A stretch of 64,000 bases of DNA from Roseburia sp. (lineage in GTDB: Bacteria > Bacillota > Clostridia > Lachnospirales > Lachnospiraceae). The position numbers were made by a program, and so were the translations under genes. The DNA lies in NCBI GenBank assembly GCA_026168605.1, contig JAPFDX010000012.1:124001-188000 (forward strand), in the 5' to 3' direction. Each line of letters opens with the position of its first letter. Positions within the stretch are counted from its first letter, which is position 1. This document shows positions 1-64,000 of the stretch, piece after piece. Below the pieces are notes generated by a model. The model searched no databases. It was not told the DNA's origin and saw nothing but the letters and a program-made list of their open reading frames with translations.

Positions 1-881
1 TCGCCGCCGCGTCTGCGCAGCTCGTCCGCCTCGTCACCAAAAATCTCGCTGACGAAAGCGCCCGCTCCGACTGCGGAGGAGTATGCTTTGCACACCGTCA
101 CAATCTGCCGGATCTCATAGGGTGCAATCCCCGCACCGATCGCCCCATACGCCGCAAGCGTCGAGGAGGACGTCACCATCGGGTAGATGCCGTGGTCGGG
201 ATCCTTGAGCGTGCCGAGCTGTCCCTCGAGAAGGATCGTCTTTCCCTCTCCGATCGCCTGATGTAAGTATGCGGACACATCGCAGACATACGGTGCGATC
301 ATATCGCGGTATTCATGCAGCGTCGCAAGCAGCTCCTCCGGCGCGATCAGCGGTTTGTGATACAAGTGCTCCAGCAGGACATTCTTCGTCTCTGCCACGC
401 GCACAACTTTTTCCCTTAAGAGTTCCTCGTCAAACAGCTCGCTGACCTGAAACCCTGTTTTTGCATATTTATCCGAGTAAAATGGTGCAATGCCGGACTT
501 TGTGGAGCCGAACGATTTGCCGCCGAGACGCTCCTCCTCATACTGGTCGAAAAGAATGTGGTACGGCATCACGATTTGCGCCCGGTCGGAAACCAGGATC
601 TTTGGCATCGGTACACCCTGCTCCACGATCGAGCGGATCTCGCCGAACAATACCGGAATGTTCAGCGCCACACCGTTTCCGATCACGCTCGTCGTATGTC
701 CGTAAAACACGCCCGACGGCAGCGTGTGAAGTGCAAATTTGCCATAATCGTTGATGATCGTATGACCCGCGTTCGCACCGCCTTGGAAACGCACAATGAT
801 GTCCGCTTCCTTTGCAAGCATATCGGTGATCTTACCTTTTCCTTCATCGCCCCAGTTCGCGCCAACTACTGCTTTTACCAT
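1..881 (-). CDS. purA: Adenylosuccinate synthetase, C-terminus cut by window edge
   Basis: Catalyses the GTP-dependent joining of IMP and aspartate to adenylosuccinate, the first committed step from IMP to AMP, in the cytoplasm. The N-terminus shows the family P-loop GANWGDEGKGK (residues 7-17, with the usual catalytic Asp12) and GGANAGHT (34-41, with the catalytic His40). Further conserved stretches are GNGVALN, KSGIAP and LLEGQ followed by GIYPMVTSS. About 293 codons lie in the window; the family is usually about 430 residues, so roughly a third lies beyond position 1. The ATG at 881 is preceded by GGAGG at good spacing. It lies downstream of the LysR gene on the same strand, but a promoter of its own is visible in the gap. 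Identification is secure. Confidence 0.97.
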   Translation of the reverse strand, partial: MVKAVVGANWGDEGKGKITDMLAKEADIIVRFQGGANAGHTIINDYGKFALHTLPSGVFYGHTTSVIGNGVALNIPVLFGEIRSIVEQGVPMPKILVSDRAQIVMPYHILFDQYEEERLGGKSFGSTKSGIAPFYSDKYAKTGFQVSELFDEELLREKVVRVAETKNVLLEHLYHKPLIAPEELLATLHEYRDMIAPYVCDVSAYLHQAIGEGKTILLEGQLGTLKDPDHGIYPMVTSSSTLAAYGAIGAGIAPYEIRQIVTVCKAYSSAVGAGAFVSEIFGDEADELRRRGG

Positions 882-916
882 TTTATTATTGATCCTCCTG
901 CCTGTTTTTCACGCCT

Positions 917-945
917 GTGGACAAATGCGAACAGCACTTGTCCAC
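917..945 (-). other. Stem-loop in the purA 5' leader
   Basis: GTGGACAA and TTGTCCAC are perfect inverted arms extended inward by GTGC/GCAT, giving an approximately 12-bp stem with a 5-base loop. It lies between the predicted purA promoter and its ribosome site. No U-tract follows on the purA strand, so it is not a standard terminator. It may stabilise the leader or serve regulation; no known purine riboswitch consensus was recognised. Confidence 0.45.
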
Positions 946-961
946 TGACTGTCACGCACCG

Positions 962-989
962 ATTATATCCAAAATATACACATAAGTAA
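962..989 (-). promoter_or_regulatory. Predicted purA promoter
   Basis: On the minus strand a perfect TATAAT (-10, at 962-967) is preceded by TTACTT (at 984-989) with a 16-bp spacer. This places the start of transcription about 75 bases upstream of purA. The -35 is weak, so the call rests mainly on the -10 box and its position between the two genes. Confidence 0.45.
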
Positions 990-1001
990 AATCAATATTT
1001 A

Positions 1002-1919
1002 TTATGTTTTACATAAGAAATTATTATATTCTCCTGCATCCTTTAAAAATTGCAGCAGTCTCCCCGCAGCCGCCGACATGGGCGTCCGGGTGTCCGTGAC
1101 AATACAGAACTGACGTTTCGGAATTTCGTGTTCAAATTCCAGTGTAAAAAGTTCCCCACTTTTCAGATACTCACTGGCAAAATCCTCCACCACGCTGGCG
1201 ATCCCGAGATTCCGCACGGCGAACTGGATCAGCATATCGCTCGTCGCAAGCTCAAATTCCGGGCGCAGAACCACGCCCTCCCGCGCAAGAAAATCCTCCA
1301 CATACTGTCTCGTCGACGTGCTCCCCTCCAGACACATCACGGGGAGCTCCATCAGCTTTTTATAAGGAAGCTTCCTGCCCGCCAGCGCCTCAAAGTTCCT
1401 CCCCGCAACAAACACATCCTGAATTGCTCTCACCGGAAGCATATGGATATGCGGCTGCACCGCAGCCGGCGTGCTGACAATGCCAAAGTCGATTTTTCCC
1501 TCGCCAAGATGCCGCAACGTCTCCGGCGTCGGCGCATTTGTCACCGTCACGCGGATGCCCGGATACTGCGCGTGAAACTGCTCCAGATGGGGCAGCAGAT
1601 AATATTTGAGCGTCATGTCGCTGGCGCCGATACAGATCTCCCCCTGCGTGAGATTTAGCATCTCTGCAAGTTTCCGTTCGCCGGAGAGGATCATCGCATA
1701 CCCGCGCGCCACATAAGAGTAGAGCATCTCCCCCTCCTTCGTCAGACGCACGCCCTTTGCCGTGCGCACGAACAGGGCGCACGAAGCCGCCTGCTCCAGA
1801 TGTCTGACCGCCTGACTCACCGCAGGCTGCGAGATGGAGAGCTGCCCCGCCGCAGCGGTAATACTTTTATATTTTGCCACATAATAGAAAATTCTATAAT
1901 ATTCGAGATTGATATCCAT
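1002..1919 (-). CDS. LysR-family transcriptional regulator
   Basis: A 305-residue DNA-binding regulator of normal LysR length. Residues 1-60 form the winged helix-turn-helix, with the typical pattern SITAAAGQLSISQPAVSQAVRHLE. Residues about 90-300 are the periplasmic-binding-protein-like effector domain, starting around QGEICIGASD. An earlier in-frame start exists, but ATG 1919 is chosen because it begins at the usual MDxNLEYYRIF and has GGAAAAC just upstream. It is divergent from a MATE exporter with a 117-bp gap, the classic arrangement for a LysR protein controlling its neighbour. The effector cannot be told from sequence. Family certain; target inferred. Confidence 0.9.
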   Translation of the reverse strand: MDINLEYYRIFYYVAKYKSITAAAGQLSISQPAVSQAVRHLEQAASCALFVRTAKGVRLTKEGEMLYSYVARGYAMILSGERKLAEMLNLTQGEICIGASDMTLKYYLLPHLEQFHAQYPGIRVTVTNAPTPETLRHLGEGKIDFGIVSTPAAVQPHIHMLPVRAIQDVFVAGRNFEALAGRKLPYKKLMELPVMCLEGSTSTRQYVEDFLAREGVVLRPEFELATSDMLIQFAVRNLGIASVVEDFASEYLKSGELFTLEFEHEIPKRQFCIVTDTRTPMSAAAGRLLQFLKDAGEYNNFLCKT

Positions 1920-1982
1920 TGTTTTCCTTTCATAGGAAAAAGGTATTGTTTTTTCCCAGTCCATGAAGTATACTCATTTACG

Positions 1983-1995
1983 CAATCAATGATTG
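1983..1995. promoter_or_regulatory. Candidate LysR operator palindrome
   Basis: CAATCAATGATTG is a perfect 13-bp dyad with a single central base, in the divergent gap between the LysR gene and the MATE gene. It sits about 40 bp upstream of the exporter start. LysR proteins commonly bind short interrupted dyads in such gaps. The assignment is by position and symmetry only. Confidence 0.35.
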
Positions 1996-2036
1996 ACATC
2001 GTTTACTATAACAGACATGAGAAGGAGACGCAATCA

Positions 2037-3377
2037 GTGACGAAAGATATGACCTCGGGTAATCCCTTAAAAATTATCCTTTTCTTTTCCATTCCGGTTT
2101 TACTCGGAAACCTTTTCCAGCAATTTTATAATATGGTAGATACGATCATCGTCGGCAGATACCTCGGCGAGGAGGCGCTGGCAGCGGTGGGCTCCACGGG
2201 CTGTCTGATGTTCCTTGTCCTGGGCTTTGCGAACGGGATCGCGCAGGGCTTCGGCGTAATGGTTTCCCACGCCTTCGGCGCAAAGGATTTCCCGCTGTTA
2301 AAGCATTATGTCGCACTCTCCCTGATTCTCACGGCGATCGTCTCCGTCATACTGACCGTGCCGACCGTGGCAGCCTCCAGACAGTTTCTGCTCTGGATGA
2401 ACACACCGGAGAATATCCTCTCGATGGCGGATGATTATATCAAAGTGATCTTCGCCGGAATCATTCTGACGATGTTTTACAATGTCCTCTCCGGCATCCT
2501 GCGCGGAATCGGGGACAGCAGGACGCCGCTTTACTTTTTGATCTTTTCATCAGTTTTAAATATTGTGCTGGACGTGTTCCTGATCGTGACCGTAAAACTC
2601 GGCACGGCGGGCGCCGCCTATGCGACGATCATCTCGCAGGGCGTATCGGCGCTGCTCTGCCTCTTTTATATGTTCCGGAAATTTGACATCCTGCGCACCT
2701 CGCGCAAGGATTACTATCTGGACTGGCACGGCATCCGCAATATGCTCGCCATCGGGATCCCGATGGCGCTCAACTATTCGATCACGGCTGTCGGCACGAT
2801 GATCATGCAGAGCGCCGTCAACGTGTTCGGCTCGAGCGTTGTCGCCGCCTTCACCGCCGCATCCAAGGTAAACAACATCGCGACACAGACCATGCCGACG
2901 CTCGGCACAGCGCTCGCCACCTACTGCGGTCAGAACCTCGGCGCAGGAAAATACAAGCGTATCTACGACGGCATGAAGCAGGGCTTTTTCCTCTGCCTTG
3001 CGGCATCTGCCCTCGCTGCAGGGATCTGCATCTTTGGCGGCAGATTTATCGTGAGCTGGTTTGTCAGCAACCCGTCCGAGGAGATCTTCACCTACGCAAT
3101 GCAGTACCTGACCGTCGCAAGCTGGTTTTTCCTGCCGCTTGCAATGATCTTCCTCTACCGCAACGCCCTGCAGGGACTAGGCGAGGGACTCGTTCCGATG
3201 CTCTCCGGCGTGGTTGAGCTCGCCTGCCGTTTCGCTGTGATCGCCTTTGTGCCAAAAAGCGCCGGCTTCTTCGGCGTCTGCTTCGCAGACCCGGCTGCAT
3301 GGGTGGGCGCGGCGATCCCGCTGTTTGTCACCTATCTGCTCTGGAAACGGAAAAATATCCGGATTCATGCGGACTAA
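2037..3377 (+). CDS. MATE-family multidrug/sodium efflux transporter
   Basis: A 446-residue integral membrane exporter of the MATE fold, which expels drugs or metabolites in exchange for Na+ or H+. The length and about 12 hydrophobic segments fit the family. Typical motifs include the first-helix region PLKIILFFSIPVLLGNLFQQ, followed by YNMVDTIIVGRYLG and the repeat-2 stretch GIPMALNYSITAVGTM. The reading frame is open upstream to about 1800, but the start is taken as GTG 2037, which has AGAAGGAGA at good spacing. It is divergent from the LysR gene, which probably regulates it. It is followed by a long perfect stem-loop and then a second terminator shared with the converging SUKH gene. Substrate unknown. 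Confidence 0.93.
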   Translation: MTKDMTSGNPLKIILFFSIPVLLGNLFQQFYNMVDTIIVGRYLGEEALAAVGSTGCLMFLVLGFANGIAQGFGVMVSHAFGAKDFPLLKHYVALSLILTAIVSVILTVPTVAASRQFLLWMNTPENILSMADDYIKVIFAGIILTMFYNVLSGILRGIGDSRTPLYFLIFSSVLNIVLDVFLIVTVKLGTAGAAYATIISQGVSALLCLFYMFRKFDILRTSRKDYYLDWHGIRNMLAIGIPMALNYSITAVGTMIMQSAVNVFGSSVVAAFTAASKVNNIATQTMPTLGTALATYCGQNLGAGKYKRIYDGMKQGFFLCLAASALAAGICIFGGRFIVSWFVSNPSEEIFTYAMQYLTVASWFFLPLAMIFLYRNALQGLGEGLVPMLSGVVELACRFAVIAFVPKSAGFFGVCFADPAAWVGAAIPLFVTYLLWKRKNIRIHAD

Positions 3378-3430
3378 TTTGTCTCATACGCAATCCTGAA
3401 ATAGTCTAGGTATGCTTTATATTTGTCCTG

Positions 3431-3477
3431 TGCCGCCAGGCAGGTATCTGTCAACATGATCCATCTGCCTGGCGGCA
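3431..3477 (+). repeat. Large perfect hairpin (TGCCGCCAGGCAG arms)
   Basis: A perfect 13-bp stem at 3431-3443 and 3465-3477 with a 21-base loop, about 50 bp after the MATE gene stop. No T-tract follows it. A closely similar hairpin stands at 18158-18199. It may terminate or protect the MATE transcript, or be a dispersed palindromic repeat of this genome. Confidence 0.5.
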
Positions 3478-3606
3478 CCGTTGCCATCTCAATAATGAAC
3501 ATAAGTCAAAAATTTTTATGATTTTATTTTTAAACTGTTTGAATGAATGACTACTAGCAAAAACAATTTAAAAACAATCCTGCCGAACATTTTTTCATAT
3601 TAACAT

Positions 3607-3635
3607 AAAAACTCAATTCATTAGTTGAGTTTTTT
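3607..3635. terminator. Bidirectional intrinsic terminator
   Basis: AAAAACTCAA and TTGAGTTTTT form a 10-bp stem with an 8-base loop, with A-runs on one side and T-runs on the other. It lies between the converging MATE gene (plus) and SUKH gene (minus), so it can end both transcripts. Confidence 0.75.
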
Positions 3636-3714
3636 ACAAATTTCTTTTTGACAATTTTTCAACAATGACTTGAAAAAATAACCTATTTTTAAAAGGAATC
3701 ACTTTTAATGTACT

Positions 3715-4275
3715 TTACAAACAGGAATTTGTCGATTTATCCTCTCCTCGGATTTTCTTGTTTTTCCGTTCTTCTAACTCCGCAATTTGGTTCATCAAAC
3801 AATCTGAAAAAGTTCCTTCAATCGGTGCAGCTTCTCCTGTTGTATAGTAATCAAGAAGGACAATGTTATTATCCTTGTCAAAGCAAAATATTTCATCACC
3901 ATTCCCTATGATAGACAAGAATGGGATAAAATCCGTAAAACCCTCATCGTATAGTTCTTTTGTTTTTTCACGAATATCCAAAAAACCGGGTATTCCGTTG
4001 GCAATTCCATAAACTATAATTCCACGACAGAACGACCAAAATGGACCTATGTCATACTGTTTCGCTCGTGGCCATATTTCTTCCCGAACCTCCATATAAA
4101 GCCCGCCTAATGGAGACATAGTAAATTCTCTAAAATCAGCAGGCAGAGTTATCCCATACTGATTTTCAAAATCCTTTATATCCTGCTCCGATGGCTCATT
4201 TCCCATACAAGCTACAACCTGATAAGTCTGCTTATCATAATTATGGAAATAATCGTAAACTTTTTCCAATGCCAT
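3715..4275 (-). CDS. SMI1/KNR4 (SUKH) domain protein, possible orphan immunity protein
   Basis: A 186-residue soluble protein. The middle part looks like a SUKH (SMI1/KNR4) domain: SEQDIKDFENQYGITLPADFREF (about residues 30-52) is the family's opening helix and IxLPxDF pattern. A later acidic stretch, IGNGDEIFCFD, fits the conserved GDxxxFD. SUKH proteins are often immunity factors for polymorphic or contact-dependent toxins. ATG 4275 is chosen because GGAGGG lies 6 bases upstream; the open frame extends further but without a ribosome site. The gene is AT-rich against its neighbours, suggesting acquisition. No toxin gene is adjacent, so it would be an orphan. Domain call fairly sure; function inferred. 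Confidence 0.75.
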   Translation of the reverse strand: MALEKVYDYFHNYDKQTYQVVACMGNEPSEQDIKDFENQYGITLPADFREFTMSPLGGLYMEVREEIWPRAKQYDIGPFWSFCRGIIVYGIANGIPGFLDIREKTKELYDEGFTDFIPFLSIIGNGDEIFCFDKDNNIVLLDYYTTGEAAPIEGTFSDCLMNQIAELEERKNKKIRGEDKSTNSCL

Positions 4276-4499
4276 AATATCCCTCCTATAACTTCCAATT
4301 TGTCTTGCTCTTATTATAACATTCTTATCAGAGAAAACAATAAACAAGCCCGCTGGAATCACGAAGTGATTCTGGGCGAACACACTAAGGAATTATCTTT
4401 CAATCTCTGGATCAATGCGTCTTTCTTGTCGCCTTTCAAGCTTTTCTTTTTCTAATTCCAGATATCACATATGCCCGCTTTCTTGACATATATAAATTC

Positions 4500-4820
4500 C
4501 TACTTCTTCTTTTTCGGCTTTGGCGCAGGCAATTCCTCATACATAGCGCGGAATAAGCCGGTCAAAAAATCTCGATCATCCACCTCCTCCACGAGCAGCA
4601 TTTCTTTGCCGCCCTCATAGGGCAATTCAAAAGAAGCGTCTGTCATGTAGGAAATCGCTGATTCTACCGGCTTTACAAGCAATCTGTCATCGTAAATCCC
4701 ACCGGCAATTTTTCCACGGTAGTAGATGATAAATTCTCCCATCATCGCGCGGTAAGAGATTTCCTCCAGCCCGGACAACTGTCCCAAAATGAATTCCAGG
4801 TATTCTTTACTTGATGCCAT
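4500..4820 (-). CDS. TfoX/Sxy N-terminal domain protein
   Basis: A 106-residue protein matching a stand-alone TfoX-N domain: AMMGEFIIYYRGKIAGGIYDDRLLVKP (residues about 25-51) is the typical core, followed by a short helix and a Lys-rich tail. The full-length gammaproteobacterial TfoX/Sxy activates competence genes, but this single-domain form in Firmicutes has no established role. Start ATG 4820 has a purine-rich GGGGGA upstream. It follows the large 956-residue gene on the same strand by 36 bp and may be cotranscribed with it. Confidence 0.8.
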   Translation of the reverse strand: MASSKEYLEFILGQLSGLEEISYRAMMGEFIIYYRGKIAGGIYDDRLLVKPVESAISYMTDASFELPYEGGKEMLLVEEVDDRDFLTGLFRAMYEELPAPKPKKKK

Positions 4821-4856
4821 GCTCTATTTCCCCCTTCTGTTTCCAACACAGACTGC

Positions 4857-7727
4857 CTACGCATTATTTCGGTAACCGCACTTCGGGCAGACCGCCCCGC
4901 CCTGATACTCATAGCCGCACCGATAGCAGCAGATCTTCTCATGCCGCTCGCTTGCCAGATACGTAAGACTTCTGGAATCCGGCTTTTCCTGCAGATAATG
5001 GACAAAGGAATCCAGCACTCCGGCGAATGCCTCGAGTTCACTGTGCTCCACCGCGCAGGGAAGCTTCGTCTTCGTGCCGTCCTTCTGGCGCATATACAGA
5101 CCCTTTTTCAAAAATCCGGTACTGCCCTCAATCCCGGCGATCGAGGAGACCGGAACGCCGTATGCGCTCAAAAGCGTACTGTAATACAGATGCTCCGGCG
5201 TGAGGATGATGCCCTCCTTGCCGCTCCCATTGTGCGTCGTATCGGTGACAAAAACCGGATATTCAAACATTCCCCTACCCGCCGCGTAGGATGCGAGTGC
5301 AAATTCGATCAGATCAAGTTCCCTTGGATCCGCCTGATGCAGCAGCGCCCTGCGCGCAGGATAAAAGTAATGTCTCGGATTCTCGGCAATCCCCGCCTCT
5401 GTCATCTCTTCTTTTAATTTCTGCACCAGAAGCTCGCACTCGTCAGTCTTGATCTTTGCAAGACGTTTTGTGAGCTGAGTTAACGCGTCCTGCTTGAGTT
5501 CCGGCAGAAACTCTCCCGCCTGAATCTGCTCATACGCCTTCATCCCATCCTCAAAGGTCATATACATCGGGTTCGGGCAGATCTCGGCGATCGTATCCGC
5601 ATCCGCCTGCCGGATCCGGTCCCTGATCTTTTCCTCATAGGGGAGGACCAGTTCCGGCAGGAAATCCTCGCCGTGCAGGCGTGACAAGAGGTCTTCCAGA
5701 TCTTTGCGGTCCGACTTTCTGGCACGCTTTACCATATCTGCGATCTCATGACGTTCGGCAGACTCCTGACGCTCCCGCAACAGTTCCTCATAGGGGGACA
5801 GATCGACCTCCCCATATCCACGGATGCGCTGCATATACTGTTTGTATTGCTGGCGACTTCTGTGGTCGGGCATCTGGCGGATGAGCTGCTCCACCTCCCG
5901 CTCTGCCTGCTGCGTTTTCTGCACGTCAAGCTTCTCTAAGAGCGGACGCTTGTCATCCTCCGGCACAGCCGCCCGCTTTGCCTCGTCATAAATGCGGCTG
6001 ATCACCGCATAATTCTTCCCTTCTGCCGCTTTGGCGCGCTCCGTAAGTCTCTGTATCTCCTTTTCTATCGCGCGCTCTCTCCGGCGCTGCTCCATCTCCT
6101 GTCTGGGATCTGCCGCCTGACCGCCGTCCTGTCCCCCGGCAAATGTCCGGGACTGCACCGCGTTCTCCTGCTCTCCGGCTTCTCTCCTGCCCTCCGGCTT
6201 CCGGTCTTTCGGATCTCCTTTGTCCGCCCGCGCTTCGGTGGCTTTCCCCGCGCGCCCTGTGTGCTGTCTCTCCACAGACTGTCTCTCCACCGGCTGTCTG
6301 TCCTGGCGGTCTGCCGTTTCCCAGTGCTCTGCGCGCACATCCGGTACGTCTGTGTTCTCTGTATCCTTCCGGCTCGTCCGTCGCTCCTCTGTCAACCGGT
6401 CTTCCTGTGTTCTTCCTCCGGCTGTCTCCTGCGCTGCTTCCCGCCGCTCTGCCCGGATACCGGATTTGTGCAAGCCCCGTTCCGGCGCGCGCCATGTTTT
6501 GCTGCCGGATTCCTGCACGTCACGTTTTGTCTCCCGATCCGCCGGACTCCCGGATCCCCACACGCTGCGCTCAGATGTGTGCTCCCGGTCTTGGGATTGC
6601 ACCTCGTCTCTTGCCGACTTGTGCCCTGCTGTGCCATCGAATTCCGGCGCGCCCGGCTCCTCATATCTGCCGTCACGCACCGCGCGCCGCTCGATCTCAT
6701 GCTCGATTTTGCGGATGCCCGCATCAGAATAAAATCCCTCCTCCATGCGCGCGACAAGCTTTTGCAGCTCGGCGTCCGTAAGCTCGGGCAGGGACGCCGA
6801 CAATTCCTCCAGCGTCTCCTCGGCATCCTCGTCCTCCGTCCTTCTGCCATCCGCGTACTCATTACAATGGCGGTTAGACACACGCTCCCCGGTGCTCCCG
6901 AGCAGTTCGGCATAGTCCTCATACGCCGCCGCATCCTCCCCAAAACGGATGACGTAGACGTCTCCGTCCGCGAACAGCTTTTTCGGGCGCGGCGTGAAAA
7001 AACTGCGGCATTTTGCGCAGGTCGCCGCGCGGGCGATCAGCACGCCGCCCTCCTCCGTCTCGATGCCAAATTCCTTTCCCTCCGGGTAGACGACCATATG
7101 TAAATTTTTCCCACAGTCCGGGCATAGATAGCCCACCATGTAAAAATTGTTGCCCAGCCGCTCCTTCTTCCGCTCCGCCTCCGCGGTATCCACACGCGTA
7201 AACGGCGCGCGCACTTTTTTCCATATGATCTTGCGCCAGAGCCCACCGCCGCGCACCTCCTGCTCCGTCTCCTCCTCATACTCTAAGGCGAGCTGGATTG
7301 CGTCCTCGTAAGTGATGCGCATCCCATTCCGGTAAAACCGCAGATACGAGGGCGTGTATTCCGGCTCCACTCCGTATTCCTGCATGATCCCGGTAAACAA
7401 GCGCTTCAGCTCGCCGTCGCTCTTATCCACCCGCACGCCATTTAACGTTCCCCATTTTCCAAAGGCGTAGAGAATCATGTTGATGGCATTTCGCACGCGC
7501 TGGTTGTCCCCAATCTCCCGGATCTCCTCCTTTTCGGGTATCTCTATGACACTGGCGTACACTTTCCGCGTGTCGAAATGAAAAAACAGGGAGCGCGCTT
7601 CTCCCTGCAATATCATATAATTATCCACAGCCACAAAGATACCGTTCCATCTGACCGGTACCTTCGCCGCCTGAATCAGTTTCTCAAATGTCTGCTGTAA
7701 TTCCGCATTTGCTCTCATTCGTATCAT
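4857..7727 (-). CDS. Large uncharacterised zinc-ribbon protein with charged central linker
   Basis: A 956-residue soluble protein that I do not recognise. Residues about 1-190 form a globular N-domain. A zinc ribbon follows at about 200-245 (CPDCGK ... CAKC). Residues about 300-590 are a low-complexity linker extremely rich in Arg, Glu, Gln and Gly. Residues about 590-780 are helical and charged, probably coiled coil. Residues about 800-925 form a globular C-domain with a stretch (GIILTPEHLYYS ... GIEGS) resembling a small PH-like fold. The extreme C-terminus is a second zinc ribbon (CYRCGYEY ... CPKCGYRN). No signal peptide or membrane segment is seen. ATG 7727 has GGAGG 7 bases upstream. 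It is monocistronic or cotranscribed with the TfoX-N gene, and divergent from htpG. Function unknown. Confidence 0.85.
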   Translation of the reverse strand: MIRMRANAELQQTFEKLIQAAKVPVRWNGIFVAVDNYMILQGEARSLFFHFDTRKVYASVIEIPEKEEIREIGDNQRVRNAINMILYAFGKWGTLNGVRVDKSDGELKRLFTGIMQEYGVEPEYTPSYLRFYRNGMRITYEDAIQLALEYEEETEQEVRGGGLWRKIIWKKVRAPFTRVDTAEAERKKERLGNNFYMVGYLCPDCGKNLHMVVYPEGKEFGIETEEGGVLIARAATCAKCRSFFTPRPKKLFADGDVYVIRFGEDAAAYEDYAELLGSTGERVSNRHCNEYADGRRTEDEDAEETLEELSASLPELTDAELQKLVARMEEGFYSDAGIRKIEHEIERRAVRDGRYEEPGAPEFDGTAGHKSARDEVQSQDREHTSERSVWGSGSPADRETKRDVQESGSKTWRAPERGLHKSGIRAERREAAQETAGGRTQEDRLTEERRTSRKDTENTDVPDVRAEHWETADRQDRQPVERQSVERQHTGRAGKATEARADKGDPKDRKPEGRREAGEQENAVQSRTFAGGQDGGQAADPRQEMEQRRRERAIEKEIQRLTERAKAAEGKNYAVISRIYDEAKRAAVPEDDKRPLLEKLDVQKTQQAEREVEQLIRQMPDHRSRQQYKQYMQRIRGYGEVDLSPYEELLRERQESAERHEIADMVKRARKSDRKDLEDLLSRLHGEDFLPELVLPYEEKIRDRIRQADADTIAEICPNPMYMTFEDGMKAYEQIQAGEFLPELKQDALTQLTKRLAKIKTDECELLVQKLKEEMTEAGIAENPRHYFYPARRALLHQADPRELDLIEFALASYAAGRGMFEYPVFVTDTTHNGSGKEGIILTPEHLYYSTLLSAYGVPVSSIAGIEGSTGFLKKGLYMRQKDGTKTKLPCAVEHSELEAFAGVLDSFVHYLQEKPDSRSLTYLASERHEKICCYRCGYEYQGGAVCPKCGYRNNA

Positions 7728-7836
7728 ACTGTATCCTCCACTACCAGTATATACACATTTTTCCTTTTTTCAAACCCTCTTTATAAACTTTTAAGAATTA
7801 CAATTTCCTTGATTTTTCTGCGTTTCACGCATATTG

Positions 7837-7863
7837 TTAGCACTCGTGCAAAAAGAGTGCTAA
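7837..7863. promoter_or_regulatory. CIRCE operator (HrcA binding site) upstream of htpG
   Basis: TTAGCACTC, nine bases, GAGTGCTAA: an exact match to the CIRCE consensus. It lies about 8 bp upstream of the htpG -35 box. HrcA, encoded at 58692-59741 in this window, binds CIRCE in other Firmicutes. A second perfect CIRCE precedes hrcA itself. In several well-studied Firmicutes htpG lacks CIRCE, so this places htpG in the HrcA regulon here. Confidence 0.95.
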
Positions 7864-7870
7864 CTTTCTA

Positions 7871-7899
7871 TTGACTTTTTATTTTGGCAGTTATAATAT
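7871..7899 (+). promoter_or_regulatory. htpG promoter
   Basis: TTGACT (7871-7876) is followed by TATAAT (7892-7897, 15-bp spacer) or the overlapping TAATAT (7894-7899, 17-bp spacer). It is a sigma-A-type promoter directly downstream of CIRCE. Confidence 0.75.
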
Positions 7900-7937
7900 C
7901 TTACTTATGAAGAATTACAGATAAAGGAGTGTTCATT

Positions 7938-10022
7938 ATGGCAAACAAACATGGAAGTCTGTCGATCGACAGCGATAACCTTTTTCCTATTATCAAAAAA
8001 TGGCTCTACTCTGACCACGATATTTTCTACCGCGAGCTGATCAGCAACGGCTGCGACGCGATCACCAAGTTAAAAAAGCTGGATATGATGGGCGAATATA
8101 CCCTGCCAAATGATTTCAAGGCAAAGATCCAGATCATCGTGAATCCAGAGGAAAAGACGTTAAAATTTATCGACAACGGTCTCGGCATGACTGCCGATGA
8201 GGTGGAGGAATACATCTGCCAGATCGCCTTCTCCGGCGCGACCGATTTCATCCAGAAATACAAGGACAAATCCACCGACGACCAGATCATCGGTCATTTC
8301 GGACTCGGCTTTTACTCTGCTTTTATGGTTGCGGACGAGGTCGAGATCGACACTCTCTCCTATCGGGAAGGCGCTGCTCCGGTACACTGGACCTGCGACG
8401 GCGGCACGGACTATGAACTCAGTGACGGCACGAAAGACACCGTCGGCACGGAGATCACGCTCCACTTAAATGAGGACTGCCTCGAATTTGCAAACGAATA
8501 CCGCGCAAGGGAGATCATCGAGAAATACTGCTCTTTCATGCCGACCGAGATCTACCTCTCCAAGGCAAACGCCGAACCGCAGTATGAGACGATCGACGCT
8601 GCCGACAAGCGCGACACCGACACCGTCGTGGAGGAGATCCACGAAGAAGCAAAGATGGAGGAAAAAGAGAACGAAAACGGCGAGAAAGAGATGGTCGAGG
8701 TTTCTCCTGCAAAGGAAAAACTCAAGATCGTAAAGCGCCCCGTTCCGTTGAACGATACGAACCCGCTTTGGTTAAAGAACCCGAACGACTGCACCGACGA
8801 GGAATACAAGGCATTTTACCGCAAGGTATTTTTAGATTACAAGGAACCGTTATTCTGGATCCATCTGAATATGGACTATCCGTTTAACTTAAAGGGTATC
8901 CTCTATTTCCCGAAGATCAATACCGAGTATGATTCGATCGAGGGCACGATCAAGCTCTATAACAATCAGGTATTTATCGCAGACAATATCAAGGAGGTCA
9001 TCCCGGAATTTCTGATGCTCTTAAAGGGTGTCATCGACTGCCCGGATCTGCCGTTAAACGTTTCCCGTTCCGCACTGCAGAACGACGGCTTTGTCAAAAA
9101 GATTGAGGAATACATCACGAAAAAGGTTGCAGACAAACTCACCGGTATGTGCAAGACCGACAAGGAGAACTACGAGAAATACTGGGATGACATCAGCCCG
9201 TTCATCAAATTCGGCTGCTTAAAGGACACCAAATTCTGCGACAAGATGAATGACTATATCCTGTTCAAGAATCTGGACGACAAGTACCTCACCCTGCCGG
9301 AGCTTCTCGTGAAGGAAGAGGAAAAAGAGACAGAGCAGACAGACGCGGAGGACACTTCTGCTGAAACCACTGCGGAAAACGATACCGCTGACGACGCGGA
9401 GGAAAAAGACGACCGCAAGGTGATCTACTACGTCACCGACAAGGTACAGCAGGGACAGTACATCAAACTGTTCCAGGAGCAGAACATGGATGCGGTCATT
9501 TTGGACCACAACATCGACACATCCTTTATCTCCCAGCTCGAGCAACGCAACGAGCACTACAAATTTATGCGCATTGACGCTGACCTGACCGAATCCTTAA
9601 AGGATGAGACCTCCGAGGAGGAATTAAAGTCAGAGACCGAGACGCTGACCGAGGTGTTTAAAAACGCCCTGCACAACGACAAGCTGACTGTCAAGGTGGA
9701 GAAATTAAAGAACGAGAACATTTCCTCCATCATCACTCTCTCCGAGGAGGGCAGACGTATGCAGGATATGATGAAAATGTACGCGATGGGCGGTATGGGC
9801 GGCATGGACCCGAATATGTTTGCCGCAGACCAGACTCTCACCTTAAATGCGAACCATGCGCTTGTAAAGTACATTTTCGAGCACAAGGACTCCGAGCACG
9901 TACCGATGTTCTGCGAGCAGCTCTACGATCTGGCAGTGCTCGCCAACCAGCCGCTGTCGGTTGAGGGGATGAGCCGCTTTGTCGAGCGCAGCAATCAGAT
10001 CATGATGCTTTTAGCGAAATAG
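7938..10022 (+). CDS. htpG: Molecular chaperone HtpG (Hsp90)
   Basis: A 694-residue cytoplasmic ATP-dependent chaperone of the Hsp90 family. The N-terminal GHKL ATPase shows ELISNGCDAITKL (the usual DA is intact), DNGLGM and GHFGLGFYSAFMVA. The middle domain carries FPKINTEYDSIEGTIKLYNN and the conserved LNVSRSALQND. Two unusual features are a strongly acidic Glu/Asp/Thr insert at about residues 452-490 and a Met/Gly-rich stretch (MGGMGGMDPNM) near residue 617. The start is ATG 7938 with AAAGGAG upstream; a GTG nine bases earlier lies inside the ribosome site. It is controlled by the adjacent CIRCE and ended by a strong hairpin terminator. Identification secure. Confidence 0.97.
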   Translation: MANKHGSLSIDSDNLFPIIKKWLYSDHDIFYRELISNGCDAITKLKKLDMMGEYTLPNDFKAKIQIIVNPEEKTLKFIDNGLGMTADEVEEYICQIAFSGATDFIQKYKDKSTDDQIIGHFGLGFYSAFMVADEVEIDTLSYREGAAPVHWTCDGGTDYELSDGTKDTVGTEITLHLNEDCLEFANEYRAREIIEKYCSFMPTEIYLSKANAEPQYETIDAADKRDTDTVVEEIHEEAKMEEKENENGEKEMVEVSPAKEKLKIVKRPVPLNDTNPLWLKNPNDCTDEEYKAFYRKVFLDYKEPLFWIHLNMDYPFNLKGILYFPKINTEYDSIEGTIKLYNNQVFIADNIKEVIPEFLMLLKGVIDCPDLPLNVSRSALQNDGFVKKIEEYITKKVADKLTGMCKTDKENYEKYWDDISPFIKFGCLKDTKFCDKMNDYILFKNLDDKYLTLPELLVKEEEKETEQTDAEDTSAETTAENDTADDAEEKDDRKVIYYVTDKVQQGQYIKLFQEQNMDAVILDHNIDTSFISQLEQRNEHYKFMRIDADLTESLKDETSEEELKSETETLTEVFKNALHNDKLTVKVEKLKNENISSIITLSEEGRRMQDMMKMYAMGGMGGMDPNMFAADQTLTLNANHALVKYIFEHKDSEHVPMFCEQLYDLAVLANQPLSVEGMSRFVERSNQIMMLLAK

Positions 10023-10056
10023 TGCAAAGCGACACTGCTTATTAGATATGACAAAA

Positions 10057-10110
10057 AACCGGTAACCGCACTTTGGGAAATCTCCCCTCTGCGTGTTACC
10101 GGTTCTTTTT
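10057..10110 (+). terminator. htpG intrinsic terminator
   Basis: Arms AACCGGTAAC (10057-10066) and GTTACCGGTT (10095-10104) are perfect and are extended inward by CGCA/TGCG and GGGA/TCCC. A CTTTTT tract follows. Preceding A residues give partial function on the other strand for the converging MerR gene. Confidence 0.9.
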
Positions 10111-10145
10111 ATGCTCTGTGAGACGTTCTGTCCGCCGATGTACAC

Positions 10146-10871
10146 TTACTCCTTCGCGCAGTAAATCTCAATCGCCTGTTTCAAAAATGCCGCTGTACCC
10201 TCACCCCCGGCTTTGTCAATGTTTTGCCGAAAGCGCTTATCCTCGGCATACATCTGCCCCAGTCCGCTAAAAATTTCTTTGGTGCAGGTATAGTAATGGT
10301 CTGTGATAAACTTCTGCAAAGCGCCGATTTTTTCCTGCACGGTCTCATCGGCAGGCGACAGATGTTTCAGCGTTCCAATCTCCCAAAACAGCCGCATCAT
10401 CTGCTCTGCCGCCTCACCAAAATCCTGTCCGCCCTGCCGCCTCTGCTCACATTCCTGATACGCCTCCGTATCACCCCATCTTTCTCTGACTTCCTCCATA
10501 TACTGTTCTATCTCGTCTTTGTCGAAAACCTGAAAATCCATTTTGTGTACTCCTTTTTTCTGAATTTCACGGGCAAAAGCAATCAGTTCCCCGATATGCC
10601 TATGCTGCAATTCCAGCAGTTTTATCTGCTGGGCAAGCGCTTCCGACTCATCAAAACCCGGACTGTCTAGAATCGTCCTGATTTCTTTTAGAGGAAACTG
10701 TAGCTCACGAAACAGCAAAATACTTTGCAAACGGGCAAGCGCTGCATCGTCATACAGCCGGTAACCTGCCCCGGTCACCTCTGTCGGTTTCAAAAGACCA
10801 ATCGCATCATAATGGTGCAGTGTGCGCACACTGACTCCTGTTAGCTTCGCAACTTCATTTACTGTCCGCAT
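10146..10871 (-). CDS. MerR-family regulator with TipAS-like ligand domain
   Basis: A 241-residue transcription activator. Residues 1-70 form the MerR winged helix-turn-helix (TVNEVAKLTGVSVRTLHHYDAIGLLKP ... GYRLY). A dimerisation helix follows, and residues about 120-241 resemble the TipAS drug-binding domain (EEVRERWGDTEAYQE near the start, YAEDKRF near the end). TipA-type and Mta-type regulators bind diverse drugs and switch on exporters. ATG 10871 has GGGAGG upstream. It is divergent from a heterodimeric ABC exporter, its likely target. The promoter of this gene has the abnormal 19-bp spacer that MerR proteins act on, implying autoregulation. Family sure; ligand unknown. Confidence 0.93.
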   Translation of the reverse strand: MRTVNEVAKLTGVSVRTLHHYDAIGLLKPTEVTGAGYRLYDDAALARLQSILLFRELQFPLKEIRTILDSPGFDESEALAQQIKLLELQHRHIGELIAFAREIQKKGVHKMDFQVFDKDEIEQYMEEVRERWGDTEAYQECEQRRQGGQDFGEAAEQMMRLFWEIGTLKHLSPADETVQEKIGALQKFITDHYYTCTKEIFSGLGQMYAEDKRFRQNIDKAGGEGTAAFLKQAIEIYCAKE

Positions 10872-10895
10872 CGTTTCTCCCTCCCGTGTAACGTC

Positions 10896-10926
10896 ATTAT
10901 AAACCCTGACGCAACGTTAGAGTCAA
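10896..10926 (-). promoter_or_regulatory. MerR-type promoter with 19-bp spacer
   Basis: On the minus strand TTGACT (10921-10926) and a perfect TATAAT (10896-10901) are separated by 19 bp. The spacer holds a dyad around a central AACGTT flanked by GAC and GTC. An overlong spacer with a dyad is the signature of promoters that MerR proteins untwist to activate. It drives the MerR gene; no equally clear promoter of this kind was found for the ABC genes. Confidence 0.8.
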
Positions 10927-11044
10927 GGGATTTTAAAGACTTTTCTAAAAGAGTGTACTCATAAAACCTTCCCACGCTTGCACATCCCATGCGATTATAC
11001 TAAAATACATTGTATTGGAATATATGACAAAATGAGGAGTTGCC

Positions 11045-12844
11045 ATGAAAACGTTTTCTTTTATTTTCCGGTATATCAAAAAGCACAGGATCAAATACAT
11101 CGCAGGGATCCTCACGCTGTTTGTCGTGGATTTTGCAAACCTTTTTATCCCGAAACTGACGGGCACGATCACGGACGGTCTGACTGCGCGCACGCTAGGC
11201 TGGAACGGCGTAAAGCAGAGTCTGCTCGCCATTTTGCTGCTCGGGGCAACGCTCGCCCTCGGCAGATTTCTCTGGCGCTATTTTCTCTTTGGCGCCTCCC
11301 GCTCCATCGAGCGGGAGCTGCGCAACGATATGTTCGCACATCTGGAGGAGATGGACGTCGAATACTATAACGGGCACGGAACGGGCGATCTGATGACGCG
11401 CTTTACCAGCGATCTAAACGCTGTGCGTATGTCGATTGGTCCTGCCGTGATCTGCGTGTTTGACGCGACGGTCATGACCGTCATGGTCGTCTGCCAGATG
11501 ATGTACTACGTCGACATCCGTCTGACACTGCTCGCCATCATCCCGATGCTTCTGATCTGCTTTGGCGAGATTTATTACGGAAAAATCATCCACAAGCGGT
11601 TTCTCGAGCGGCAGGAGGCGGTCTCCGATCTGACCGACTTCGTGCAGGAGAGTTTTTCCGGCGTGCGCGTCATCAAGGCATTTGTCCGCGAGCACGCCGA
11701 GCGCCTCGCGTTTGCAAGGGCGAACGCAAAGACAATGGACAAAAATCTGCGCGTCGTGCGCCTTCAGGCGATCGTCATGCCGCTTCTGGACGTGATCATC
11801 GGGTTGTCGAGCCTGATCACCCTGATCTATGGCGGTTATCTGGCTTTGACCGGCGACATTACGCTCGGGCGTTTCGTCGCCTTCAACCAGTATATCAGTA
11901 TGCTCGTCTGGCCCATGCTCGCCTGCGGGGACGCCATCAATATGTTTTCGCAGGGCGCAGCGTCGCTGCGGAGGATCCGGGCAGTCTTTGACGCGCAGTC
12001 GGAAGTTCGCGACCGCTTGGTTTCCACAGACACGGAGGATGACCTGACCGGGCACATCACTTTCTCACACCTCACCTTCACACACCGCGGTCACACCGAG
12101 CCCACGCTAAAAGACATCAGTCTCGACGTCCCGGCGGGAACGACGCTTGCGGTCGTGGGGCGCACCGGAAACGGCAAGTCAACGCTCGTCAATCTCCTGC
12201 TGCACCTTTACAATACCGGACCGGGCATGATCCTGCTCGACGGGCGGGACATCAATTCCATTCCGCTTAGGACGCTGCGGGAAAACATTGCCTATGTGCC
12301 ACAGGACAATTTTCTGTTTTCCGACACGTTGAAGTCCAACATCGCCTTCGGCGTGGAGGGGGAGGATATGGACGCCATCGTGCAGGCGACAACGGACGCC
12401 TGCATCCACGAGAGTATCGTCTCCTTCCCGGACGGCTATGAGACCGTTGTGGGCGAGCGCGGCGTCACACTCTCCGGCGGTCAGAAACAGCGCAGCTCCA
12501 TCGCGAGAGCCCTGCTCAAAAACGCGCCGGTTCTGATTTTGGACGACGCGCTCTCCGCTGTGGACACCGACACTGAGGAACAGATCCTTAACAACCTGAA
12601 AAAGAACCGTGCGGGAAAGACCACGATCCTGATCGCCCACCGCATTTCCACGATACAGAATGCCGACATCATCATGGTGCTTGAGGACGGCGCTGCGAAG
12701 GAGATCGGCACGCACGCCGAGCTGATGAAGCTTGACGGCATTTACCGCAATATGTTTGAAAAGCAACAGTTGGAAGCCGCCGGACAGTCGAATACCGACG
12801 GCATTTCCGACGACGGAACTCTCCCGGGAGGTACACGCACATGA
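11045..12844 (+). CDS. ABC multidrug exporter, half-transporter with degenerate ATP site (BmrC-like)
   Basis: A 599-residue half-transporter: six membrane helices in residues 1-320, then an ATPase domain with Walker A GRTGNGKST (about 372-380), signature LSGGQKQR (about 475) and Walker B ILDDALSAVD (about 500). The residue after the Walker B Asp is Asp, not the catalytic Glu, so this half supplies the degenerate ATP site. The next gene supplies the Glu and a non-canonical LSAGQ signature. This pattern and gene order match the BmrC/BmrD (YheI/YheH) heterodimer of Bacillus. ATG 11045 follows GAGGAG. It overlaps the next gene by ATGA, implying translational coupling. It is divergent from the MerR/TipAS gene. 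Substrate unknown. Confidence 0.93.
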   Translation: MKTFSFIFRYIKKHRIKYIAGILTLFVVDFANLFIPKLTGTITDGLTARTLGWNGVKQSLLAILLLGATLALGRFLWRYFLFGASRSIERELRNDMFAHLEEMDVEYYNGHGTGDLMTRFTSDLNAVRMSIGPAVICVFDATVMTVMVVCQMMYYVDIRLTLLAIIPMLLICFGEIYYGKIIHKRFLERQEAVSDLTDFVQESFSGVRVIKAFVREHAERLAFARANAKTMDKNLRVVRLQAIVMPLLDVIIGLSSLITLIYGGYLALTGDITLGRFVAFNQYISMLVWPMLACGDAINMFSQGAASLRRIRAVFDAQSEVRDRLVSTDTEDDLTGHITFSHLTFTHRGHTEPTLKDISLDVPAGTTLAVVGRTGNGKSTLVNLLLHLYNTGPGMILLDGRDINSIPLRTLRENIAYVPQDNFLFSDTLKSNIAFGVEGEDMDAIVQATTDACIHESIVSFPDGYETVVGERGVTLSGGQKQRSSIARALLKNAPVLILDDALSAVDTDTEEQILNNLKKNRAGKTTILIAHRISTIQNADIIMVLEDGAAKEIGTHAELMKLDGIYRNMFEKQQLEAAGQSNTDGISDDGTLPGGTRT

Positions 12845-14838
12845 AACGACTTCTCACATATTTAAAACCGCATAAATGGGTGATGACCGCCGCGACGACT
12901 CTGGTTCTTTTTATCATCGTTGTCGAGCTTTACCGCCCGGTCATCATCGGCGACGCCATCGACAATTACATCAACGGCTACTATCTGCCATACGCAGTGA
13001 CCACGGAGGATGCACCGGGCGCAGTCCCCTACGGCTCTGTGTACCTGACCAAAGACCCTTCCGTCCTGGAAAATGCGTCAGACGGCGATTACTACCAGCT
13101 TCTTTTATACAACGACCGCTACTATATGGCGGAGGAGCTCTCCGCAGAGGAATGTGAGCGTCTTGGCAGCGCGTCCCCGGAGACCATCGCGCGCTATATC
13201 GGCGACGCCCCACCGCTTGGCCGTGTGGAACTTGCGTCTCTCCGGCACTATGATTTTACGGGTATTCTGGCTGCCGCCGCGCTCTACCTGCTGATGCTCC
13301 TGCTCGGCTTCGTCTTAAATGCCGCCGACACCTGGATGCTCCAGAAAATGGGACAGAAAATCATCTACCGGATGCGCGAGGAGGTATTCACCCACATTCA
13401 CAGTCTGTCGCTGGGCTTTTTTAACACCACCCCGGTCGGCAAGCTCGTCACGCGCGTCTCCAACGATACCGAGGCGGTCAACGAGCTGTTTACGACGATC
13501 CTGGTCAAGCTGTTTAAAAACATTGTAAAAATCCTGGGTTATGCCGTGGTGATGATCTCCATCGACACGCGGATGGCAGGGATCTCCTTCCTGCTGCTCC
13601 CGCTGGTTGCCGTGCTGACCTTTTTCTTCCGCTTTCTCTCCAGAAAAGCGTACCAGATCACACGCACGAAGATCACGGAGCTAAACACCTTTTTGTCGGA
13701 GCATATCTCCGGGATGCGCCTGATCCAGATCTTCGCCCGCGAGAAAGAAAAATATGCGCAGTTTGAGAAAAAATCGGGCGAGCTGTTCGCTGCAAACTGG
13801 CGCGAGGTCATGACGTTTGCCATTTTCCGCCCGTCCATCTACTTTGTATCGGTGCTCGCGATGATTCTCGTCATCGGCGTTGGAAGCTCCTCTGTGTTAA
13901 ACGGCACGCTCTCGCTCGGCACGCTGTTTATCTTTATCACCTACATCGGCTCATTTTTTGAGCCGATCCAGGAGCTTGCGGAACAGTTCGGCACGCTGCA
14001 GTCCTCGCTCGCGTCCGCCGAAAAGATTTTTTCCATACTGGACGAACAGCCCGAGATCGTCAATCCGCCGCATCCCGTCGACGTCGCCATCCGCGGGCGC
14101 ATCGAATTTAAGCACGTCTGGTTCGCCTACGAAAAAAATGCCGACGGCTCGTACAATTACATTTTAAAGGACGTCAGCTTTGTGATCGAGCCCGGCGAGC
14201 GCATCGCGTTTGTCGGCGCAACGGGCGCGGGAAAATCATCGATCCTGAATCTGATCGGAAGATATTTTGACATTCAAAAAGGGGAGATTCTGATCGACGG
14301 GGTAAATATCAGAGACATTGACACCCGCGTGCTCCGGCGCGCGATCGGGCAGGTGCAGCAGGACGTCTTTCTCTTCACCGGGGACATCAAGGGCAATATC
14401 ACGCTTGGCAACGAGGCGATTTCCCTGGAGGCTGCAAAGCGCGCCGCCATGATTGTCAATGCGGACGACTTTATCCAAAAACTCCCGGGCGGCTACGACG
14501 AGCCGGTGACCGAGCGCGGAAGCACACTTTCCGCCGGACAGCGCCAGCTTCTCTCCTTTGCGCGGACGCTCGCCTACGATCCCGCCATCCTCGTACTCGA
14601 CGAGGCGACCGCCAATATCGACACCGAGACGGAGGGCATGATCACCGGGGCGCTGGAACATCTGATGCGGGGACGCACGACCATCATGGTCGCACACCGT
14701 CTCTCCACCATCCAGCACGCCGACACGATCATCGTCATGCACCACGGCAGGATCGAGGAATCCGGAACACATCAGGAGCTGCTGGGGCAGAACGGCATCT
14801 ACAAAAAGCTCTACGAACTCCAACTTGCAGACACCTGA
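12841..14838 (+). CDS. ABC multidrug exporter, catalytic half with extracellular insert (BmrD-like)
   Basis: A 665-residue partner of the preceding half-transporter. The first helix (about 14-35) is followed by a soluble insert of about 90 residues (about 45-135), the extracytoplasmic domain typical of BmrD/YheH-type subunits. The remaining helices end near 380. The ATPase has Walker A GATGAGKSS (about 459), signature LSAGQRQ (about 563) and Walker B VLDEATANID (about 585) with the catalytic Glu. Paired with the partner's LSGGQ this makes one consensus and one degenerate ATP site. The start ATG overlaps the upstream stop. A glycerophosphodiesterase gene follows on the same strand. Confidence 0.93.
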   Translation: MKRLLTYLKPHKWVMTAATTLVLFIIVVELYRPVIIGDAIDNYINGYYLPYAVTTEDAPGAVPYGSVYLTKDPSVLENASDGDYYQLLLYNDRYYMAEELSAEECERLGSASPETIARYIGDAPPLGRVELASLRHYDFTGILAAAALYLLMLLLGFVLNAADTWMLQKMGQKIIYRMREEVFTHIHSLSLGFFNTTPVGKLVTRVSNDTEAVNELFTTILVKLFKNIVKILGYAVVMISIDTRMAGISFLLLPLVAVLTFFFRFLSRKAYQITRTKITELNTFLSEHISGMRLIQIFAREKEKYAQFEKKSGELFAANWREVMTFAIFRPSIYFVSVLAMILVIGVGSSSVLNGTLSLGTLFIFITYIGSFFEPIQELAEQFGTLQSSLASAEKIFSILDEQPEIVNPPHPVDVAIRGRIEFKHVWFAYEKNADGSYNYILKDVSFVIEPGERIAFVGATGAGKSSILNLIGRYFDIQKGEILIDGVNIRDIDTRVLRRAIGQVQQDVFLFTGDIKGNITLGNEAISLEAAKRAAMIVNADDFIQKLPGGYDEPVTERGSTLSAGQRQLLSFARTLAYDPAILVLDEATANIDTETEGMITGALEHLMRGRTTIMVAHRLSTIQHADTIIVMHHGRIEESGTHQELLGQNGIYKKLYELQLADT

Positions 14839-14885
14839 AAACTCCTGCATATATATAGAACGTACCGTCAAAGAAAGGGATTTTT

Positions 14886-15728
14886 ATGGAAACTTTATCT
14901 CTCGCACTCATCATCACTGCCGCACTGCTCCTGCTCTACCTTTTCCTGATCGCCCCGCGTATGCGGGGAAAACCGGACCGCACGCCGCTTCTTGGCGTGC
15001 TCTACGCGCACCGGGGTCTGTTTGACAACGACACCGACGCCCCGGAGAACTCCCTCCCCGCCTTCCGCAAAGCCATCGAAGCAGGTTACGGCATCGAGCT
15101 CGACGTGCAGCTCTCGAAGGACGGCGTTCCCGTAGTGTTTCACGACGCGTCCTTAAAGCGGATGTGCGGCGTAAACGGCAAGGTCTGGGAATACAGCTTA
15201 TCCGAGCTAAAGCAGATGAAGCTGGCGCACTCAGACGCCGTGATCCCCACATTCGCCGAGGTTCTTGATGCCGTAAACGGCAAAGTGCCGCTCATCATTG
15301 AATACAAGCTCGACGTTCCGCAGACAGAGGTCTGCCGGCTTGTCAATGAGCAGCTCCTCACCTACCCCGGCGCCTACTGCATCGAGTCTTTTCATCCACT
15401 GGCGCTGCAATGGTATAGGAAGCACCGCCCCGACGTCGTGCGCGGACAGCTTGGCATGGAATACTGGAACGATGAAAAATACCGGACAAATCCTTTCGTC
15501 TGGATCCTCTCCTTTCTTGTGACCAATGTGGCGGCAAGACCGGATTTTATCGCATACCGGCACTCCGATGCCGCAAACATTTCCTTCCGCCTCGCAAAAC
15601 GCATGGGCGCGCTCGCCGTCGCATGGACGATCAAAAACCAGGCGCAGCTTGCGGAAGCAAAAAAGCATTTTGATCTCTTTATTTTTGACAGTTTTATTCC
15701 GGATCAAACGATTTTGCCGAGGTTTTAA
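14886..15728 (+). CDS. Membrane-anchored glycerophosphodiester phosphodiesterase
   Basis: A 280-residue enzyme that hydrolyses glycerophosphodiesters to glycerol 3-phosphate and an alcohol. One N-terminal transmembrane helix (about 4-22) anchors it. The GDPD TIM barrel follows, with the hallmark AHRGLFDN (about 42), PENSLPAF, the metal ligands in ELDVQLSKDGVPVVFHD (about 70-86) and the later SFHPLAL and AVAWTIKN. It begins 47 bp after the exporter, so it may be read from the same transcript, although no functional link is evident. AAGGGATTTTT precedes the ATG. Family certain, substrate not determined. Confidence 0.93.
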   Translation: METLSLALIITAALLLLYLFLIAPRMRGKPDRTPLLGVLYAHRGLFDNDTDAPENSLPAFRKAIEAGYGIELDVQLSKDGVPVVFHDASLKRMCGVNGKVWEYSLSELKQMKLAHSDAVIPTFAEVLDAVNGKVPLIIEYKLDVPQTEVCRLVNEQLLTYPGAYCIESFHPLALQWYRKHRPDVVRGQLGMEYWNDEKYRTNPFVWILSFLVTNVAARPDFIAYRHSDAANISFRLAKRMGALAVAWTIKNQAQLAEAKKHFDLFIFDSFIPDQTILPRF

Positions 15729-15743
15729 ATTAATGACAATGTG

Positions 15744-15772
15744 TTGACAAAAAACGAACTTCTGCATATACT
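15744..15772 (+). promoter_or_regulatory. Promoter of the antitoxin gene
   Basis: Consensus TTGACA (15744-15749), a 17-bp spacer and TATACT (15767-15772), placed 23 bp upstream of the antitoxin ATG. Confidence 0.85.
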
Positions 15773-15795
15773 TTACTTGAATGGAGGTATTCTGT

Positions 15796-16068
15796 ATGGC
15801 AACAACAAATCTAAATATTCGAACAGATAAAGCTATCAAAGACCAGGCAGAGGAAATCTTCAATGAACTTGGTCTGAATATGACAACTGCCGTAAATATG
15901 TTCTTGAGAACCGCGATCCGTGAGCATGGTATTCCTTTTGAGTTGAAATTGGACGTGCCGAATGAAACTACAATAGCTGCCATTGAAGAAGGAAAAAAAC
16001 TTATGGCAGATCCTTCGGCTCCGAGATATTCCAGTATGGAAGTCCTTAGGTCGGCACTTGAAGTATGA
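15796..16068 (+). CDS. RelB/DinJ-family antitoxin, partner of a truncated toxin
   Basis: A 90-residue antitoxin. The N-terminal half is the ribbon-helix-helix DNA-binding domain (NLNIRTDKAIKDQAEEIFNELGLNMTTAVNMFLR), and HGIPFELK is the conserved DinJ/RelB segment that follows it. The C-terminal half would wrap the toxin. ATG 15796 is chosen over the ATG at 15781, which lies inside the ribosome site GGAGG. In intact systems the toxin gene follows closely; here only the toxin's C-terminal half remains, in the same frame directly after the antitoxin stop. The antitoxin is probably an orphan that could still repress its own promoter. Confidence 0.9.
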   Translation: MATTNLNIRTDKAIKDQAEEIFNELGLNMTTAVNMFLRTAIREHGIPFELKLDVPNETTIAAIEEGKKLMADPSAPRYSSMEVLRSALEV

Positions 16069-16224
16069 AATAAATACAGAGACCATGATCTTATAGGCAA
16101 CTATAAAGGCACGCGTGAATGTCACATTGAATCTGACTGGCTACTCATTTATGAGATACAGAACAATGTATTGGTTTTGATGCTCTATCGACTCGGTACA
16201 CATTCGGAATTATTCAAAAAATAG
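16069..16224 (+). pseudogene. YafQ-family mRNA interferase toxin, N-terminal part deleted
   Basis: The 51 codons directly after the antitoxin stop, in the same frame, translate as a YafQ C-terminal half: NKYRDHDLIGNYKG, then RECHIESDWLLIYE, then LYRLGTHSELF and stop. From knowledge of Escherichia coli YafQ, the active-site His, Asp, Trp, Arg and Phe residues map to this half and all appear kept. The first 40 or so residues and the start codon are absent, so no toxin is expected. A deletion joining the end of the antitoxin to the middle of the toxin is the simplest explanation. A suitable read-through product cannot be excluded. Confidence 0.85.
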
Positions 16225-16260
16225 CTTTTCAAATCCACTGCAGTGTGATTCCCCAGAGAG

Positions 16261-16309
16261 TCTTGCTTTATAGGAGACAAAATTTCCTATAAAGCAAGAA
16301 AATTTTTTC
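16261..16309 (+). terminator. Terminator of the truncated toxin-antitoxin locus
   Basis: Perfect 15-bp arms TCTTGCTTTATAGGA (16261-16275) and its complement (16285-16299) with a 9-base loop, followed by AAAATTTTTT. It marks the end of the original antitoxin-toxin transcript. Confidence 0.88.
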
Positions 16310-16408
16310 CAAAAATCCCAAAATCAAATAGAAAACAGCATGGTTATTTGCCAAAATGAAGACGCTGAATCGAGCGGTAAATCAGAATTGATAGGAGGAA
16401 ACCTAACT

Positions 16409-16654
16409 ATGGACAACATTGAAAAATGGATAGATGATATATTTGAGGATACTATTCCAGACGAGGTATTTGATACAAGAGATGATTTGCAGTCATGGGT
16501 GAAGAAGGCAACATGGGAAGAAATTTTGGAAGAGGTAATCACTAAAATTAAAAAATATATTGAAACCGGAAAGTATGCCGAACAGATGAAATCTTATGAA
16601 GGCATTGGTGTTGGCTTCGTTGATGGAGATATTACAATTGTTTACCAAAAATAA
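16409..16654 (+). CDS. Small hypothetical protein, acidic
   Basis: An 81-residue, AT-rich, acidic soluble protein (starts MDNIEKWIDDIFED) that I do not recognise. ATG 16409 is chosen because AGGAGG lies about 10 bases upstream; the frame is open further but lacks a ribosome site. It has no signal peptide or membrane segment. It sits in an accessory island of small AT-rich genes after a toxin-antitoxin remnant, and its stop codon runs directly into the first copy of a degenerate repeat that follows several genes here. Size, acidity and setting suggest an immunity-type gene, but no family match supports that. Confidence 0.65.
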   Translation: MDNIEKWIDDIFEDTIPDEVFDTRDDLQSWVKKATWEEILEEVITKIKKYIETGKYAEQMKSYEGIGVGFVDGDITIVYQK

Positions 16655-16689
16655 TTCCGGTTTTCCGGTGAGTTGCCACATCACTACAA
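16651..16689 (+). repeat. Degenerate inter-gene repeat, copy 1
   Basis: The stretch ATAATTCCGGTTTTCCGGTG and the following AGTTGCCACATCA begin at the stop codon of the 81-residue gene. Related copies stand at 17471, 17641 and 18101, each at or just after the stop of a small gene. Confidence 0.5.
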
Positions 16690-17056
16690 TCCCCCACTTC
16701 CTTCTTTGCCGAAGCAAGCAAGATCTTCGGGGGATTTCATCCATGTAAAAAAGCTATCCTATCATTTGCGGCATATTGCCGTCACTGTCTCTAACTTCCT
16801 GCGAAAAAGGTATCATAGATACCGCAGAGCTAAAAAAACCAGGCTGCCCCCAGAAGTTCGTGTATCTAAAATGTCCGGGGATGTGATCCTATTTGAATTT
16901 TATGCGGAGGAAGTGATGAGTGTCAGCGTACAAGACGGTTTCTGTTACAGCCCGAGGGATGAAGAAAATATGTGACCATTTTTATTACTACTGTAGATGG
17001 ATATTGATACACCATCTGCCAGTCGAACTGGTATCAGTGCTGACATTTGACAGCAT
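16690..17056. other. Gene-poor stretch in the accessory island
   Basis: No convincing gene is seen. A 100-codon frame at 16673-16975 lacks a ribosome site, is very rich in Arg, Lys and His, and matches nothing I know. A short GC-rich segment near 16685-16740 could be the end of a lost mobile element, but no terminal inverted repeats or transposase remnants are recognisable. Confidence 0.4.
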
Positions 17057-17076
17057 GAAAGGAAAGGTTTTATTCC

Positions 17077-17451
17077 ATGATATATCCAGAAAAAGGAAAA
17101 GAGCCCGAATGTTTTATCACTTTTGTGGAAAATGCTTTAGAAAAATTAGCAAAAGAGGAATATGCTTCTTTCTTATCTCTTTTTGACAGCAGTCGAATAA
17201 CAACAGAGGATGAATTGATCTTAGCCCTTAAATATTTAGACGAAACTTGTCCTATTACAAAAATTGATGATCCAGCCTTAAAACTGAACCATCAAAGAAT
17301 CAATTTAATTGCATTTAGGGATGGCGATGGGTATCAAATGGATTATGATTTGACAACAGATGGTGAACCAAACGATTTGACACTCCAAATCGAATTTTTG
17401 AAAACAGAAAATGGCTATATTGTTTCACTGGATGATTTACATACCTTATAA
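17077..17451 (+). CDS. Hypothetical acidic protein, possible immunity protein
   Basis: A 124-residue soluble acidic protein (starts MIYPEKGKEPECFITFVEN). It has a helical N-terminal half with EEYASFLSLFDSSRIT, and a C-terminal half with alternating strands (RINLIAFRDGDGYQMDYDL, DLTLQIEF). It resembles the small one-domain immunity proteins of toxin systems in composition, but I cannot name a family. ATG 17077 has GGAAAGG upstream. It is AT-rich against the surrounding genome. The second copy of the degenerate repeat begins 20 bp after its stop. The neighbours on both sides are also small unknown genes on the same strand. Confidence 0.7.
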   Translation: MIYPEKGKEPECFITFVENALEKLAKEEYASFLSLFDSSRITTEDELILALKYLDETCPITKIDDPALKLNHQRINLIAFRDGDGYQMDYDLTTDGEPNDLTLQIEFLKTENGYIVSLDDLHTL

Positions 17452-17470
17452 TTGAATGGTACTTCGTGGA

Positions 17471-17500
17471 ATAATTTCCGGTTTATTGGTGAGTGAAATG
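17471..17500 (+). repeat. Degenerate inter-gene repeat, copy 2
   Basis: ATAATTTCCGGTTTATTGGT followed by GAGTGAAATG. It differs from copy 1 mainly by a few substitutions. The downstream bases ATGAACAATCAGAAAG resemble GTGAAAAATCAGAAGT after copy 3, so similarity extends into the next gene start. Confidence 0.5.
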
Positions 17501-17502
17501 GA

Positions 17503-17643
17503 ATGAACAATCAGAAAGTAATAGGAATCATTTGCAAGGTTCGTTGGCATTTCAAGTTAAACTGTTACTTTTATCACATCAAAGTGAATGGCAGAGTGAA
17601 GAGCAAACGATACTACGATAATGATTTGCTCCCTATTGTATAA
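17503..17643 (+). CDS. Short hypothetical protein (46 residues), possible gene remnant
   Basis: An open frame of 46 codons from ATG 17503 to TAA 17643, encoding a basic peptide (MNNQKVIGIICKVRWHFK at its start, ending near RYYDNDLLPIV). It lies wholly between repeat copies 2 and 3, so it occupies one unit of the cassette-like arrangement. A weak GGTGAG serves as ribosome site. The product is too short and unfamiliar to classify; it may be the stub of a longer gene. Confidence 0.35.
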   Translation: MNNQKVIGIICKVRWHFKLNCYFYHIKVNGRVKSKRYYDNDLLPIV

Positions 17644-17670
17644 CTTCCAGTTTACTATGGAGTTAAAAAC
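17641..17670 (+). repeat. Degenerate inter-gene repeat, copy 3
   Basis: TAACTTCCAGTTTACTATGG followed by AGTTAAAAAC, starting at the stop codon of the 46-codon frame and ending 38 bp before the next gene. Confidence 0.45.
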
Positions 17671-17707
17671 GTGAAAAATCAGAAGTTGAAGTTATGGAGG
17701 TGCGCTG

Positions 17708-18097
17708 ATGAAAAATATTCAAAATTATAATGCAACAAAATATTTAAAAAGGCAAAAATATAAAAAAGTAGAGCATGAAATTTATGAACACAGACAAAAG
17801 AATGAAATATTCTATGTAACTTCATTATCTTTTGTACAAGAGCCGGGGTATCAGGAAGGAAAATGTGCAAGTGAAATTTCTCAATACCCTTTAGAAGATT
17901 TGTTAGATAAGTTTTATTGCCATATCTCTGATTATTATGAAGAATTAAATGTTCCTAATTCTGAAAAATGCTATCTGGAATTTGCAGCTTCAGAAATGGA
18001 TGATATAAAAAATTTAAGAAGTATTATTGGTAAACACGTTTACAATAAAAAATATGAAGAAGCCGGAAATGTTTATGTAAAATTAGTTATTGAATAA
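17708..18097 (+). CDS. Hypothetical protein (129 residues)
   Basis: A 129-residue AT-rich protein that I do not recognise. The N-terminus is basic with many Tyr and Lys (MKNIQNYNATKYLKRQKYKK); the rest is acidic and partly helical (EDLLDKFYCHISDYYEELN). No membrane segment or signal is present. ATG 17708 follows TGGAGGTGCGCTG, a strong ribosome site. It is the last gene of the accessory island. The fourth copy of the degenerate repeat follows its stop, and then a large hairpin separates it from the converging ABC-F gene. An immunity role is possible from context only. Confidence 0.7.
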   Translation: MKNIQNYNATKYLKRQKYKKVEHEIYEHRQKNEIFYVTSLSFVQEPGYQEGKCASEISQYPLEDLLDKFYCHISDYYEELNVPNSEKCYLEFAASEMDDIKNLRSIIGKHVYNKKYEEAGNVYVKLVIE

Positions 18098-18100
18098 AAG

Positions 18101-18139
18101 ACAACTTTCAGTTTTCTGAAAAATTTCCACATCATCACA
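18101..18139 (+). repeat. Degenerate inter-gene repeat, copy 4
   Basis: ACAACTTTCAGTTTTCTGAA followed by AAATTTCCACATCATCACA. The end CCACATCA is shared exactly with copy 1. It is the most decayed copy and lies 4 bp after the gene stop. Confidence 0.4.
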
Positions 18140-18157
18140 AGACTCATCAACCCCAAA

Positions 18158-18199
18158 TGCCGCCAGAGACATTGCACTTTACAAACGTCCCTGGCGGCA
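18158..18199. repeat. Large hairpin similar to that at 3431
   Basis: TGCCGCCAGAGAC (18158-18170) and GTCCCTGGCGGCA (18187-18199) pair over 13 bp with one mismatch. It lies between two converging genes and shares TGCCGCCAG arms with the hairpin at 3431-3477. T-tracts are poor on both strands. Confidence 0.5.
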
Positions 18200-18207
18200 T
18201 CATATAT

Positions 18208-19764
18208 TTACAAGATCTTCGTCGTCCACTTCGAGCAGTCCCAAACCTCACTCACGATATCCTGATAGAACTCAGGCTCATGACAGATCAGAAGGATCGT
18301 TCCACGGTACTCCTTTAAGGCGCGCTTTAACTCCTCCTTCGCGTCCACATCGAGATGGTTCGTCGGCTCGTCCAAAAGCAGGACGTTCGTCGCACGGTTC
18401 ATCAACTTGCACAGGCGCACCTTCGCCTGCTCACCGCCGCTTAACACGCGCACCTGACTCTCGATGTGCTTCGTCGTCAGACCACAGCGCGCCAACGCCG
18501 CACGCACCTCATACTGCGTGAAAGCCGGAAATTCCTCCCAGATCTCGTCGATGCAGGTGTTTTTATTCTCACCCTTGATCTCCTGCTCAAAATATCCGGT
18601 CTCTAAATTTTCTCCCGTGACCACCTTTCCCTTAAGCGCAGGGATCAGTCCCAAAATACTCTTTAACAGCGTCGTCTTACCGATTCCGTTTGCGCCCACA
18701 AGCGCCACCTTGTGCCCGCGTTCCAGCGAAATATTGAGCGGTACGGAGAGGGGCTCGTCGTAGCCGATGACAAGATCTTTCGTCTCAAAAATATATTTTC
18801 CCGGCGTCCGCCCCACCGGAAAAGAAAACTCCGGCTTCGGACGCTCGGCGGCAAGCTCGATGATGTCCATCTTGTCCAGCTTCTTCTGCCTCGACATCGC
18901 CATATTCCGCGTCGCCACGCGCGCCTTGTTCCGCGCCACAAAATCCTTTAACTCGCTGATCTCCTGCTGCTGTCTGCGGTACGCCGCCTCAAGCTGCGCC
19001 TTCTTCACCGCATAGACCTCCTCGAACTTCTCGTAGTTGCCCACATAGCGGTCGAGGTGCTGGTTCTCCATGTGGTAAATGATATTCACCACTTCATTTA
19101 AAAACGGAATATCGTGCGAGATCAGGATAAAAGCGTTCTCATACTCCGTCAGGTAACGCTTTAACCAAGCGATATGCTCGGCGTCCAGATAGTTTGTCGG
19201 CTCGTCCAGAAGTAAAATATCCGGCTTCTCCAAAAGAAGCTTTGCCAACAACACCTTCATGCGCTGCCCGCCGCTCAGATCCGTCACGTCGTGCTCCAAA
19301 CCGAGCTCCAAAAGTCCCAGCGCACGCGCGACCTCCTCCACCTTCGCGTCAATCACATAAAAATCATGGAGTGTGAGCGCATCCTGGATCACGCCCAGCT
19401 CCTCCATCATCGCATCCATCTCCTCCGGTCCTGCCTCCCCGAGGGAATCGCAGATCTCATTCATCTTCTCCTCCATCTCAAAGAGCCAGGCGAACGCCGA
19501 CTTTAGCACGCTCTCGATCGTCATGCCCTTCGTCAGCGTCGAGTGCTGGTCGAGATAGCCGACGCGCACGTGCTTCGCCCACTCGACCTTGCCCTCGTCC
19601 GGCATCAGCTTCCCGGTCACAATATTCATAAACGTGGATTTGCCCTCGCCGTTCGCGCCGACCAGTCCGATATGTTCCCCTTTTAGCAGACGGAACGACA
19701 CATCGTCAAAGATCGCCCGGTCGCCAAATCCATGCGTCAAATGCTCTACATTTAAAATACTCAT
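18208..19764 (-). CDS. ABC-F family ATPase (ribosome-associated type)
   Basis: A 518-residue soluble protein with two ATPase domains and no membrane segments, the layout of ABC-F proteins that act on the ribosome E site as translation factors or antibiotic-resistance factors. Domain 1 has Walker A GANGEGKST (about 36-44), LSGGQRMK and LLLDEPTNYLD. A charged linker (about 240-300) holds the P-site tRNA interaction motif region. Domain 2 has GANGIGKTT, LSGGEQAK and LLLDEPTNHLD. Both catalytic Glu residues are present. The short linker and length fit the YkpA/YbiT-type subgroup rather than a dedicated resistance protein. ATG 19764 follows AAGGAG. uppP lies just upstream on the same strand. Confidence 0.93.
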   Translation of the reverse strand: MSILNVEHLTHGFGDRAIFDDVSFRLLKGEHIGLVGANGEGKSTFMNIVTGKLMPDEGKVEWAKHVRVGYLDQHSTLTKGMTIESVLKSAFAWLFEMEEKMNEICDSLGEAGPEEMDAMMEELGVIQDALTLHDFYVIDAKVEEVARALGLLELGLEHDVTDLSGGQRMKVLLAKLLLEKPDILLLDEPTNYLDAEHIAWLKRYLTEYENAFILISHDIPFLNEVVNIIYHMENQHLDRYVGNYEKFEEVYAVKKAQLEAAYRRQQQEISELKDFVARNKARVATRNMAMSRQKKLDKMDIIELAAERPKPEFSFPVGRTPGKYIFETKDLVIGYDEPLSVPLNISLERGHKVALVGANGIGKTTLLKSILGLIPALKGKVVTGENLETGYFEQEIKGENKNTCIDEIWEEFPAFTQYEVRAALARCGLTTKHIESQVRVLSGGEQAKVRLCKLMNRATNVLLLDEPTNHLDVDAKEELKRALKEYRGTILLICHEPEFYQDIVSEVWDCSKWTTKIL

Positions 19765-19780
19765 AAAACTCCTTGTATTT

Positions 19781-20659
19781 TTATTTTATCCAGAAATACA
19801 GTAACACCACGATACCGAGCACAATGCGGTACCAGCCAAACACCTTAAAGTCATGCTTTCTGATATAGCCAAGCAGAAACTTGATCACCACAATGGAGAC
19901 CACAAAGGCGCTTACCATTCCGCCAAGCAGGATCATCGACTCGCTGCCGCCCAGTGCAAGACCAAAGTCGAGGATCTCCAGAAGGCTTGCGCCAAGCATC
20001 ACCGGAATCGCCAGGATAAATGTAAACTGGCTCGCCGCCTTTCTGGAAATCCCGATCAAAAGCGCGCCCACGATCGTTGCACCGGAGCGCGAAGTGCCCG
20101 GAAACGCCGCCGCCAGAAGCTGAAACACGCCGATCGCCGCCGCCATCTTCCAGGTGATCTCATACATCGTCTCCACCTTCGGCGTCTTTCCCGCGTTGCG
20201 GTTTTCCACCACGATAAAGGCGATACCAAACACGATCAGAGCCACCGACACGCCGATGGGATTGTAAAACAGCTCGTCGCACACGTCGTCCAGCCCCAGC
20301 GCGACAAAGAAGATCGCCGGCAGGCACGCGACCACAATCTTAAACCAGTTGATGATGATCGGCATCTTCACTGCAAGCGGTCCGAAAAACCAGTGTTCCT
20401 CGCGCCAGACGCTCACGCCGCGCGGCGTCTTTCTGCCGCCGGAAAGTCCAAACGGCCAGATCTCGCCCCAGAAGAGCACGATCACCGCAAGGATCGCCCC
20501 AAGCTGGATCACAACGAGGAACATATCCCAGAACGCCTTGCTGACGTCGAGCGTCAGAAACTCATTTAACAGGATCATGTGTCCGGTACTGCTGATCGGC
20601 AGCCACTCCGTGATGCCCTCAACGATACCAAAAATAATTGCTTTCAGTAATTCTAACAT
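19781..20659 (-). CDS. uppP: Undecaprenyl-diphosphatase UppP (BacA)
   Basis: A 292-residue integral membrane enzyme that removes a phosphate from undecaprenyl diphosphate to recycle the lipid carrier of cell-wall synthesis. Overexpression of such proteins gives bacitracin resistance. The diagnostic motifs are EGITEWLPISSTGHM (about 14-28) and PGTSRSGATI (about 185-194). About eight hydrophobic segments follow the expected pattern. ATG 20659 is chosen because GGGAG lies 5 bases upstream and the protein then starts at the usual hydrophobic helix; the ATG six codons earlier lacks a ribosome site. It lies between the lipoprotein gene and the ABC-F gene, all on one strand. Confidence 0.95.
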   Translation of the reverse strand: MLELLKAIIFGIVEGITEWLPISSTGHMILLNEFLTLDVSKAFWDMFLVVIQLGAILAVIVLFWGEIWPFGLSGGRKTPRGVSVWREEHWFFGPLAVKMPIIINWFKIVVACLPAIFFVALGLDDVCDELFYNPIGVSVALIVFGIAFIVVENRNAGKTPKVETMYEITWKMAAAIGVFQLLAAAFPGTSRSGATIVGALLIGISRKAASQFTFILAIPVMLGASLLEILDFGLALGGSESMILLGGMVSAFVVSIVVIKFLLGYIRKHDFKVFGWYRIVLGIVVLLYFWIK

Positions 20660-20689
20660 AAGCTCTCCCAATTCCATTCACTGTGACGG

Positions 20690-21694
20690 TCAGATATCCC
20701 CGCAATGCTTCTTAAAAACCGCAAAAAAACTGTCCGTAGTGATCTCGCCCCCCGTCTCTAAGGTAAGCTCCTCCCACAACTCCTCATTCATCTGCGCTTC
20801 CCTCGTTCCTGCAAACTCGCGGTAAATGTCGTCAAACGCCTCCTTCTGGCGTTTCGCCACGATATTTTTCTTATTTTCCTCCGTCAGCTCTACATTATAC
20901 TTATTCAGACACCGGATAAAATAGTATCCGTCCTCGGTCGTTATCATCTGTGACGTCTCGTCATTCTCCAGACGGAACACGATCTCCGACGCCTCCTCGG
21001 GAAAGTCGTCCCGCGATACCGTCACCTGGATCGCAGGCAGCTCATTATAATTGTTTGCCACCGTGGCAAAATCCTCCCCCGCGGCAAGCTTCTGGTTCAC
21101 CACACCCGCCTGCCCCGCGTCCGTCACGAAAATCTGCATGATCTCCATCACGCGCGCCTCGTCGTCGCTGACCTCCTCATCGACTCCGGCAGTCAGCGAA
21201 TGATAAAGCTTCTGCGCCAGCGCATAATGCCCGTAATATTCCTCGATATCGTCCTCGGAGACTCCCAGATAGGAGATCTCCTCTTTTGAGAGCGAATCAT
21301 AATATTCCTCCGCCGCATCCGCCACCTTCTGCTGCTCCTCCTCCGTAAGCGCCATCTCCTGCGATTCGGCGAGAAGATCCATACAGTACACGGTCGTCAG
21401 CTCCTCCAGCGTGATATCCTTGACATAGTCTGTCAAAGAATCGTCGCCGAAATCGTGCTCCCACAGATTCACGGTGTACGCCGTCCCATAGATATTCTGG
21501 TAATTGGCGAGATAGACCTTCGCCTCCTTCAGTTCGCAGATACTCCTGTCAATCCGGAACACCTGACGGTTGTTTAAATTCTTCGACAGGACGAACTCTT
21601 TGTCTCCGATCCGGCATCCCGACAGCAGAAGTGTCATGCAGGCGGCTGCGCACACCGCGCGCAGCCATCCCCTAACCCTCTTCTTTTTTCTCAT
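20690..21694 (-). CDS. Parvulin-type peptidyl-prolyl isomerase lipoprotein (PrsA/SurA-like)
   Basis: A 334-residue predicted lipoprotein that folds exported proteins outside the membrane. The signal sequence ends in the lipobox LLSGC with Cys27 as the lipidated residue. Residues about 45-175 form a helical SurA/PrsA-like N-domain rich in Glu. A divergent PPIC parvulin domain follows at about 180-265 (ARVMEIMQIFV near its start, then EDFATVANNYNE and GYYFIRCLNKY near its end). A helical tail completes it. It starts 15 bp downstream of the flavoprotein gene and 31 bp before uppP, so the three are probably cotranscribed. Whether isomerase activity remains cannot be judged from sequence. Confidence 0.85.
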   Translation of the reverse strand: MRKKKRVRGWLRAVCAAACMTLLLSGCRIGDKEFVLSKNLNNRQVFRIDRSICELKEAKVYLANYQNIYGTAYTVNLWEHDFGDDSLTDYVKDITLEELTTVYCMDLLAESQEMALTEEEQQKVADAAEEYYDSLSKEEISYLGVSEDDIEEYYGHYALAQKLYHSLTAGVDEEVSDDEARVMEIMQIFVTDAGQAGVVNQKLAAGEDFATVANNYNELPAIQVTVSRDDFPEEASEIVFRLENDETSQMITTEDGYYFIRCLNKYNVELTEENKKNIVAKRQKEAFDDIYREFAGTREAQMNEELWEELTLETGGEITTDSFFAVFKKHCGDI

Positions 21695-21708
21695 GTAATT
21701 TACCCTTA

Positions 21709-23109
21709 TTATGCTTCCATCGCGTGCAGGATACTGCGCGCAACGGAGATACCGTTTGCGGACGCCTGCTGCAATCCTCTGGTCACAGACGCCCCGTCGC
21801 CGATCGCACGCAGACCCTTCACACTCGTCTGGAAGTCTTGATCGACAACGACCTTGTTCGAGTAGAATTTGACCTCCACGCCATAGAGCAGCGTCTCGTC
21901 GCTCGCGATACCCGGAGTCACCTTGTCAAGCGCGAGGATCATCTCCTCGATATCCACCATGATACGGTGTGGGAACACAAGCGACAGATCGCCCGGCACC
22001 GCGTCCTTTAAGGTAGGGATCAGGTTGTTTCTGCAGAGGCGCTCCTCGGTCGTCCTTCTCCCACGGCGGAAATCGCCGAAGGTCTGCACCAGGATCCTTC
22101 CGTCGCAGAGCATATTTGAGAGCTGCGCGATCTGCTTGCCGTACTCGATCGGCGTCTTAAACGGCTTTGTGAAATTCTTTGAAACCAAAATCGCGAAGTT
22201 CGTGTTATTCGTCTTTAAGTCCTTTGACTTGTAGGCGTGTCCGTTCACCACGGCAAGCCCGTTGTCGTAGTACTCCGTCGCGACCTCCCCCGACGGATTC
22301 GTACAGAAGGTACGCACCTTGTCGTCAAAGGTTGGCGTGTGGTACACCAGCTTTGCCTCATAGAGATTCTCATTCAAAAACTCCATGACCTCATCGCGCA
22401 CCTCCACGCGGACGCCCACGTCCACCGTGCCGACCTGCGTCTCGATGTCGTGCTGCTTGCAGATGTGGGAAAACCAGTCCGCGCCCTCGCGTCCGACCGC
22501 AGAGATCACCTCGCCCGCAAGATACGTCTCACCCTTGTCCGTGATCACACCCTTCACACAGCCGTCCTCGATGATGATATCGTCAACCATCGTGTGAAAC
22601 TCCATCTCCACGCCCTCCGCAAGCAGATGCTCCTGAAGTCTGGAGTAGATCTTGTAGCCCTCCTCCGTGCCGAGATGGCGGATCGGACACTCGATCAGCT
22701 TTAAGTTTGCCATGATCGCCTTTCTGCGGATCTCGCGGATCTCCTTCTCCTTGTCCACGCCGTACACCTTCGTGTCCGCGCCGAACTTCAGATAAATATC
22801 ATCCGATTCCTTCAACAGCTCCACGGTCTTGTCATAGCCCAGGATCTCCGGCAGGTTGCCGCCCACGTCCGGGGAGAGGGAGAGCTTTCCGTCCGAAAAC
22901 GCACCCGCGCCCGCAAAGCCCGTCGTGATCGAACACGGCTTACAGCCCACGCACACCTTTGTCTTTCGTTTCGGGCACTCGCGCTTTTCGATGCGTCTGC
23001 CCTTCTCGATCATAAGCACCTTCAAATCCTTCTTCGCATGGATCAGCTCATACGCGCAAAAAATACCGGATGGTCCTGCCCCCACGATAATCACATCATA
23101 ATTTTTCAT
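21709..23109 (-). CDS. FAD-dependent dehydrogenase-like flavoprotein
   Basis: A 466-residue NAD(P)/FAD-binding protein. The N-terminal Rossmann motif is VIIVGAGPSGIFCAYEL, with MIEKG at the end of the second strand. A Cys-rich segment (CPKRKTKVCVGCKPC, about 46-60) followed by GFAGAGAFSDGKL is characteristic of this bacterial family of uncharacterised FAD proteins. The C-terminal GDGASVTRGLQQASANG contacts FAD. ATG 23109 is preferred to the ATG two codons upstream, which overlaps the ribosome site GAGG. The Cys cluster could bind a metal or form a redox centre; that is inference. Reaction unknown. Confidence 0.88.
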   Translation of the reverse strand: MKNYDVIIVGAGPSGIFCAYELIHAKKDLKVLMIEKGRRIEKRECPKRKTKVCVGCKPCSITTGFAGAGAFSDGKLSLSPDVGGNLPEILGYDKTVELLKESDDIYLKFGADTKVYGVDKEKEIREIRRKAIMANLKLIECPIRHLGTEEGYKIYSRLQEHLLAEGVEMEFHTMVDDIIIEDGCVKGVITDKGETYLAGEVISAVGREGADWFSHICKQHDIETQVGTVDVGVRVEVRDEVMEFLNENLYEAKLVYHTPTFDDKVRTFCTNPSGEVATEYYDNGLAVVNGHAYKSKDLKTNNTNFAILVSKNFTKPFKTPIEYGKQIAQLSNMLCDGRILVQTFGDFRRGRRTTEERLCRNNLIPTLKDAVPGDLSLVFPHRIMVDIEEMILALDKVTPGIASDETLLYGVEVKFYSNKVVVDQDFQTSVKGLRAIGDGASVTRGLQQASANGISVARSILHAMEA

Positions 23110-23133
23110 CGTCATTCCTCACTTCTATCTGTT

Positions 23134-23391
23134 CTATGCTTCCACGATCAGGTATCTGCCGTCCGGAAGTGCAAACACCTCCTGCGACTCCTCCAGTTCC
23201 TCATCATCCATACCTGCAATATCCACGCCCTCTTCCTCGAAATAGGCACGGACCTCCCTGATGTTTCCGGCAACCACCGCCATGCAGTCCTCTAAAAATT
23301 CCTCTGCCTCCTCCGCAGTCTCTGCCACCGGTTCGGGAAACAGTTTTCCCTGCTGTGCCAAAAAAGTCTCCAGACACATCTCATCATACAT
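23134..23391 (-). CDS. Small acidic conserved-looking hypothetical protein
   Basis: An 85-residue, very acidic protein (MYDEMCLETFLAQQGKLFPE at its start, ending DGRYLIVEA). It has no membrane segment or signal. GGAGGG lies upstream of the ATG at good spacing. It stands between maf and the flavoprotein gene on the same strand, with short gaps, so it is probably part of the same transcript. I do not recognise a domain; the terminal strand pattern (EVFALPDGRYLIVE) suggests a small alpha/beta fold. Confidence 0.75.
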   Translation of the reverse strand: MYDEMCLETFLAQQGKLFPEPVAETAEEAEEFLEDCMAVVAGNIREVRAYFEEEGVDIAGMDDEELEESQEVFALPDGRYLIVEA

Positions 23392-23425
23392 ACAGATACC
23401 CTCCCTATGATTTTTCTCTTAAATT

Positions 23426-24052
23426 CTACCATAAATAAAGGTCAATTCCAAGCTTCTTTAACTTCTGGTAAACCGCTGCAACCGGAAGTCCTACAACATT
23501 ATTATAGTCGCCGTCGATTTTGTCAATATAAATCGCGCATTTTCCCTGGATCGCGTAGCCTCCCGCCTTGTCAAACGGCTCGCCCGTGGCGATATAGCGC
23601 CGGATCTCCTGCTCCGTCATGCTGCACACCGACACCGCTGTTTTCTCGTGGAAGGTCAGCTCGCCCGCCTTGCCGGATGCGTCCAGCAGCACGAGCGACA
23701 CCCCGGTATAGACCTCGTGCGTCTTTCCCTGCAGCATCGAGAGCATCCGGAATGCGTCCGCCTCGTCCTTTGGCTTTCCGAGGATTTCGTCCCCATATGC
23801 CACGACCGTGTCCGCTCCGATGATCAAAATATCCTGCGGCGTCACCAGCTCCTCATGGGAAGCCCCATAAGATTTCACCATCCCGGCGACCTCTCTTGCC
23901 TTCTGCCCTGCAAGCTCCTCCACAGCCTCGTGCGGAAGCTTTTTCGTGATGACTTCCTCCCCCTTTGCCGGGCAGACCTCAAAGTGGATGCCGATCTGCT
24001 CCAGCAGTTCCCTTCTCCGCGGGGATGCGGACGCCAGTATAATCTGTCCCAT
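23426..24052 (-). CDS. maf: Maf-family nucleoside triphosphate pyrophosphatase
   Basis: A 208-residue cytoplasmic enzyme of the Maf/YhdE/YceF family that hydrolyses nucleoside triphosphates, including modified or non-canonical ones, to monophosphates, and is linked to cell division arrest. Motifs seen are ILASASPRRRELL (residues 5-17), DILIIGADTVV with the conserved Asp, GKPKD, GKTHEVYTGV, and DKAGGYAIQGK followed by GDYNNVVGLP. ATG 24052 is chosen because GGAGGAG ideally precedes it; this places it one base after the addA stop codon, so the two are translationally coupled. Identification secure. Confidence 0.95.
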   Translation of the reverse strand: MGQIILASASPRRRELLEQIGIHFEVCPAKGEEVITKKLPHEAVEELAGQKAREVAGMVKSYGASHEELVTPQDILIIGADTVVAYGDEILGKPKDEADAFRMLSMLQGKTHEVYTGVSLVLLDASGKAGELTFHEKTAVSVCSMTEQEIRRYIATGEPFDKAGGYAIQGKCAIYIDKIDGDYNNVVGLPVAAVYQKLKKLGIDLYLW

Positions 24053-24053
24053 T

Positions 24054-27000
24054 TTATTCTCCTCCATTTCTCTCTATCGGTACGATCTCGCCCAGCCGGA
24101 ACGAATAGAGCAGCCGTTCCTTCACGCGCACCCTGCGCGCTCCGTCTCCCTGAAAGAGACGTTCGAGCGCCTCGCCGTAGAGCACAAGCTGCGCCGCGTA
24201 ACGCTCCGCGAGCTGTCCCGCCGTATCGACGCGGTCAGTCTTATAGTCGAGCACCACGATGCCGTCGTCCTCCTCCCAGAACACGTCGATGATTCCCTGT
24301 ATCAGCGTCAGTTCCTCCGCTGTGGCTGATGCGTCTGACGCGGCGGATCCCTCTCCAAAACCAAACCGCGTCAGTTCCTCTCCGGTAAATCCCATCACAA
24401 ACGCTTTCTCCCGGTGGAGCTTTCCCGCCTTCTGCGCCGCGCGCATCCGCGCTCCGGTTTCAGAATCCACAAACGTCTCGATCAGCGGAAGCTTCACAAG
24501 CCGGTACATCTCCTCCGTGATGCTGCCCTCCGCGAGCATCTGTGCAAGCTGCTCCCCCGGCGAAAGCTCCGATGCAAAATCGTAACATTCCATCACGCGG
24601 TGTACCGCCGTACCGCGCAGCGCGCCCTGATTGACAGGCTCTTCCTCCTCGCGCAGCTTTCGCACAAACGGCGGAATATACGGCACAAGCTCCTCCTGCG
24701 GAAAGAGCGGCGTCATCTCCTCCTCTTCCCGCTCCATCAGCCTGCGCATGGCACGGTGCTTTAACTCCGACACCGAATACTTGTTTTTCTGCTCCCACAG
24801 TCCCCCCTGGGGATAGCGGAAGGAAAAACGTTTTCCGATCTCCTCCACAAGCGCCCCGCTCGCCCGCCCGATCTCCTCCATGCGCTCCGCTCGCGAGATG
24901 TGCTCTCCCACGCGCGCGCGGATCTCGCCTGCGACAAGCTCCGCCACCGGAACAACGCGCAGCGGATACCGTTCCCCGTAGGAGCACACCGCCGGTATCA
25001 GCCAGTCCAGATAGCCGGATGCGCCCTCTCTGTCCGCATAGCCGAGCGCCCCGGAAAATTCCCCCGCCATGCGGGATTTTTCCACCGCCTTCGCGGCGTC
25101 CTTTTTGCATCCCGTCAGGATCAGCTTTTCCTTCGCGCGCGTCAGCGCCACATAGAGCACGCGCAGCTCCTCCCCGAGGTTTTCCAGATCTGTCTGCTTC
25201 GCGATCGCGCGCTTTGCGATCGTCTGCGCCTTGATCCTCCGCTCTCCGTCCATCCAGTCTAAGCCCATACCAAACTCGGGGTGAAGCACCATACAGCTCC
25301 TGACGTCCTGACGGTTGAAATTCTTTCCAAGCCCCGACACAAACACGACCGGAAATTCCAGCCCCTTGCTCTTGTGGATACTCATAATGCGCACGACATC
25401 CTCCTGCTCGCCCGTCATGTCCGCCTCGCCAAAATCCACATCATACTTTTGCAACTCATCGATATAGCGCACAAAATGGAACAATCCCTTGTAGCTGGTA
25501 TTCTCATACGCGATCGCCTTCTCCACCAGCATATCCAGATTGGCGCGGCGTCTTCTTCCCGCCGGCATCGCCGCCGCATAATTGCCGTATCCGGTCTCCC
25601 GGAGGAGGATTTCGATCAGCTCGTGGATCGGCGTATCCGGCACAAGACGGCGCAGCTTTTGGTACATCACATAGAAGCGGTACAGCTTTTCCTCATAAGC
25701 CTCCCACTCCCGTTTCCCGTCCTTCTTCTCCGCTGCCTCGCACACAAGCGCCTCGCATTTTTGCAGCACGCAGTCGTGAAAGCCAGCCTCCATATCCGTC
25801 AGGCGCAGCTTTGCCAGCTCCTCATCACAGAGTCCCGCGAGCGGAGAACGGAGCACCGCCGCCAGCGGGATATCCTGCCTCGGATTGTCGAGGATCCGAA
25901 GCATCGCGAGCACCGTCTGCACCTCCACCGCCGAAAAATATCCCGTCGCAAGCACCGTGTAAGCCGGGATCCCCGCCTCGCCCAGCACTCCGGCAAACGC
26001 ATCCGCCCAGCCGCTTAGGCTGCGCAGCAGAATGACAATGTCCGAGTACCGCACGGGGCGCAGCTCCCCGGTCTCCTTGTCCGTCACAAGCTGTTCTTTC
26101 ATCAGCTTTTGGATGCGCTGTGCCACGAGCCGCGCCTCGATGAGTTTCTTATCCTCCGTCCGGCGCTCCTCCCCCTCCTCCAGCAGTTCATCGCTGCTGT
26201 CGGCGAGCAGAAGCTCCGGTGCAAACATGGTCTTATCGTCGCTTTCGGGATAGGAAGCCCCCGGGTAGAGCGCCGCGTCGTCGTCATACGCCACATTGCC
26301 GAGGTCGCGCGCCATGATCCGGAAAAAAATGTCGTTCGCACAGGAGAGCACCTTCTCGCGGCTTCTGAAATTTTTGTGCAGATCCACGCGCTGCGTATCG
26401 CTGTCCGCCGTCTGGTAGGTGTCATACTTTTCCATAAAAAGTTCCGGTCTCGCCAGACGGAAACGGTAAATGCTCTGCTTGACGTCGCCCACCATAAAGA
26501 GATTATTGCGCCCGCGCGCCTCCGTCGAGATCGTCCGCAGGATCGTCTCCTGCACATAGTTACTGTCCTGGTACTCGTCGATCATGATCTCCGCAAACGT
26601 GTCGCGAAATTCCTCCGCCGCACGTCTCGCCTGCTTCGTCTCCCCGTCCACGAGGATATTCAGCGCAAAATGCTCCAGATCGTGAAAATCGACCAGATTC
26701 CTGCGCCGTTTCTCCTCCGCAAACGCATCCGCAAACTCCTGCGTCAGGCGCACCAGTTCCCCCGCGTGCGGCGCAGTCTGCCTCATCTGCTCCGCGAGAA
26801 GCTCCGGCGATGCAAAAAAGTACTGCTTTGTCAGCTTTTTGACGATCTCCTTCGCATCCGCGCGCAGCTCCTTCACGCGCTCGAGCTTCTCCACATCCCC
26901 GTCAAAGCCGCGGCTGGACGGAAGTCTGTCGTAGGAGAGGTTTGTGATCTCCCGGTAAAACTCCGCAAAATCTTTACATCCGGCAAGCGCCCTGTATTTC

Positions 27001-27767
27001 TCCCGGTCGCTGCGGATCACCTTCTCATACAGATCCGGTCCGTCATCCGCCTGCGCGAGCAAAAGCGCCTGGTCCATCAGCCTGACCAGATCTTCTGTCA
27101 CAAGCTTCGTGTGCTCCATCAGCGGCTGCATCCACAAGACGTCCTGCAGATCCTCTGCGCACCCCACCGCATAGCCGTCCGCGCACTCCGCCAGCCATTC
27201 TTTCGGCCACGGGTAGCTGCGCGAAAACTCGTAGAGCGTTAAGATCATCCCGCTCACCCTGGCGTCGCCGCGCCCCGTGGCATAGCCGTCCATAAACGCC
27301 TGAAACTCCGGGCGAAGCTCCTCGTAATTGCGCGCAAGCACACGCTTTAAAACGTCCTCGCGCAGAAGCTTTAGCTCGCCCTCGTCCCCGATGCGGAAAT
27401 TCGGCTCAAGATCGATCTCATGAAAATGATTGCGGATCACATACAGACAGAAGCTGTCGATCGTCGTGATCTGCGCGTTGTGGATCAACGTGAGCTGCCG
27501 CTGCAAATGTTCATTTTCCGGCTCAGGAAGCAGCGCCTTCTCAATCGCCGCCCCGATGCGCTCGCGCATCTCCGCCGCCGCAGCATTGGTAAACGTCACG
27601 ATCAAAAGGCGGTCGATATCCACCGGATGCTCCCTGTCCGTGATCATCTGAATAATGCGCGCGACAAGCACCGCCGTCTTTCCCGATCCCGCCGCCGCAG
27701 ACACCAGTATATTGCGGTTTCTCAAATCTATGACCTGCTGCTGTTCCGCTGTCCAGGTAACTCCCAT
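24054..27767 (-). CDS. addA: Helicase-exonuclease AddAB, subunit AddA
   Basis: A 1237-residue UvrD-type helicase with a C-terminal nuclease, the motor of AddAB, which processes double-strand breaks for RecA. Walker A is AAAGSGKT (24-31); later helicase motifs include EIMIDEYQDSN, NFRSREKVLSCA, and SIHKSKGLEFPVVF. The C-terminal RecB-type nuclease motif is VVLDYKTDRVDTAGQL (about 1174), with the catalytic Asp and Lys. Length fits the family. It starts 4 bp after the addB stop, the normal addB-addA order in Firmicutes, and its own stop is one base before the maf start. Identification secure. Confidence 0.97.
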   Translation of the reverse strand: MGVTWTAEQQQVIDLRNRNILVSAAAGSGKTAVLVARIIQMITDREHPVDIDRLLIVTFTNAAAAEMRERIGAAIEKALLPEPENEHLQRQLTLIHNAQITTIDSFCLYVIRNHFHEIDLEPNFRIGDEGELKLLREDVLKRVLARNYEELRPEFQAFMDGYATGRGDARVSGMILTLYEFSRSYPWPKEWLAECADGYAVGCAEDLQDVLWMQPLMEHTKLVTEDLVRLMDQALLLAQADDGPDLYEKVIRSDREKYRALAGCKDFAEFYREITNLSYDRLPSSRGFDGDVEKLERVKELRADAKEIVKKLTKQYFFASPELLAEQMRQTAPHAGELVRLTQEFADAFAEEKRRRNLVDFHDLEHFALNILVDGETKQARRAAEEFRDTFAEIMIDEYQDSNYVQETILRTISTEARGRNNLFMVGDVKQSIYRFRLARPELFMEKYDTYQTADSDTQRVDLHKNFRSREKVLSCANDIFFRIMARDLGNVAYDDDAALYPGASYPESDDKTMFAPELLLADSSDELLEEGEERRTEDKKLIEARLVAQRIQKLMKEQLVTDKETGELRPVRYSDIVILLRSLSGWADAFAGVLGEAGIPAYTVLATGYFSAVEVQTVLAMLRILDNPRQDIPLAAVLRSPLAGLCDEELAKLRLTDMEAGFHDCVLQKCEALVCEAAEKKDGKREWEAYEEKLYRFYVMYQKLRRLVPDTPIHELIEILLRETGYGNYAAAMPAGRRRRANLDMLVEKAIAYENTSYKGLFHFVRYIDELQKYDVDFGEADMTGEQEDVVRIMSIHKSKGLEFPVVFVSGLGKNFNRQDVRSCMVLHPEFGMGLDWMDGERRIKAQTIAKRAIAKQTDLENLGEELRVLYVALTRAKEKLILTGCKKDAAKAVEKSRMAGEFSGALGYADREGASGYLDWLIPAVCSYGERYPLRVVPVAELVAGEIRARVGEHISRAERMEEIGRASGALVEEIGKRFSFRYPQGGLWEQKNKYSVSELKHRAMRRLMEREEEEMTPLFPQEELVPYIPPFVRKLREEEEPVNQGALRGTAVHRVMECYDFASELSPGEQLAQMLAEGSITEEMYRLVKLPLIETFVDSETGARMRAAQKAGKLHREKAFVMGFTGEELTRFGFGEGSAASDASATAEELTLIQGIIDVFWEEDDGIVVLDYKTDRVDTAGQLAERYAAQLVLYGEALERLFQGDGARRVRVKERLLYSFRLGEIVPIERNGGE

Positions 27768-27771
27768 CGCT

Positions 27772-30700
27772 CTATCCTTCTTCCCCTTCTTTTCTCATTC
27801 TCTCCAGAATATCCTCCGGCTTTGCGATCACCTCAAGCTTCCGGTAGGAAAATCCCGGCAGTCTCACATCAAACCCGCAGACCGTGTGGTACGGACAGTA
27901 ATCGCAGCCCGTCCTCTCTGCCAGTTCATATGGATGCACAGAGACGTCCCCCGCCAGGATCCGTCGTCCCGCCTCCATCACGGTGCGGTTGACGTGCCCG
28001 GACATCGCATAAAAATCTTCCGTACCTGCCGTCTTTGACGTCGCCTTTAAGGAGCCGTCCGCCTTTAAAGCAACCGGGATGACCGCCGAGCTTCCCGTAA
28101 AATCCTCATCCATCGCGCGGTAGATCTCCTCGTTTTCATTCACCAGACCGCCCGGCTTTAGCTGCTCCAACACGGCGCGGCGGATCTCCTCCTCCGACTC
28201 TGCGCCGCTTCCCTCCACCATCGGATCGTCGATGTGGTAATAAAATATGCCCGCCGGCTCTGCCTTCCTGCCCGGATGCAGCTTCTCCTCCAGCTCAAGG
28301 GCAGCGTTTAGGTAGACCACGAGCTGAAGCTGAAGTCCGTGGTACAGATTCAGCAGGGAAAACGCGGTGTTTCCCGATTTATAGTCGATGATCTTGACGT
28401 ACACCTTATCGTCCGTCTCGAGGGTGTCGATGCGGTCGATCCTTCCGCGCAGCCGCATTTTTTCCTCATCACTGAGTGCAAACCGGACTGCTGCAAGATC
28501 ATCGGTGCCCGCAAAGGAAACCTCAAAGGCGCTCGGTGTGAACCTTCCCTTCTGCACCTGCAGCGAGAGCGCCCACACGGTCTTCTCCAGAGTTTTTTTC
28601 ATGCGCGCCAGCAGATAGCGGTTTTTCGCCTCCGAAAATGCCTCCGCATTCTCACACGATGCCACCGCGTCCGCCATACTCTCGGAAACCCACTCCCGCT
28701 GCATCTCCTCGGGAACGGCAGCCCACGTATACTCCGACACCTGCACTCGCTTCGCATAGTGCTCTAAGGCGTCGTGATAGATATTTCCCATATCCACCTG
28801 CGCGAACTCCAAAAGCCCGCGTTCGCGCAGGTGGAGTCCGTAGTCCAGATAGTGCGCAAAGGCGCACGCCGCAAACCGTTCCAGACGCGTCACGCTGTTG
28901 TCCAGTGTCGTCCCGTAGAGCGCCCGCGTCACAGCCTCTGCAACCGGCTCGCCCGTGTAGCGGTAATCCGCTGCGGCAAGCAGCCGCAGCGTCTCATCCC
29001 GGTAGGAATCATCGGCGAGATACCACGCGGCAAGCGCGCGCCAGAGCGCCCGCTCCTGTTCTCCCCGGATCTCTCCGGACTCCTGCCCTTCCAGACCCTC
29101 AAGAAAAAATGCCACCGCGTTTTCCGGCGTGAGCACATCCTCCGCCGGCAAAAGTTCTTCCTTACTCTCTACGGCAAGCTCCGGGAACATATGCAACAGC
29201 GTGCCGATCAGGTACGAGCGGCGCAGCGCCTTTCCCTCCGCGTTGACCCGCGAAAATGTCACATAGAGCGCATCCGACGGTTTCGTCATCGTCAGATACA
29301 GATAGAACTTCTGGATAAACACTTTCTCACGCGCGCCCGGCGCAAGCTCTAAATGATGCTCCGCCATCTTCTCCCGCTCAAACTGTGAGATAATGCTGCC
29401 CTTGCTGCCCGAGGAAGGCACGATGCCGTCATTGACGCCCACGAAAAACAGGATTTTCACATGGCTAAGACGCGTCCGCTCAATATCGCCGATCGTCACT
29501 CTGTCATTTCCGGGCGGAATACTGCCCACCTTCGCCGCCGAAAATCCGGCGTCCAGAATGTCCCCGTACTCCCGCACCGTCATCTCCTCATCGCCGAGCA
29601 GGGATGCCGCCTTATCCAGAAGATCCATGACGATCCGGTAAATCTGCGCATACTCCTGCGCCCGGACGGGGTTCTCCCCCTGAAACGCAAGCTCTCTCTC
29701 CTTTAAGAGCGCCTCCGCATCCAGGCGGTTTAAAAACTCATAAAGCGCATACGTCTGCTCCTGCACCGTATGCCCCCTGCCAAACACCTCAAACAGCGGC
29801 GCAAAGTTCTCCCAGATACTCTCCCGGATGGCGTTTAAGCGCATCATCTCCTCCTGCAGACGCTCCCGCTCACCTTCCTTTTGCCTGCCCGTCACAAACG
29901 TCCACGGTCTGCTCCACTGCCGTCTCCCACAGATGCCCTTTGCAAGCACATAGTTTTCCAGCATATCGGTATCCGTCTCTGTCAGAACCTGACATTCTCC
30001 ATTCTCCTCCGACACGGCAAGACAGATCCGCTCCGCCAGCCCGCTGCGCAGGAAGCGAAAAATGCTCTGGTAGGAAAAATCCGATTCGACCACCTCAAGC
30101 GCCGCGCGGATCAGTTCGATAAACGGATGGAACAGGATATTTCTCGTCTGGTCGATAAAGTGCGGAATCGCATACTGCGCAAAAATCTCCGGCACATAGT
30201 TGGCGTACTGCGGCACATCCCCGGTGACCACCGCGATATCCCTATAACGGTAACCTTTCTCCCTGACAAGCCTCGTGATCTCCCGCGCCACAAAGCCAAG
30301 TTCACTGCGCGGGTCGGAGAGCTCCGTGATGCGGATGCAGGAAGCCTCCCCCTTCCATCTGCCGTAGACGGGGCGGAAAAGATTCTGCTCCATAAAGAAA
30401 AGCTCTGCGGCGTTGCGGTAGCGCTTTTTCTCCCCGGGCGTTAAGACGACCGGATCTTCCATAGGGACAGAGAGGGAAAATGCCAGCTTCTGCAAAGTCT
30501 CCACCGTCTTTCTGCTCATCGCAAAGAGCTCGTGAATGCCCCTGCTGTGGTAAAAGTCCTCCCGGACGTCTATCGTCACCGACACCATAACTTTGGACGC
30601 AAGCGGCAAAAGCTCCCGCATCAGGCGGTTCTGCACCGGGGTGAATCCGGTAAACTCGTCAAAGACGAGCACGCTCTCCCGAAGCAGCGCAGATTTTCCT

Positions 30701-31263
30701 GCCAGTTCGGCAAGCAGCAGGAGCACCTCCTCCGCCGTGATGTATTTCCCCGCCAGATATTCCCGGAAACCGCGGTAGAGCACAAGGATGTCCGAGAGCT
30801 TACAGCGCAGTGCGTCCCCAAGCTGTTCCCCCTCCAGAAACGCCTCCAGATCCTCCGGCGAGATATTATACTGCGCCAGCTCCGAGATCAGCGACTTCAC
30901 CTCGCCGACATAGCCCATTTTGTTCATGTTGCCGCCGAGCATCGTAAGTTCTTTTTTCTTGAGTTCCGCTACTTTGCGCAGCACCAGATTCTTCCCGGTC
31001 TCCTCCAGAACGACAATGTCCTGCCTGCCAAGCTCGTCGAACACACGGTAGGCGAGGCGCACAAAGCTTAAGACTTCCACGTTCATGATCGCATGGTTTT
31101 TCTGCCGCACGACGAGCTCGCGCTGTGTCTGCATCGTATACTGCTCCGGCACAAGGATCAGAAAATTCTGCTGTGGGTGCTCTGCCGCCTGCCTGAGTAC
31201 ATATTCATAAAGATAGCCGGACTTTCCGCTGCCGGAATTTCCAAAAACAAACTGTAATGACAT
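27772..31263 (-). CDS. addB: Helicase-exonuclease AddAB, subunit AddB
   Basis: A 1163-residue partner of AddA that recognises Chi and carries the second nuclease. The N-terminal Walker-like motif FGNSGSGKSGYLYEYV is kept. The nuclease motif is IIDYKSGNTAF (about 1007). The C-terminal CDYCPYHTVCGFD, with the upstream Cys in ACAFAHYLDYGL, supplies the four Cys of the iron-sulfur cluster known in this family. ATG 31263 has GAGGGACAG upstream; an ATG 29 codons earlier lies in the carB terminator region and has no ribosome site. carB lies upstream on the same strand but is separated by a terminator. Confidence 0.96.
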   Translation of the reverse strand: MSLQFVFGNSGSGKSGYLYEYVLRQAAEHPQQNFLILVPEQYTMQTQRELVVRQKNHAIMNVEVLSFVRLAYRVFDELGRQDIVVLEETGKNLVLRKVAELKKKELTMLGGNMNKMGYVGEVKSLISELAQYNISPEDLEAFLEGEQLGDALRCKLSDILVLYRGFREYLAGKYITAEEVLLLLAELAGKSALLRESVLVFDEFTGFTPVQNRLMRELLPLASKVMVSVTIDVREDFYHSRGIHELFAMSRKTVETLQKLAFSLSVPMEDPVVLTPGEKKRYRNAAELFFMEQNLFRPVYGRWKGEASCIRITELSDPRSELGFVAREITRLVREKGYRYRDIAVVTGDVPQYANYVPEIFAQYAIPHFIDQTRNILFHPFIELIRAALEVVESDFSYQSIFRFLRSGLAERICLAVSEENGECQVLTETDTDMLENYVLAKGICGRRQWSRPWTFVTGRQKEGERERLQEEMMRLNAIRESIWENFAPLFEVFGRGHTVQEQTYALYEFLNRLDAEALLKERELAFQGENPVRAQEYAQIYRIVMDLLDKAASLLGDEEMTVREYGDILDAGFSAAKVGSIPPGNDRVTIGDIERTRLSHVKILFFVGVNDGIVPSSGSKGSIISQFEREKMAEHHLELAPGAREKVFIQKFYLYLTMTKPSDALYVTFSRVNAEGKALRRSYLIGTLLHMFPELAVESKEELLPAEDVLTPENAVAFFLEGLEGQESGEIRGEQERALWRALAAWYLADDSYRDETLRLLAAADYRYTGEPVAEAVTRALYGTTLDNSVTRLERFAACAFAHYLDYGLHLRERGLLEFAQVDMGNIYHDALEHYAKRVQVSEYTWAAVPEEMQREWVSESMADAVASCENAEAFSEAKNRYLLARMKKTLEKTVWALSLQVQKGRFTPSAFEVSFAGTDDLAAVRFALSDEEKMRLRGRIDRIDTLETDDKVYVKIIDYKSGNTAFSLLNLYHGLQLQLVVYLNAALELEEKLHPGRKAEPAGIFYYHIDDPMVEGSGAESEEEIRRAVLEQLKPGGLVNENEEIYRAMDEDFTGSSAVIPVALKADGSLKATSKTAGTEDFYAMSGHVNRTVMEAGRRILAGDVSVHPYELAERTGCDYCPYHTVCGFDVRLPGFSYRKLEVIAKPEDILERMRKEGEEG

Positions 31264-31288
31264 CTGTCCCTCACATTTCCGAAACAAA

Positions 31289-31334
31289 CCGCCCCTGCGT
31301 TGCAATTCCTTTTGCGGGCTGCGTGCAGGAGCGG
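31289..31334 (-). terminator. carB intrinsic terminator
   Basis: On the minus strand CCGCTCCTGC and GCAGGGGCGG pair over 10 bp (one wobble) around a 26-base loop, followed by TTTGTTT. It lies between the carB stop and the addB start. Confidence 0.7.
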
Positions 31335-31356
31335 TAAGCTGCAATATCATATGAAT

Positions 31357-34300
31357 TTATTTGTCATGAATCTCCGCGTGGATCTCCTGTAAGGATTTCA
31401 CTGCGCTGTGACCGTGGCGCTTCTCGTAGCGGATGCCCTCCGCAGAAGCCTTCGCCGCAGCGACGGTCGTCATGTAAGGCACCTTTGCCTTGATCGCCGA
31501 TTTTCTCAGGTAGCTGTCATCGCTGACACCGTCCTTGCCGACCGGCGTATTGATGATCATCTGGATCTCGCCGTTTGTGATCATGTCCGCAATATTCGGG
31601 CGTCCCTCATACAGCTTTCTGACCTTCGTCGCCGGGATCCCGTTCTCCTTCAACAGCTCGCACGTACCTCCGGTCGCCACGATCGAGAAGCCGTCCTCCG
31701 CCAGTATTCTGGCAGGCTCGATGACCTCCGCCTTGTCCTTGTTGTTGACCGAGATCAGCACGGTTCCCTCCAACGGAAGCTTTGACTGGCTCGCCTCCTG
31801 CGCCTTGTAAAACGCCTCGCCGTAAGAAGCCGATAAGCCGAGCACCTCTCCGGTCGAACGCATCTCAGGTCCAAGTACCGGGTCTACCTCCTGGAACATA
31901 TTAAACGGGAATACCGCTTCCTTCACACCGTAGTTCGGGATCGCCTGCTCTTTCAGCGCCGGAACAGGCGACGGACGTCCGGTGAGCTCCGATGTGATGA
32001 TCTCTGTCGCCAGCGGCACCATGCGGATATTACATACCTTCGATACGAGCGGCACGGTGCGGGATGCTCTCGGGTTCGCCTCAAGCACATAAACCCTGCC
32101 GTTTTCGATGGCGTACTGCATATTCATCAGACCCTTGACGTGCATTTCCTCCGCGATCTTTCTCGTATACTCCTTGATCGTCGCCACATTCTCCGGTGAG
32201 ATGTGTACCGACGGAATGATGCAGGCGGAATCTCCTGAATGGATACCCGCAAGCTCGATATGCTCCATCACGGCCGGGACAAATGCGTGCGTGCCGTCGC
32301 TGATCGCATCCGCCTCACACTCGGTCGCATGGCTTAAGAAACGGTCGATCAGGATCGGACGGTCCGGCGTCACGCCGACTGCCGCCTTCATATATCCCTC
32401 CATGCTCTCGTCGTCATAAACCACTTCCATGCCGCGTCCGCCGAGCACATAGGACGGGCGCACCATCACCGGATAGCCGATGCGTTTCGCGATCGCGAGC
32501 GCCTCCTGTACATTCGTCGCCATACCGGACTCCGGCATCGGGATCTCAAGCTTCTCCATCATCGCGCGGAACAGATCGCGATCCTCTGCAAGGTCAATGA
32601 CTGACGGCGCAGTACCGAGGATCCTCACCCCGTTCTCCTCGAGCGCGGAAGCGAGATTTAATGGCGTCTGACCGCCAAACTGCGCGATCACGCCGAGCGG
32701 CTGCTCCTTCTTGTAGATGCTCAGCACATCCTCAAGCGTCAGCGGCTCAAAATACAGCTTGTCTGAGGTGTCGTAGTCGGTTGACACCGTCTCCGGGTTA
32801 CAGTTTACAATGATCGTCTCAAATCCAAGCTTCTTGAGTGCCATCGCCGCGTGTACACAGCAGTAGTCAAACTCGATACCCTGACCGATGCGGTTCGGAC
32901 CGCCGCCGAGGATCATGATCTTTGGTCTGTCGCTGTTTACCGGATTCCTGTCCTCGCCGTTGTAGGTCGAGTAGTAGTAAGCGCTGTTCTCCGTCCCGCT
33001 GACATGGATGCCCTCCCAGGTCTCCTCCACGCCGAGCGCGATGCGGCGCTCGCGGATCTCATCCTCGGAAACCGCAAGGATCTGGCTTAAGTACTTGTCG
33101 GAGAAGCCATCCTTTTTCGCACTGACAAGCAGCTCGTCCTCCGGCAGTCTGCCCTTATATGCAAGCAGCACTTCCTCTTCCTCCACCAGCTCCTTCATCT
33201 GCTCGATAAAGTAAGCTTTGACCTTGGTGATCTCGTGGATCTCCTCGACCGAAGCTCCCTTGCGCAGCGCCTCGTACATCAGGAAATGGCGCTCGCTCGA
33301 CGGGGTTCCCAGTCTGCGCAGCAGCTCGTCTTTGCTCAGGGAATCAAAATTGCCCGCATGACCAAGTCCGTAGCGTCCTGTCTCAAGGGAGCGGATCGCC
33401 TTCTGGAACGCCTCCTTGTAGGTCTTTCCGATACTCATGACCTCGCCGACTGCGCGCATCTGTGTGCCGAGCTTGTCCTCCACGCCTTTAAACTTCTCAA
33501 ACGCCCAGCGTGCGAATTTGATCACCACGTAATCGCCGCCCGGCACATACTGGTCGAGCGTGCCGCACTTGCCGCACGGAATGTCCTTCAAGGTCAGCCC
33601 CGCCGCCAGCATCGCGGACACGAGCGCGATCGGGAATCCCGTCGCCTTTGACGCGAGTGCGGAGGAACGTGAGGTTCTCGGGTTGATCTCGATCACGATA
33701 ATGCGGTCGGATACCGGATCGTGTGCAAACTGTACATTCGTGCCGCCGATCACCTGCACGGACTCCACGATCTTGTACGCCTGCTCCTGCAAACGCTTCT
33801 GACACTCCTTGGAAATCGTCAGCATCGGTGCGGAACAGAAGGAGTCTCCTGTGTGCACGCCAAGCGGATCGATGTTCTCAATAAAGCACACGGTGATCAT
33901 ATTGCCGTCTGCATCGCGCACAACCTCAAGCTCCAGCTCCTCCCATCCGAGGATCGACTCCTCGACGAGCACCTGGCCGACCAGAGACGCCTGAAGTCCT
34001 CTCGCGCAGACCGTCTTTAACTCCTCTTTGTTGTAGACGAGACCGCCGCCTGCGCCTCCCATCGTGTATGCCGGACGAAGGACAACCGGATAGCCGAGCT
34101 TGTCCGCAATGGCGAGCGCCTCGTCCACCGAGTACGCCACCTCACTGCGCGCCATCTCGATGCCAAGCTGATCCATCGTCTTTTTAAATTCAATACGATC
34201 CTCGCCGCGCTCGATGGCGTCCACCTGAACACCGATCACTTCCACGCCATACTTATCCAATACTCCCGCCTGATTTAACTCCGAACAGAGATTTAATCCC

Positions 34301-34581
34301 GACTGTCCTCCAAGGTTCGGGAGAAGTGCATCCGGGCGCTCCTTTGCGATGATATACTCCAGACGCTCCACATTCAACGGCTCGATATAAGTCACATCCG
34401 CCGTCTCCGGGTCTGTCATGATCGTCGCCGGATTCGAATTGACAAGAACGATCTCGTATCCCAGCTTGCGCAGCGCCTTGCACGCCTGCGTTCCCGAATA
34501 GTCAAACTCGCACGCCTGTCCGATGATGATCGGACCGGAACCAATGATTAGTATTTTGTGAATATCTGCTCTCTTTGGCAT
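31357..34581 (-). CDS. carB: Carbamoyl-phosphate synthase, large subunit
   Basis: A 1074-residue cytoplasmic enzyme making carbamoyl phosphate from bicarbonate, ammonia (from the small subunit) and two ATP, for pyrimidines and arginine. It shows the usual internal duplication: IIGSGPIIIGQACEFDYSGTQACKAL near residue 11 and ILGGGPNRIGQGIEFDYCCVHAAMAL near 556, each opening an ATP-grasp half, with EVNPR-type motifs (EINPRTSRSSALASKATG and EANPRASRTVPLVSK). A C-terminal MGS-like allosteric domain (about 936-1074) is present. The small-subunit gene is not in the window, so it must be elsewhere. AGGAGGATATTCTC precedes the ATG. It has its own promoter and terminator, so is probably monocistronic. 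Confidence 0.97.
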   Translation of the reverse strand: MPKRADIHKILIIGSGPIIIGQACEFDYSGTQACKALRKLGYEIVLVNSNPATIMTDPETADVTYIEPLNVERLEYIIAKERPDALLPNLGGQSGLNLCSELNQAGVLDKYGVEVIGVQVDAIERGEDRIEFKKTMDQLGIEMARSEVAYSVDEALAIADKLGYPVVLRPAYTMGGAGGGLVYNKEELKTVCARGLQASLVGQVLVEESILGWEELELEVVRDADGNMITVCFIENIDPLGVHTGDSFCSAPMLTISKECQKRLQEQAYKIVESVQVIGGTNVQFAHDPVSDRIIVIEINPRTSRSSALASKATGFPIALVSAMLAAGLTLKDIPCGKCGTLDQYVPGGDYVVIKFARWAFEKFKGVEDKLGTQMRAVGEVMSIGKTYKEAFQKAIRSLETGRYGLGHAGNFDSLSKDELLRRLGTPSSERHFLMYEALRKGASVEEIHEITKVKAYFIEQMKELVEEEEVLLAYKGRLPEDELLVSAKKDGFSDKYLSQILAVSEDEIRERRIALGVEETWEGIHVSGTENSAYYYSTYNGEDRNPVNSDRPKIMILGGGPNRIGQGIEFDYCCVHAAMALKKLGFETIIVNCNPETVSTDYDTSDKLYFEPLTLEDVLSIYKKEQPLGVIAQFGGQTPLNLASALEENGVRILGTAPSVIDLAEDRDLFRAMMEKLEIPMPESGMATNVQEALAIAKRIGYPVMVRPSYVLGGRGMEVVYDDESMEGYMKAAVGVTPDRPILIDRFLSHATECEADAISDGTHAFVPAVMEHIELAGIHSGDSACIIPSVHISPENVATIKEYTRKIAEEMHVKGLMNMQYAIENGRVYVLEANPRASRTVPLVSKVCNIRMVPLATEIITSELTGRPSPVPALKEQAIPNYGVKEAVFPFNMFQEVDPVLGPEMRSTGEVLGLSASYGEAFYKAQEASQSKLPLEGTVLISVNNKDKAEVIEPARILAEDGFSIVATGGTCELLKENGIPATKVRKLYEGRPNIADMITNGEIQMIINTPVGKDGVSDDSYLRKSAIKAKVPYMTTVAAAKASAEGIRYEKRHGHSAVKSLQEIHAEIHDK

Positions 34582-34636
34582 GAGAATATCCTCCTGAATC
34601 GTATTTCTGTGATTTTAAAATTTTACATTTCATTAT

Positions 34637-34666
34637 ATTTTATCACTATACACAAACGGGTGTCAA
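34637..34666 (-). promoter_or_regulatory. Predicted carB promoter
   Basis: On the minus strand a consensus TTGACA (34661-34666) and TAAAAT (34637-34642) are separated by 18 bp, about 60 bases upstream of the carB ATG. Confidence 0.7.
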
Positions 34667-34705
34667 TTCATCAGTTTCTCCCACCGCACATTTGTACCTT
34701 TTCCA

Positions 34706-34732
34706 CAAAAAAATGGGGACGCACGCCCCATT
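34706..34732 (-). terminator. Minus-strand intrinsic terminator upstream of carB
   Basis: AATGGGG/CCCCATT arms with a 7-base loop are followed on the minus strand by seven U residues. It lies upstream of the carB promoter, and no minus-strand gene lies between it and the strong terminator at 35021-35075. It may end an unannotated transcript, or act as a leader terminator from a second promoter. Confidence 0.65.
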
Positions 34733-34795
34733 CCCATAAACAATCGCCGATATCTGCCGATATATATAATAAGAAGAAAGATGAAAAGGAGGTGC

Positions 34796-34990
34796 GTGAT
34801 CGCAGCATACAGCCGCAGTTTTACCCAGGTGTTACCCGTAAATCCGGTAAACCATATCGACCGGTTTACCCCGCAGGAGAGACGCCAGCAGCATCCGAAG
34901 AAAAACCGTGATTCCTTCGCAGCGATCTTTGAGGCGCTGCGAAAACCGCAGAATCCCGGGAATCCTTCCGGCTTTGATGCGTTCGCCTAG
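34796..34990 (+). CDS. Small hypothetical protein (64 residues)
   Basis: A 64-codon frame from GTG 34796, directly after a full AAAGGAGGTGC-like ribosome site, ending at TAG 34990. The peptide contains NPVNHIDRFTPQERRQQ and ends PQNPGNPSGFDAFA; the Gln/Arg/Pro-rich make-up suggests a flexible, basic peptide. An in-frame ATG at 34781 would add five residues, but it overlaps the ribosome site. It is followed by a very strong terminator, which supports a real transcription unit. I recognise no family. It could also be the stub of a larger gene. Confidence 0.5.
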   Translation: MIAAYSRSFTQVLPVNPVNHIDRFTPQERRQQHPKKNRDSFAAIFEALRKPQNPGNPSGFDAFA

Positions 34991-35020
34991 AGAGAGACTT
35001 ATGAAGCAGACCAATGAATG

Positions 35021-35075
35021 GAATAGGAAAATCCCCGGCTGACAATGTGGATTGCGTCCGGGGATTTTTCTATTC
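35021..35075. terminator. Strong bidirectional terminator
   Basis: An 18-bp stem (35021-35038 with 35058-35075, one wobble) whose top is CCCCGG/CCGGGG and whose base is A-rich/T-rich. It can end the 64-codon gene on the plus strand and the toxin-antitoxin operon on the minus strand. Confidence 0.88.
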
Positions 35076-35081
35076 TATTTG

Positions 35082-35396
35082 TCAGCCTTTTAACCGGCTT
35101 TCTATATCAGACTCACTATATAACACATCGGTTACGATCACGGCATCTTCCCGGATCACATAAAAGACTGAATAATGATCGACCAGCAGCCTTCTCATTT
35201 CTTTGCTTCGCTCCGGCTCTGCATCCATAATGCGGATGCGTTCCGGCATTGTCTCCAACGTCAGTATGGCATCCGCAATCCTGCTGTACTGTTCCATTGC
35301 ATTTTCGGGTGCGCAAAGAACATAAGCAATATGATGATACACCTGCTCCATATCAGCCAGAGCTTCCTCTGTAATCCTGACCATATAACGCTTCAT
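35082..35396 (-). CDS. RelE/ParE-family toxin
   Basis: A 104-residue toxin of the RelE/ParE fold: MVRITEEALADMEQVYHHIAYVL is the opening strand and two-helix hairpin, and EMRRLLVDHYSVFYVIREDAVIVTDVLYSESD is the C-terminal sheet typical of the superfamily. The LxxDHYSVFYVI pattern and absence of an obvious RelE catalytic set leave open whether it cuts ribosome-bound mRNA or inhibits gyrase as ParE does. ATG 35396 is chosen because it lies one base after the antitoxin stop; an upstream in-frame ATG lies well inside the antitoxin gene. The pair appears intact. Confidence 0.9.
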   Translation of the reverse strand: MKRYMVRITEEALADMEQVYHHIAYVLCAPENAMEQYSRIADAILTLETMPERIRIMDAEPERSKEMRRLLVDHYSVFYVIREDAVIVTDVLYSESDIESRLKG

Positions 35397-35397
35397 A

Positions 35398-35700
35398 TCA
35401 ATGGCTCTCCCTGAATCTGACAAACGCCTCCGCTGCATTCTGTATTCTTCCTGCCTCTATATCACCGTAGCCTTTTTCCAGTTTCCTATGAATTTCCTCT
35501 GCTGTCATATCATCCATACAGACGGATGACGGCACCCGCGGCAATGAAACAGAAAACGGAATCCCTCCCGTAAGAGAAATCTGGTTTAAATACATGTCAA
35601 TCGCTGTTGACATGGAAACCCCTAACTGGGATAAGACTCTTTCTGCCCGTTCCTTCACAACCGGATTCACTCTTAAGTTCAACGTTGCTGTTTTCTCCAT
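35398..35700 (-). CDS. RelB/DinJ-family antitoxin
   Basis: A 100-residue antitoxin. The N-terminal ribbon-helix-helix part is NLRVNPVVKERAERVLSQLGVSMSTAIDMYLNQI, followed by GGIPFSV as in RelB/DinJ proteins. The C-terminal half is acidic and helical and should neutralise the toxin encoded one base downstream. ATG 35700 follows AAGGAGG. The promoter lies inside a perfect inverted repeat upstream, the expected site for autorepression by the toxin-antitoxin complex. It is distinct in sequence from the antitoxin at 15796, so the two systems are unlikely to be recent copies. Confidence 0.92.
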   Translation of the reverse strand: MEKTATLNLRVNPVVKERAERVLSQLGVSMSTAIDMYLNQISLTGGIPFSVSLPRVPSSVCMDDMTAEEIHRKLEKGYGDIEAGRIQNAAEAFVRFRESH

Positions 35701-35713
35701 GACAGACCTCCTT

Positions 35714-35754
35714 GTAATTGCATTGTAACGCTTTTGCCGTTACAATGCAATTAC
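35714..35754 (-). promoter_or_regulatory. Operator and embedded promoter of the toxin-antitoxin operon
   Basis: Two perfect 17-bp arms (35714-35730 and 35738-35754) surround a 7-base centre. On the minus strand the arms themselves contain TTGCAT and TACAAT with an exact 17-bp spacer. The repressor bound to the dyad would therefore cover both promoter hexamers. Confidence 0.88.
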
Positions 35755-35784
35755 TTTTTATGACATAAGAAGATTCAACGATCC

Positions 35785-38451
35785 TCAGCCCTCTGTCTCT
35801 CTCAGCCGCTCCACGATCGTCTGTCGCGCCACAACGCGGTAGACAAGCAGCGGAACGATCGCGCCAAGCACTGCCAGAACCGGGGCGATGATAAGGATCG
35901 GCGCCACGGTCAGCCGGTAAGTAAAGAACCAGAACATACTGCTCATTGCAGACGCCATGACAGGTTCTGACAGCAGGGAGAGCACAAGCGCAAACACCGC
36001 AGAGCCAAGCGCATACAGCAGTCCCTCATAGACCAGCATTCCCTTTAGCTGTCTGCCGCTCATACCGATCGACTGGAGCATTGCAAATTCGCGTTTTCGC
36101 GTGATGATCCCGGTCAGGATCGCATTGACGAAGTTTAATACGCCGATCATGCCGACGATAAAGCTTAGTACGCCGCCCAAAAGCAGGAACATACTGCGGA
36201 AGCTCTCAAACTCCGCCTGATACGTCGCTTTGCTCTCATAGTCATAGGTCGGATTTACGTTTATTGTGTAATCCTCCAAAAACTGTTCCATCAGCAGGTT
36301 CGCCTCATCCGTCGTGTCAAACGCATACAGCATGACCGCATCGCTTCCGGTGTCGCGGATAAACGTCTGGTCATTTAAGACAAACTGATCCGCGCCATAA
36401 TAGCGGTAGCTGATCGCATTCGGGACACCCACAAGCGCCGCGACCTCATACTCTTTTTCGGTGTATGTCAGCGCGCGCGTCGCAAAGGGAAGGTCGCCGA
36501 TCGCATCAAGGTCTTCATAAACTTCTCCGGTGTCGGGATTGTAGTATTCAAACTCCTCCACATACCGCAGCCTGACCTTATCTCCGACCTTCGCCCAGTG
36601 GGAATCCATTTCTGCTGTTCCATAATCATCCACCGCGTACACCGCCGCGATGTAATTGCTGCCCGGCTCGTAGAGTTTACTTAAGTCTCCCTCCAGCACA
36701 TCCAGCCGGTCCAGCGCATAGGCTTCCATTCCCAAAAGCGATACACGGTCTACGATCTTACCGTCCTTTGCCTTTTCCGCCCCCGCAACCTTTTCATCCA
36801 ACTGTTCTTCTGTATACCAGTGACCATACATCTGCCGGTAATAGTCCTCGGTGACAAACTCCTGCGCGGCTTTCGTCTGTCCGTACACCTTGCCGCCCTC
36901 CGTGATGCCGCCGAAGTCCGCGATGCTCTCCGTCACGCCGTCCTCCACGGCAGCTTCATCGGAAAAGTTTGTACCGGTCTGAAAATAGGAGGCGTTTGCG
37001 ACGATAAAGTCGCTCACGGAATTAGCGGCAAGATATTTATCCATATCAAAGCCTCTTGTGAACAGAACCGTGGTGTTTAGCAGCACCACCGCCAGCGAGA
37101 GCGACGCGACCGTCACGATCGTCTTGCTCTTGCTCCGACCGATGTTTGCAAGCGCCAGTGAAAAAAGAGAAACGCCCTTTTTATTTCTGCGGGTGGTCTT
37201 TTTCATACCGCTGCCCTCTGTGTAGCGCACCGCCTCGATCGGTGAGATCCTTGCCGCCATGCGTCCCGGCTTTGCGCAGGAAAGCAACACGGTGAGCAGG
37301 GAAAAGACAGCCGCCCCGAAAAAGATCAGCGGATTTACGGACACCACATCCACTGCCATGCCGTTTAACCGACTTAACACCACCGGTGTTAGTTTGGATC
37401 CGATCAGCCACCCCACAAGCAGTCCAAGCGGGATGCCGCAGACAGAAAGCAGCAGCGCCTGATACCTCAGCATCCGCTTCACCTGCCGTCCGGTCGTTCC
37501 GATCGTTTTTAGCAGCCCGTAAAAACGGATGTCGCCGACCACGGAAATGCGGAATACATTGTAAATGATCAGGTATCCGGTAAAGATGATAAGCAACAGC
37601 ATTCCCGCAATCGCAAATACCACGCTAAGATCCATACTCTCGGAAAGCTGCGCTCCCGTATAGCCCCAGTTAACGCCCTTGCGGATATAAGGCAGCTCCC
37701 CGCCGCTCGGATCCTCGCTCTGATAGCCGTGATTTGCCAGGATCGTATCGAGATCATCCGCGATGTTCGCCGAGTTCTTTAGCATCACATCGAGATTAAA
37801 GCTTCCGGTCATGTCATCTTTTGCCGGAAGCGTCACGCCGACCTCCTGCAAAATAGCATCCACCCGGCTCTCCGGGATCAGAATATGACTGGCAACGATC
37901 GCCTCATCCCTCTCCCACCAGCCACACAGCGTAAAAGTCTGCGTCGTCTCGATTCCGTCCACGAGAAAGGTCACCGTGAACTCTGCGCCAAGCTCCGGCG
38001 TCACGCCAAGAAGCTCCAGCACACCGAGGTCTGTCGCCGCCTCGTTCGTCCCCTCCTCCGGGAGTCTCCCCTCGATCGGATCGCAGTACATCCAGTGCGC
38101 GTTGTTTTTGTCACTGTAACTGATCTCCACATGGCTTTTGTTAAACGGAACGTCCCTGGGCATTCCCAAAAAACGTCTCATGCCGTATTCCTTGATCATC
38201 GGATCATCCCGAAGCTCCAGATACTGCTCTTTTGTCAGATACTTAAAACCTCCGTGCGAAAATCCTCCGACCTGACGGAAATTCGACTCCTGAAACGAAT
38301 CGTTGATCGACAGCGCGATCGTAAACAGCGCCGTAAATAAAATCGTGGTGAGCGCGATCGCAAGCACGGCGATGATATTTCTTGTCTTTGACGCCGCGAG
38401 GCTTTTGCGCGAGAGATTGCCAATACATTTTTTGTTTGCCACACGAATCAT
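35785..38451 (-). CDS. FtsX-like ABC transporter permease, BceB-like architecture
   Basis: An 888-residue membrane protein with two FtsX-type modules. The N-terminal helix (about 25-50) and a large soluble loop (about 55-270) are followed by three helices (about 275-400). The second module has a helix near 445, another large extracellular region (about 480-750) and three final helices near the C-terminus. This layout is of exporters that act on antimicrobial peptides or move lipoprotein-like substrates. It follows the ATPase gene by a few bases, with GAGGGGG as its ribosome site. The sensor kinase and response regulator genes just upstream make a Bce/Vra-type detoxification and sensing module likely. 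Substrate unknown. Confidence 0.9.
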   Translation of the reverse strand: MIRVANKKCIGNLSRKSLAASKTRNIIAVLAIALTTILFTALFTIALSINDSFQESNFRQVGGFSHGGFKYLTKEQYLELRDDPMIKEYGMRRFLGMPRDVPFNKSHVEISYSDKNNAHWMYCDPIEGRLPEEGTNEAATDLGVLELLGVTPELGAEFTVTFLVDGIETTQTFTLCGWWERDEAIVASHILIPESRVDAILQEVGVTLPAKDDMTGSFNLDVMLKNSANIADDLDTILANHGYQSEDPSGGELPYIRKGVNWGYTGAQLSESMDLSVVFAIAGMLLLIIFTGYLIIYNVFRISVVGDIRFYGLLKTIGTTGRQVKRMLRYQALLLSVCGIPLGLLVGWLIGSKLTPVVLSRLNGMAVDVVSVNPLIFFGAAVFSLLTVLLSCAKPGRMAARISPIEAVRYTEGSGMKKTTRRNKKGVSLFSLALANIGRSKSKTIVTVASLSLAVVLLNTTVLFTRGFDMDKYLAANSVSDFIVANASYFQTGTNFSDEAAVEDGVTESIADFGGITEGGKVYGQTKAAQEFVTEDYYRQMYGHWYTEEQLDEKVAGAEKAKDGKIVDRVSLLGMEAYALDRLDVLEGDLSKLYEPGSNYIAAVYAVDDYGTAEMDSHWAKVGDKVRLRYVEEFEYYNPDTGEVYEDLDAIGDLPFATRALTYTEKEYEVAALVGVPNAISYRYYGADQFVLNDQTFIRDTGSDAVMLYAFDTTDEANLLMEQFLEDYTINVNPTYDYESKATYQAEFESFRSMFLLLGGVLSFIVGMIGVLNFVNAILTGIITRKREFAMLQSIGMSGRQLKGMLVYEGLLYALGSAVFALVLSLLSEPVMASAMSSMFWFFTYRLTVAPILIIAPVLAVLGAIVPLLVYRVVARQTIVERLRETEG

Positions 38452-38455
38452 CTCA

Positions 38456-39127
38456 TCACCCCCTCACTGCGATGCGGCCGTCTTCGATGCGGATGATCCG
38501 GTCTGCCATCTGCGCGATTTCTTCATTGTGGGTGATCATGACGATCGTCTGTGCAAAACGCTCACTCGTCACCTTGAGCAGTCCCATCACATCCTGACTG
38601 GTGCTGCTGTCTAAGTTTCCCGTCGGCTCATCCGCCAAGATGATCGCCGGCTTTGCCGCCAGCGCCCGCGCGATCGCCACGCGCTGCTGCTGTCCGCCGG
38701 AAAGATTGTTCGGCAGATTGTTCAATTTTTTCTCAAGACCTAACGTCTCAATGATTTTCTTTACATATGCCTCGTCCTCACGGTTTCCGTCAAGCTGGAT
38801 CGGCAGCACGATGTTTTCATATACGCTTAACACCGGAACGAGATTGTAATTCTGGAACACAAAGCCGATCTTCCTGCGGCGGAATACCGTCAGCTCCTCG
38901 TCCTTTAATTGGGAGAGCTCTCTCCCGTCCACCGTCACGCTCCCGCTGGTCGGACGGTCAAGCCCTCCCAGCATATGAAGCAGCGTCGATTTGCCGGAGC
39001 CGGACGTGCCGACGATCGCCACAAACTCGCCCTTCTCCACAGACAGATCCACGCCGTCTAATGCGTGCACCTCGGTCTCCCCTTTTCCGTATATCTTTTT
39101 CAGATTCTTCGTCTCTAAAATTGTCAT
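38456..39127 (-). CDS. ABC transporter ATP-binding protein (MacB/BceA type)
   Basis: A 223-residue ATPase energising the permease encoded next. Walker A is GTSGSGKST (about 41-49), Q-loop [17 protein letters not shown], signature [17 protein letters not shown] and Walker [15 protein letters not shown], all of the MacB/LolD/BceA class. ATG 39127 has GGAGGC upstream; the open frame reaches 21 codons further but crosses a stem-loop and lacks a ribosome site. A 119-bp gap separates it from the histidine kinase gene, so it may have its own promoter, possibly controlled by the neighbouring response regulator. Confidence 0.95.
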
Positions 39128-39143
39128 AAAAGCCTCCGTTCCA

Positions 39144-39164
39144 AAACGGCATGGCGCGCCGTTT
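39144..39164 (-). other. Stem-loop ahead of the ABC ATPase gene
   Basis: AAACGGC and GCCGTTT pair around a GC-rich 7-base loop, followed on the minus strand by only TTTT and then the ribosome site GGAGGC. It could attenuate or tune translation of the ABC genes. Evidence is weak. Confidence 0.3.
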
Positions 39165-39246
39165 CCCTCATGTTGTTTTCTACAAGACAAACTTTAGCAC
39201 AAGAATCTTTCCTGCTTCTTTCCGAAATCTAACAGTTTTGAAAGAT

Positions 39247-40161
39247 TTACACGGACGACAGAAATACCGAAAAGACCGACCCCTCGCCGGGTCTTGAAGT
39301 CACTTTCAGATAGCCGCCCTCGCCGGAGATAATCTGGCGCACCAGATACAGCCCGATGCCGACGCCCTCCTCTCCGGAAACCTCCATTCCCCGGTAAAAG
39401 CGGCCGAACACCTTTGCCTGCTCCTCCTCGGAAATTCCAATGCCGTTGTCCTCCACATCGATGCGGCAAAACAGCTCATAGGGTGTGACGCGCACCGACA
39501 CCTCACCGCCCTGTGGCGTATATTTGATGGCATTGTCCAGCAGATTTAAAACCGCCTCCTCCGTCCACTTCTCGTCAAAAATCGCCCTCTGCCGCATCGT
39601 GCTCTCATCCGAAAGAAGCGTGACTCTGATCCGCTTTGCCGCCGCCTTCTGCTCCTGCGCCTCCACCGCGCGGCTTAGCATGGGGAGCACCTCATGCTCC
39701 TTCGGGCGCAGCGCGAGCACACCCGTTTCCAGACGCGAGGTTTTCACAAAGGCGTCGATCAGGAACTGCAGCTTCTGCGCCTGGAGCCCCAGCGCCTCCA
39801 CATATGCCCTGCCGCGCTCCGGCAGGGTTTCCTCCTCCAGCAGACCCGTATAGAGCAAAATATTGGCAAGCGGCGTTTGGGTCTGATGTGAAATATCCCC
39901 GATCAGCGTCTTGATCTTGTCCTTCTCCTCGCCGAGATTCCGCGCGGACACAGCGGACGCCGAGAGGTAACGGCTGTATTTTGCCTCCACCGCCGAGCAG
40001 AGACTCTCGTCAAACGTCTGCTCCAAAAACGTGCCCTCCGCCGCATCGTCCAACATTCTTGACAAGTGCGTTAAGGTGTCCTTCTCCCTTTTCCGAAACC
40101 AGAATGCCGCAAAAAGGGATGCTGCTGCACAAAGCACCGCAAGGATCGTCAGAGCCTCCAT
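39247..40161 (-). CDS. Sensor histidine kinase with short N-terminal membrane anchor
   Basis: A 304-residue kinase. One hydrophobic helix (about 4-22) is followed directly by a linker and the dimerisation domain, so there is no extracellular sensor domain. The H-box is GDISHQTQTPLANI with phospho-acceptor His92. The ATP-binding domain has the N-box LLDNAIKYTP, G1 DNGIGI and G2 GVGIGLYLV. Kinases without an extracellular domain next to FtsX-type permeases usually sense through the transporter, as in BceS. The ATG directly abuts the stop codon of the response regulator gene, with GGAGGG upstream. Confidence 0.93.
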   Translation of the reverse strand: MEALTILAVLCAAASLFAAFWFRKREKDTLTHLSRMLDDAAEGTFLEQTFDESLCSAVEAKYSRYLSASAVSARNLGEEKDKIKTLIGDISHQTQTPLANILLYTGLLEEETLPERGRAYVEALGLQAQKLQFLIDAFVKTSRLETGVLALRPKEHEVLPMLSRAVEAQEQKAAAKRIRVTLLSDESTMRQRAIFDEKWTEEAVLNLLDNAIKYTPQGGEVSVRVTPYELFCRIDVEDNGIGISEEEQAKVFGRFYRGMEVSGEEGVGIGLYLVRQIISGEGGYLKVTSRPGEGSVFSVFLSSV

Positions 40162-40842
40162 CTACTTTCCCTCCCATGTATAGCCGATGCCGTACACCGT
40201 CTTTAGATACTGCGGCTTGGAGGGAGTTTCCTCCAGCTTGTCGCGCAGACGCTTGACCGTGACGGACAGCGCATTCTCGTCCACATATTCCGCGCCGTCT
40301 GTCCAGATACGGTCCACCAGATCGGCACGGCTTAACACACGCCCGCGGTTCTCCACCAAAAGGCGCAAAAGCTTCTGCTCCGTCTTGCTCAATGTCACTT
40401 CCGCGCCATTCTTTCGGTACTCCATGCGCTCAAAATCAAACGCAAACGCATCGATGAAGATGCGCGTTTCCCCTGCCGCCGTCTTCCGAAGCTGCGTGTT
40501 GACTCTGGCGCGCAGCACAGCGAGAGAAAACGGCTTCGTGATGTAGTCATCCGCGCCGGACTCAAGCCCCACCACAATATCCGTCTCCATATCGTTTGCC
40601 GTGATCAGAATAATCGGCATCCGGCTGCTCCCCCGCAGCTCCAGCAAAAAATCAAGTCCGTTTCCATCCGGCAGATTGATGTCCAAAAGCATCAGCGCAA
40701 AGTCCGTTTCCGCAAGCGCGGTCCGCGCGTCGCCAAGCGTCCGCACCACCGTGACCGCAAGCGTTTCGCCCTGCAGTGCAATGCGGATCCCCTGCCCGAG
40801 CGCAGGGTCGTCCTCCACGATCAAAATCCGGCGTAATTCCAT
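40162..40842 (-). CDS. OmpR-family response regulator
   Basis: A 226-residue regulator. The receiver domain has the acidic pair EDD (10-12), phospho-acceptor Asp54 in LLDINLPDGNG, and Lys in DDYITKPF. The winged-helix DNA-binding domain is at about 125-225 (LSKTEQKLLRLLVENRGRVLSRADL, then VTVKRLRDKL and GIGYTW). ATG 40842 is used; the longer frame begins with TTG inside the end of rnhA. It is cotranscribed with the kinase gene and probably controls the ABC genes downstream. Confidence 0.94.
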   Translation of the reverse strand: MELRRILIVEDDPALGQGIRIALQGETLAVTVVRTLGDARTALAETDFALMLLDINLPDGNGLDFLLELRGSSRMPIILITANDMETDIVVGLESGADDYITKPFSLAVLRARVNTQLRKTAAGETRIFIDAFAFDFERMEYRKNGAEVTLSKTEQKLLRLLVENRGRVLSRADLVDRIWTDGAEYVDENALSVTVKRLRDKLEETPSKPQYLKTVYGIGYTWEGK

Positions 40843-40843
40843 G

Positions 40844-41494
40844 CTATCCAATGCCGACCGCCTCCTTTGCCAGACGGTCCGCCTCCTCGTTTCCAGCGAT
40901 GCCCGAGTGTCCCTTGACCTTCACAAAATGGAGTGTGATCCTGTCGCGCACCGAGGCGATATAGTCGTGGTATGCCGCCGTGCCCTTTTTGTTTCGCTTC
41001 CAGCTTCCTTCCGCCCACATCTGGATCCCCATGTAATCGTAGTAGATCGTCAGCTCCCCCAGTCCAAGCTCCAGTGCCTTTTCCACCGCCGCGATGCTGC
41101 CTAACACCTCACCCGCCACATTGCGCATGGACGCCATCTCCGCATCCTCCCCCGCGCCCTGCAGAACCTCCTTCACTCCGCCGTGCATAAGAAAACCGCC
41201 GTAGCCGTAGATTTTCTTTGGCGCATTGTAGGAGCCGTCCACAAAAGCGTAATTTTCCGGCATCACATCTCCCACAGACGCTTCCGCTTTCTGACCGTAT
41301 GCCGCGCCGGACGCCGTTCTTCCAGACTGCTGCCCCCTCATATCCCCCTGCACAAACCTCTCCGCTTCCGCTCTGGTCGGAAAACTCTTGTACACGGCTC
41401 CGGGAAATCCGTGTACCATCGCCTTGCATTCCTCCCACTTCATATAAACGCCCGGTTTCTTTCCGGTTCTCACTGCATAATATTTGACCGCCAT
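40844..41494 (-). CDS. rnhA: Ribonuclease H1 with N-terminal viroplasmin-type hybrid-binding domain
   Basis: A 216-residue enzyme that cuts RNA in RNA-DNA hybrids. Residues about 3-48 form the caulimovirus-viroplasmin/hybrid-binding domain (KYYAVRTGKKPGVYMKWEEC ... FPTRAEAERFV). The RNase H fold follows, with the catalytic acids in AFVDGSYN (Asp), NVAGEVLG (Glu), IYYDYMGIQ (Asp) and GIAGNEEADRLA (Asp). All four appear present. The domain begins at the first residues, which supports ATG 41494 despite only a weak ribosome site. Its stop overlaps the response regulator start region, so it may be cotranscribed with the two-component genes, although no functional link is apparent. Confidence 0.93.
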   Translation of the reverse strand: MAVKYYAVRTGKKPGVYMKWEECKAMVHGFPGAVYKSFPTRAEAERFVQGDMRGQQSGRTASGAAYGQKAEASVGDVMPENYAFVDGSYNAPKKIYGYGGFLMHGGVKEVLQGAGEDAEMASMRNVAGEVLGSIAAVEKALELGLGELTIYYDYMGIQMWAEGSWKRNKKGTAAYHDYIASVRDRITLHFVKVKGHSGIAGNEEADRLAKEAVGIG

Positions 41495-41531
41495 CGCTGC
41501 TTTGTTCTCTCTTTCTTTTACTTTTTAACGC

Positions 41532-42293
41532 TTATTTTATCGCATAATACAAAATCCCATAGAGCTCCCGCACATAGTAAGTCGGCAGATACAGAAAAAA
41601 CGTCCGGCTCGGCGTGCTGTAACTGTTCATCCCCAGACGCTCCGCCGCCTTCTGGGCGCGGTATGCGTGAAACTCACTCGTGACGATCGTGATGTCCCCG
41701 TCGAGCCCGCGTTCCGCTAAAAGCTCTCCGGAAAACCGCAGATTCTCCTCCGTGTTCCCGGACGCATCCTCAAGGATCAGGCGGTCTCCATCGATCCCCG
41801 CCGCCGTGAGATAGCGGTACATACACTCCGCCTCACTGATGAGCTCGTCCTCTCCCTGACCGCCGGAGAGCACACAGTAAGCCTCGGGGTTTTCCATCAG
41901 ATACACATACGCGGCATCCAGACGCTCCTTTAAAATGCGGCTTGGATTCTCCCCCTTCACACTGCATCCGAGCACAACCGCCGTCGTATTTTTCGGCGGG
42001 TGCTTTCCCGCCGCGCGCACCATACAGACCGTCTCGACCGCCACGGTAACAAGCACGAGCGCCGCCACCACTGCCAGCAGGATCAGCCCTGCCCGTCCCA
42101 CGGCGTGCTGCCAGAGTGCCTGTACGCCCTGGTGTACTTTCTCATAGGATACCGCATACGAGAGCACCAGCCCTGCCAGAAGCATCCCCGTGATATTTCC
42201 GATATTGATGATCCCTCTTAACACAAACGGCAGGGAAAACCATAAAAAGGTCACTGCCCCCACCGCTGCGATCATGTTGTGCATTTTTTCCAT
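41532..42293 (-). CDS. DUF218/YdcF-family membrane protein (SanA/ElyC-like)
   Basis: A 253-residue protein. Three hydrophobic segments fill residues about 5-100, followed by the DUF218 domain: AVVLGCSVKGENPS, LKERLDAAYVYLMENPEAYCVLSGGQGEDE, ISEAECMYRYL and SGNTEENL, then IVTSEFHAYRA. Relatives such as SanA and ElyC affect envelope integrity and peptidoglycan precursor metabolism. The domain itself appears complete. GGGAGAGAG precedes the ATG. It lies 37 bp upstream of rnhA on the same strand. Confidence 0.88.
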   Translation of the reverse strand: MEKMHNMIAAVGAVTFLWFSLPFVLRGIINIGNITGMLLAGLVLSYAVSYEKVHQGVQALWQHAVGRAGLILLAVVAALVLVTVAVETVCMVRAAGKHPPKNTTAVVLGCSVKGENPSRILKERLDAAYVYLMENPEAYCVLSGGQGEDELISEAECMYRYLTAAGIDGDRLILEDASGNTEENLRFSGELLAERGLDGDITIVTSEFHAYRAQKAAERLGMNSYSTPSRTFFLYLPTYYVRELYGILYYAIK

Positions 42294-42336
42294 TTTCTCT
42301 CTCCCGCTGCCAAACCTTCGGAGCTCCCCACAACTT

Positions 42337-42690
42337 CTATGAGATCTCCAGCGTACAGTTCGCCCGCATATTTAACGGACACTGGTAAACACTCTCCTCA
42401 TTCAGCTTTGAAATATAGGAAAGCGGACATTTACGGCAGTCTCCGCTGACGAAATCTCCTGCAACCTCAAAGGTCAGGGTCGCCGTCCTCACGCCGACCG
42501 ACCGCTCTTCCTCCTGCCGTATCTGCTCCCAGCGCAGCACCTGGCCGCAAAATTCACATTTACTGTCCCCAAGTGCAACCGGCCGCTTACAAGTCGGGCA
42601 CGCATAGTACTTTGTTCCCTCCTGCTGTGTGACCTCCACCACATCCGCAGGAAACTGTTTGATCAGCTCCGCTCTTATATCATCCTGCAT
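42337..42690 (-). CDS. Hypothetical protein with zinc ribbon
   Basis: A 117-residue protein. A zinc ribbon lies at about residues 29-50 (YACPTCKRPVALGDSKCEFCGQVL). A second Cys-rich stretch (CRKCPLSYISKL ... YQCPLNMRANC) follows near the C-terminus and could hold another metal site or disulfides. No signal or membrane segment is seen. GAGCGAGGATC precedes the ATG. It lies alone between the DUF218 gene and the ZIP transporter gene on the same strand. Function unknown; nucleic-acid or protein binding is possible for zinc ribbons in general. Confidence 0.75.
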   Translation of the reverse strand: MQDDIRAELIKQFPADVVEVTQQEGTKYYACPTCKRPVALGDSKCEFCGQVLRWEQIRQEEERSVGVRTATLTFEVAGDFVSGDCRKCPLSYISKLNEESVYQCPLNMRANCTLEIS

Positions 42691-42746
42691 GATCCTCGCT
42701 CCTTTATCCTCTGTTCTCTCGTTGTCACTTCTTATAGTATCACGAC

Positions 42747-43529
42747 CTAGCCGCCCAGCGCAACATCCAGAATCATCATAACAAGAAATCCCGCCGCAAA
42801 GCCGATCGTGCTGATGTTGGAATGTGCGCCCTCCGAAGCCTCGGGAAGCAGCTCCTCCACCACCACATAGATCATTGCCCCCGCCGCAAACGCCAGAAGA
42901 TACGGCAGCAGCGGTGCGATCACTCCGGTCAGAAGAATGGTGACCACCGCCGCGATCGGCTCGACGATGCCGGACGCCATGCCGTAAAAAAACGCCCGCT
43001 TTCTGCTGCCGCCCTCACTCTTGAGCGGCAGGGAGATGATCGCTCCCTCCGGAAAATTCTGGATCGCAATGCCAAACGAAAGCGCCAGCGCTCCCGCCAG
43101 CGTGATCCCTGCATTTTCCGAGATCAGACCGGCAAACACCACGCCGACCGCCATGCCCTCCGGGATATTGTGCAGCGTCACGGCGAGCACGAGCATCGTC
43201 GTCTTTTTCAACTGGCTCGGAAGCCCCTCCGGCTGCTCCTCATGCAGATGCAGATGCGGGATTACTCTGTCCATCCCGAGCAGAAAAAAAATACCAGCCA
43301 CAAAGCCCACCGCCGCAGGCACAAAGGAGAGCTTTCCCATCGTCTCCCCCGCCATATCGATCGCCGGAATCAAAAGCGACCACACGGACGCCGCCACCAT
43401 CACACCCGACGCAAAGCCAAGAAGCCCCTTTTGCACCAGACGGTTTAGCTTATCCTTTAAGAAAAATACACACGCTGACCCGAGCGTCGTGCCAAGAAAC
43501 GGTAATAGTAATCCTGCCGCCAGTTCCAT
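42747..43529 (-). CDS. ZIP-family metal transporter (ZupT-like)
   Basis: A 260-residue membrane protein with about eight helices that imports divalent metals such as zinc. The two metal-site motifs in helices 4 and 5 are VTLHNIPEGMAVGVV and AIQNFPEGAIISLPL, matching the bacterial ZupT pattern. A His-rich stretch (HLHLHEEQPEG) sits in the variable loop between helices 3 and 4, as usual. GGGGAGGAGAATGAG precedes the ATG. A hydrolase gene lies upstream on the same strand with a short gap. Confidence 0.93.
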   Translation of the reverse strand: MELAAGLLLPFLGTTLGSACVFFLKDKLNRLVQKGLLGFASGVMVAASVWSLLIPAIDMAGETMGKLSFVPAAVGFVAGIFFLLGMDRVIPHLHLHEEQPEGLPSQLKKTTMLVLAVTLHNIPEGMAVGVVFAGLISENAGITLAGALALSFGIAIQNFPEGAIISLPLKSEGGSRKRAFFYGMASGIVEPIAAVVTILLTGVIAPLLPYLLAFAAGAMIYVVVEELLPEASEGAHSNISTIGFAAGFLVMMILDVALGG

Positions 43530-43553
43530 ACTCTCATTCTCCTCCCCTGACCT

Positions 43554-44261
43554 TTATTGTCCCATAAAGCTTAAAATATAATCCACAGTCTCCTGCCACT
43601 GTTCCTCTCTCGGAAGATACGCCTCCCCGTCGCCCTTCTGCGCTCCGTAATTACCGAAGCCCGCATGGTTTCCGCCCTCGATCACATACTCGGTGAGATG
43701 CGCCGCAAGCGGGATGGATTTGTCGTACTTTTCTTTGTTTAAGACCTCATCCTCGCTGCCGTACAGGGAGAGCACCGGAAGCTCCCCGATCTCGCCCGTC
43801 GGATAAGCCGCGAGCAGGATCAGACCCGCGAGCGCGCTCTCATGCTCCTCTGCAAAGCCTGCCGCCATCGCGCCGCCCAGAGAGTGACCGCCGATATACC
43901 ACGTCTCCACCTCCGGCAGCTCCGCCATCACGCGCTCCGCCGCATCCGCATCCAAGACTGCGAGGTGGTACGGCATCTTCACCAGCACGCAGCAGACGCC
44001 CGCCTGCGCCAGTTCATCCAGGATCGGCACATACGCCGTCTCCTCCACCTTCGCGCCCGGATAAAAAATAAATCCCACCGCACTCTCTGTGTCCCCGTAG
44101 ACGATATAGTCCTCCGTCTCCTCCACCTCTTTTGTCTGTGGGGTATAGCGCTCCGCCACATAATAATCCGACGCATACGCGCGGAATCCCGTAATTCCAA
44201 GCGCCGTCAACAATAGCAGAGCCGCCGCCACGCGCAATACCTTACTTCTTCCCTGTTTCAT
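43554..44261 (-). CDS. Alpha/beta hydrolase, membrane-anchored or secreted
   Basis: A 235-residue alpha/beta hydrolase. An N-terminal hydrophobic helix (about 10-28) anchors or exports it. The nucleophile elbow is GGHSLGGAMA (Ser), the acid is in LYGSEDEV and the base in GGNHAGFGNYG, so the catalytic triad is complete. FIFYPGAKV at about 68 fits the dienelactone-hydrolase-like subgroup. ATG 44261 is preferred because GGTGG stands 8 bases upstream; GTG 44273 and ATG 44267 crowd the ribosome site. Substrate unknown. Confidence 0.87.
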   Translation of the reverse strand: MKQGRSKVLRVAAALLLLTALGITGFRAYASDYYVAERYTPQTKEVEETEDYIVYGDTESAVGFIFYPGAKVEETAYVPILDELAQAGVCCVLVKMPYHLAVLDADAAERVMAELPEVETWYIGGHSLGGAMAAGFAEEHESALAGLILLAAYPTGEIGELPVLSLYGSEDEVLNKEKYDKSIPLAAHLTEYVIEGGNHAGFGNYGAQKGDGEAYLPREEQWQETVDYILSFMGQ

Positions 44262-44324
44262 TCCCATTTCCACCCATCTGTTATTATGATACGATGATAA
44301 AAGATTTTTGTGACGGGTGCAACC

Positions 44325-44361
44325 AAAAAATGAGCGGAGACAGTCATTTTTCTGTCTCCGC
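44325..44361 (-). terminator. Terminator of the PTS operon
   Basis: GCGGAGACAG (44334-44343) and CTGTCTCCGC (44352-44361) pair perfectly around an 8-base loop. On the minus strand the stem is followed by TCATTTTTT. It lies 24 bp beyond the PTS IIA stop. Confidence 0.88.
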
Positions 44362-44384
44362 CCACAAACATCTGCGTTTCGCTC

Positions 44385-44705
44385 TTATTTTTGCTCCGGA
44401 AGTCTGCGGTACACATCCACAAGCTCCTTTGCCAGATCTAAAAACATCATTCCTGTCATCAGGTGATCCTGTCCGTGCACCATCAAAAGCGACACCTCCA
44501 TCGGATTTCCTTCCGCCTCTTTCGCGAGCATCTCCGTCTGCGCGTGATGCGCCAGCGTCAGCGACTCCTGCGCCGCCTTAAGCTTCTCCTCCGCCTTTGC
44601 GAAATCGCCTTCCTTTGCCGCCCAGACAGCCTCCATCGCAGAGCTTTTTCCATCCCCGCCATAGAGGATCAGGCTCATGATCGCCTCTGTATTTTTCTCG
44701 TCCAT
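44385..44705 (-). CDS. PTS lactose/cellobiose-type IIA component
   Basis: A 106-residue cytoplasmic phospho-carrier of the Lac/Chb IIA family. The C-terminal part SLLMVHGQDHLMTGMMF holds the phosphorylated His77 (in VHGQDH). The helical bundle with ALTLAHHAQTEML-like helix (LTLAHHAQTEML, about 49-60) is typical. It receives phosphate from HPr and passes it to the IIB component encoded just upstream. It ends the operon and is followed by a terminator. Confidence 0.94.
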   Translation of the reverse strand: MDEKNTEAIMSLILYGGDGKSSAMEAVWAAKEGDFAKAEEKLKAAQESLTLAHHAQTEMLAKEAEGNPMEVSLLMVHGQDHLMTGMMFLDLAKELVDVYRRLPEQK

Positions 44706-44709
44706 CCTC

Positions 44710-45030
44710 TTATCCTTTCAGGAGACCGAGCGCAAATTCCAAAACCTTCTGTCCGTTCATCATCCCGTAATCTGCCATCGGAATAACGCCGACCGGAATT
44801 CCTTTCGGCTCCATTTTGTTCTTAAAGTCCGCTTCCATAAACCGCACCTGCGGTCCCAAAAGCGCCACGTCAATTTTCTGCTTGTCTGCATGATCCTCCG
44901 CCTCCGATGCAGGCACGGCAAAAATCTCCGCCTCGATCCCCGCATCCTCCGCAGCCTTCTGCATTTTGGAAACAAGCAAGCTTGTGCTCATCCCTGCGGC
45001 ACACGCCAGCATGATCGTTTTCTTCTCCAT
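44710..45030 (-). CDS. PTS cellobiose-type IIB component
   Basis: A 106-residue IIB protein. The active-site loop is [11 protein letters not shown] with phosphorylated Cys10, followed by the helix [27 protein letters not shown] is the second conserved strand. GAAGGAGGG precedes the ATG. It passes phosphate from IIA to the sugar carried by the IIC protein. It is separated by 4 bp from the IIA gene. Confidence 0.94.
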
Positions 45031-45048
45031 AAATCAAACCCTCCTTCT

Positions 45049-45945
45049 CTAACGGTTGATGGAACGCGCAATCATAGACACCGTATGACGGATCCCGCGC
45101 AATGCCTTGCTCATGGCATAGATATTTTCCACCGGTGCAACGCCGCCGTAGCCCGCATCGCCGATGTGCTGCATATCCACGCCGCAGATCTTGTTTGCGA
45201 TCGCAAGCTCTCTGATCGTAGCCTCGTCCGAGCTCTCCTGGCTCGTGCCGATCGCCGACATGACAAGTCCGCCCAGGCGGTGCACTTCCTTCACCACTTC
45301 CTTTAACTCTTCCGCGTCAAAGCCCGGCACCGTCCCGACTGCCGGAACCAGGATGACATCTGCGCCCGCCTCCACAAAGCTTTTGGCAACCGCAAGATCT
45401 GCCACCGGCTCATCCGAGCCTGCCGCGTGCATTTTTCCGGCGATCACAAGCCCGGAGAAATGCTGCTTGATCAGACGGATGGCGTTCCCGATCTGCTCGT
45501 TTGTCACGCCCGTTCCCGGGTTTCCGGTCAGGCAGACAAAATCAAAACCAAGTTCGTCAAGGCGCTTTGCAGTCTCCTCATTCAGTTGACGTCCCTTCGG
45601 GATCTCCAGTCTGTCCTCAAGCATCTCTGCCGCAAGATCTACGGGCTCCAGGTTGACGCCGATCGGCCGACCGACCAGACGGTGCAGCTCCTTCACAAAA
45701 TTATCCCTGTCGTGCTCCAGTCCGAAAATATGCGGATCTAACACATCCACACAGTTTAAGAGGATCAGGTCGGCGCCGAATGCGCGCGCGATCTCTGCGT
45801 TTGTGATATCCCCGATATAGCTCTCTCTCGTTGCGACATTCTCTGAGACAACGACGCGCCCCTCGCTCGCCCGGATGCTCTGCTTTAACTCTGCGGCGTC
45901 CATTGCCAGAATCTCTGACGTATTTGCACTAATCAGTCGTTTCAT
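45049..45945 (-). CDS. Uncharacterised predicted TIM-barrel protein of PTS operons (DUF7916-like)
   Basis: A 298-residue soluble protein between the IIC and IIB genes. The sequence alternates strands and helices as in a TIM barrel: RVVVSENVATRESYIGDITNAEIARAFGADLILLNCVDV, then RPIGVNLEP, FDFVCLTGNPGTG, LVIAGKMHA, DVILVPAVGTVPGF, LGGLVMSAIGTSQESS and ICGVDMQHIGDAGYGG. Gly-rich strand ends near the C-terminus look suited to phosphate binding. It resembles proteins of PTS operons that databases have labelled DUF7916 or, doubtfully, HAD-like; it has no HAD DxDxT motif. A role on the imported phosphorylated sugar is inferred from position only. Confidence 0.8.
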   Translation of the reverse strand: MKRLISANTSEILAMDAAELKQSIRASEGRVVVSENVATRESYIGDITNAEIARAFGADLILLNCVDVLDPHIFGLEHDRDNFVKELHRLVGRPIGVNLEPVDLAAEMLEDRLEIPKGRQLNEETAKRLDELGFDFVCLTGNPGTGVTNEQIGNAIRLIKQHFSGLVIAGKMHAAGSDEPVADLAVAKSFVEAGADVILVPAVGTVPGFDAEELKEVVKEVHRLGGLVMSAIGTSQESSDEATIRELAIANKICGVDMQHIGDAGYGGVAPVENIYAMSKALRGIRHTVSMIARSINR

Positions 45946-45966
45946 AGTTTCTATATTCCTTTGCGT

Positions 45967-47244
45967 TTATTTGGTTTCTTTTTCTTCCTCTGCCTTAAAG
46001 CGCTTCTCTACCGATGCGATAAACGGAAGGTAGATCAAAATATCAAGCACGATCAAAACAATCTGTAAGATCGACGCGCGGATACTTCCTGTCGCAAGGA
46101 ATCCACTGATGATCGGCGGTGTCGTCCATCCCGGAGCCGTGTAGGTCAGCGGAACAAGTCCCGTCGCCATCGCCGCGTATGCGACAACCAGGTTGACGAT
46201 CGGCGCGAGCACGAACGGCAGTAATAAAAGAATATTTAACACAACCGGAAGTCCGAACATCGTCGGCTCGTTGATATTGAACAGTCCCGGAACAACCGTG
46301 AGCGGTGCAAGGGTCTTTGCCTGCTTGCTCGCGTGCTTTCTGCGCGCCAGCCATGCCAGTGCAAGCACAAGTCCGATCGTCGCTCCCGCGCCACCGATGT
46401 ATACGAAGTTATCCATAAACGGTGTGGTAAAAATGTGCTCCAGCGGCTCGCCTGCGCGGAACGCCTCTGTGTTCTCACCAAGATTTGCAAGCCAGATCGG
46501 CTCCATGATCTTATTTACGATATTTCCGCCGTGCAGTCCCACAAACCAGAGTGAGCTGCAGCATAACACAAGAACAACAACACCGATAATATTATTTCCA
46601 AGAAGTCCAAGCGGTACACCAAGCACTGTCTTTGCGATCATGTGCAGGTTTGGAAGTCCAAATGCATCCAGCACACCGTATACGATCAGCCATCCTACGA
46701 TCAGCACTGCGCCCGGCAGGATCGCACTGAAACTCTTTGACACTGCAGGCGGTACGCTCTCAGGCATCTTGATCTGGATATTGTGGTTGATAAACCACTG
46801 GTATACCCATCCGTTGATCAGACCGAGTACGATCGCAACGAACAGACCCTGCGCTGCCATATAAGTGGTAGGCATTCCACTTCCTGCCTCACCGCTCACA
46901 AACGGCGTCACCAGAATAAATGTGGACAATGAGATGATACCAGCGGAAACTCCGTCCGTCTTATACTGTTTTGCAAGGCTGTGGGCAATACCGAAACTTG
47001 CAACAAGACCGATCAGTCCGAAGCTGCTGTCAGAACCCTTCCATAGATAAGTGCCGATCCCCATATCTCCCAGCCACTTCTCCAGAGGCGGAATCGCAAA
47101 ACCCGTCGCGATCACCATCAACAAGGAACCGATAATAATGAGCGGCATCGCCAGTGTGATACCGTCACGCACGGCAATGAGAAATTTGTTTGCCGCCATC
47201 TTTGCCGCTACCGGCATAAGCTTTTCGTTTAGAAATTTGTTCAT
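45967..47244 (-). CDS. PTS cellobiose-type IIC permease
   Basis: A 425-residue membrane permease of the cellobiose (CelB/ChbC) class. The N-terminus MNKFLNEKLMPVAAKMAANKF, followed by AVRDGITLAMPLIIIGSLLM, is typical. FNINEPTMFGLPVVLN (about 330-345) is the family's substrate-binding signature, and WFVGLHGGNIVN is also conserved. About ten helices are visible. AAGGAGAAAGTT precedes the ATG. It is first in the operon with the TIM-barrel, IIB and IIA genes, divergent from the ROK repressor gene. The sugar is probably a beta-disaccharide or amino-sugar dimer, but no glycosidase is encoded in the operon. Confidence 0.95.
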   Translation of the reverse strand: MNKFLNEKLMPVAAKMAANKFLIAVRDGITLAMPLIIIGSLLMVIATGFAIPPLEKWLGDMGIGTYLWKGSDSSFGLIGLVASFGIAHSLAKQYKTDGVSAGIISLSTFILVTPFVSGEAGSGMPTTYMAAQGLFVAIVLGLINGWVYQWFINHNIQIKMPESVPPAVSKSFSAILPGAVLIVGWLIVYGVLDAFGLPNLHMIAKTVLGVPLGLLGNNIIGVVVLVLCCSSLWFVGLHGGNIVNKIMEPIWLANLGENTEAFRAGEPLEHIFTTPFMDNFVYIGGAGATIGLVLALAWLARRKHASKQAKTLAPLTVVPGLFNINEPTMFGLPVVLNILLLLPFVLAPIVNLVVAYAAMATGLVPLTYTAPGWTTPPIISGFLATGSIRASILQIVLIVLDILIYLPFIASVEKRFKAEEEKETK

Positions 47245-47280
47245 AACTTTCTCCTTTGCTTTATTTTTTCTAATTATAAC

Positions 47281-47321
47281 TTATAAAGTTTATTTTGTAT
47301 ATATTTATTTATAGTTTATAA
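47281..47321. promoter_or_regulatory. Candidate ROK repressor operator
   Basis: An AT-rich imperfect inverted repeat: TTATAAAGTTTATTTTG on the left and ATTTATTTATAGTTTATAA on the right. It begins 36 bp upstream of the IIC start. ROK repressors bind long AT-rich dyads, so it fits as operator of the PTS operon. AT-richness makes chance symmetry possible. Confidence 0.35.
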
Positions 47322-47452
47322 TCAATACTGTGCTTTTCAACAAATTTCTTATCTGTTTTTTATCTATTATTACCATAGAAAAGTTATTTTTATTTCTATT
47401 TTTGTTTTAATTGTTTGTAAAATATAATCAACTTGCCATTTTTTCTTTTCTG

Positions 47453-47482
47453 AATGACCGGAACTTCATTTTATGCTATAAT
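47453..47482 (+). promoter_or_regulatory. Predicted promoter of the ROK gene
   Basis: A perfect TATAAT (47477-47482) preceded by TG at the extended -10 position (TGCTATAAT). A weak -35 (ATGACC, 47453-47458) lies 18 bp upstream. Confidence 0.65.
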
Positions 47483-47517
47483 TTAAGGAAATAAACGGTA
47501 AAAGAGGAAATAGGGGA

Positions 47518-48714
47518 ATGAAACAGACAAAAAAACAGCAGCAGCTCTACACGACGATTCTTCACAAGATTTATACCAGACATGAAATTTCCAGAATTGA
47601 CATTGCAAGGGAGACGGGGATCACTCCGGCGACAGTCAGCCTGATCACCGCGGATATGCTCTCGGAGCACCTGATCCGGGAGATCGGCGAGGAGGCGGAG
47701 GCTCCCGAGACCGTCGGTCGCAAAAAGATCCTGCTCTCGGTCGCGCCGTCCCACTCCTTTTATGCGGGCGCCGAGATCTCCGAAAAATTTTTCTCCTTTG
47801 TGCTGACGGACAACACCGGCGTTGTGTTTGCGCAGGAAACGGTGTTCCACGATCGCCATACGCCGATGAACGCAGCTTTTTTCACCGGACATCTCTCCGC
47901 CTTTCTGGACAAAACAGATCACGCCGCGGAGATCCGGGCGATCGGAGTCGCCATTCCCGGGCACTACACGAAGGAGCATCCGCATCAGATCATGACAAAC
48001 AATGCCTACTGGCAGGATTTTTCCCTCCCGGATATCGCTGCGCATTTTCAGGTTCCTGTCTTTTTTTCCAATAACGTACACTGCATGGCGCGGGCGGAAT
48101 CCCTCTTTTACCCATCCTCCGACGGTGACAACAGCAACTTTCTGTTTTTCCACATCGGACGCGGCATCCACTGCACCCATATGTATCACGATGATCTGTA
48201 CGGAAAGCAAAATTTAAAGATCGGTGAGATCGGACACATGATCATCCGTCCGGACGGAGAATTGTGCGAGTGCGGCAAGCGCGGCTGCCTCCAGACCTAC
48301 GCCAGCGAGGCGTGGCTTTTGCGCAAGGCGCGGCTGCTCTACGGCAGCATCGCCGACACCTGCCTGCACCAGCTTGTGAGAAATGAAAACGAGATTACCT
48401 TGCAGACGCTTCTGACCGCCTACGAACTGGGCGACGACCTGACCGTAAAGCTTCTCGACTCCGCGGTCAAAAGCATCGGCATCGCCAGCACGAACCTGAA
48501 CATGATCATCGACTCCGCCCGGATTTTTATCCACGGGGAGCTGTTTGACAATCCAAAGACCGTGGCGCTTTTAAAAAGCTATCTGGATTTTGAGCCGAAT
48601 CTGTTTACCCTGCCGTCCAGACAGCAGATCATCATCAAGCCCTACTCGCCCTATACCGGCGCCGTCGGAGCGGCTGCCCTGGCGGTCTGCCGCTCTCTGC
48701 TTGCGCTAAATTAA
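47518..48714 (+). CDS. ROK-family transcriptional repressor (NagC/XylR type)
   Basis: A 398-residue regulator. The N-terminal winged helix-turn-helix is at about 10-70 (ISRIDIARETGITPATVSLITADMLSEHLI). The ROK sugar-kinase-like domain follows, with IGVAIPGHY, FFSNNVHCMARAE and the zinc-binding signature CECGKRGCLQTYAS (about 243-256). The catalytic Asp of ROK kinases is replaced here by the pattern SNNVHCMA, as expected for a regulator. It is divergent from the PTS operon, which it probably represses until the sugar or its phosphate binds. Its end overlaps the converging YfhO gene by 9 bp. Confidence 0.93.
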   Translation: MKQTKKQQQLYTTILHKIYTRHEISRIDIARETGITPATVSLITADMLSEHLIREIGEEAEAPETVGRKKILLSVAPSHSFYAGAEISEKFFSFVLTDNTGVVFAQETVFHDRHTPMNAAFFTGHLSAFLDKTDHAAEIRAIGVAIPGHYTKEHPHQIMTNNAYWQDFSLPDIAAHFQVPVFFSNNVHCMARAESLFYPSSDGDNSNFLFFHIGRGIHCTHMYHDDLYGKQNLKIGEIGHMIIRPDGELCECGKRGCLQTYASEAWLLRKARLLYGSIADTCLHQLVRNENEITLQTLLTAYELGDDLTVKLLDSAVKSIGIASTNLNMIIDSARIFIHGELFDNPKTVALLKSYLDFEPNLFTLPSRQQIIIKPYSPYTGAVGAAALAVCRSLLALN

Positions 48715-51219
48715 CTTTTTTGCCGCAAGCAGTCCGATCGCAGAGAGCACGCTTATGGCACAGCCGATATATAATCCCGGCGGCGTGAGACAGAGCGTGA
48801 TCTCATGCGCTCCCGCAGAAAGTTTCGCTCCCACAAACGCCGTGTTCACGGTCAAAAGCTCCGTCTCCTTCCCGTCTATGTACAGTTTCATTCCGCGCTG
48901 GCGCGGGATAGAGGTCACGAAATATCCGTCCGCCTCTGTCTGCACCCTGCAGGATAACAGTTCATTTCCTTCGGTCTCCTCCCCAACTGCCGGGACGTAG
49001 CGCTTTTCTGTCAAAAGAGACTTTTCGTAGGACGCGCACCGTAGATCAGAGAGCGTATATTCTCCCTTGGAAAATGAAATCTCGATCTTTTTTAAACTGC
49101 CGTTCTCATCTCCGGAAAGCTGATAGTGAAAACAGTGATTCTCATTGGGATAAGGCGCACCGTCCGCAGAAAGCTTATTTTTCCTTCCATTGATCGTGAT
49201 CACCACCGCGCGCTTCCCGTCGCTCTCCACCTCAAATTGTATGCCGAGGATCTCATCTGTGATCTCCTCCTCTAAAAAGAGTGTCAGCGATGCCCCCTCG
49301 TCCGCCGTGATGGCAAGGCTGCCATCCTCATTCTCTGTGATGGTGAGCGCATCGCTCTTCTCATAGCCGGAAAATTTGGGTGCAGTCTCAGACACCGCAG
49401 GCTGCATCCGACTGCCAGACTCCGGCTGCTTTTTCACCGCATCCTGACCCTCATCTGCCGTTTTCTTCCCACTGTCCCCGATCACCGTCTGCTCCATCAG
49501 AGCCGCGATCCTTGCGCTCTCATCCAGTCCATAGAACGTTTTTTCCGAAATCGTCTCCCCTTCCGGCACCGTGTAGGCAACCGGAAGCACGGATGGATTT
49601 TCCGCCAAAAGGCTCCCGCCCTCTGTGGCGATCACCTCATATCCCTCGGGCAGTTTTTCCCGCGTCGTCTCCAGATAGCGAACCCCCAGAAACGAGAGCA
49701 GAAACGGGTTCTCCTCCGGCAGTATCGCAACCTGGTTATTGATCTGCACCGGAGTCTGCATCAGGTCATAATAAAAGTCGGAATACGCCTGATTTGTGAC
49801 AGACGAGTACATCGCGCTCTTCCCTATGCCAAAGCAGGCTTCCCCGAGGCGGTTTGCACGGGCGAGCGGATCACAGAGACTGTCAAAGCGGTACAGCGGC
49901 TGCTCCCGCGCAAGCGCGCCGAGCGTTTTTGCAATGCTCCCATGCTCCGCCGCCTCGATCTGCGCCAGCTTCTCCCCACTGACATAGTCCTCGCTAAAAG
50001 ACGCCGCAGCAAAGCTGACAATCGGCGCGGGCAAAAGCAACAGGCAGGCAAGTGCCGCAGCTTTTCCTGACATAGGAGTGGCTCGCATAACAGCCACAAA
50101 GACCGCCAGAAGCAGAAAGTCAAGACTCATCCCCAGAAGATCACCGGAGCCTATGTGAAACAGAAGGCAGACTGCCATCGGGAGAAACGGATAAATCTGC
50201 CACTTCATCTCCCCGCGCCACATAGCAAGGAATACGCGCATCCCATGCAGCAGAAACAGCGGCACAAACGGCACCAGTATTTTCCCGCGCGCATAGAGCG
50301 TTCCGTTTAACAGCCACGCGCCGATCCCACATGAGATGAGCAGCAGATAAAACAGACTGTCCGCCCGGTACTCTTTCTTCCTAAGTCCCGCGAACAACAA
50401 GTACAATACCAGCAGCGTCAGCCCCATCCCGTAAGAACTGTACAAAAGAAAGTTAAGCTTCGGCAGAAGCAGCGGCACGGAGAGTGCTCCCGCCGTCTCA
50501 CGCTTGTGCTCCAGGATCACGAAAAACGATGGGACCAGCAATATCGCCGCAAGTCCCACGGAGCCCGCCGCCGTCACAAGATAGCCGCGCCAGAATTTCT
50601 TTCCCTCTCTGCGGTAGGAGTACCACCCGACTGCCGCGAGCATCGCGATCGAATAGTAAAAGCTGTTGCAGTAGGCAACCGCCAGAAAAACTGCCGCAAG
50701 CCCTACACGTCTGTGCTGCTCCGCCAGCAGCGCACATCTGCTCTGCAATATCAGCAGAGAGGACAGAAAAAACGGCATATAGTTGATAAACATGACCTGC
50801 CTGTGCGTGTGAAAAAAGCAGGCTGCACACAAAAATAAAACGCTGCCGAAAAATGACGCCGCATCACTTTTCAGCTCCCTGCGCAGGAAGAGATCAAACA
50901 ACAGAACGCTCGCGAGATAGCCAACGCACATATATACGATCAGGATCCGGTACATCGGGACCCCCGGCAGCAGACAGCCGATCAGAATGTCCGGGCGCAG
51001 ATAGCCGTAGTAAGAAAACTGAAATCCGTTGACGCCACCGCCAAGCGGCAGGACCTGCGGCAGCAGCGTCCCCTGCTCTCTGCACGCATCGCGGATCGTC
51101 TCCGCAAGCGCGGCGTGCTGCGACAGCCAGTCCATATTGGAACCGTAAACCATTCCATTTGGCAGTGTAAGAAATAAAAGGACGAGAACCAGTCCCGTCA
51201 GAAGTAATGTCCGTTTCAT
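48706..51219 (-). CDS. YfhO-family membrane glycosyltransferase-like protein
   Basis: An 837-residue multi-pass membrane protein of the YfhO family. About a dozen helices fill residues 1-420, and a large extracytoplasmic C-terminal region (about 430-820) precedes a final helix. The first extracytoplasmic loop carries DWLSQHAALAETIRDACREQG, a typical acidic GT-C-fold loop. In Gram-positive bacteria YfhO proteins add sugars to lipoteichoic or wall teichoic acid. ATG 51219 has GGAGG at good spacing; the longer frame lacks one. A Ser/Glu/Lys-rich insert near 590-615 is probably a flexible linker. It is divergent from a two-component system, which might sense the envelope. Confidence 0.88.
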   Translation of the reverse strand: MKRTLLLTGLVLVLLFLTLPNGMVYGSNMDWLSQHAALAETIRDACREQGTLLPQVLPLGGGVNGFQFSYYGYLRPDILIGCLLPGVPMYRILIVYMCVGYLASVLLFDLFLRRELKSDAASFFGSVLFLCAACFFHTHRQVMFINYMPFFLSSLLILQSRCALLAEQHRRVGLAAVFLAVAYCNSFYYSIAMLAAVGWYSYRREGKKFWRGYLVTAAGSVGLAAILLVPSFFVILEHKRETAGALSVPLLLPKLNFLLYSSYGMGLTLLVLYLLFAGLRKKEYRADSLFYLLLISCGIGAWLLNGTLYARGKILVPFVPLFLLHGMRVFLAMWRGEMKWQIYPFLPMAVCLLFHIGSGDLLGMSLDFLLLAVFVAVMRATPMSGKAAALACLLLLPAPIVSFAAASFSEDYVSGEKLAQIEAAEHGSIAKTLGALAREQPLYRFDSLCDPLARANRLGEACFGIGKSAMYSSVTNQAYSDFYYDLMQTPVQINNQVAILPEENPFLLSFLGVRYLETTREKLPEGYEVIATEGGSLLAENPSVLPVAYTVPEGETISEKTFYGLDESARIAALMEQTVIGDSGKKTADEGQDAVKKQPESGSRMQPAVSETAPKFSGYEKSDALTITENEDGSLAITADEGASLTLFLEEEITDEILGIQFEVESDGKRAVVITINGRKNKLSADGAPYPNENHCFHYQLSGDENGSLKKIEISFSKGEYTLSDLRCASYEKSLLTEKRYVPAVGEETEGNELLSCRVQTEADGYFVTSIPRQRGMKLYIDGKETELLTVNTAFVGAKLSAGAHEITLCLTPPGLYIGCAISVLSAIGLLAAKKLI

Positions 51220-51296
51220 AAATTCCTCCATATCATTTGTCCGACTTATTCTATCAAAAAGCCCCAAAAAAATCACCAAAATTTTTCCAAAGAATT

Positions 51297-51313
51297 CTTA
51301 AGAATCCTTAAGA
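51297..51313. promoter_or_regulatory. Candidate response-regulator box (direct repeats)
   Basis: CTTAAGA occurs twice, starting at 51297 and 51307, exactly 10 bp apart, the spacing on which OmpR-family dimers bind. It lies 37 bp upstream of the TATAAT at 51350 that precedes the two-component genes and between them and the divergent YfhO gene. Autoregulation is inferred. Confidence 0.5.
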
Positions 51314-51349
51314 GTACAAAAACTGCTCGTCTTATACGAAAATTTTATG

Positions 51350-51355
51350 TATAAT
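51350..51355 (+). promoter_or_regulatory. -10 box of the second two-component system
   Basis: A perfect TATAAT, 28 bp upstream of the start codon. No good -35 hexamer is seen 17 bp upstream, which suits an activator-dependent promoter under the direct-repeat box. Confidence 0.5.
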
Positions 51356-51383
51356 GCAGGAAACAGAATGAATGGAGAATACG

Positions 51384-52100
51384 ATGGAACAGACAAAGAT
51401 CCTGGTTGTGGACGACAACCCGGAAATCCGCGAGATTTTACGCATCCTTTTGGAAAATGAATCCTATGAAGTGACAGAGGCGGGCGACGGCGCCGCCGCG
51501 CTTTTGGCTCTTTCTGCCGAAAGCTTTGACCTCATCATTTTAGATATTATGATGCCGCACTTAGACGGCTACCAGACTTGTTTAAAAATCCGCGAGAGCT
51601 CCAACGCGCCGATCCTCTTTCTGAGCGCCAAGACAAAGGAAAGCGATAAGACACTCGGCTTTTCCAGCGGCGGGGACGACTATCTGGCAAAGCCGTTTTC
51701 CTACAATGAGCTGGTCTCCCGCGCGAAGGCGCTCATCCGCCGCTACCGGATCTATCAGGGCAAGTCTCCGCAGGAGGAAGCTCCCTCACCAAAGCGGGCA
51801 GAGCTTCTCTCCTGCGGAAAACTGACGATCGATCCCACAAAACAGCTTGTCAGCAGGGACGGCGTTCCCTTGGAGCTGACCGATACGGAATACGAAATCC
51901 TCCTGCTGCTTCTGTCGCACCGCGAGCAGATTTTTCCGGCGGCACAGCTCTATGAGGCCGTCTGGAACGAGCCGTACCACTACACGGCAAACAACACGGT
52001 GATGGTCCACATCCGGAATCTGCGGTGCAAGATCGAGGAGGACGCCACCCATCCAAATATCATCAAAACTGTCTGGGGAAAGGGATACCGCTGTGATTAA
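51384..52100 (+). CDS. OmpR-family response regulator (VanR-like)
   Basis: A 238-residue regulator. The receiver has DD (10-11), phospho-acceptor Asp54 in IILDIMMPHLDGYQ, and DDYLAKPF with the conserved Lys. The winged-helix output domain is at about 135-236 (ELTDTEYEILLLLLSHREQIF ... VMVHIRNLRCKIE ... GKGYRCD). ATG 51384 has GGAG upstream; the ATG four codons earlier overlaps that site. The kinase gene overlaps its end by 8 bp. Candidate binding repeats lie upstream, suggesting autoregulation. Confidence 0.94.
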   Translation: MEQTKILVVDDNPEIREILRILLENESYEVTEAGDGAAALLALSAESFDLIILDIMMPHLDGYQTCLKIRESSNAPILFLSAKTKESDKTLGFSSGGDDYLAKPFSYNELVSRAKALIRRYRIYQGKSPQEEAPSPKRAELLSCGKLTIDPTKQLVSRDGVPLELTDTEYEILLLLLSHREQIFPAAQLYEAVWNEPYHYTANNTVMVHIRNLRCKIEEDATHPNIIKTVWGKGYRCD

Positions 52101-53496
52101 ACGTATCAAAACCGCAAAGCTGCGCACAAAATTTATCTCTCTGCTGCTCGTATCAGGGCTGCTCGGGCTCTTTACCTTTTTCTTTCTCCTGCGCCATATC
52201 GGCGAGGCGTGGAACGTTTTCTCCGCGCTTCCTCCCTTCGCGTGGGATGAGGAGGCGCTCGTTGCGGCACTGCGCGAGGAAGCGCCAAACCACACCGTTC
52301 CTGCCTATTCCGCCGGAGAAAACGGTGCCGGACAGATGCAGGGATTTTTTGCGTTGTCCGACGATTACACGGGCGTCTATGTTTACGGAAAAGACGACGG
52401 GCTCTACCGCGCCAGCGCCTTCCCAAAAGTTCTCCACAAAGTCATAAACGGGAGTGTCCTGGACTATGTCTCCTCCCTGACGGAGGAATATATTTTCTCA
52501 CAAGAACACATGGGGGAAGAACACGCCCACTGGTATGATATGGAATTTAAAAACGGCACTTATACCGTTCAGATTCTCTCCTTCCTCTATCTGCGCTTCA
52601 CCTATCCTTACCTTTTCTTCTGCCTGATCTGTGCCACGGCTGTGTTTCTCGCCCCGATGCTGCTCTACCTTAGGAAACGCACCGGACAACTTCTTCTCTT
52701 AAAGGATGAGATGCTCTTAATGTCCTCCGGCGATCTGACGCACCCCGTCGCGCCGTGCGGAGCGGATGAGATCGGTATTCTGTCAAGAGAGCTCGATGAG
52801 CTTCGTCTGGCGCTTCACTCCCACATCACAAGGGAGGAGGAAAGCCGTCAGGCAAATCAGGATCTGATCACCGCGCTCTCCCACGACCTGCGCACACCGC
52901 TGACCATCCTAAAGGGCTACCTCGAGGTCCTGCAGTTAAAGCTGCCGGAATCTGACGCCGCCGCAGAGTACCTCTCCCGCTGCCTGCAAAAGGCGGACGA
53001 CATCCGTGAGCTGACCGACCGTATGTTTGAGTATGCGCTCATCTATGAGGAAAACGAGGAAGTCTCCCCCGCCGCCGTCCCGCTCTCCTTTTTTGAGGAA
53101 TGTATTGCGGAAAATATGGACTTCATCCGCCTTGCAGGCTTTCACACCGCAGAGCCTCCATGCCTGACCGCGTCTCCGTCCCTGACCGGGCGGACAGTCA
53201 ACGGCGACACGGTGATGATCAAGCGCATTTTCAATAATCTCTTTTCCAATATTTTAAAATATGGGGACAAATCCGTGCCCGTCACCATCTCCTGCCACGC
53301 GGGGAAAGATTCCATTTCCTTTACGCTGTGCAATGCCATAAAAACGAGTTTCGCAGGTGAAACTTTCCAGTCCCGGATCGCCGGCAACGGGATTGGTCTT
53401 AGAAGCGTGGAAAAAATGATGGCGCTCCACCACGGCACGCTGAAACAGCGGGAGGAGGACGGACGCTTTTCGGTGGAGATCACCTTTTGCGGGTGA
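52093..53496 (+). CDS. Sensor histidine kinase with extracellular sensor domain
   Basis: A 467-residue kinase. Helix 1 (about 15-35), an extracellular domain (about 36-165) and helix 2 (about 170-195) are followed by a HAMP-like region (about 200-250). The H-box is ITALSHDLRTPLTIL with His264. The ATP-binding part has IFNNLFSNILKYG as N-box and NGIGLRSVEKM as G2. GTG 52093 starts it within the end of the response regulator gene. The 27 bases at 53319-53345, coding TLCNAIKT, recur exactly at 54720-54746, so a recombination event has touched its 3' end. The last 50 codons may therefore be altered from the ancestral gene. Confidence 0.92.
   Translation: MIKRIKTAKLRTKFISLLLVSGLLGLFTFFFLLRHIGEAWNVFSALPPFAWDEEALVAALREEAPNHTVPAYSAGENGAGQMQGFFALSDDYTGVYVYGKDDGLYRASAFPKVLHKVINGSVLDYVSSLTEEYIFSQEHMGEEHAHWYDMEFKNGTYTVQILSFLYLRFTYPYLFFCLICATAVFLAPMLLYLRKRTGQLLLLKDEMLLMSSGDLTHPVAPCGADEIGILSRELDELRLALHSHITREEESRQANQDLITALSHDLRTPLTILKGYLEVLQLKLPESDAAAEYLSRCLQKADDIRELTDRMFEYALIYEENEEVSPAAVPLSFFEECIAENMDFIRLAGFHTAEPPCLTASPSLTGRTVNGDTVMIKRIFNNLFSNILKYGDKSVPVTISCHAGKDSISFTLCNAIKTSFAGETFQSRIAGNGIGLRSVEKMMALHHGTLKQREEDGRFSVEITFCG
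53319..53345 (+). repeat. 27-bp exact direct repeat, left copy (inside the histidine kinase gene)
   Basis: Begins CTTTACGCTGTGCAATGCC and ends ATAAAAAC. It is identical to 54720-54746; the bases on either side differ. The two copies are 1401 bp apart and bracket an AT-rich segment. Confidence 0.95.
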
Positions 53497-53514
53497 AATA
53501 TCTCGTATTTCTCC

Positions 53515-53567
53515 GGAGTTATGTAAGTATACTATTTAAATTTTGCAGGAGTTATATAAGTATATTA
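53515..53567 (+). repeat. Tandem-like 20-bp repeat pair
   Basis: GGAGTTATGTAAGTATACTA (53515-53534) and GGAGTTATATAAGTATATTA (53548-53567) agree at all but two positions and are 33 bp apart. The second copy lies inside the predicted promoter at 53543-53571. Confidence 0.8.
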
Positions 53568-53571
53568 TAAT
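53543..53571 (+). promoter_or_regulatory. Plus-strand promoter facing the membrane-protein gene
   Basis: TTGCAG (53543-53548), a 17-bp spacer and TATAAT (53566-53571). No gene with a good ribosome site follows on the plus strand; the transcript would run about 85 bases to the hairpin at 53625-53661. It could make a small RNA convergent with the minus-strand operon. Confidence 0.6.
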
Positions 53572-53624
53572 AACGGTCGCGCAAAAGTGTAAGAGGGATG
53601 AGTAACAATCCCTATACAACAGAA

Positions 53625-53661
53625 AAGGCGGTGGGGATAGTTAATACACCCCCGCCGCCTT
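53625..53661. terminator. Bidirectional terminator of the AT-rich island
   Basis: AAGGCGGTGGGG (53625-53636) pairs with 53650-53661 over 12 bp with one wobble around a 13-base loop. TTTTC follows on the minus strand, ACTTTCTTTATT on the plus strand. It lies 25 bp past the stop of the 57-codon gene. Confidence 0.8.
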
Positions 53662-53686
53662 ACTTTCTTTATTGACTAATATAAGT

Positions 53687-53860
53687 CTATTTTTTTTTAG
53701 ATATTTTATAAATGCCTAAAATAAGCGAAAAACATCCTAGTAAACCAATAATAACTCTCCACACTATGCCAGAAATTCCTAACATCATCGGAAATGGGCA
53801 TATCACGGTAACCATAAGAACAATCAATCCTACAACAATAAATAATATATTTTTTATCAT
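53687..53860 (-). CDS. 57-residue two-helix membrane protein
   Basis: A short frame from ATG 53860 to TAG 53687. GTGAGG precedes the start. The peptide is strongly hydrophobic with two predicted membrane helices (about 4-22 and 28-50) and a basic tail KISKKK, which suggests an in-out-in hairpin. It starts 16 bp after the stop of the secreted-protein gene, so the two form an operon with a shared terminator. I recognise no family. A partner or immunity role toward the secreted protein is possible from arrangement only. Confidence 0.75.
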   Translation of the reverse strand: MIKNILFIVVGLIVLMVTVICPFPMMLGISGIVWRVIIGLLGCFSLILGIYKISKKK

Positions 53861-53876
53861 AATACCTCACATATTT

Positions 53877-54530
53877 TTAGTTGACAGTTATATTTATCGT
53901 AGGGGAATTGAGAGTTTCATCAAAAGAAGCACCAACCGGGAATCCCCAAATGTCCAATCCGATAAACCATGTTCCCGTTACCGAAAATTTCGCTGACGTC
54001 CCACCAAGAGGAGTGCCCGATCCTCTCCTATGTGTCCATGTTGCACCAACAATACCTGTCATATACGAATCTTGAACTGTGATATTTGATATTTCACCAT
54101 TACTATAATAATGTCTAATCATTGCATTTGTAAGTGAGAGCAAACTAGTGTTTCCGCCACCCCACCAATCAACAGTACCTTCTTTCCATCCGTTACTTGC
54201 CCTAGTTAGATTCAAACTATGAGTTTCGCTAACAAGGGTTGATTCCATAGCTTGTCTAAACTCTTGCCGTTCTGCAAACAGTTGCTGGAAATACATCTCC
54301 ACTTCTTCTACAGAATCAAATTTCAATAAATCATTATTACTTGACCTTGTAGTTGGCAGTTCTGTGAACGTAACATCAACACCAAAGTCAACAGAATTCA
54401 AATATGCAACTAACTCGCTTGAAGTCATCTCTGAATCGGGAATTGTAGCGTTTGTAGCAGCAAATGCGGTAGTTCCCGTACATACGCAAATAACAAGTGA
54501 CAAGAGAAATGCTATAGATTTTTTTAACAT
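53877..54530 (-). CDS. Secreted protein of unknown function (217 residues)
   Basis: A predicted exported protein. The signal peptide (about 1-25) is MLKKSIAFLLSLVICVCTGT followed by TAFA, a good signal peptidase I site. The mature part has no Cys. Residues about 30-105 are acidic and helical; residues about 120-217 are rich in Gly, Trp, Thr and Ser and should be beta-strand (WKEGTVDWWGGG, GATWTHRRGSGTPLGG, TGTWFIGLDIWGFP). I recognise no family. ATG 54530 has AAAGGAG at good spacing; the longer frame has none. The gene is AT-rich, with promoter and leader ORF upstream and a small membrane protein gene downstream. A bacteriocin-like or surface role is speculation. Confidence 0.85.
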   Translation of the reverse strand: MLKKSIAFLLSLVICVCTGTTAFAATNATIPDSEMTSSELVAYLNSVDFGVDVTFTELPTTRSSNNDLLKFDSVEEVEMYFQQLFAERQEFRQAMESTLVSETHSLNLTRASNGWKEGTVDWWGGGNTSLLSLTNAMIRHYYSNGEISNITVQDSYMTGIVGATWTHRRGSGTPLGGTSAKFSVTGTWFIGLDIWGFPVGASFDETLNSPTINITVN

Positions 54531-54590
54531 AATTTTGCTCCTTTCAATCAATTCCTTAGTTGCCATTAAGAACGCTAAATGTAAAACGAG

Positions 54591-54617
54591 TTAACATACC
54601 AAAATGAACAGCCCCAT
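54591..54617 (-). CDS. 8-codon leader peptide ORF
   Basis: ATG at 54617 opens MGLFILVC and stops at TAA 54591. Its ribosome site GTAGGAGGTG with 8-base spacing is stronger than that of the gene it precedes. It lies between the promoter at 54650-54678 and the secreted-protein start, 60 bp upstream of the latter. Such leaders can couple or attenuate expression, but no competing hairpins were confirmed. Confidence 0.5.
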   Translation of the reverse strand: MGLFILVC

Positions 54618-54649
54618 CGCAAACACCTCCTACGTTTATAATTTTGTAT

Positions 54650-54678
54650 ATTCTATCACATAAAATCTGTAAAATCAA
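54650..54678 (-). promoter_or_regulatory. Promoter of the secreted-protein operon
   Basis: On the minus strand TTGATT (54673-54678), a 17-bp spacer and TAGAAT (54650-54655). It lies inside the repeat-bracketed segment, so the island carries its own promoter. Confidence 0.7.
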
Positions 54679-54719
54679 GACTAACCTTATGCATCTTTCC
54701 TATTCAGACTGTCAAGGCT

Positions 54720-54746
54720 CTTTACGCTGTGCAATGCCATAAAAAC
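54720..54746 (+). repeat. 27-bp exact direct repeat, right copy (at the dnaJ terminator)
   Basis: Identical to 53319-53345. On the minus strand its first bases GTTTTTATGG supply the U-tract of the dnaJ terminator, so the junction lies exactly at the end of the dnaJ transcript. Confidence 0.95.
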
Positions 54747-54790
54747 AGAGCGCTGCTTCCGCCGATGATCCATCTGCGAAAACAGCGCTC
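54741..54790 (-). terminator. dnaJ operon terminator
   Basis: On the minus strand GAGCGCTG and CAGCGCTC pair perfectly around a 27-base loop, followed by TGTTTTT. It lies 20 bp after the dnaJ stop. Confidence 0.8.
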
Positions 54791-54809
54791 CTGCCACTGA
54801 CTTTCATTT

Positions 54810-55991
54810 CTATATATCGTCCAATGATTCTTTTAATTTATCCATAAACCCTTTTCTCTTCTTCGGCTTCTCTCCGCCGTGCGCCGCGCGCTCACTTCCG
54901 CCTTTATTCAGGGAGTTGCCCGTGAGTTCATCAAACCTGCGCAGCAGATCTTTCGCCTCCGCGTTCAGGTTCGTCGGGGTCTTGATGATCAGCGTCACCA
55001 TATGGTCGCCGCGCACCGTTCCCTTGCTCTGGAGCGTCGGTACGCCCTTGCCCTTCAGCCGGATGGTCGTGTGCGTCTTGGTGCCCGGCTTCACCTCATA
55101 AATGACGTCGCCGTCCACCGTTGCGATCCGGATCTCGCCGCCAAGCGCCGCCTGCGCATAGGAAATCTCCGCTGTGGAATAGATATCCCTATCCTGACGC
55201 TGTAAAAACGGGTGTCTGGATACGGAAACCTCCACCAGAAGATCGCCTCTTGGTCCGCCGTTTGTGCCCGGCTCGCCCTTGTCGCGGATGCGGATACTCT
55301 GACCGTTGTCAATTCCCGCCGGAATGGAAACCTGTATCTTTTTCTTGCTCGCGATATAGCCGCTGCCACGGCAGTCCGAACATTTCTCACGGACGATCTT
55401 TCCGCTGCCGTGACACTCCGGACAAGTCTGCACATTCTGTACCGTCCCAAAGAAAGACTGCTGTGTATACACAACCTTGCCCTTGCCGCCGCACTTACTA
55501 CAGGTCTCCGGCGTCGTACCCGGCTTTGCGCCCGTGCCGTGGCAGGTCTTACACTCATCTTTTAAGACGACCTCGATCTCCTTCTCACAGCCGAACACCG
55601 CCTCCTCAAAGGTGATGCGCACACTGCTCCTGACATTCGCCCCCTTCATCGGGCCGTCATTTCTCCTTCTGCTGCCGCCGCCGAAGAAATCACCAAAAAT
55701 GTCGCCAAAAATATCGCCCATGTCCATGCCGGAAAAGTCAAAGCCACCTGCGCCTCCCGTACCGTCAAATGCCGCATGGCCAAACTGGTCGTACTGCTTT
55801 CTCTTGTCCGGATCGCTCAAAACCGCATATGCTTCCTGCGCTTCCTTAAATTTCTCTTCACATTCTTTATCTCCCGGGTGCATATCCGGATGGTACTTTT
55901 TGGCAAGGACACGGAATGCCTTTTTGATATCCGCGTCGGACGCGGTCTTGCTTACGCCCAAGACCTCATAATAATCTCTCTTGTCTGCCAT
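54810..55991 (-). CDS. dnaJ: Chaperone protein DnaJ (Hsp40)
   Basis: A 393-residue co-chaperone that stimulates DnaK. The J-domain (1-70) has YHPDMHPGD with the essential HPD. A Gly/Phe-rich region (about 75-110) follows. The zinc domain has four CxxCxGxG repeats ([32 protein letters not shown]; about 150-215). The C-terminal substrate-binding domains complete it. It is last in the hrcA-grpE-dnaK-dnaJ operon, 86 bp after dnaK, with a long stem-loop in that gap and a terminator beyond. AGGAATTGTT precedes the ATG. Confidence 0.97.
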
Positions 55992-56026
55992 AACAATTCC
56001 TCATTTCCACATATTTCGGCGTGCGC

Positions 56027-56062
56027 ACGGGGCTTTCGGATGCTGCCATCCGAAAACCCCGT
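56027..56062 (-). other. Stem-loop between dnaK and dnaJ
   Basis: ACGGGG and TTTCGGATG on the left pair with CATCCGAAA and CCCCGT on the right, 15 bp with one mismatch and a 4-base loop. No U-tract follows on the operon strand. It is likely an mRNA-stability or processing element giving different dnaK and dnaJ levels. Confidence 0.7.
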
Positions 56063-56077
56063 ACCACAAAAAGCAAT

Positions 56078-57970
<1,893 letters not shown>

Positions 57971-58010
57971 TCATATAAAAAAGTGATTGCCTGCTATTTA
58001 TTGCCAACGG

Positions 58011-58664
58011 CTACGACACGACTGCCACCATGCTGTGACGCACAACGGTGTCCTTGTAAGTATAGCCCTTAAGCATCTCCTGCGCTACGACGCCCGACTC
58101 ATATTCCTCGCTCTCCACCTGCATCACTGCGTTGTGGAAATCAGGATCAAACTCGGCGCCGACTGCCTCGATCGGCTTCACGCCGATGGACTCAAGCTCG
58201 GTGAGCATTTGCCTATACACCTTATCCATGCCGACCACAAACGGGTCTTCCCTGTCCTCTTCCTGAACCATCGTAAAGCCGCGCTCAAAGTTGTCAATGA
58301 CCGGCAGGATCTTCTCGATGATACTTCTCGCTCCCATATCGTACATCTGTGTCTTTTCTTTCTCGGTACGCTTACGGAAGTTCTCAAACTCTGCCATCTG
58401 ACGCTTTACCTTGTCGTTCAGCTCCTCGATCTGCTCGTCTTTTTTGTCCTTTTTCTTTTTGAAAAAGCCCTTCTTCTCCTCGCCCTGTGCTGCGGCGGTC
58501 TTTGGCGTTTCTTCCGACGTCTCCTCAGGGACATCCTCCCCGGCTTCCCCGTCCGCACTCTCCTCCGCCGCTTCCGCGGTCTCAGCTTCCGTGGTTTCTT
58601 CCTCTTGTAAGGCTTCCTCCTGTTCGAGTGCCTCCTCCAAAATTTCTTCCTTCTTATCTGCCAT
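58011..58664 (-). CDS. grpE: Nucleotide exchange factor GrpE
   Basis: A 217-residue exchange factor for DnaK. A long acidic, low-complexity N-terminus (about 1-75, mostly Glu, Ala, Thr) is followed by the coiled-coil helix (ELNDKVKRQMAEFENFRKRTEKEK) and the C-terminal beta domain (GVKPIEAVGAEFDPDFHNAVMQVE ... GYTYKDTVVRHSMVAVVS), which holds the family signature. The acidic N-terminal extension is longer than in many homologues. It lies between hrcA and dnaK. GGAGAGGAATC precedes the ATG. Confidence 0.96.
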   Translation of the reverse strand: MADKKEEILEEALEQEEALQEEETTEAETAEAAEESADGEAGEDVPEETSEETPKTAAAQGEEKKGFFKKKKDKKDEQIEELNDKVKRQMAEFENFRKRTEKEKTQMYDMGARSIIEKILPVIDNFERGFTMVQEEDREDPFVVGMDKVYRQMLTELESIGVKPIEAVGAEFDPDFHNAVMQVESEEYESGVVAQEMLKGYTYKDTVVRHSMVAVVS

Positions 58665-58691
58665 GATTCCTCTCCTCCATGCGGTCAGCCG

Positions 58692-59741
58692 CTACGTCTG
58701 CCCGTTCCTTCTGTCCAATATTCCATCCAGAGAATTTTTCAGAACCTTTAAATTGTCCATGACCTTCTCATAGTCCATCCGCTTTGGTCCGACGATACCG
58801 ATCGTACCGCGGACGCCCTCGCCCAGCTCATAGGTCGCTGTCACAACGCTGCAGTCGCGCATCGTCTGGATCGGGCTTTCATTTCCTATATAAACCTGAA
58901 TCCCTGTATTTTCTTCTTCCAGGAGATTCTCCGTCACAAGGCTCGCCAACTGCTGCTTCTCCTCAAAGGTGGAGATCAGTTCACTCGCCTTCGCCGAATC
59001 GCTCAGCTCCGGATATTTAAAGAAGTTCGTCGTCCCGCTGGTATAAACGCGGATATCGTCGTCCTGCCCCATCGTCTCCGCCACGGTATCAAGCACATTG
59101 CTGATGATGTCGCTGTGGATGCCCGCCTGCTCCTTGAGCTTCGCAATCGTCCCGAGGTTGATCTCCTGCAGTGCGAGACCGTTCAGATTCGAATTCAGCA
59201 GAAAATTCAGCTTTAACATCGTCTCATTGTCGATCGGCTCGGACACCGGAATGATCTTGTTCTTCACAAGGTTTGCCTCCGTCACGATGACCGCCAGGAC
59301 CTGATCCTCATCCACATTGGAAAGCTGGATAAACTTGACCTTGTTGCCGTGATAGCTCGGCGCGGTGACCATCGTCGCGTAATTCGTATTGTTCGCAAGG
59401 ATCTTCGCCACCTGCTGCAATACCAGTTCGACCTTCTCCGTGTGCTCAATGACAAAGTTCTTCATCTCACTGACCTCACGGTTCTTCTCCTCCATCAGAT
59501 GATCCACATAAAAGCGGTATCCTTTGTCGGAAGGAATCCTGCCCGCCGATGTGTGAGGCTGTACAATATATCCCAGTTCCTCCAGATCCGCCATCTCATT
59601 GCGGATGGTCGCAGAGCTTAGATTCAGATCCGTGTACTTGGAAATCGTGCGCGATCCGACCGGCTCCCCGGTTTCCAGATAGTTCCGGATAATTGCATCC
59701 AGTATTTTGGTTTTTCTCTCGTCTAATTCCAATTCCTCCAT
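58692..59741 (-). CDS. hrcA: Heat-inducible transcription repressor HrcA
   Basis: A 349-residue repressor that binds CIRCE and needs GroE in other bacteria. The N-terminal winged helix-turn-helix is LDERKTKILDAIIRNYLETGEPVGSRTI followed by LSSATIRNEMADLEELGYI (about 5-60). The GAF-like dimer and inserted domains follow, ending with GTIGIVGPKRMDYEKVM. It is the first gene of its operon and is preceded by a perfect CIRCE, so it is autoregulated. A second perfect CIRCE stands before htpG, 52 kb away in the window. The ATG 59741 has GAGGGG upstream. Confidence 0.97.
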   Translation of the reverse strand: MEELELDERKTKILDAIIRNYLETGEPVGSRTISKYTDLNLSSATIRNEMADLEELGYIVQPHTSAGRIPSDKGYRFYVDHLMEEKNREVSEMKNFVIEHTEKVELVLQQVAKILANNTNYATMVTAPSYHGNKVKFIQLSNVDEDQVLAVIVTEANLVKNKIIPVSEPIDNETMLKLNFLLNSNLNGLALQEINLGTIAKLKEQAGIHSDIISNVLDTVAETMGQDDDIRVYTSGTTNFFKYPELSDSAKASELISTFEEKQQLASLVTENLLEEENTGIQVYIGNESPIQTMRDCSVVTATYELGEGVRGTIGIVGPKRMDYEKVMDNLKVLKNSLDGILDRRNGQT

Positions 59742-59786
59742 CGCGGTCCCCTCTATCTCAGAGTATATGCAATTCCTTTCTGATTA

Positions 59787-59813
59787 TTAGCACTCATTCA
59801 TATGGAGTGCTAA
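59787..59813. promoter_or_regulatory. CIRCE operator of the hrcA operon
   Basis: TTAGCACTC, nine bases, GAGTGCTAA: an exact CIRCE. It lies 14 bp downstream of the -10 box, around the start of transcription, so bound HrcA blocks initiation. Confidence 0.97.
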
Positions 59814-59827
59814 TATCTTATGTACCT

Positions 59828-59856
59828 AAGATAGCACCATCCGTTTTCTTTGTCAA
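59828..59856 (-). promoter_or_regulatory. hrcA operon promoter
   Basis: On the minus strand consensus TTGACA (59851-59856), a 17-bp spacer and TATCTT (59828-59833), directly upstream of CIRCE. Confidence 0.85.
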
Positions 59857-59921
59857 CAGCGAATCCGGGAAAAATTTGTATTTTATTTTTTCTTAATAAT
59901 TAAAAACTCATCGGGAAAAAC

Positions 59922-60152
59922 TTACTTTTTCCTGACGAGCATAAAAATGCCAAGCACCAGCAGTACCGCCCCCAAAATGATCCCAAATGTTGCCGGAGCG
60001 TCTCCGATTTTCCCCGCAATAAATATAGAAGTCGGACCGTCCCCGCCCCCGATCACAGATACAGATGCGTTCAGTTTTATTTTTAGGATCAAATTCATTA
60101 CCAGTATCACGATTCCCGCCACTGTCGCCATAATTCCCGGAATTTTCTTCAT
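59922..60152 (-). CDS. Small membrane protein with GGGDGPTSIF motif
   Basis: A 76-residue protein with two membrane helices (about 5-27 and 53-72) joined by a loop carrying IGGGDGPTSIFIAGKIG. That motif closely resembles the conserved IGGADGPT segment of the beta subunit of sodium-pumping decarboxylases, but the protein is far too short to be that subunit. Similar short proteins occur near or apart from decarboxylase genes in Clostridia; their role is unknown to me. ATG 60152 has AAGGAGAAG upstream; ten codons of open frame before it lack one. No decarboxylase gene is in the window. Confidence 0.75.
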   Translation of the reverse strand: MKKIPGIMATVAGIVILVMNLILKIKLNASVSVIGGGDGPTSIFIAGKIGDAPATFGIILGAVLLVLGIFMLVRKK

Positions 60153-60178
60153 ATGCTTTCTTCTCCTTGTCCTGATAG

Positions 60179-60247
60179 TCACTCTGTTTTTCTCAATACT
60201 TTTTCCAGCGCTTTCCCCTTTGCAAGCTCGTCCACCAGCTTGTCAAG
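60179..60247 (-). pseudogene. Fragment of a lost gene (C-terminal 22 codons)
   Basis: On the minus strand the frame after TAG 60250-60248 reads LDKLVDELAKGKALEKVLRKTE and stops at 60179. It looks like a natural helical protein end but has no proper start. It lies between the efp terminator and the small membrane-protein gene. The parent family is not identified. Confidence 0.3.
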
Positions 60248-60249
60248 CT

Positions 60250-60287
60250 AAAACACCGCAGAACCATCTGTTCCGATGATCCTGCGG
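60250..60287 (-). terminator. efp intrinsic terminator
   Basis: On the minus strand CCGCAG and CTGCGG, with inner CATC/GATG pairing, are followed by TGTTTTAG. It lies 36 bp after the efp stop. Confidence 0.75.
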
Positions 60288-60322
60288 CGTCTCTTTACAT
60301 CCTTATCAACTTGTCCAAAATC

Positions 60323-60880
60323 TTACACACGGGAAAGGTACTCACCGGTACGTGTGTCAATCTTGATCACATCGCCCTGCTCTACGAACAGCGGCACATA
60401 TACGGTTGCACCGGTCTCAACAACCGCCGGCTTGGTAGCGCCGGTTGCGGTATCACCCTTAAAGCCCGGCTCTGTCTCTGTAATCTCAAGCTCTACGAAC
60501 AGAGGCGGCTCAACTGCAAACACGCTTCCGTTGTGGGAGCACATCTTCACCATCTCGTTCTCTTTCACGAACTTCAGCGCGTCGCCGATGTCCTCCTGGG
60601 AAAGAGCGATCTGCTCATAAGTCTCTGCGTCCATGAAGTTGTACAGATCTCCGTCTGCATACAGATAGGTGTAATCCTTTCTGTCGATACGTGCCTGCGG
60701 GCATTTCTCAGTCGGACGAAATGTCTTCTCTACCACTCCGCCACTCTTGATATTTTTTAATTTGGTTCTTACAAACGCTGCGCCTTTACCCGGTTTCACG
60801 TGCTGGAATTCAATAATCTGATAAATATTGCCCTCTAATTCAATGGTAATACCATTTCTGAAATCTCCTGCTGAAATCAT
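60323..60880 (-). CDS. efp: Translation elongation factor P
   Basis: A 185-residue factor that rescues ribosomes stalled on polyproline. The N-terminal KOW-like domain carries the loop [12 protein letters not shown], whose tip Lys32 is the residue modified in many bacteria. The two OB domains follow with the family signature near residue 150 ([23 protein letters not shown] at the end). The Lys at the tip, rather than Arg, fits Gram-positive EF-P. AGGAAGTGTTTAC precedes the ATG. It has its own terminator; rpiB lies upstream on the other side of a 96-bp gap. Confidence 0.97.
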
Positions 60881-60976
60881 GTAAACACTTCCTCCTTCAA
60901 ATACGTTCCGGTTTCTAAACTCTCCGATTTCTCTATTTTATAATAAATAGCGCCATATTTCAAGCTTTTTTTCATT

Positions 60977-61429
60977 TCATTTTGCAATGTTCTTTTTCTC
61001 GATCTCGTGGATCATATCGATGCGCGTCTGGTGTCTGCCGCCCGCAAATTCCGCGTCCAGATACGCTTTCACGATGTCCTTCGCCAGCTCGCTGCCGACG
61101 ATCCTTGCGCCGAATGCGATAATGTTGGCATTGTTGTGCTCCTTCACCAGACGGGCGGTCGCCGTGTCGGAGCAGACTGCTGCCCGCACGCCCGGCACCT
61201 TGTTCGCCGCGATCGAAATGCCCACGCCTGTTCCGCAGATCAGCACGCCGCAGTCTGCCTCGTGCGCAGCCACCATGCGCCCCACTTTTTCCCCGTATTC
61301 TGGGTAGTTACAGCTCTCGGTGCTGTCCGTGCCGATATTTACGACCTCGTGCCCAAGTCCCTTTAGATACTCCGCGATCTCAAACTTCAGTTCTGTCGCC
61401 GCATGATCGTTTCCAATTACAATCTTCAT
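60977..61429 (-). CDS. rpiB: Ribose-5-phosphate isomerase B
   Basis: A 150-residue enzyme interconverting ribose 5-phosphate and ribulose 5-phosphate in the pentose phosphate pathway; allose 6-phosphate is an alternative substrate for some. Motifs are KIVIGNDHAATELK (phosphate binding), GVLICGTGVGISIAANKVPGVRAA (with catalytic Cys) and SDTATARLVKEHNNANIIAFGARIVG. ATG 61429 has GGAGAGAACG upstream, better than the frame's first start. It follows the YqeG phosphatase gene closely on the same strand. Confidence 0.95.
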   Translation of the reverse strand: MKIVIGNDHAATELKFEIAEYLKGLGHEVVNIGTDSTESCNYPEYGEKVGRMVAAHEADCGVLICGTGVGISIAANKVPGVRAAVCSDTATARLVKEHNNANIIAFGARIVGSELAKDIVKAYLDAEFAGGRHQTRIDMIHEIEKKNIAK

Positions 61430-61462
61430 CGTTCTCTCCATTCCGCAGCCCTGCTGCTCTTT

Positions 61463-61963
61463 TTATTTGACACAACTTCTCTTATAAAAAAACAAGACGA
61501 TTTTTTCCAGATAGCGCTTGAGCACGATCTGTATCTCCTCCTTCGGATGGATCGGTTTCACCAGAACAGAGCGTATCCCCGCGAGATTCGCCCCATAGAT
61601 ATCCGTAAAAACCTGATCGCCGACAAACAGGGTATTTGTGGTGTCGGTTCCCATCCGCTCCATCGCCAGACGGTAATTGCCGGGCTTTGGCTTTCCCGCC
61701 TTACAGATATAGGACACCTGCACGGCGTCGTTAAACGTTTTCACACGCGGCTCCTTATTGTTGGAGAGCAGCGTGCACGCAAAGCCAAGCTCCTTCAAAT
61801 GCGCAAACAATCCGCGCGCGCGCGCGTCAGCCGGCGCATCGTGGGGAACAAGCGTATTGTCAATATCAAAAATGATCCCGCGGTAGCCCTGCGCGTACAG
61901 CCCGTCAAAATCAATCTCATAGGTGGAGTCCACGTACTCACCCGGATAAAACTTTTTTAACAT
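61463..61963 (-). CDS. YqeG-family HAD-IIIA phosphatase
   Basis: A 166-residue HAD phosphatase of the YqeG type. Motif I is IIFDIDNTLVPHD with the two catalytic Asp (about 31-38), motif II TLLSNN, motif III Lys in AGKPKPGNYRLAMERM, and motif IV FVGDQVFTDIYGANLAG. YqeG proteins are phosphatases, some thought to act on phosphatidylglycerophosphate. ATG 61963 is used with GAAGGAAG upstream. It lies between the isochorismatase-like gene and rpiB, with small gaps, so it is probably cotranscribed. Confidence 0.9.
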   Translation of the reverse strand: MLKKFYPGEYVDSTYEIDFDGLYAQGYRGIIFDIDNTLVPHDAPADARARGLFAHLKELGFACTLLSNNKEPRVKTFNDAVQVSYICKAGKPKPGNYRLAMERMGTDTTNTLFVGDQVFTDIYGANLAGIRSVLVKPIHPKEEIQIVLKRYLEKIVLFFYKRSCVK

Positions 61964-61977
61964 CACATTTCTTCCTT

Positions 61978-62520
61978 CTATTTTACAAGGTTCGAGATCT
62001 GGCGGAACTTCCCGTGCTCCGCGCTTTGCATCAGCTCAAAGAGCAGCGCCTCATACGTCGTAACGGTCACGCCCTCCGCGCGCGCCCGAAGCATCGCCAC
62101 GTCCTTGTCGTTTAAGCTGCGCGCACTGATACAGTCCTCCACGAGCACCGGCTCATAACCCGCATCCAAAAGCTCCAGCGCAGACTGCATCACGCAGATA
62201 TGCGCCTCGATGCCGCACAAAATGACCTGCTTTCTGCCTAGCGCTTTCAGATGATTTTGCACCGCTGCATCCCCGTAGATGGAAAAGCTCTTTTTGTCGA
62301 AGGTCTCCGCCTCGCCCACAGCCTCTGTGATCTCCTGCACCGTAGCCCCGAGTCCCTTCGCATACTGCGTCGTGATAAAAACGGGAACCTCCAGTATCTG
62401 CATCCCCTTTAACAGCCTGCCGGAATTGGCGAGAAGCCGCTCCCTCTCCGCGATCACCGGCATAAATTTCTCCTGATAGTCCACTGCCACACAGCAGGCG
62501 TCTTCCAGTCTGATCCTCAT
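61978..62520 (-). CDS. Isochorismatase-family cysteine hydrolase
   Basis: A 180-residue hydrolase. The catalytic triad of the family is visible: Asp in AVDYQEKFMP (about 12), a Lys in FDKKSFSIY (about 80) and Cys in ILCGIEAHICVMQSALELL (about 108-112). The sequence resembles the YcaC/nicotinamidase-like branch; substrate unknown. ATG 62520 is chosen because the protein then begins directly before the first strand and GGAAGTG stands upstream. It is on the same strand as its neighbours nrdR and the YqeG gene. Confidence 0.9.
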   Translation of the reverse strand: MRIRLEDACCVAVDYQEKFMPVIAERERLLANSGRLLKGMQILEVPVFITTQYAKGLGATVQEITEAVGEAETFDKKSFSIYGDAAVQNHLKALGRKQVILCGIEAHICVMQSALELLDAGYEPVLVEDCISARSLNDKDVAMLRARAEGVTVTTYEALLFELMQSAEHGKFRQISNLVK

Positions 62521-62608
62521 GTACAAACACTTCCTTTCCGCCGCTCCCTCTCCGGCTTTGCGGCATGACAAAGGGGAGGCGTTTCCGCTTCCCCGGTATT
62601 ATTTTGTC

Positions 62609-63061
62609 CTATTTATCCAGCATCTTCTTAAGCTCGCTCATAAAGGTGTTCACGTCCTTAAACTCACGGTACACGGACGCAAAGCGGACATAGGCGACCG
62701 CCTCCAGATCCTTGAGTTTGTCCATCACGATCTCACCGATCAGGGAACTCGGTATCTCCTTCTCCTCACGGTTAAAAATCTCCGTCTCCACCTCGTCGAT
62801 GAGCTGGTTGATCTGGTTGATGGAGATCGGACGCTTGTGACACGCCCGGAGCACACCGCCCTCGATCTTGGAACGGTCGTACTGCTCTCTCGTGTTGTCC
62901 TTCTTGATGACGATCAGCGGGATCGTCTCCACCTTCTCATAGGTCGTAAAACGCTTGCCACAGTCGTCGCACAGTCTGCGGCGGCGGATAGAATTATTAT
63001 CGTCTGCCGGTCTGGAATCAATGACCCTCGTATTATCACTGCTGCAAAATGGACACTTCAT
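62609..63061 (-). CDS. nrdR: Transcriptional repressor NrdR
   Basis: A 150-residue repressor of ribonucleotide reductase genes. The N-terminal zinc ribbon is MKCPFCSSDNTRVIDSRP ... RRRRLCDDCGKRF (four Cys), and the ATP-cone domain follows (about 49-139: PLIVIKKDNTREQYDRSKI at its start). Length and motifs match the family exactly. ATG 63061 has GGAGGTGGG upstream. No ribonucleotide reductase gene is in the window, so the targets lie elsewhere. Confidence 0.97.
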   Translation of the reverse strand: MKCPFCSSDNTRVIDSRPADDNNSIRRRRLCDDCGKRFTTYEKVETIPLIVIKKDNTREQYDRSKIEGGVLRACHKRPISINQINQLIDEVETEIFNREEKEIPSSLIGEIVMDKLKDLEAVAYVRFASVYREFKDVNTFMSELKKMLDK

Positions 63062-63156
63062 ATCCCACCTCCACATCGCTATCTTCCTATATACCGTAGT
63101 ATATCTGCCAATCCCTGAATTGTCAACAAAGTTTGCTCTTTGGAATAGAATACCTG

Positions 63157-64000
63157 TCACCGTCTCACAAAATGCAGCAGACGGCTGCCATAATCCCCGA
63201 AAATCAATTCCTGCAGATACCCCGCCTGCATCAGAAGTTCCCCGGCATACACCTCGTCTGTTCCCGCCAGAGCATACTGCGCCTGCGCATCCAGCCCCTC
63301 CAGCCTTAAGCGGGCGGATTTTCTACGGGTCTCAAACCGCACCTGCACGTAGGTGACCAGCGTCTCGCTCCGGTCGGGCGCAACCACCTGCCAACAGTCG
63401 TACATCTGATTCTCCCTGTAAGATGCGATCCGGTAATAGTTCCCCTCCCGCATCAGCGCATGGTACTGATGATACTGCCGGTTAAACGAAATGACTTTTT
63501 CTTTTTCCTCCGCGGTCATTTTCGTAATGTCAAGCTCATAGCCGAATGTGCCGGCGAGCGCCACATTCGCCCGCGTCTCCAACGGCGTCACCCTTCCCAC
63601 GCTGTGATTCGGGCAGACGCAGACGTGCGCCCCCATCGTGCTCAGCGGATAAAGCATTGCCGTTCCCTCCTGAATGGCAAGCCGCTCGATCGGATCCATG
63701 TCATCCGACGTCCAGATCTGCGGGCTATAATAGAGCATACCCGGGTCAAACCTGCCTCCGCCGCCGGAACAGTTCTCAAGCAGCAGATCCGGAAAATCGC
63801 GCAGCAGGCGCTCCTGCATCTGGTATACCCCAAGCATATACCGGTGCATAAATTCTCCCATGTGCTCCCTTCCCAGCGTCATGCTTCCGGCGTCGGCGAC
63901 CGGACGGTTCATATCCCATTTGACATATTCGATGTTGGCGCTGCGGATGACGCCCGCCACACGTTCATAAATATAGTCCACAACCTCCTGGCGGGTGAGA
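63157..64000 (-). CDS. Alpha-galactosidase, GH36 family, N-terminus beyond window edge
   Basis: About 280 C-terminal residues of a glycoside hydrolase family 36 enzyme, releasing alpha-galactose from raffinose-type sugars. The nucleophile motif is YVKWDMNRP near the visible N-terminus. ENCSGGGGRFDPGMLYYSPQIWTSDDMDPIERL follows, with the acid/base Asp in SDDMD. The later YPLSTMGAHVCVCPNHSVGR is also typical. The C-terminal beta domain is complete, ending at the stop at 63157. Full-length enzymes are about 700 residues, so more than half lies past 64000. The GTG near 63981 is internal, not a start. Confidence 0.94.
   Translation of the reverse strand, partial: LTRQEVVDYIYERVAGVIRSANIEYVKWDMNRPVADAGSMTLGREHMGEFMHRYMLGVYQMQERLLRDFPDLLLENCSGGGGRFDPGMLYYSPQIWTSDDMDPIERLAIQEGTAMLYPLSTMGAHVCVCPNHSVGRVTPLETRANVALAGTFGYELDITKMTAEEKEKVISFNRQYHQYHALMREGNYYRIASYRENQMYDCWQVVAPDRSETLVTYVQVRFETRRKSARLRLEGLDAQAQYALAGTDEVYAGELLMQAGYLQELIFGDYGSRLLHFVRR

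Follow-up and report, generated by a model that had tools for sequence, protein, structure and literature searches.

A 27-bp direct repeat beside a probably acquired gene cassette in Roseburia sp. suggests a junction filled with copied kinase DNA

How did a pair of AT-rich genes come to lie between a histidine kinase gene and dnaJ in Roseburia sp., and why does an exact direct repeat bracket them? The question is raised by a 64-kb stretch of DNA (here referred to as the window), in which CTTTACGCTGTGCAATGCCATAAAAAC occurs at 53319-53345 and again at 54720-54746. Such a pair of copies may be read as delimiting an element able to excise, as the footprint of an insertion, or as a partial duplication of the kinase gene, and all three readings were raised in a first-pass annotation of this sequence.

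The repeat and its native copy

The repeat reported by the first-pass annotation is real: both copies are identical at 27 of 27 positions, have a spacing of 1401, and are not extended by their flanks in a local alignment of both surroundings. No exact direct repeat in the window is longer, the runner-up being 16 bp, and 40 simulated windows (first-order Markov) reached maxima of 14 to 18 bp. A chance match, already called not credible in that annotation, is rejected on this comparison. A dispersed element was rejected as well: the repeat's own genome (G000, 2.73 Mb in 50 contigs) holds two matches to the first 25 bases at up to three mismatches, the 27-mer is absent at up to three mismatches from the other 396 of 397 sampled family genomes, and it has no exact match in viral_contigs.

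Copy 1 (53319..53345, forward strand) lies within a sensor histidine kinase gene (52093..53496, forward; 467 aa, open to its stop, with HisKA and HATPase_c domains), where it encodes the residues FTLCNAIKT, in frame and with about 50 codons remaining, just as first described. The gene follows a response regulator (51372..52100, forward; Response_reg and Trans_reg_C domains), its probable partner, and is also neighbored by a YfhO-type gene. Clear kinase orthologs are present in 9 of the 61 other genus genomes (G006, G020, and G015 from a set of 35; G065, G072, G080, G083, G084, and G085 from a set of 26); when the kinase served as the query against genome_contigs, no match was returned. The same response regulator adjoins the ortholog in all nine fetched regions, and the YfhO-type membrane protein does so in eight, the contig of the remaining one (L088) ending soon after the regulator.

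Two of the orthologs (L087 and L089) carry AATGCCATAAAA (codons AAT GCC ATA AAA) where copy 1 sits. Because orthologs carry matching codons at the repeat, the kinase copy is, judged from sequence, the original, and copy 2 (54720..54746, forward) the derived one. The stretch that follows copy 1 (53346-53496) belongs to the kinase itself as its 3' end and can be aligned with all nine orthologs, which led us to reject the idea that this end is part of the insert; the window kinase runs to its own stop and retains the conserved GNGIGL region. The proposed duplication of kinase DNA thus holds for copy 2, a kinase duplicate at the right edge of the island. As predicted, the kinase would on paper be truncated if the copies recombined: reading continues past copy 2 with TERCFRR and then stops, and the kinase would end in these residues, minus its last 49.

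The island and its relatives

Between the kinase stop and copy 2 lies 1.2 kb of AT-rich DNA, with a G+C content of 32% in 53497-53624, 28% in the small gene, 39% in the secreted-protein gene, and 34% in 54531-54719; the flanking genes reach 54% (kinase) and 55% (dnaJ). The AT-richer composition noted earlier is thereby confirmed, at 28 to 39% past the kinase. A 128-bp spacer (53497..53624) leads from the kinase stop to the cassette; it holds two 29-nt near-repeats (83%), and nothing convincing matched it. The remainder is a putatively foreign transcription unit of about 1.09 kb (53625..54717, reverse strand), comprising a promoter-like site, a secreted protein, a membrane protein, and a terminator.

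Both genes are as described in the first-pass annotation: a 217-aa protein (53877..54530, reverse) with an N-terminal hydrophobic, signal-like stretch, and a hydrophobic membrane protein of 57 aa (53687..53860, reverse). The unit ends in a terminator-like hairpin (53625..53661, reverse) that folds well on both strands and is conserved in a related cassette, L095. A promoter-like site (54650..54678, reverse; TTGATT, 17 nt, TG before TAGAAT) falls in the stretch alignable to L095. Of the statement that the island has its own promoters, the presence of promoter-like sites stands, as consensus matches only, with seven found against 4.9 expected in shuffles.

Searches of Pfam and NCBIfam with the 217-aa protein gave nothing at E <= 1. 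A lactococcin 972-type bacteriocin, considered because of a likeness to the secreted protein, thus finds no support in these families. Of the three proteins of the secreted-protein family that were aligned, one shows a weak NCBIfam match to NF053819 (LPXTG surface protein; E 0.045). No recombinase was recognized between the repeat copies in a family search that covered the two island genes. Three Rfam matches in the island are all far under their gathering scores, the best hit of a sequence search against solved structures is not below E 0.7, and plasmid, phage, and viral-contig databases gave no match, with PHROGs returning two weak ones of unknown function (E 0.034 and 0.0013).

The secreted protein is found in 1 of 62 genus genomes (30 of them at least 90% complete), namely its own. 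Its own genome is also the sole strong match in the family sample (n = 397), where two others are weak and partial (E 2e-4 and 9e-4; 26 to 33% identity). A profile search of the phylum sample (n = 398) gave one other strong match, in G804 (locus L131; E 1e-77), and five weak ones (E 3e-4 to 0.007). Close relatives emerge at two loci from a genome_contigs scan covering 84,980 species, in UC5.1-1D2 (L095) and in Pseudobutyrivibrio MAG22 (L096). L095 is flanked on one side by a reading frame that matches DUF1848 in part and on the other by an AAA ATPase gene, and L096 by a RelA/SpoT-domain gene and a capA-like gene. L131 lies behind a tRNA-Arg gene and a reading frame that by eye looks like lgt, and downstream of it is what we take, by recognition, to be a group II intron-type sequence. 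The small membrane partner has homologs in L095 (89%) and L096 (43%). None was detected in L131; the gene that comes next on the strand there specifies a hydrophobic protein of 102 aa, which shows no detectable similarity to the 57-aa protein.

Because the secreted protein occurs in one of 62 genus genomes, the DNA is AT-rich, and the relatives occupy three unrelated loci, the island is very probably an acquired insertion, in support of the footprint first proposed. By the same sequence comparisons, the secreted and membrane protein pair is horizontally spread and carries no name in the family libraries searched.

Cassette edges and the dnaJ side

The L095 cassette delimits the foreign unit in the window. 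Its DNA is 93% identical over 53625-54301 and 74% over 54608-54717; the part in between, and with it the secreted protein's first 76 residues, has been lost from L095. The match runs from the promoter region through both genes to the terminator. On the right, homology ends at 54717, 2 nt short of copy 2, which therefore separates the foreign unit from the dnaJ terminator. On the left, it ends with the terminator hairpin at 53625, leaving copy 1 279 bp outside the cassette; the repeats are thus not the two ends of one element.

The dnaJ terminator hairpin (54748..54790, reverse) has as its T-tract the right end of copy 2, and a 101-nt stretch there folds at -40.7 kcal/mol (z -4.3). Overlap and fold agree with the earlier placement of copy 2 at the U-tract of this terminator: its last eight bases, ATAAAAAC, double as the T-tract, which suggests microhomology at the join. 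The left end of copy 2 displays little or no microhomology. A short copy of nearby kinase DNA thus lies exactly at the junction of cassette and terminator, a feature of templated junctions. We also considered whether the terminator loop and the 18 extra nt of the kinase had been exchanged reciprocally and rejected this idea, the sole match being 11 nt at 91% (E 3.2), which is chance.

The gene itself (dnaJ, 54810..55991, reverse) stands behind dnaK, grpE, and hrcA, all named by eye from their translations. It was matched in 60 other genus genomes, and the best 29 of these 60 were compared over up to 1.5 kb each (0.7 kb only in L038). In 29 of 29 loci the DNA directly behind dnaJ is unlike that of the window, and none holds a kinase of the window's family within these distances; the closest genome by DnaJ, G073, has a coiled-coil protein gene there. 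Reciprocally, no dnaJ was found on the DNA fetched around the nine kinase orthologs, which extends behind the kinase from about 12 kb down to about 0.36 kb (L090). With no kinase in the 29 dnaJ loci and no dnaJ in the nine kinase regions, the adjacency of kinase and dnaJ is itself, as far as these sequences indicate, an uncommon arrangement for the relatives compared, with the cassette located at the breakpoint. An empty site, with dnaJ directly beside the kinase and one repeat copy, was seen in none of the dnaJ and kinase loci of genus relatives checked. An arrangement shared by all relatives, which the first-pass annotation had named as telling against its reading, was likewise not what the relatives checked display.

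Repeats around the related cassettes

The L096 cassette lies between the copies of an exact 30-bp direct repeat (36 of 39 positions when flanks are included), a palindromic hairpin that differs in sequence from the 27-mer of the window. One copy includes the final codons and stop of the RelA/SpoT-domain gene, the other those of the capA-like gene. The RelA/SpoT-domain protein there has 215 residues, compared with 230 to 239 residues in 28 relatives with a listed locus, whose C-terminal tail it lacks. In all 28 other loci of MAG22's genus this gene is followed by other DNA, and in 20 of the 28 the start of a UppP-like frame was read by eye within 140 nt after it. No capA was found in 15 fetched regions from this genus, and no empty site for L096 was seen in the 28 RelA/SpoT loci and these 15 regions.

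L095 has no exact bracketing repeat of at least 14 bp; an 18-nt repeat of 83% identity (5753-5770 and 6691-6708) brackets its cassette, and other repeats at chance level are equally good. The sole bracketing repeat of L131 is 14 nt long, composed of A and T only, with copies about 11 kb apart. Long exact repeats therefore accompany two of the four known insertions, the window counted, and are unrelated in sequence. The window's left copy is not at the cassette edge, unlike what a regular bracketing rule would give.

The 30-bp bracket of L096 hints at a process more regular than a one-off filler. It is nonetheless quite improbable, in our estimate, that this cassette family enters at terminators by a repeatable process that leaves 27- to 30-bp repeats from the 3' region of the flanking gene. 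If it did, the cassette would be passive cargo, moved by a trans-acting enzyme or a host joining pathway, and a recurrence of the L096 parallel would point toward an undescribed route of spread for genes without a recombinase of their own.

Origin of the second copy

We favor, with moderate confidence, an account in which the islet is an acquisition and the DNA at its right junction is filler, a short templated copy from the kinase gene. A complete foreign unit would have been acquired where the kinase locus meets the dnaJ locus, and its right end would have been joined to the dnaJ terminator with 19 to 27 nt of nearby kinase DNA copied into the junction. During this join the kinase's ATAAAAAC may have paired at the terminator T-tract, the joining being illegitimate, either through template switching or through capture of a short single strand. 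We infer this order of events, the relatives checked holding neither an empty site nor an intermediate. Copy 2 probably serves no function at present, nor does it form the end of an active element.

The main rival is a tandem duplication from the kinase to the right edge of the cassette, with subsequent loss of the second unit from ATAAAAAC to the T-tract, which would leave 27 bp and the same bases as a templated filler. The copy spacing of 1401 equals one such unit, and the right end lies in ATAAAAAC beside the terminator stem. However, two events are required and local alignment reveals no remnant of a second unit around copy 2, and we regard this course as rather unlikely. Direct repeats flanking AT-rich foreign genes would also be expected of target-site duplications or att sites of an excisable mobile element; the 30-bp exact repeat around the related L096 cassette agrees with this, as would the imperfect 18-nt bracket of L095 but for its chance level. 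Yet copy 1 lies outside the cassette, in an open kinase with its native 3' end, the two island genes searched against families yielded no recombinase, and the brackets of the relatives differ in sequence (L096), fall short of 14 exact bp (L095), or consist of the widely spaced A/T-only 14-mer (L131). We therefore find a mobile element improbable, and the reading of the repeats as excisable-element ends is not sustained, given the left edge at 53625, the kinase's own DNA in 53346-53496, and the lack of a recognized recombinase.

Copy 2 might instead act as an antisense or decoy sequence, since its orientation would give a dnaJ read-through RNA 27 nt perfectly complementary to the kinase mRNA. 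According to the fold, however, the terminator should end transcripts within the first bases of the repeat, and the cassette's promoter-like site lies downstream of copy 2, so that little RNA should contain it; nor is the 27-mer matched in the 396 other sampled family genomes, and of all the explanations weighed here we give this one the least credence. An assembly artefact joining the kinase and dnaJ regions is very improbable: the genome is a draft in 50 contigs and the kinase-dnaJ adjacency is unseen among the genus relatives checked, but the junction lies inside a 310-kb contig, the cassette holds its promoter region and terminator in place, and 27 bp is short for a misjoin.

Comparison with known systems

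A transposon or insertion sequence with target-site duplication should have repeat copies abutting both of its ends, whereas those of the window lie 2 nt from the right end and 279 bp from the left, and it needs a transposase or recombinase, which the family searches of the two genes at E <= 1 do not provide. An integrase-type island is expected to share an att core, yet the 27-mer is absent from the 396 other family genomes and the L096 bracket differs. Without a recognized recombinase, with its left edge in the wrong place, and with a site that is not shared, the cassette is unlikely to undergo site-specific excision.

Closer parallels are found among illegitimate joins, and the scar clearly illustrates what we take to be a known kind of event. 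Microhomology-mediated break-induced replication or template switching (PMC2621351) resembles the window in its short copied segments and, if the ATAAAAAC overlap is microhomology, in its junctions; it is described for human copy-number change, and its action in the window is our proposal. Among the opening parts of abstracts returned by a literature search, no bacterial case of exactly the same kind was found.

Short-patch double illegitimate recombination (SPDIR), reportedly from work on Acinetobacter and one of several short templated insertions by illegitimate recombination in bacteria, places a few tens of bases of a cell's own genome at a new position with microhomology at one end, as is proposed for the window. 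It differs in that the patch here lies at the edge of a foreign cassette, where this mechanism is our reading of the junction. In homology-facilitated illegitimate recombination, foreign DNA enters with one microhomologous join; the homologous anchor that this requires on the other side was not found in the window. Finally, genomic islets are known from variable intergenic sites, and the gene pair resembles them in being AT-rich, patchy in occurrence, and without recognized recombination genes. Unlike these islets, the scar in the window names the flanking gene that supplied the junction DNA, and would thereby reveal both where the filler came from and by what kind of join a bacterial chromosome took up a small pair of foreign genes.

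Sequences in and around the cassette

Immediately 3' of the first copy of the 27-bp repeat, the histidine kinase gene carries approximately 18 nucleotides, encoding six extra residues (window 53346-53375, within KTSFAGETFQSRI), that are absent from all nine orthologs in the genus and contain the inverted repeat AGTTTC-GCAGGT-GAAACT. Between the kinase and the cassette lies an AT-rich pair of 29-nt near-repeats (83%; window 53507-53568), for which a search of 62 genus genomes returned no convincing match. Inside the cassette, we read from the sequence a tiny minus-strand reading frame, MGLFILVC (window 54591-54617), located behind AGGAGGTG; it is flanked on one side by the promoter-like site and on the other by the gene for the secreted protein. 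Directly behind dnaJ, several genus relatives harbor a coiled-coil protein gene, by eye apparently the same one in each (e.g., L094, the dnaJ locus of G073, contig G073:C57); this gene is not present at the corresponding place in the window.

Related cassettes and genes in other genomes

At the UC5.1-1D2 locus (L095, 5992-6426), the secreted-protein frame starts at approximately residue 77, immediately after the cassette leader region, and therefore lacks a signal sequence. The related cassette of Pseudobutyrivibrio MAG22 (L096) is flanked by a palindromic 30-bp exact direct repeat (3022-3051 and 4056-4085), in copies of which both flanking coding sequences end, and the RelA/SpoT-domain gene at this locus is shorter than those of 28 relatives. 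In the phylum genome G804, the related secreted-protein gene is found behind a tRNA-Arg gene (L131, 983-1060 and downstream), with a group II intron-like stretch, recognized by eye, downstream. With its tRNA-Arg gene and intron-like stretch, this site is likely an insertion hot spot.
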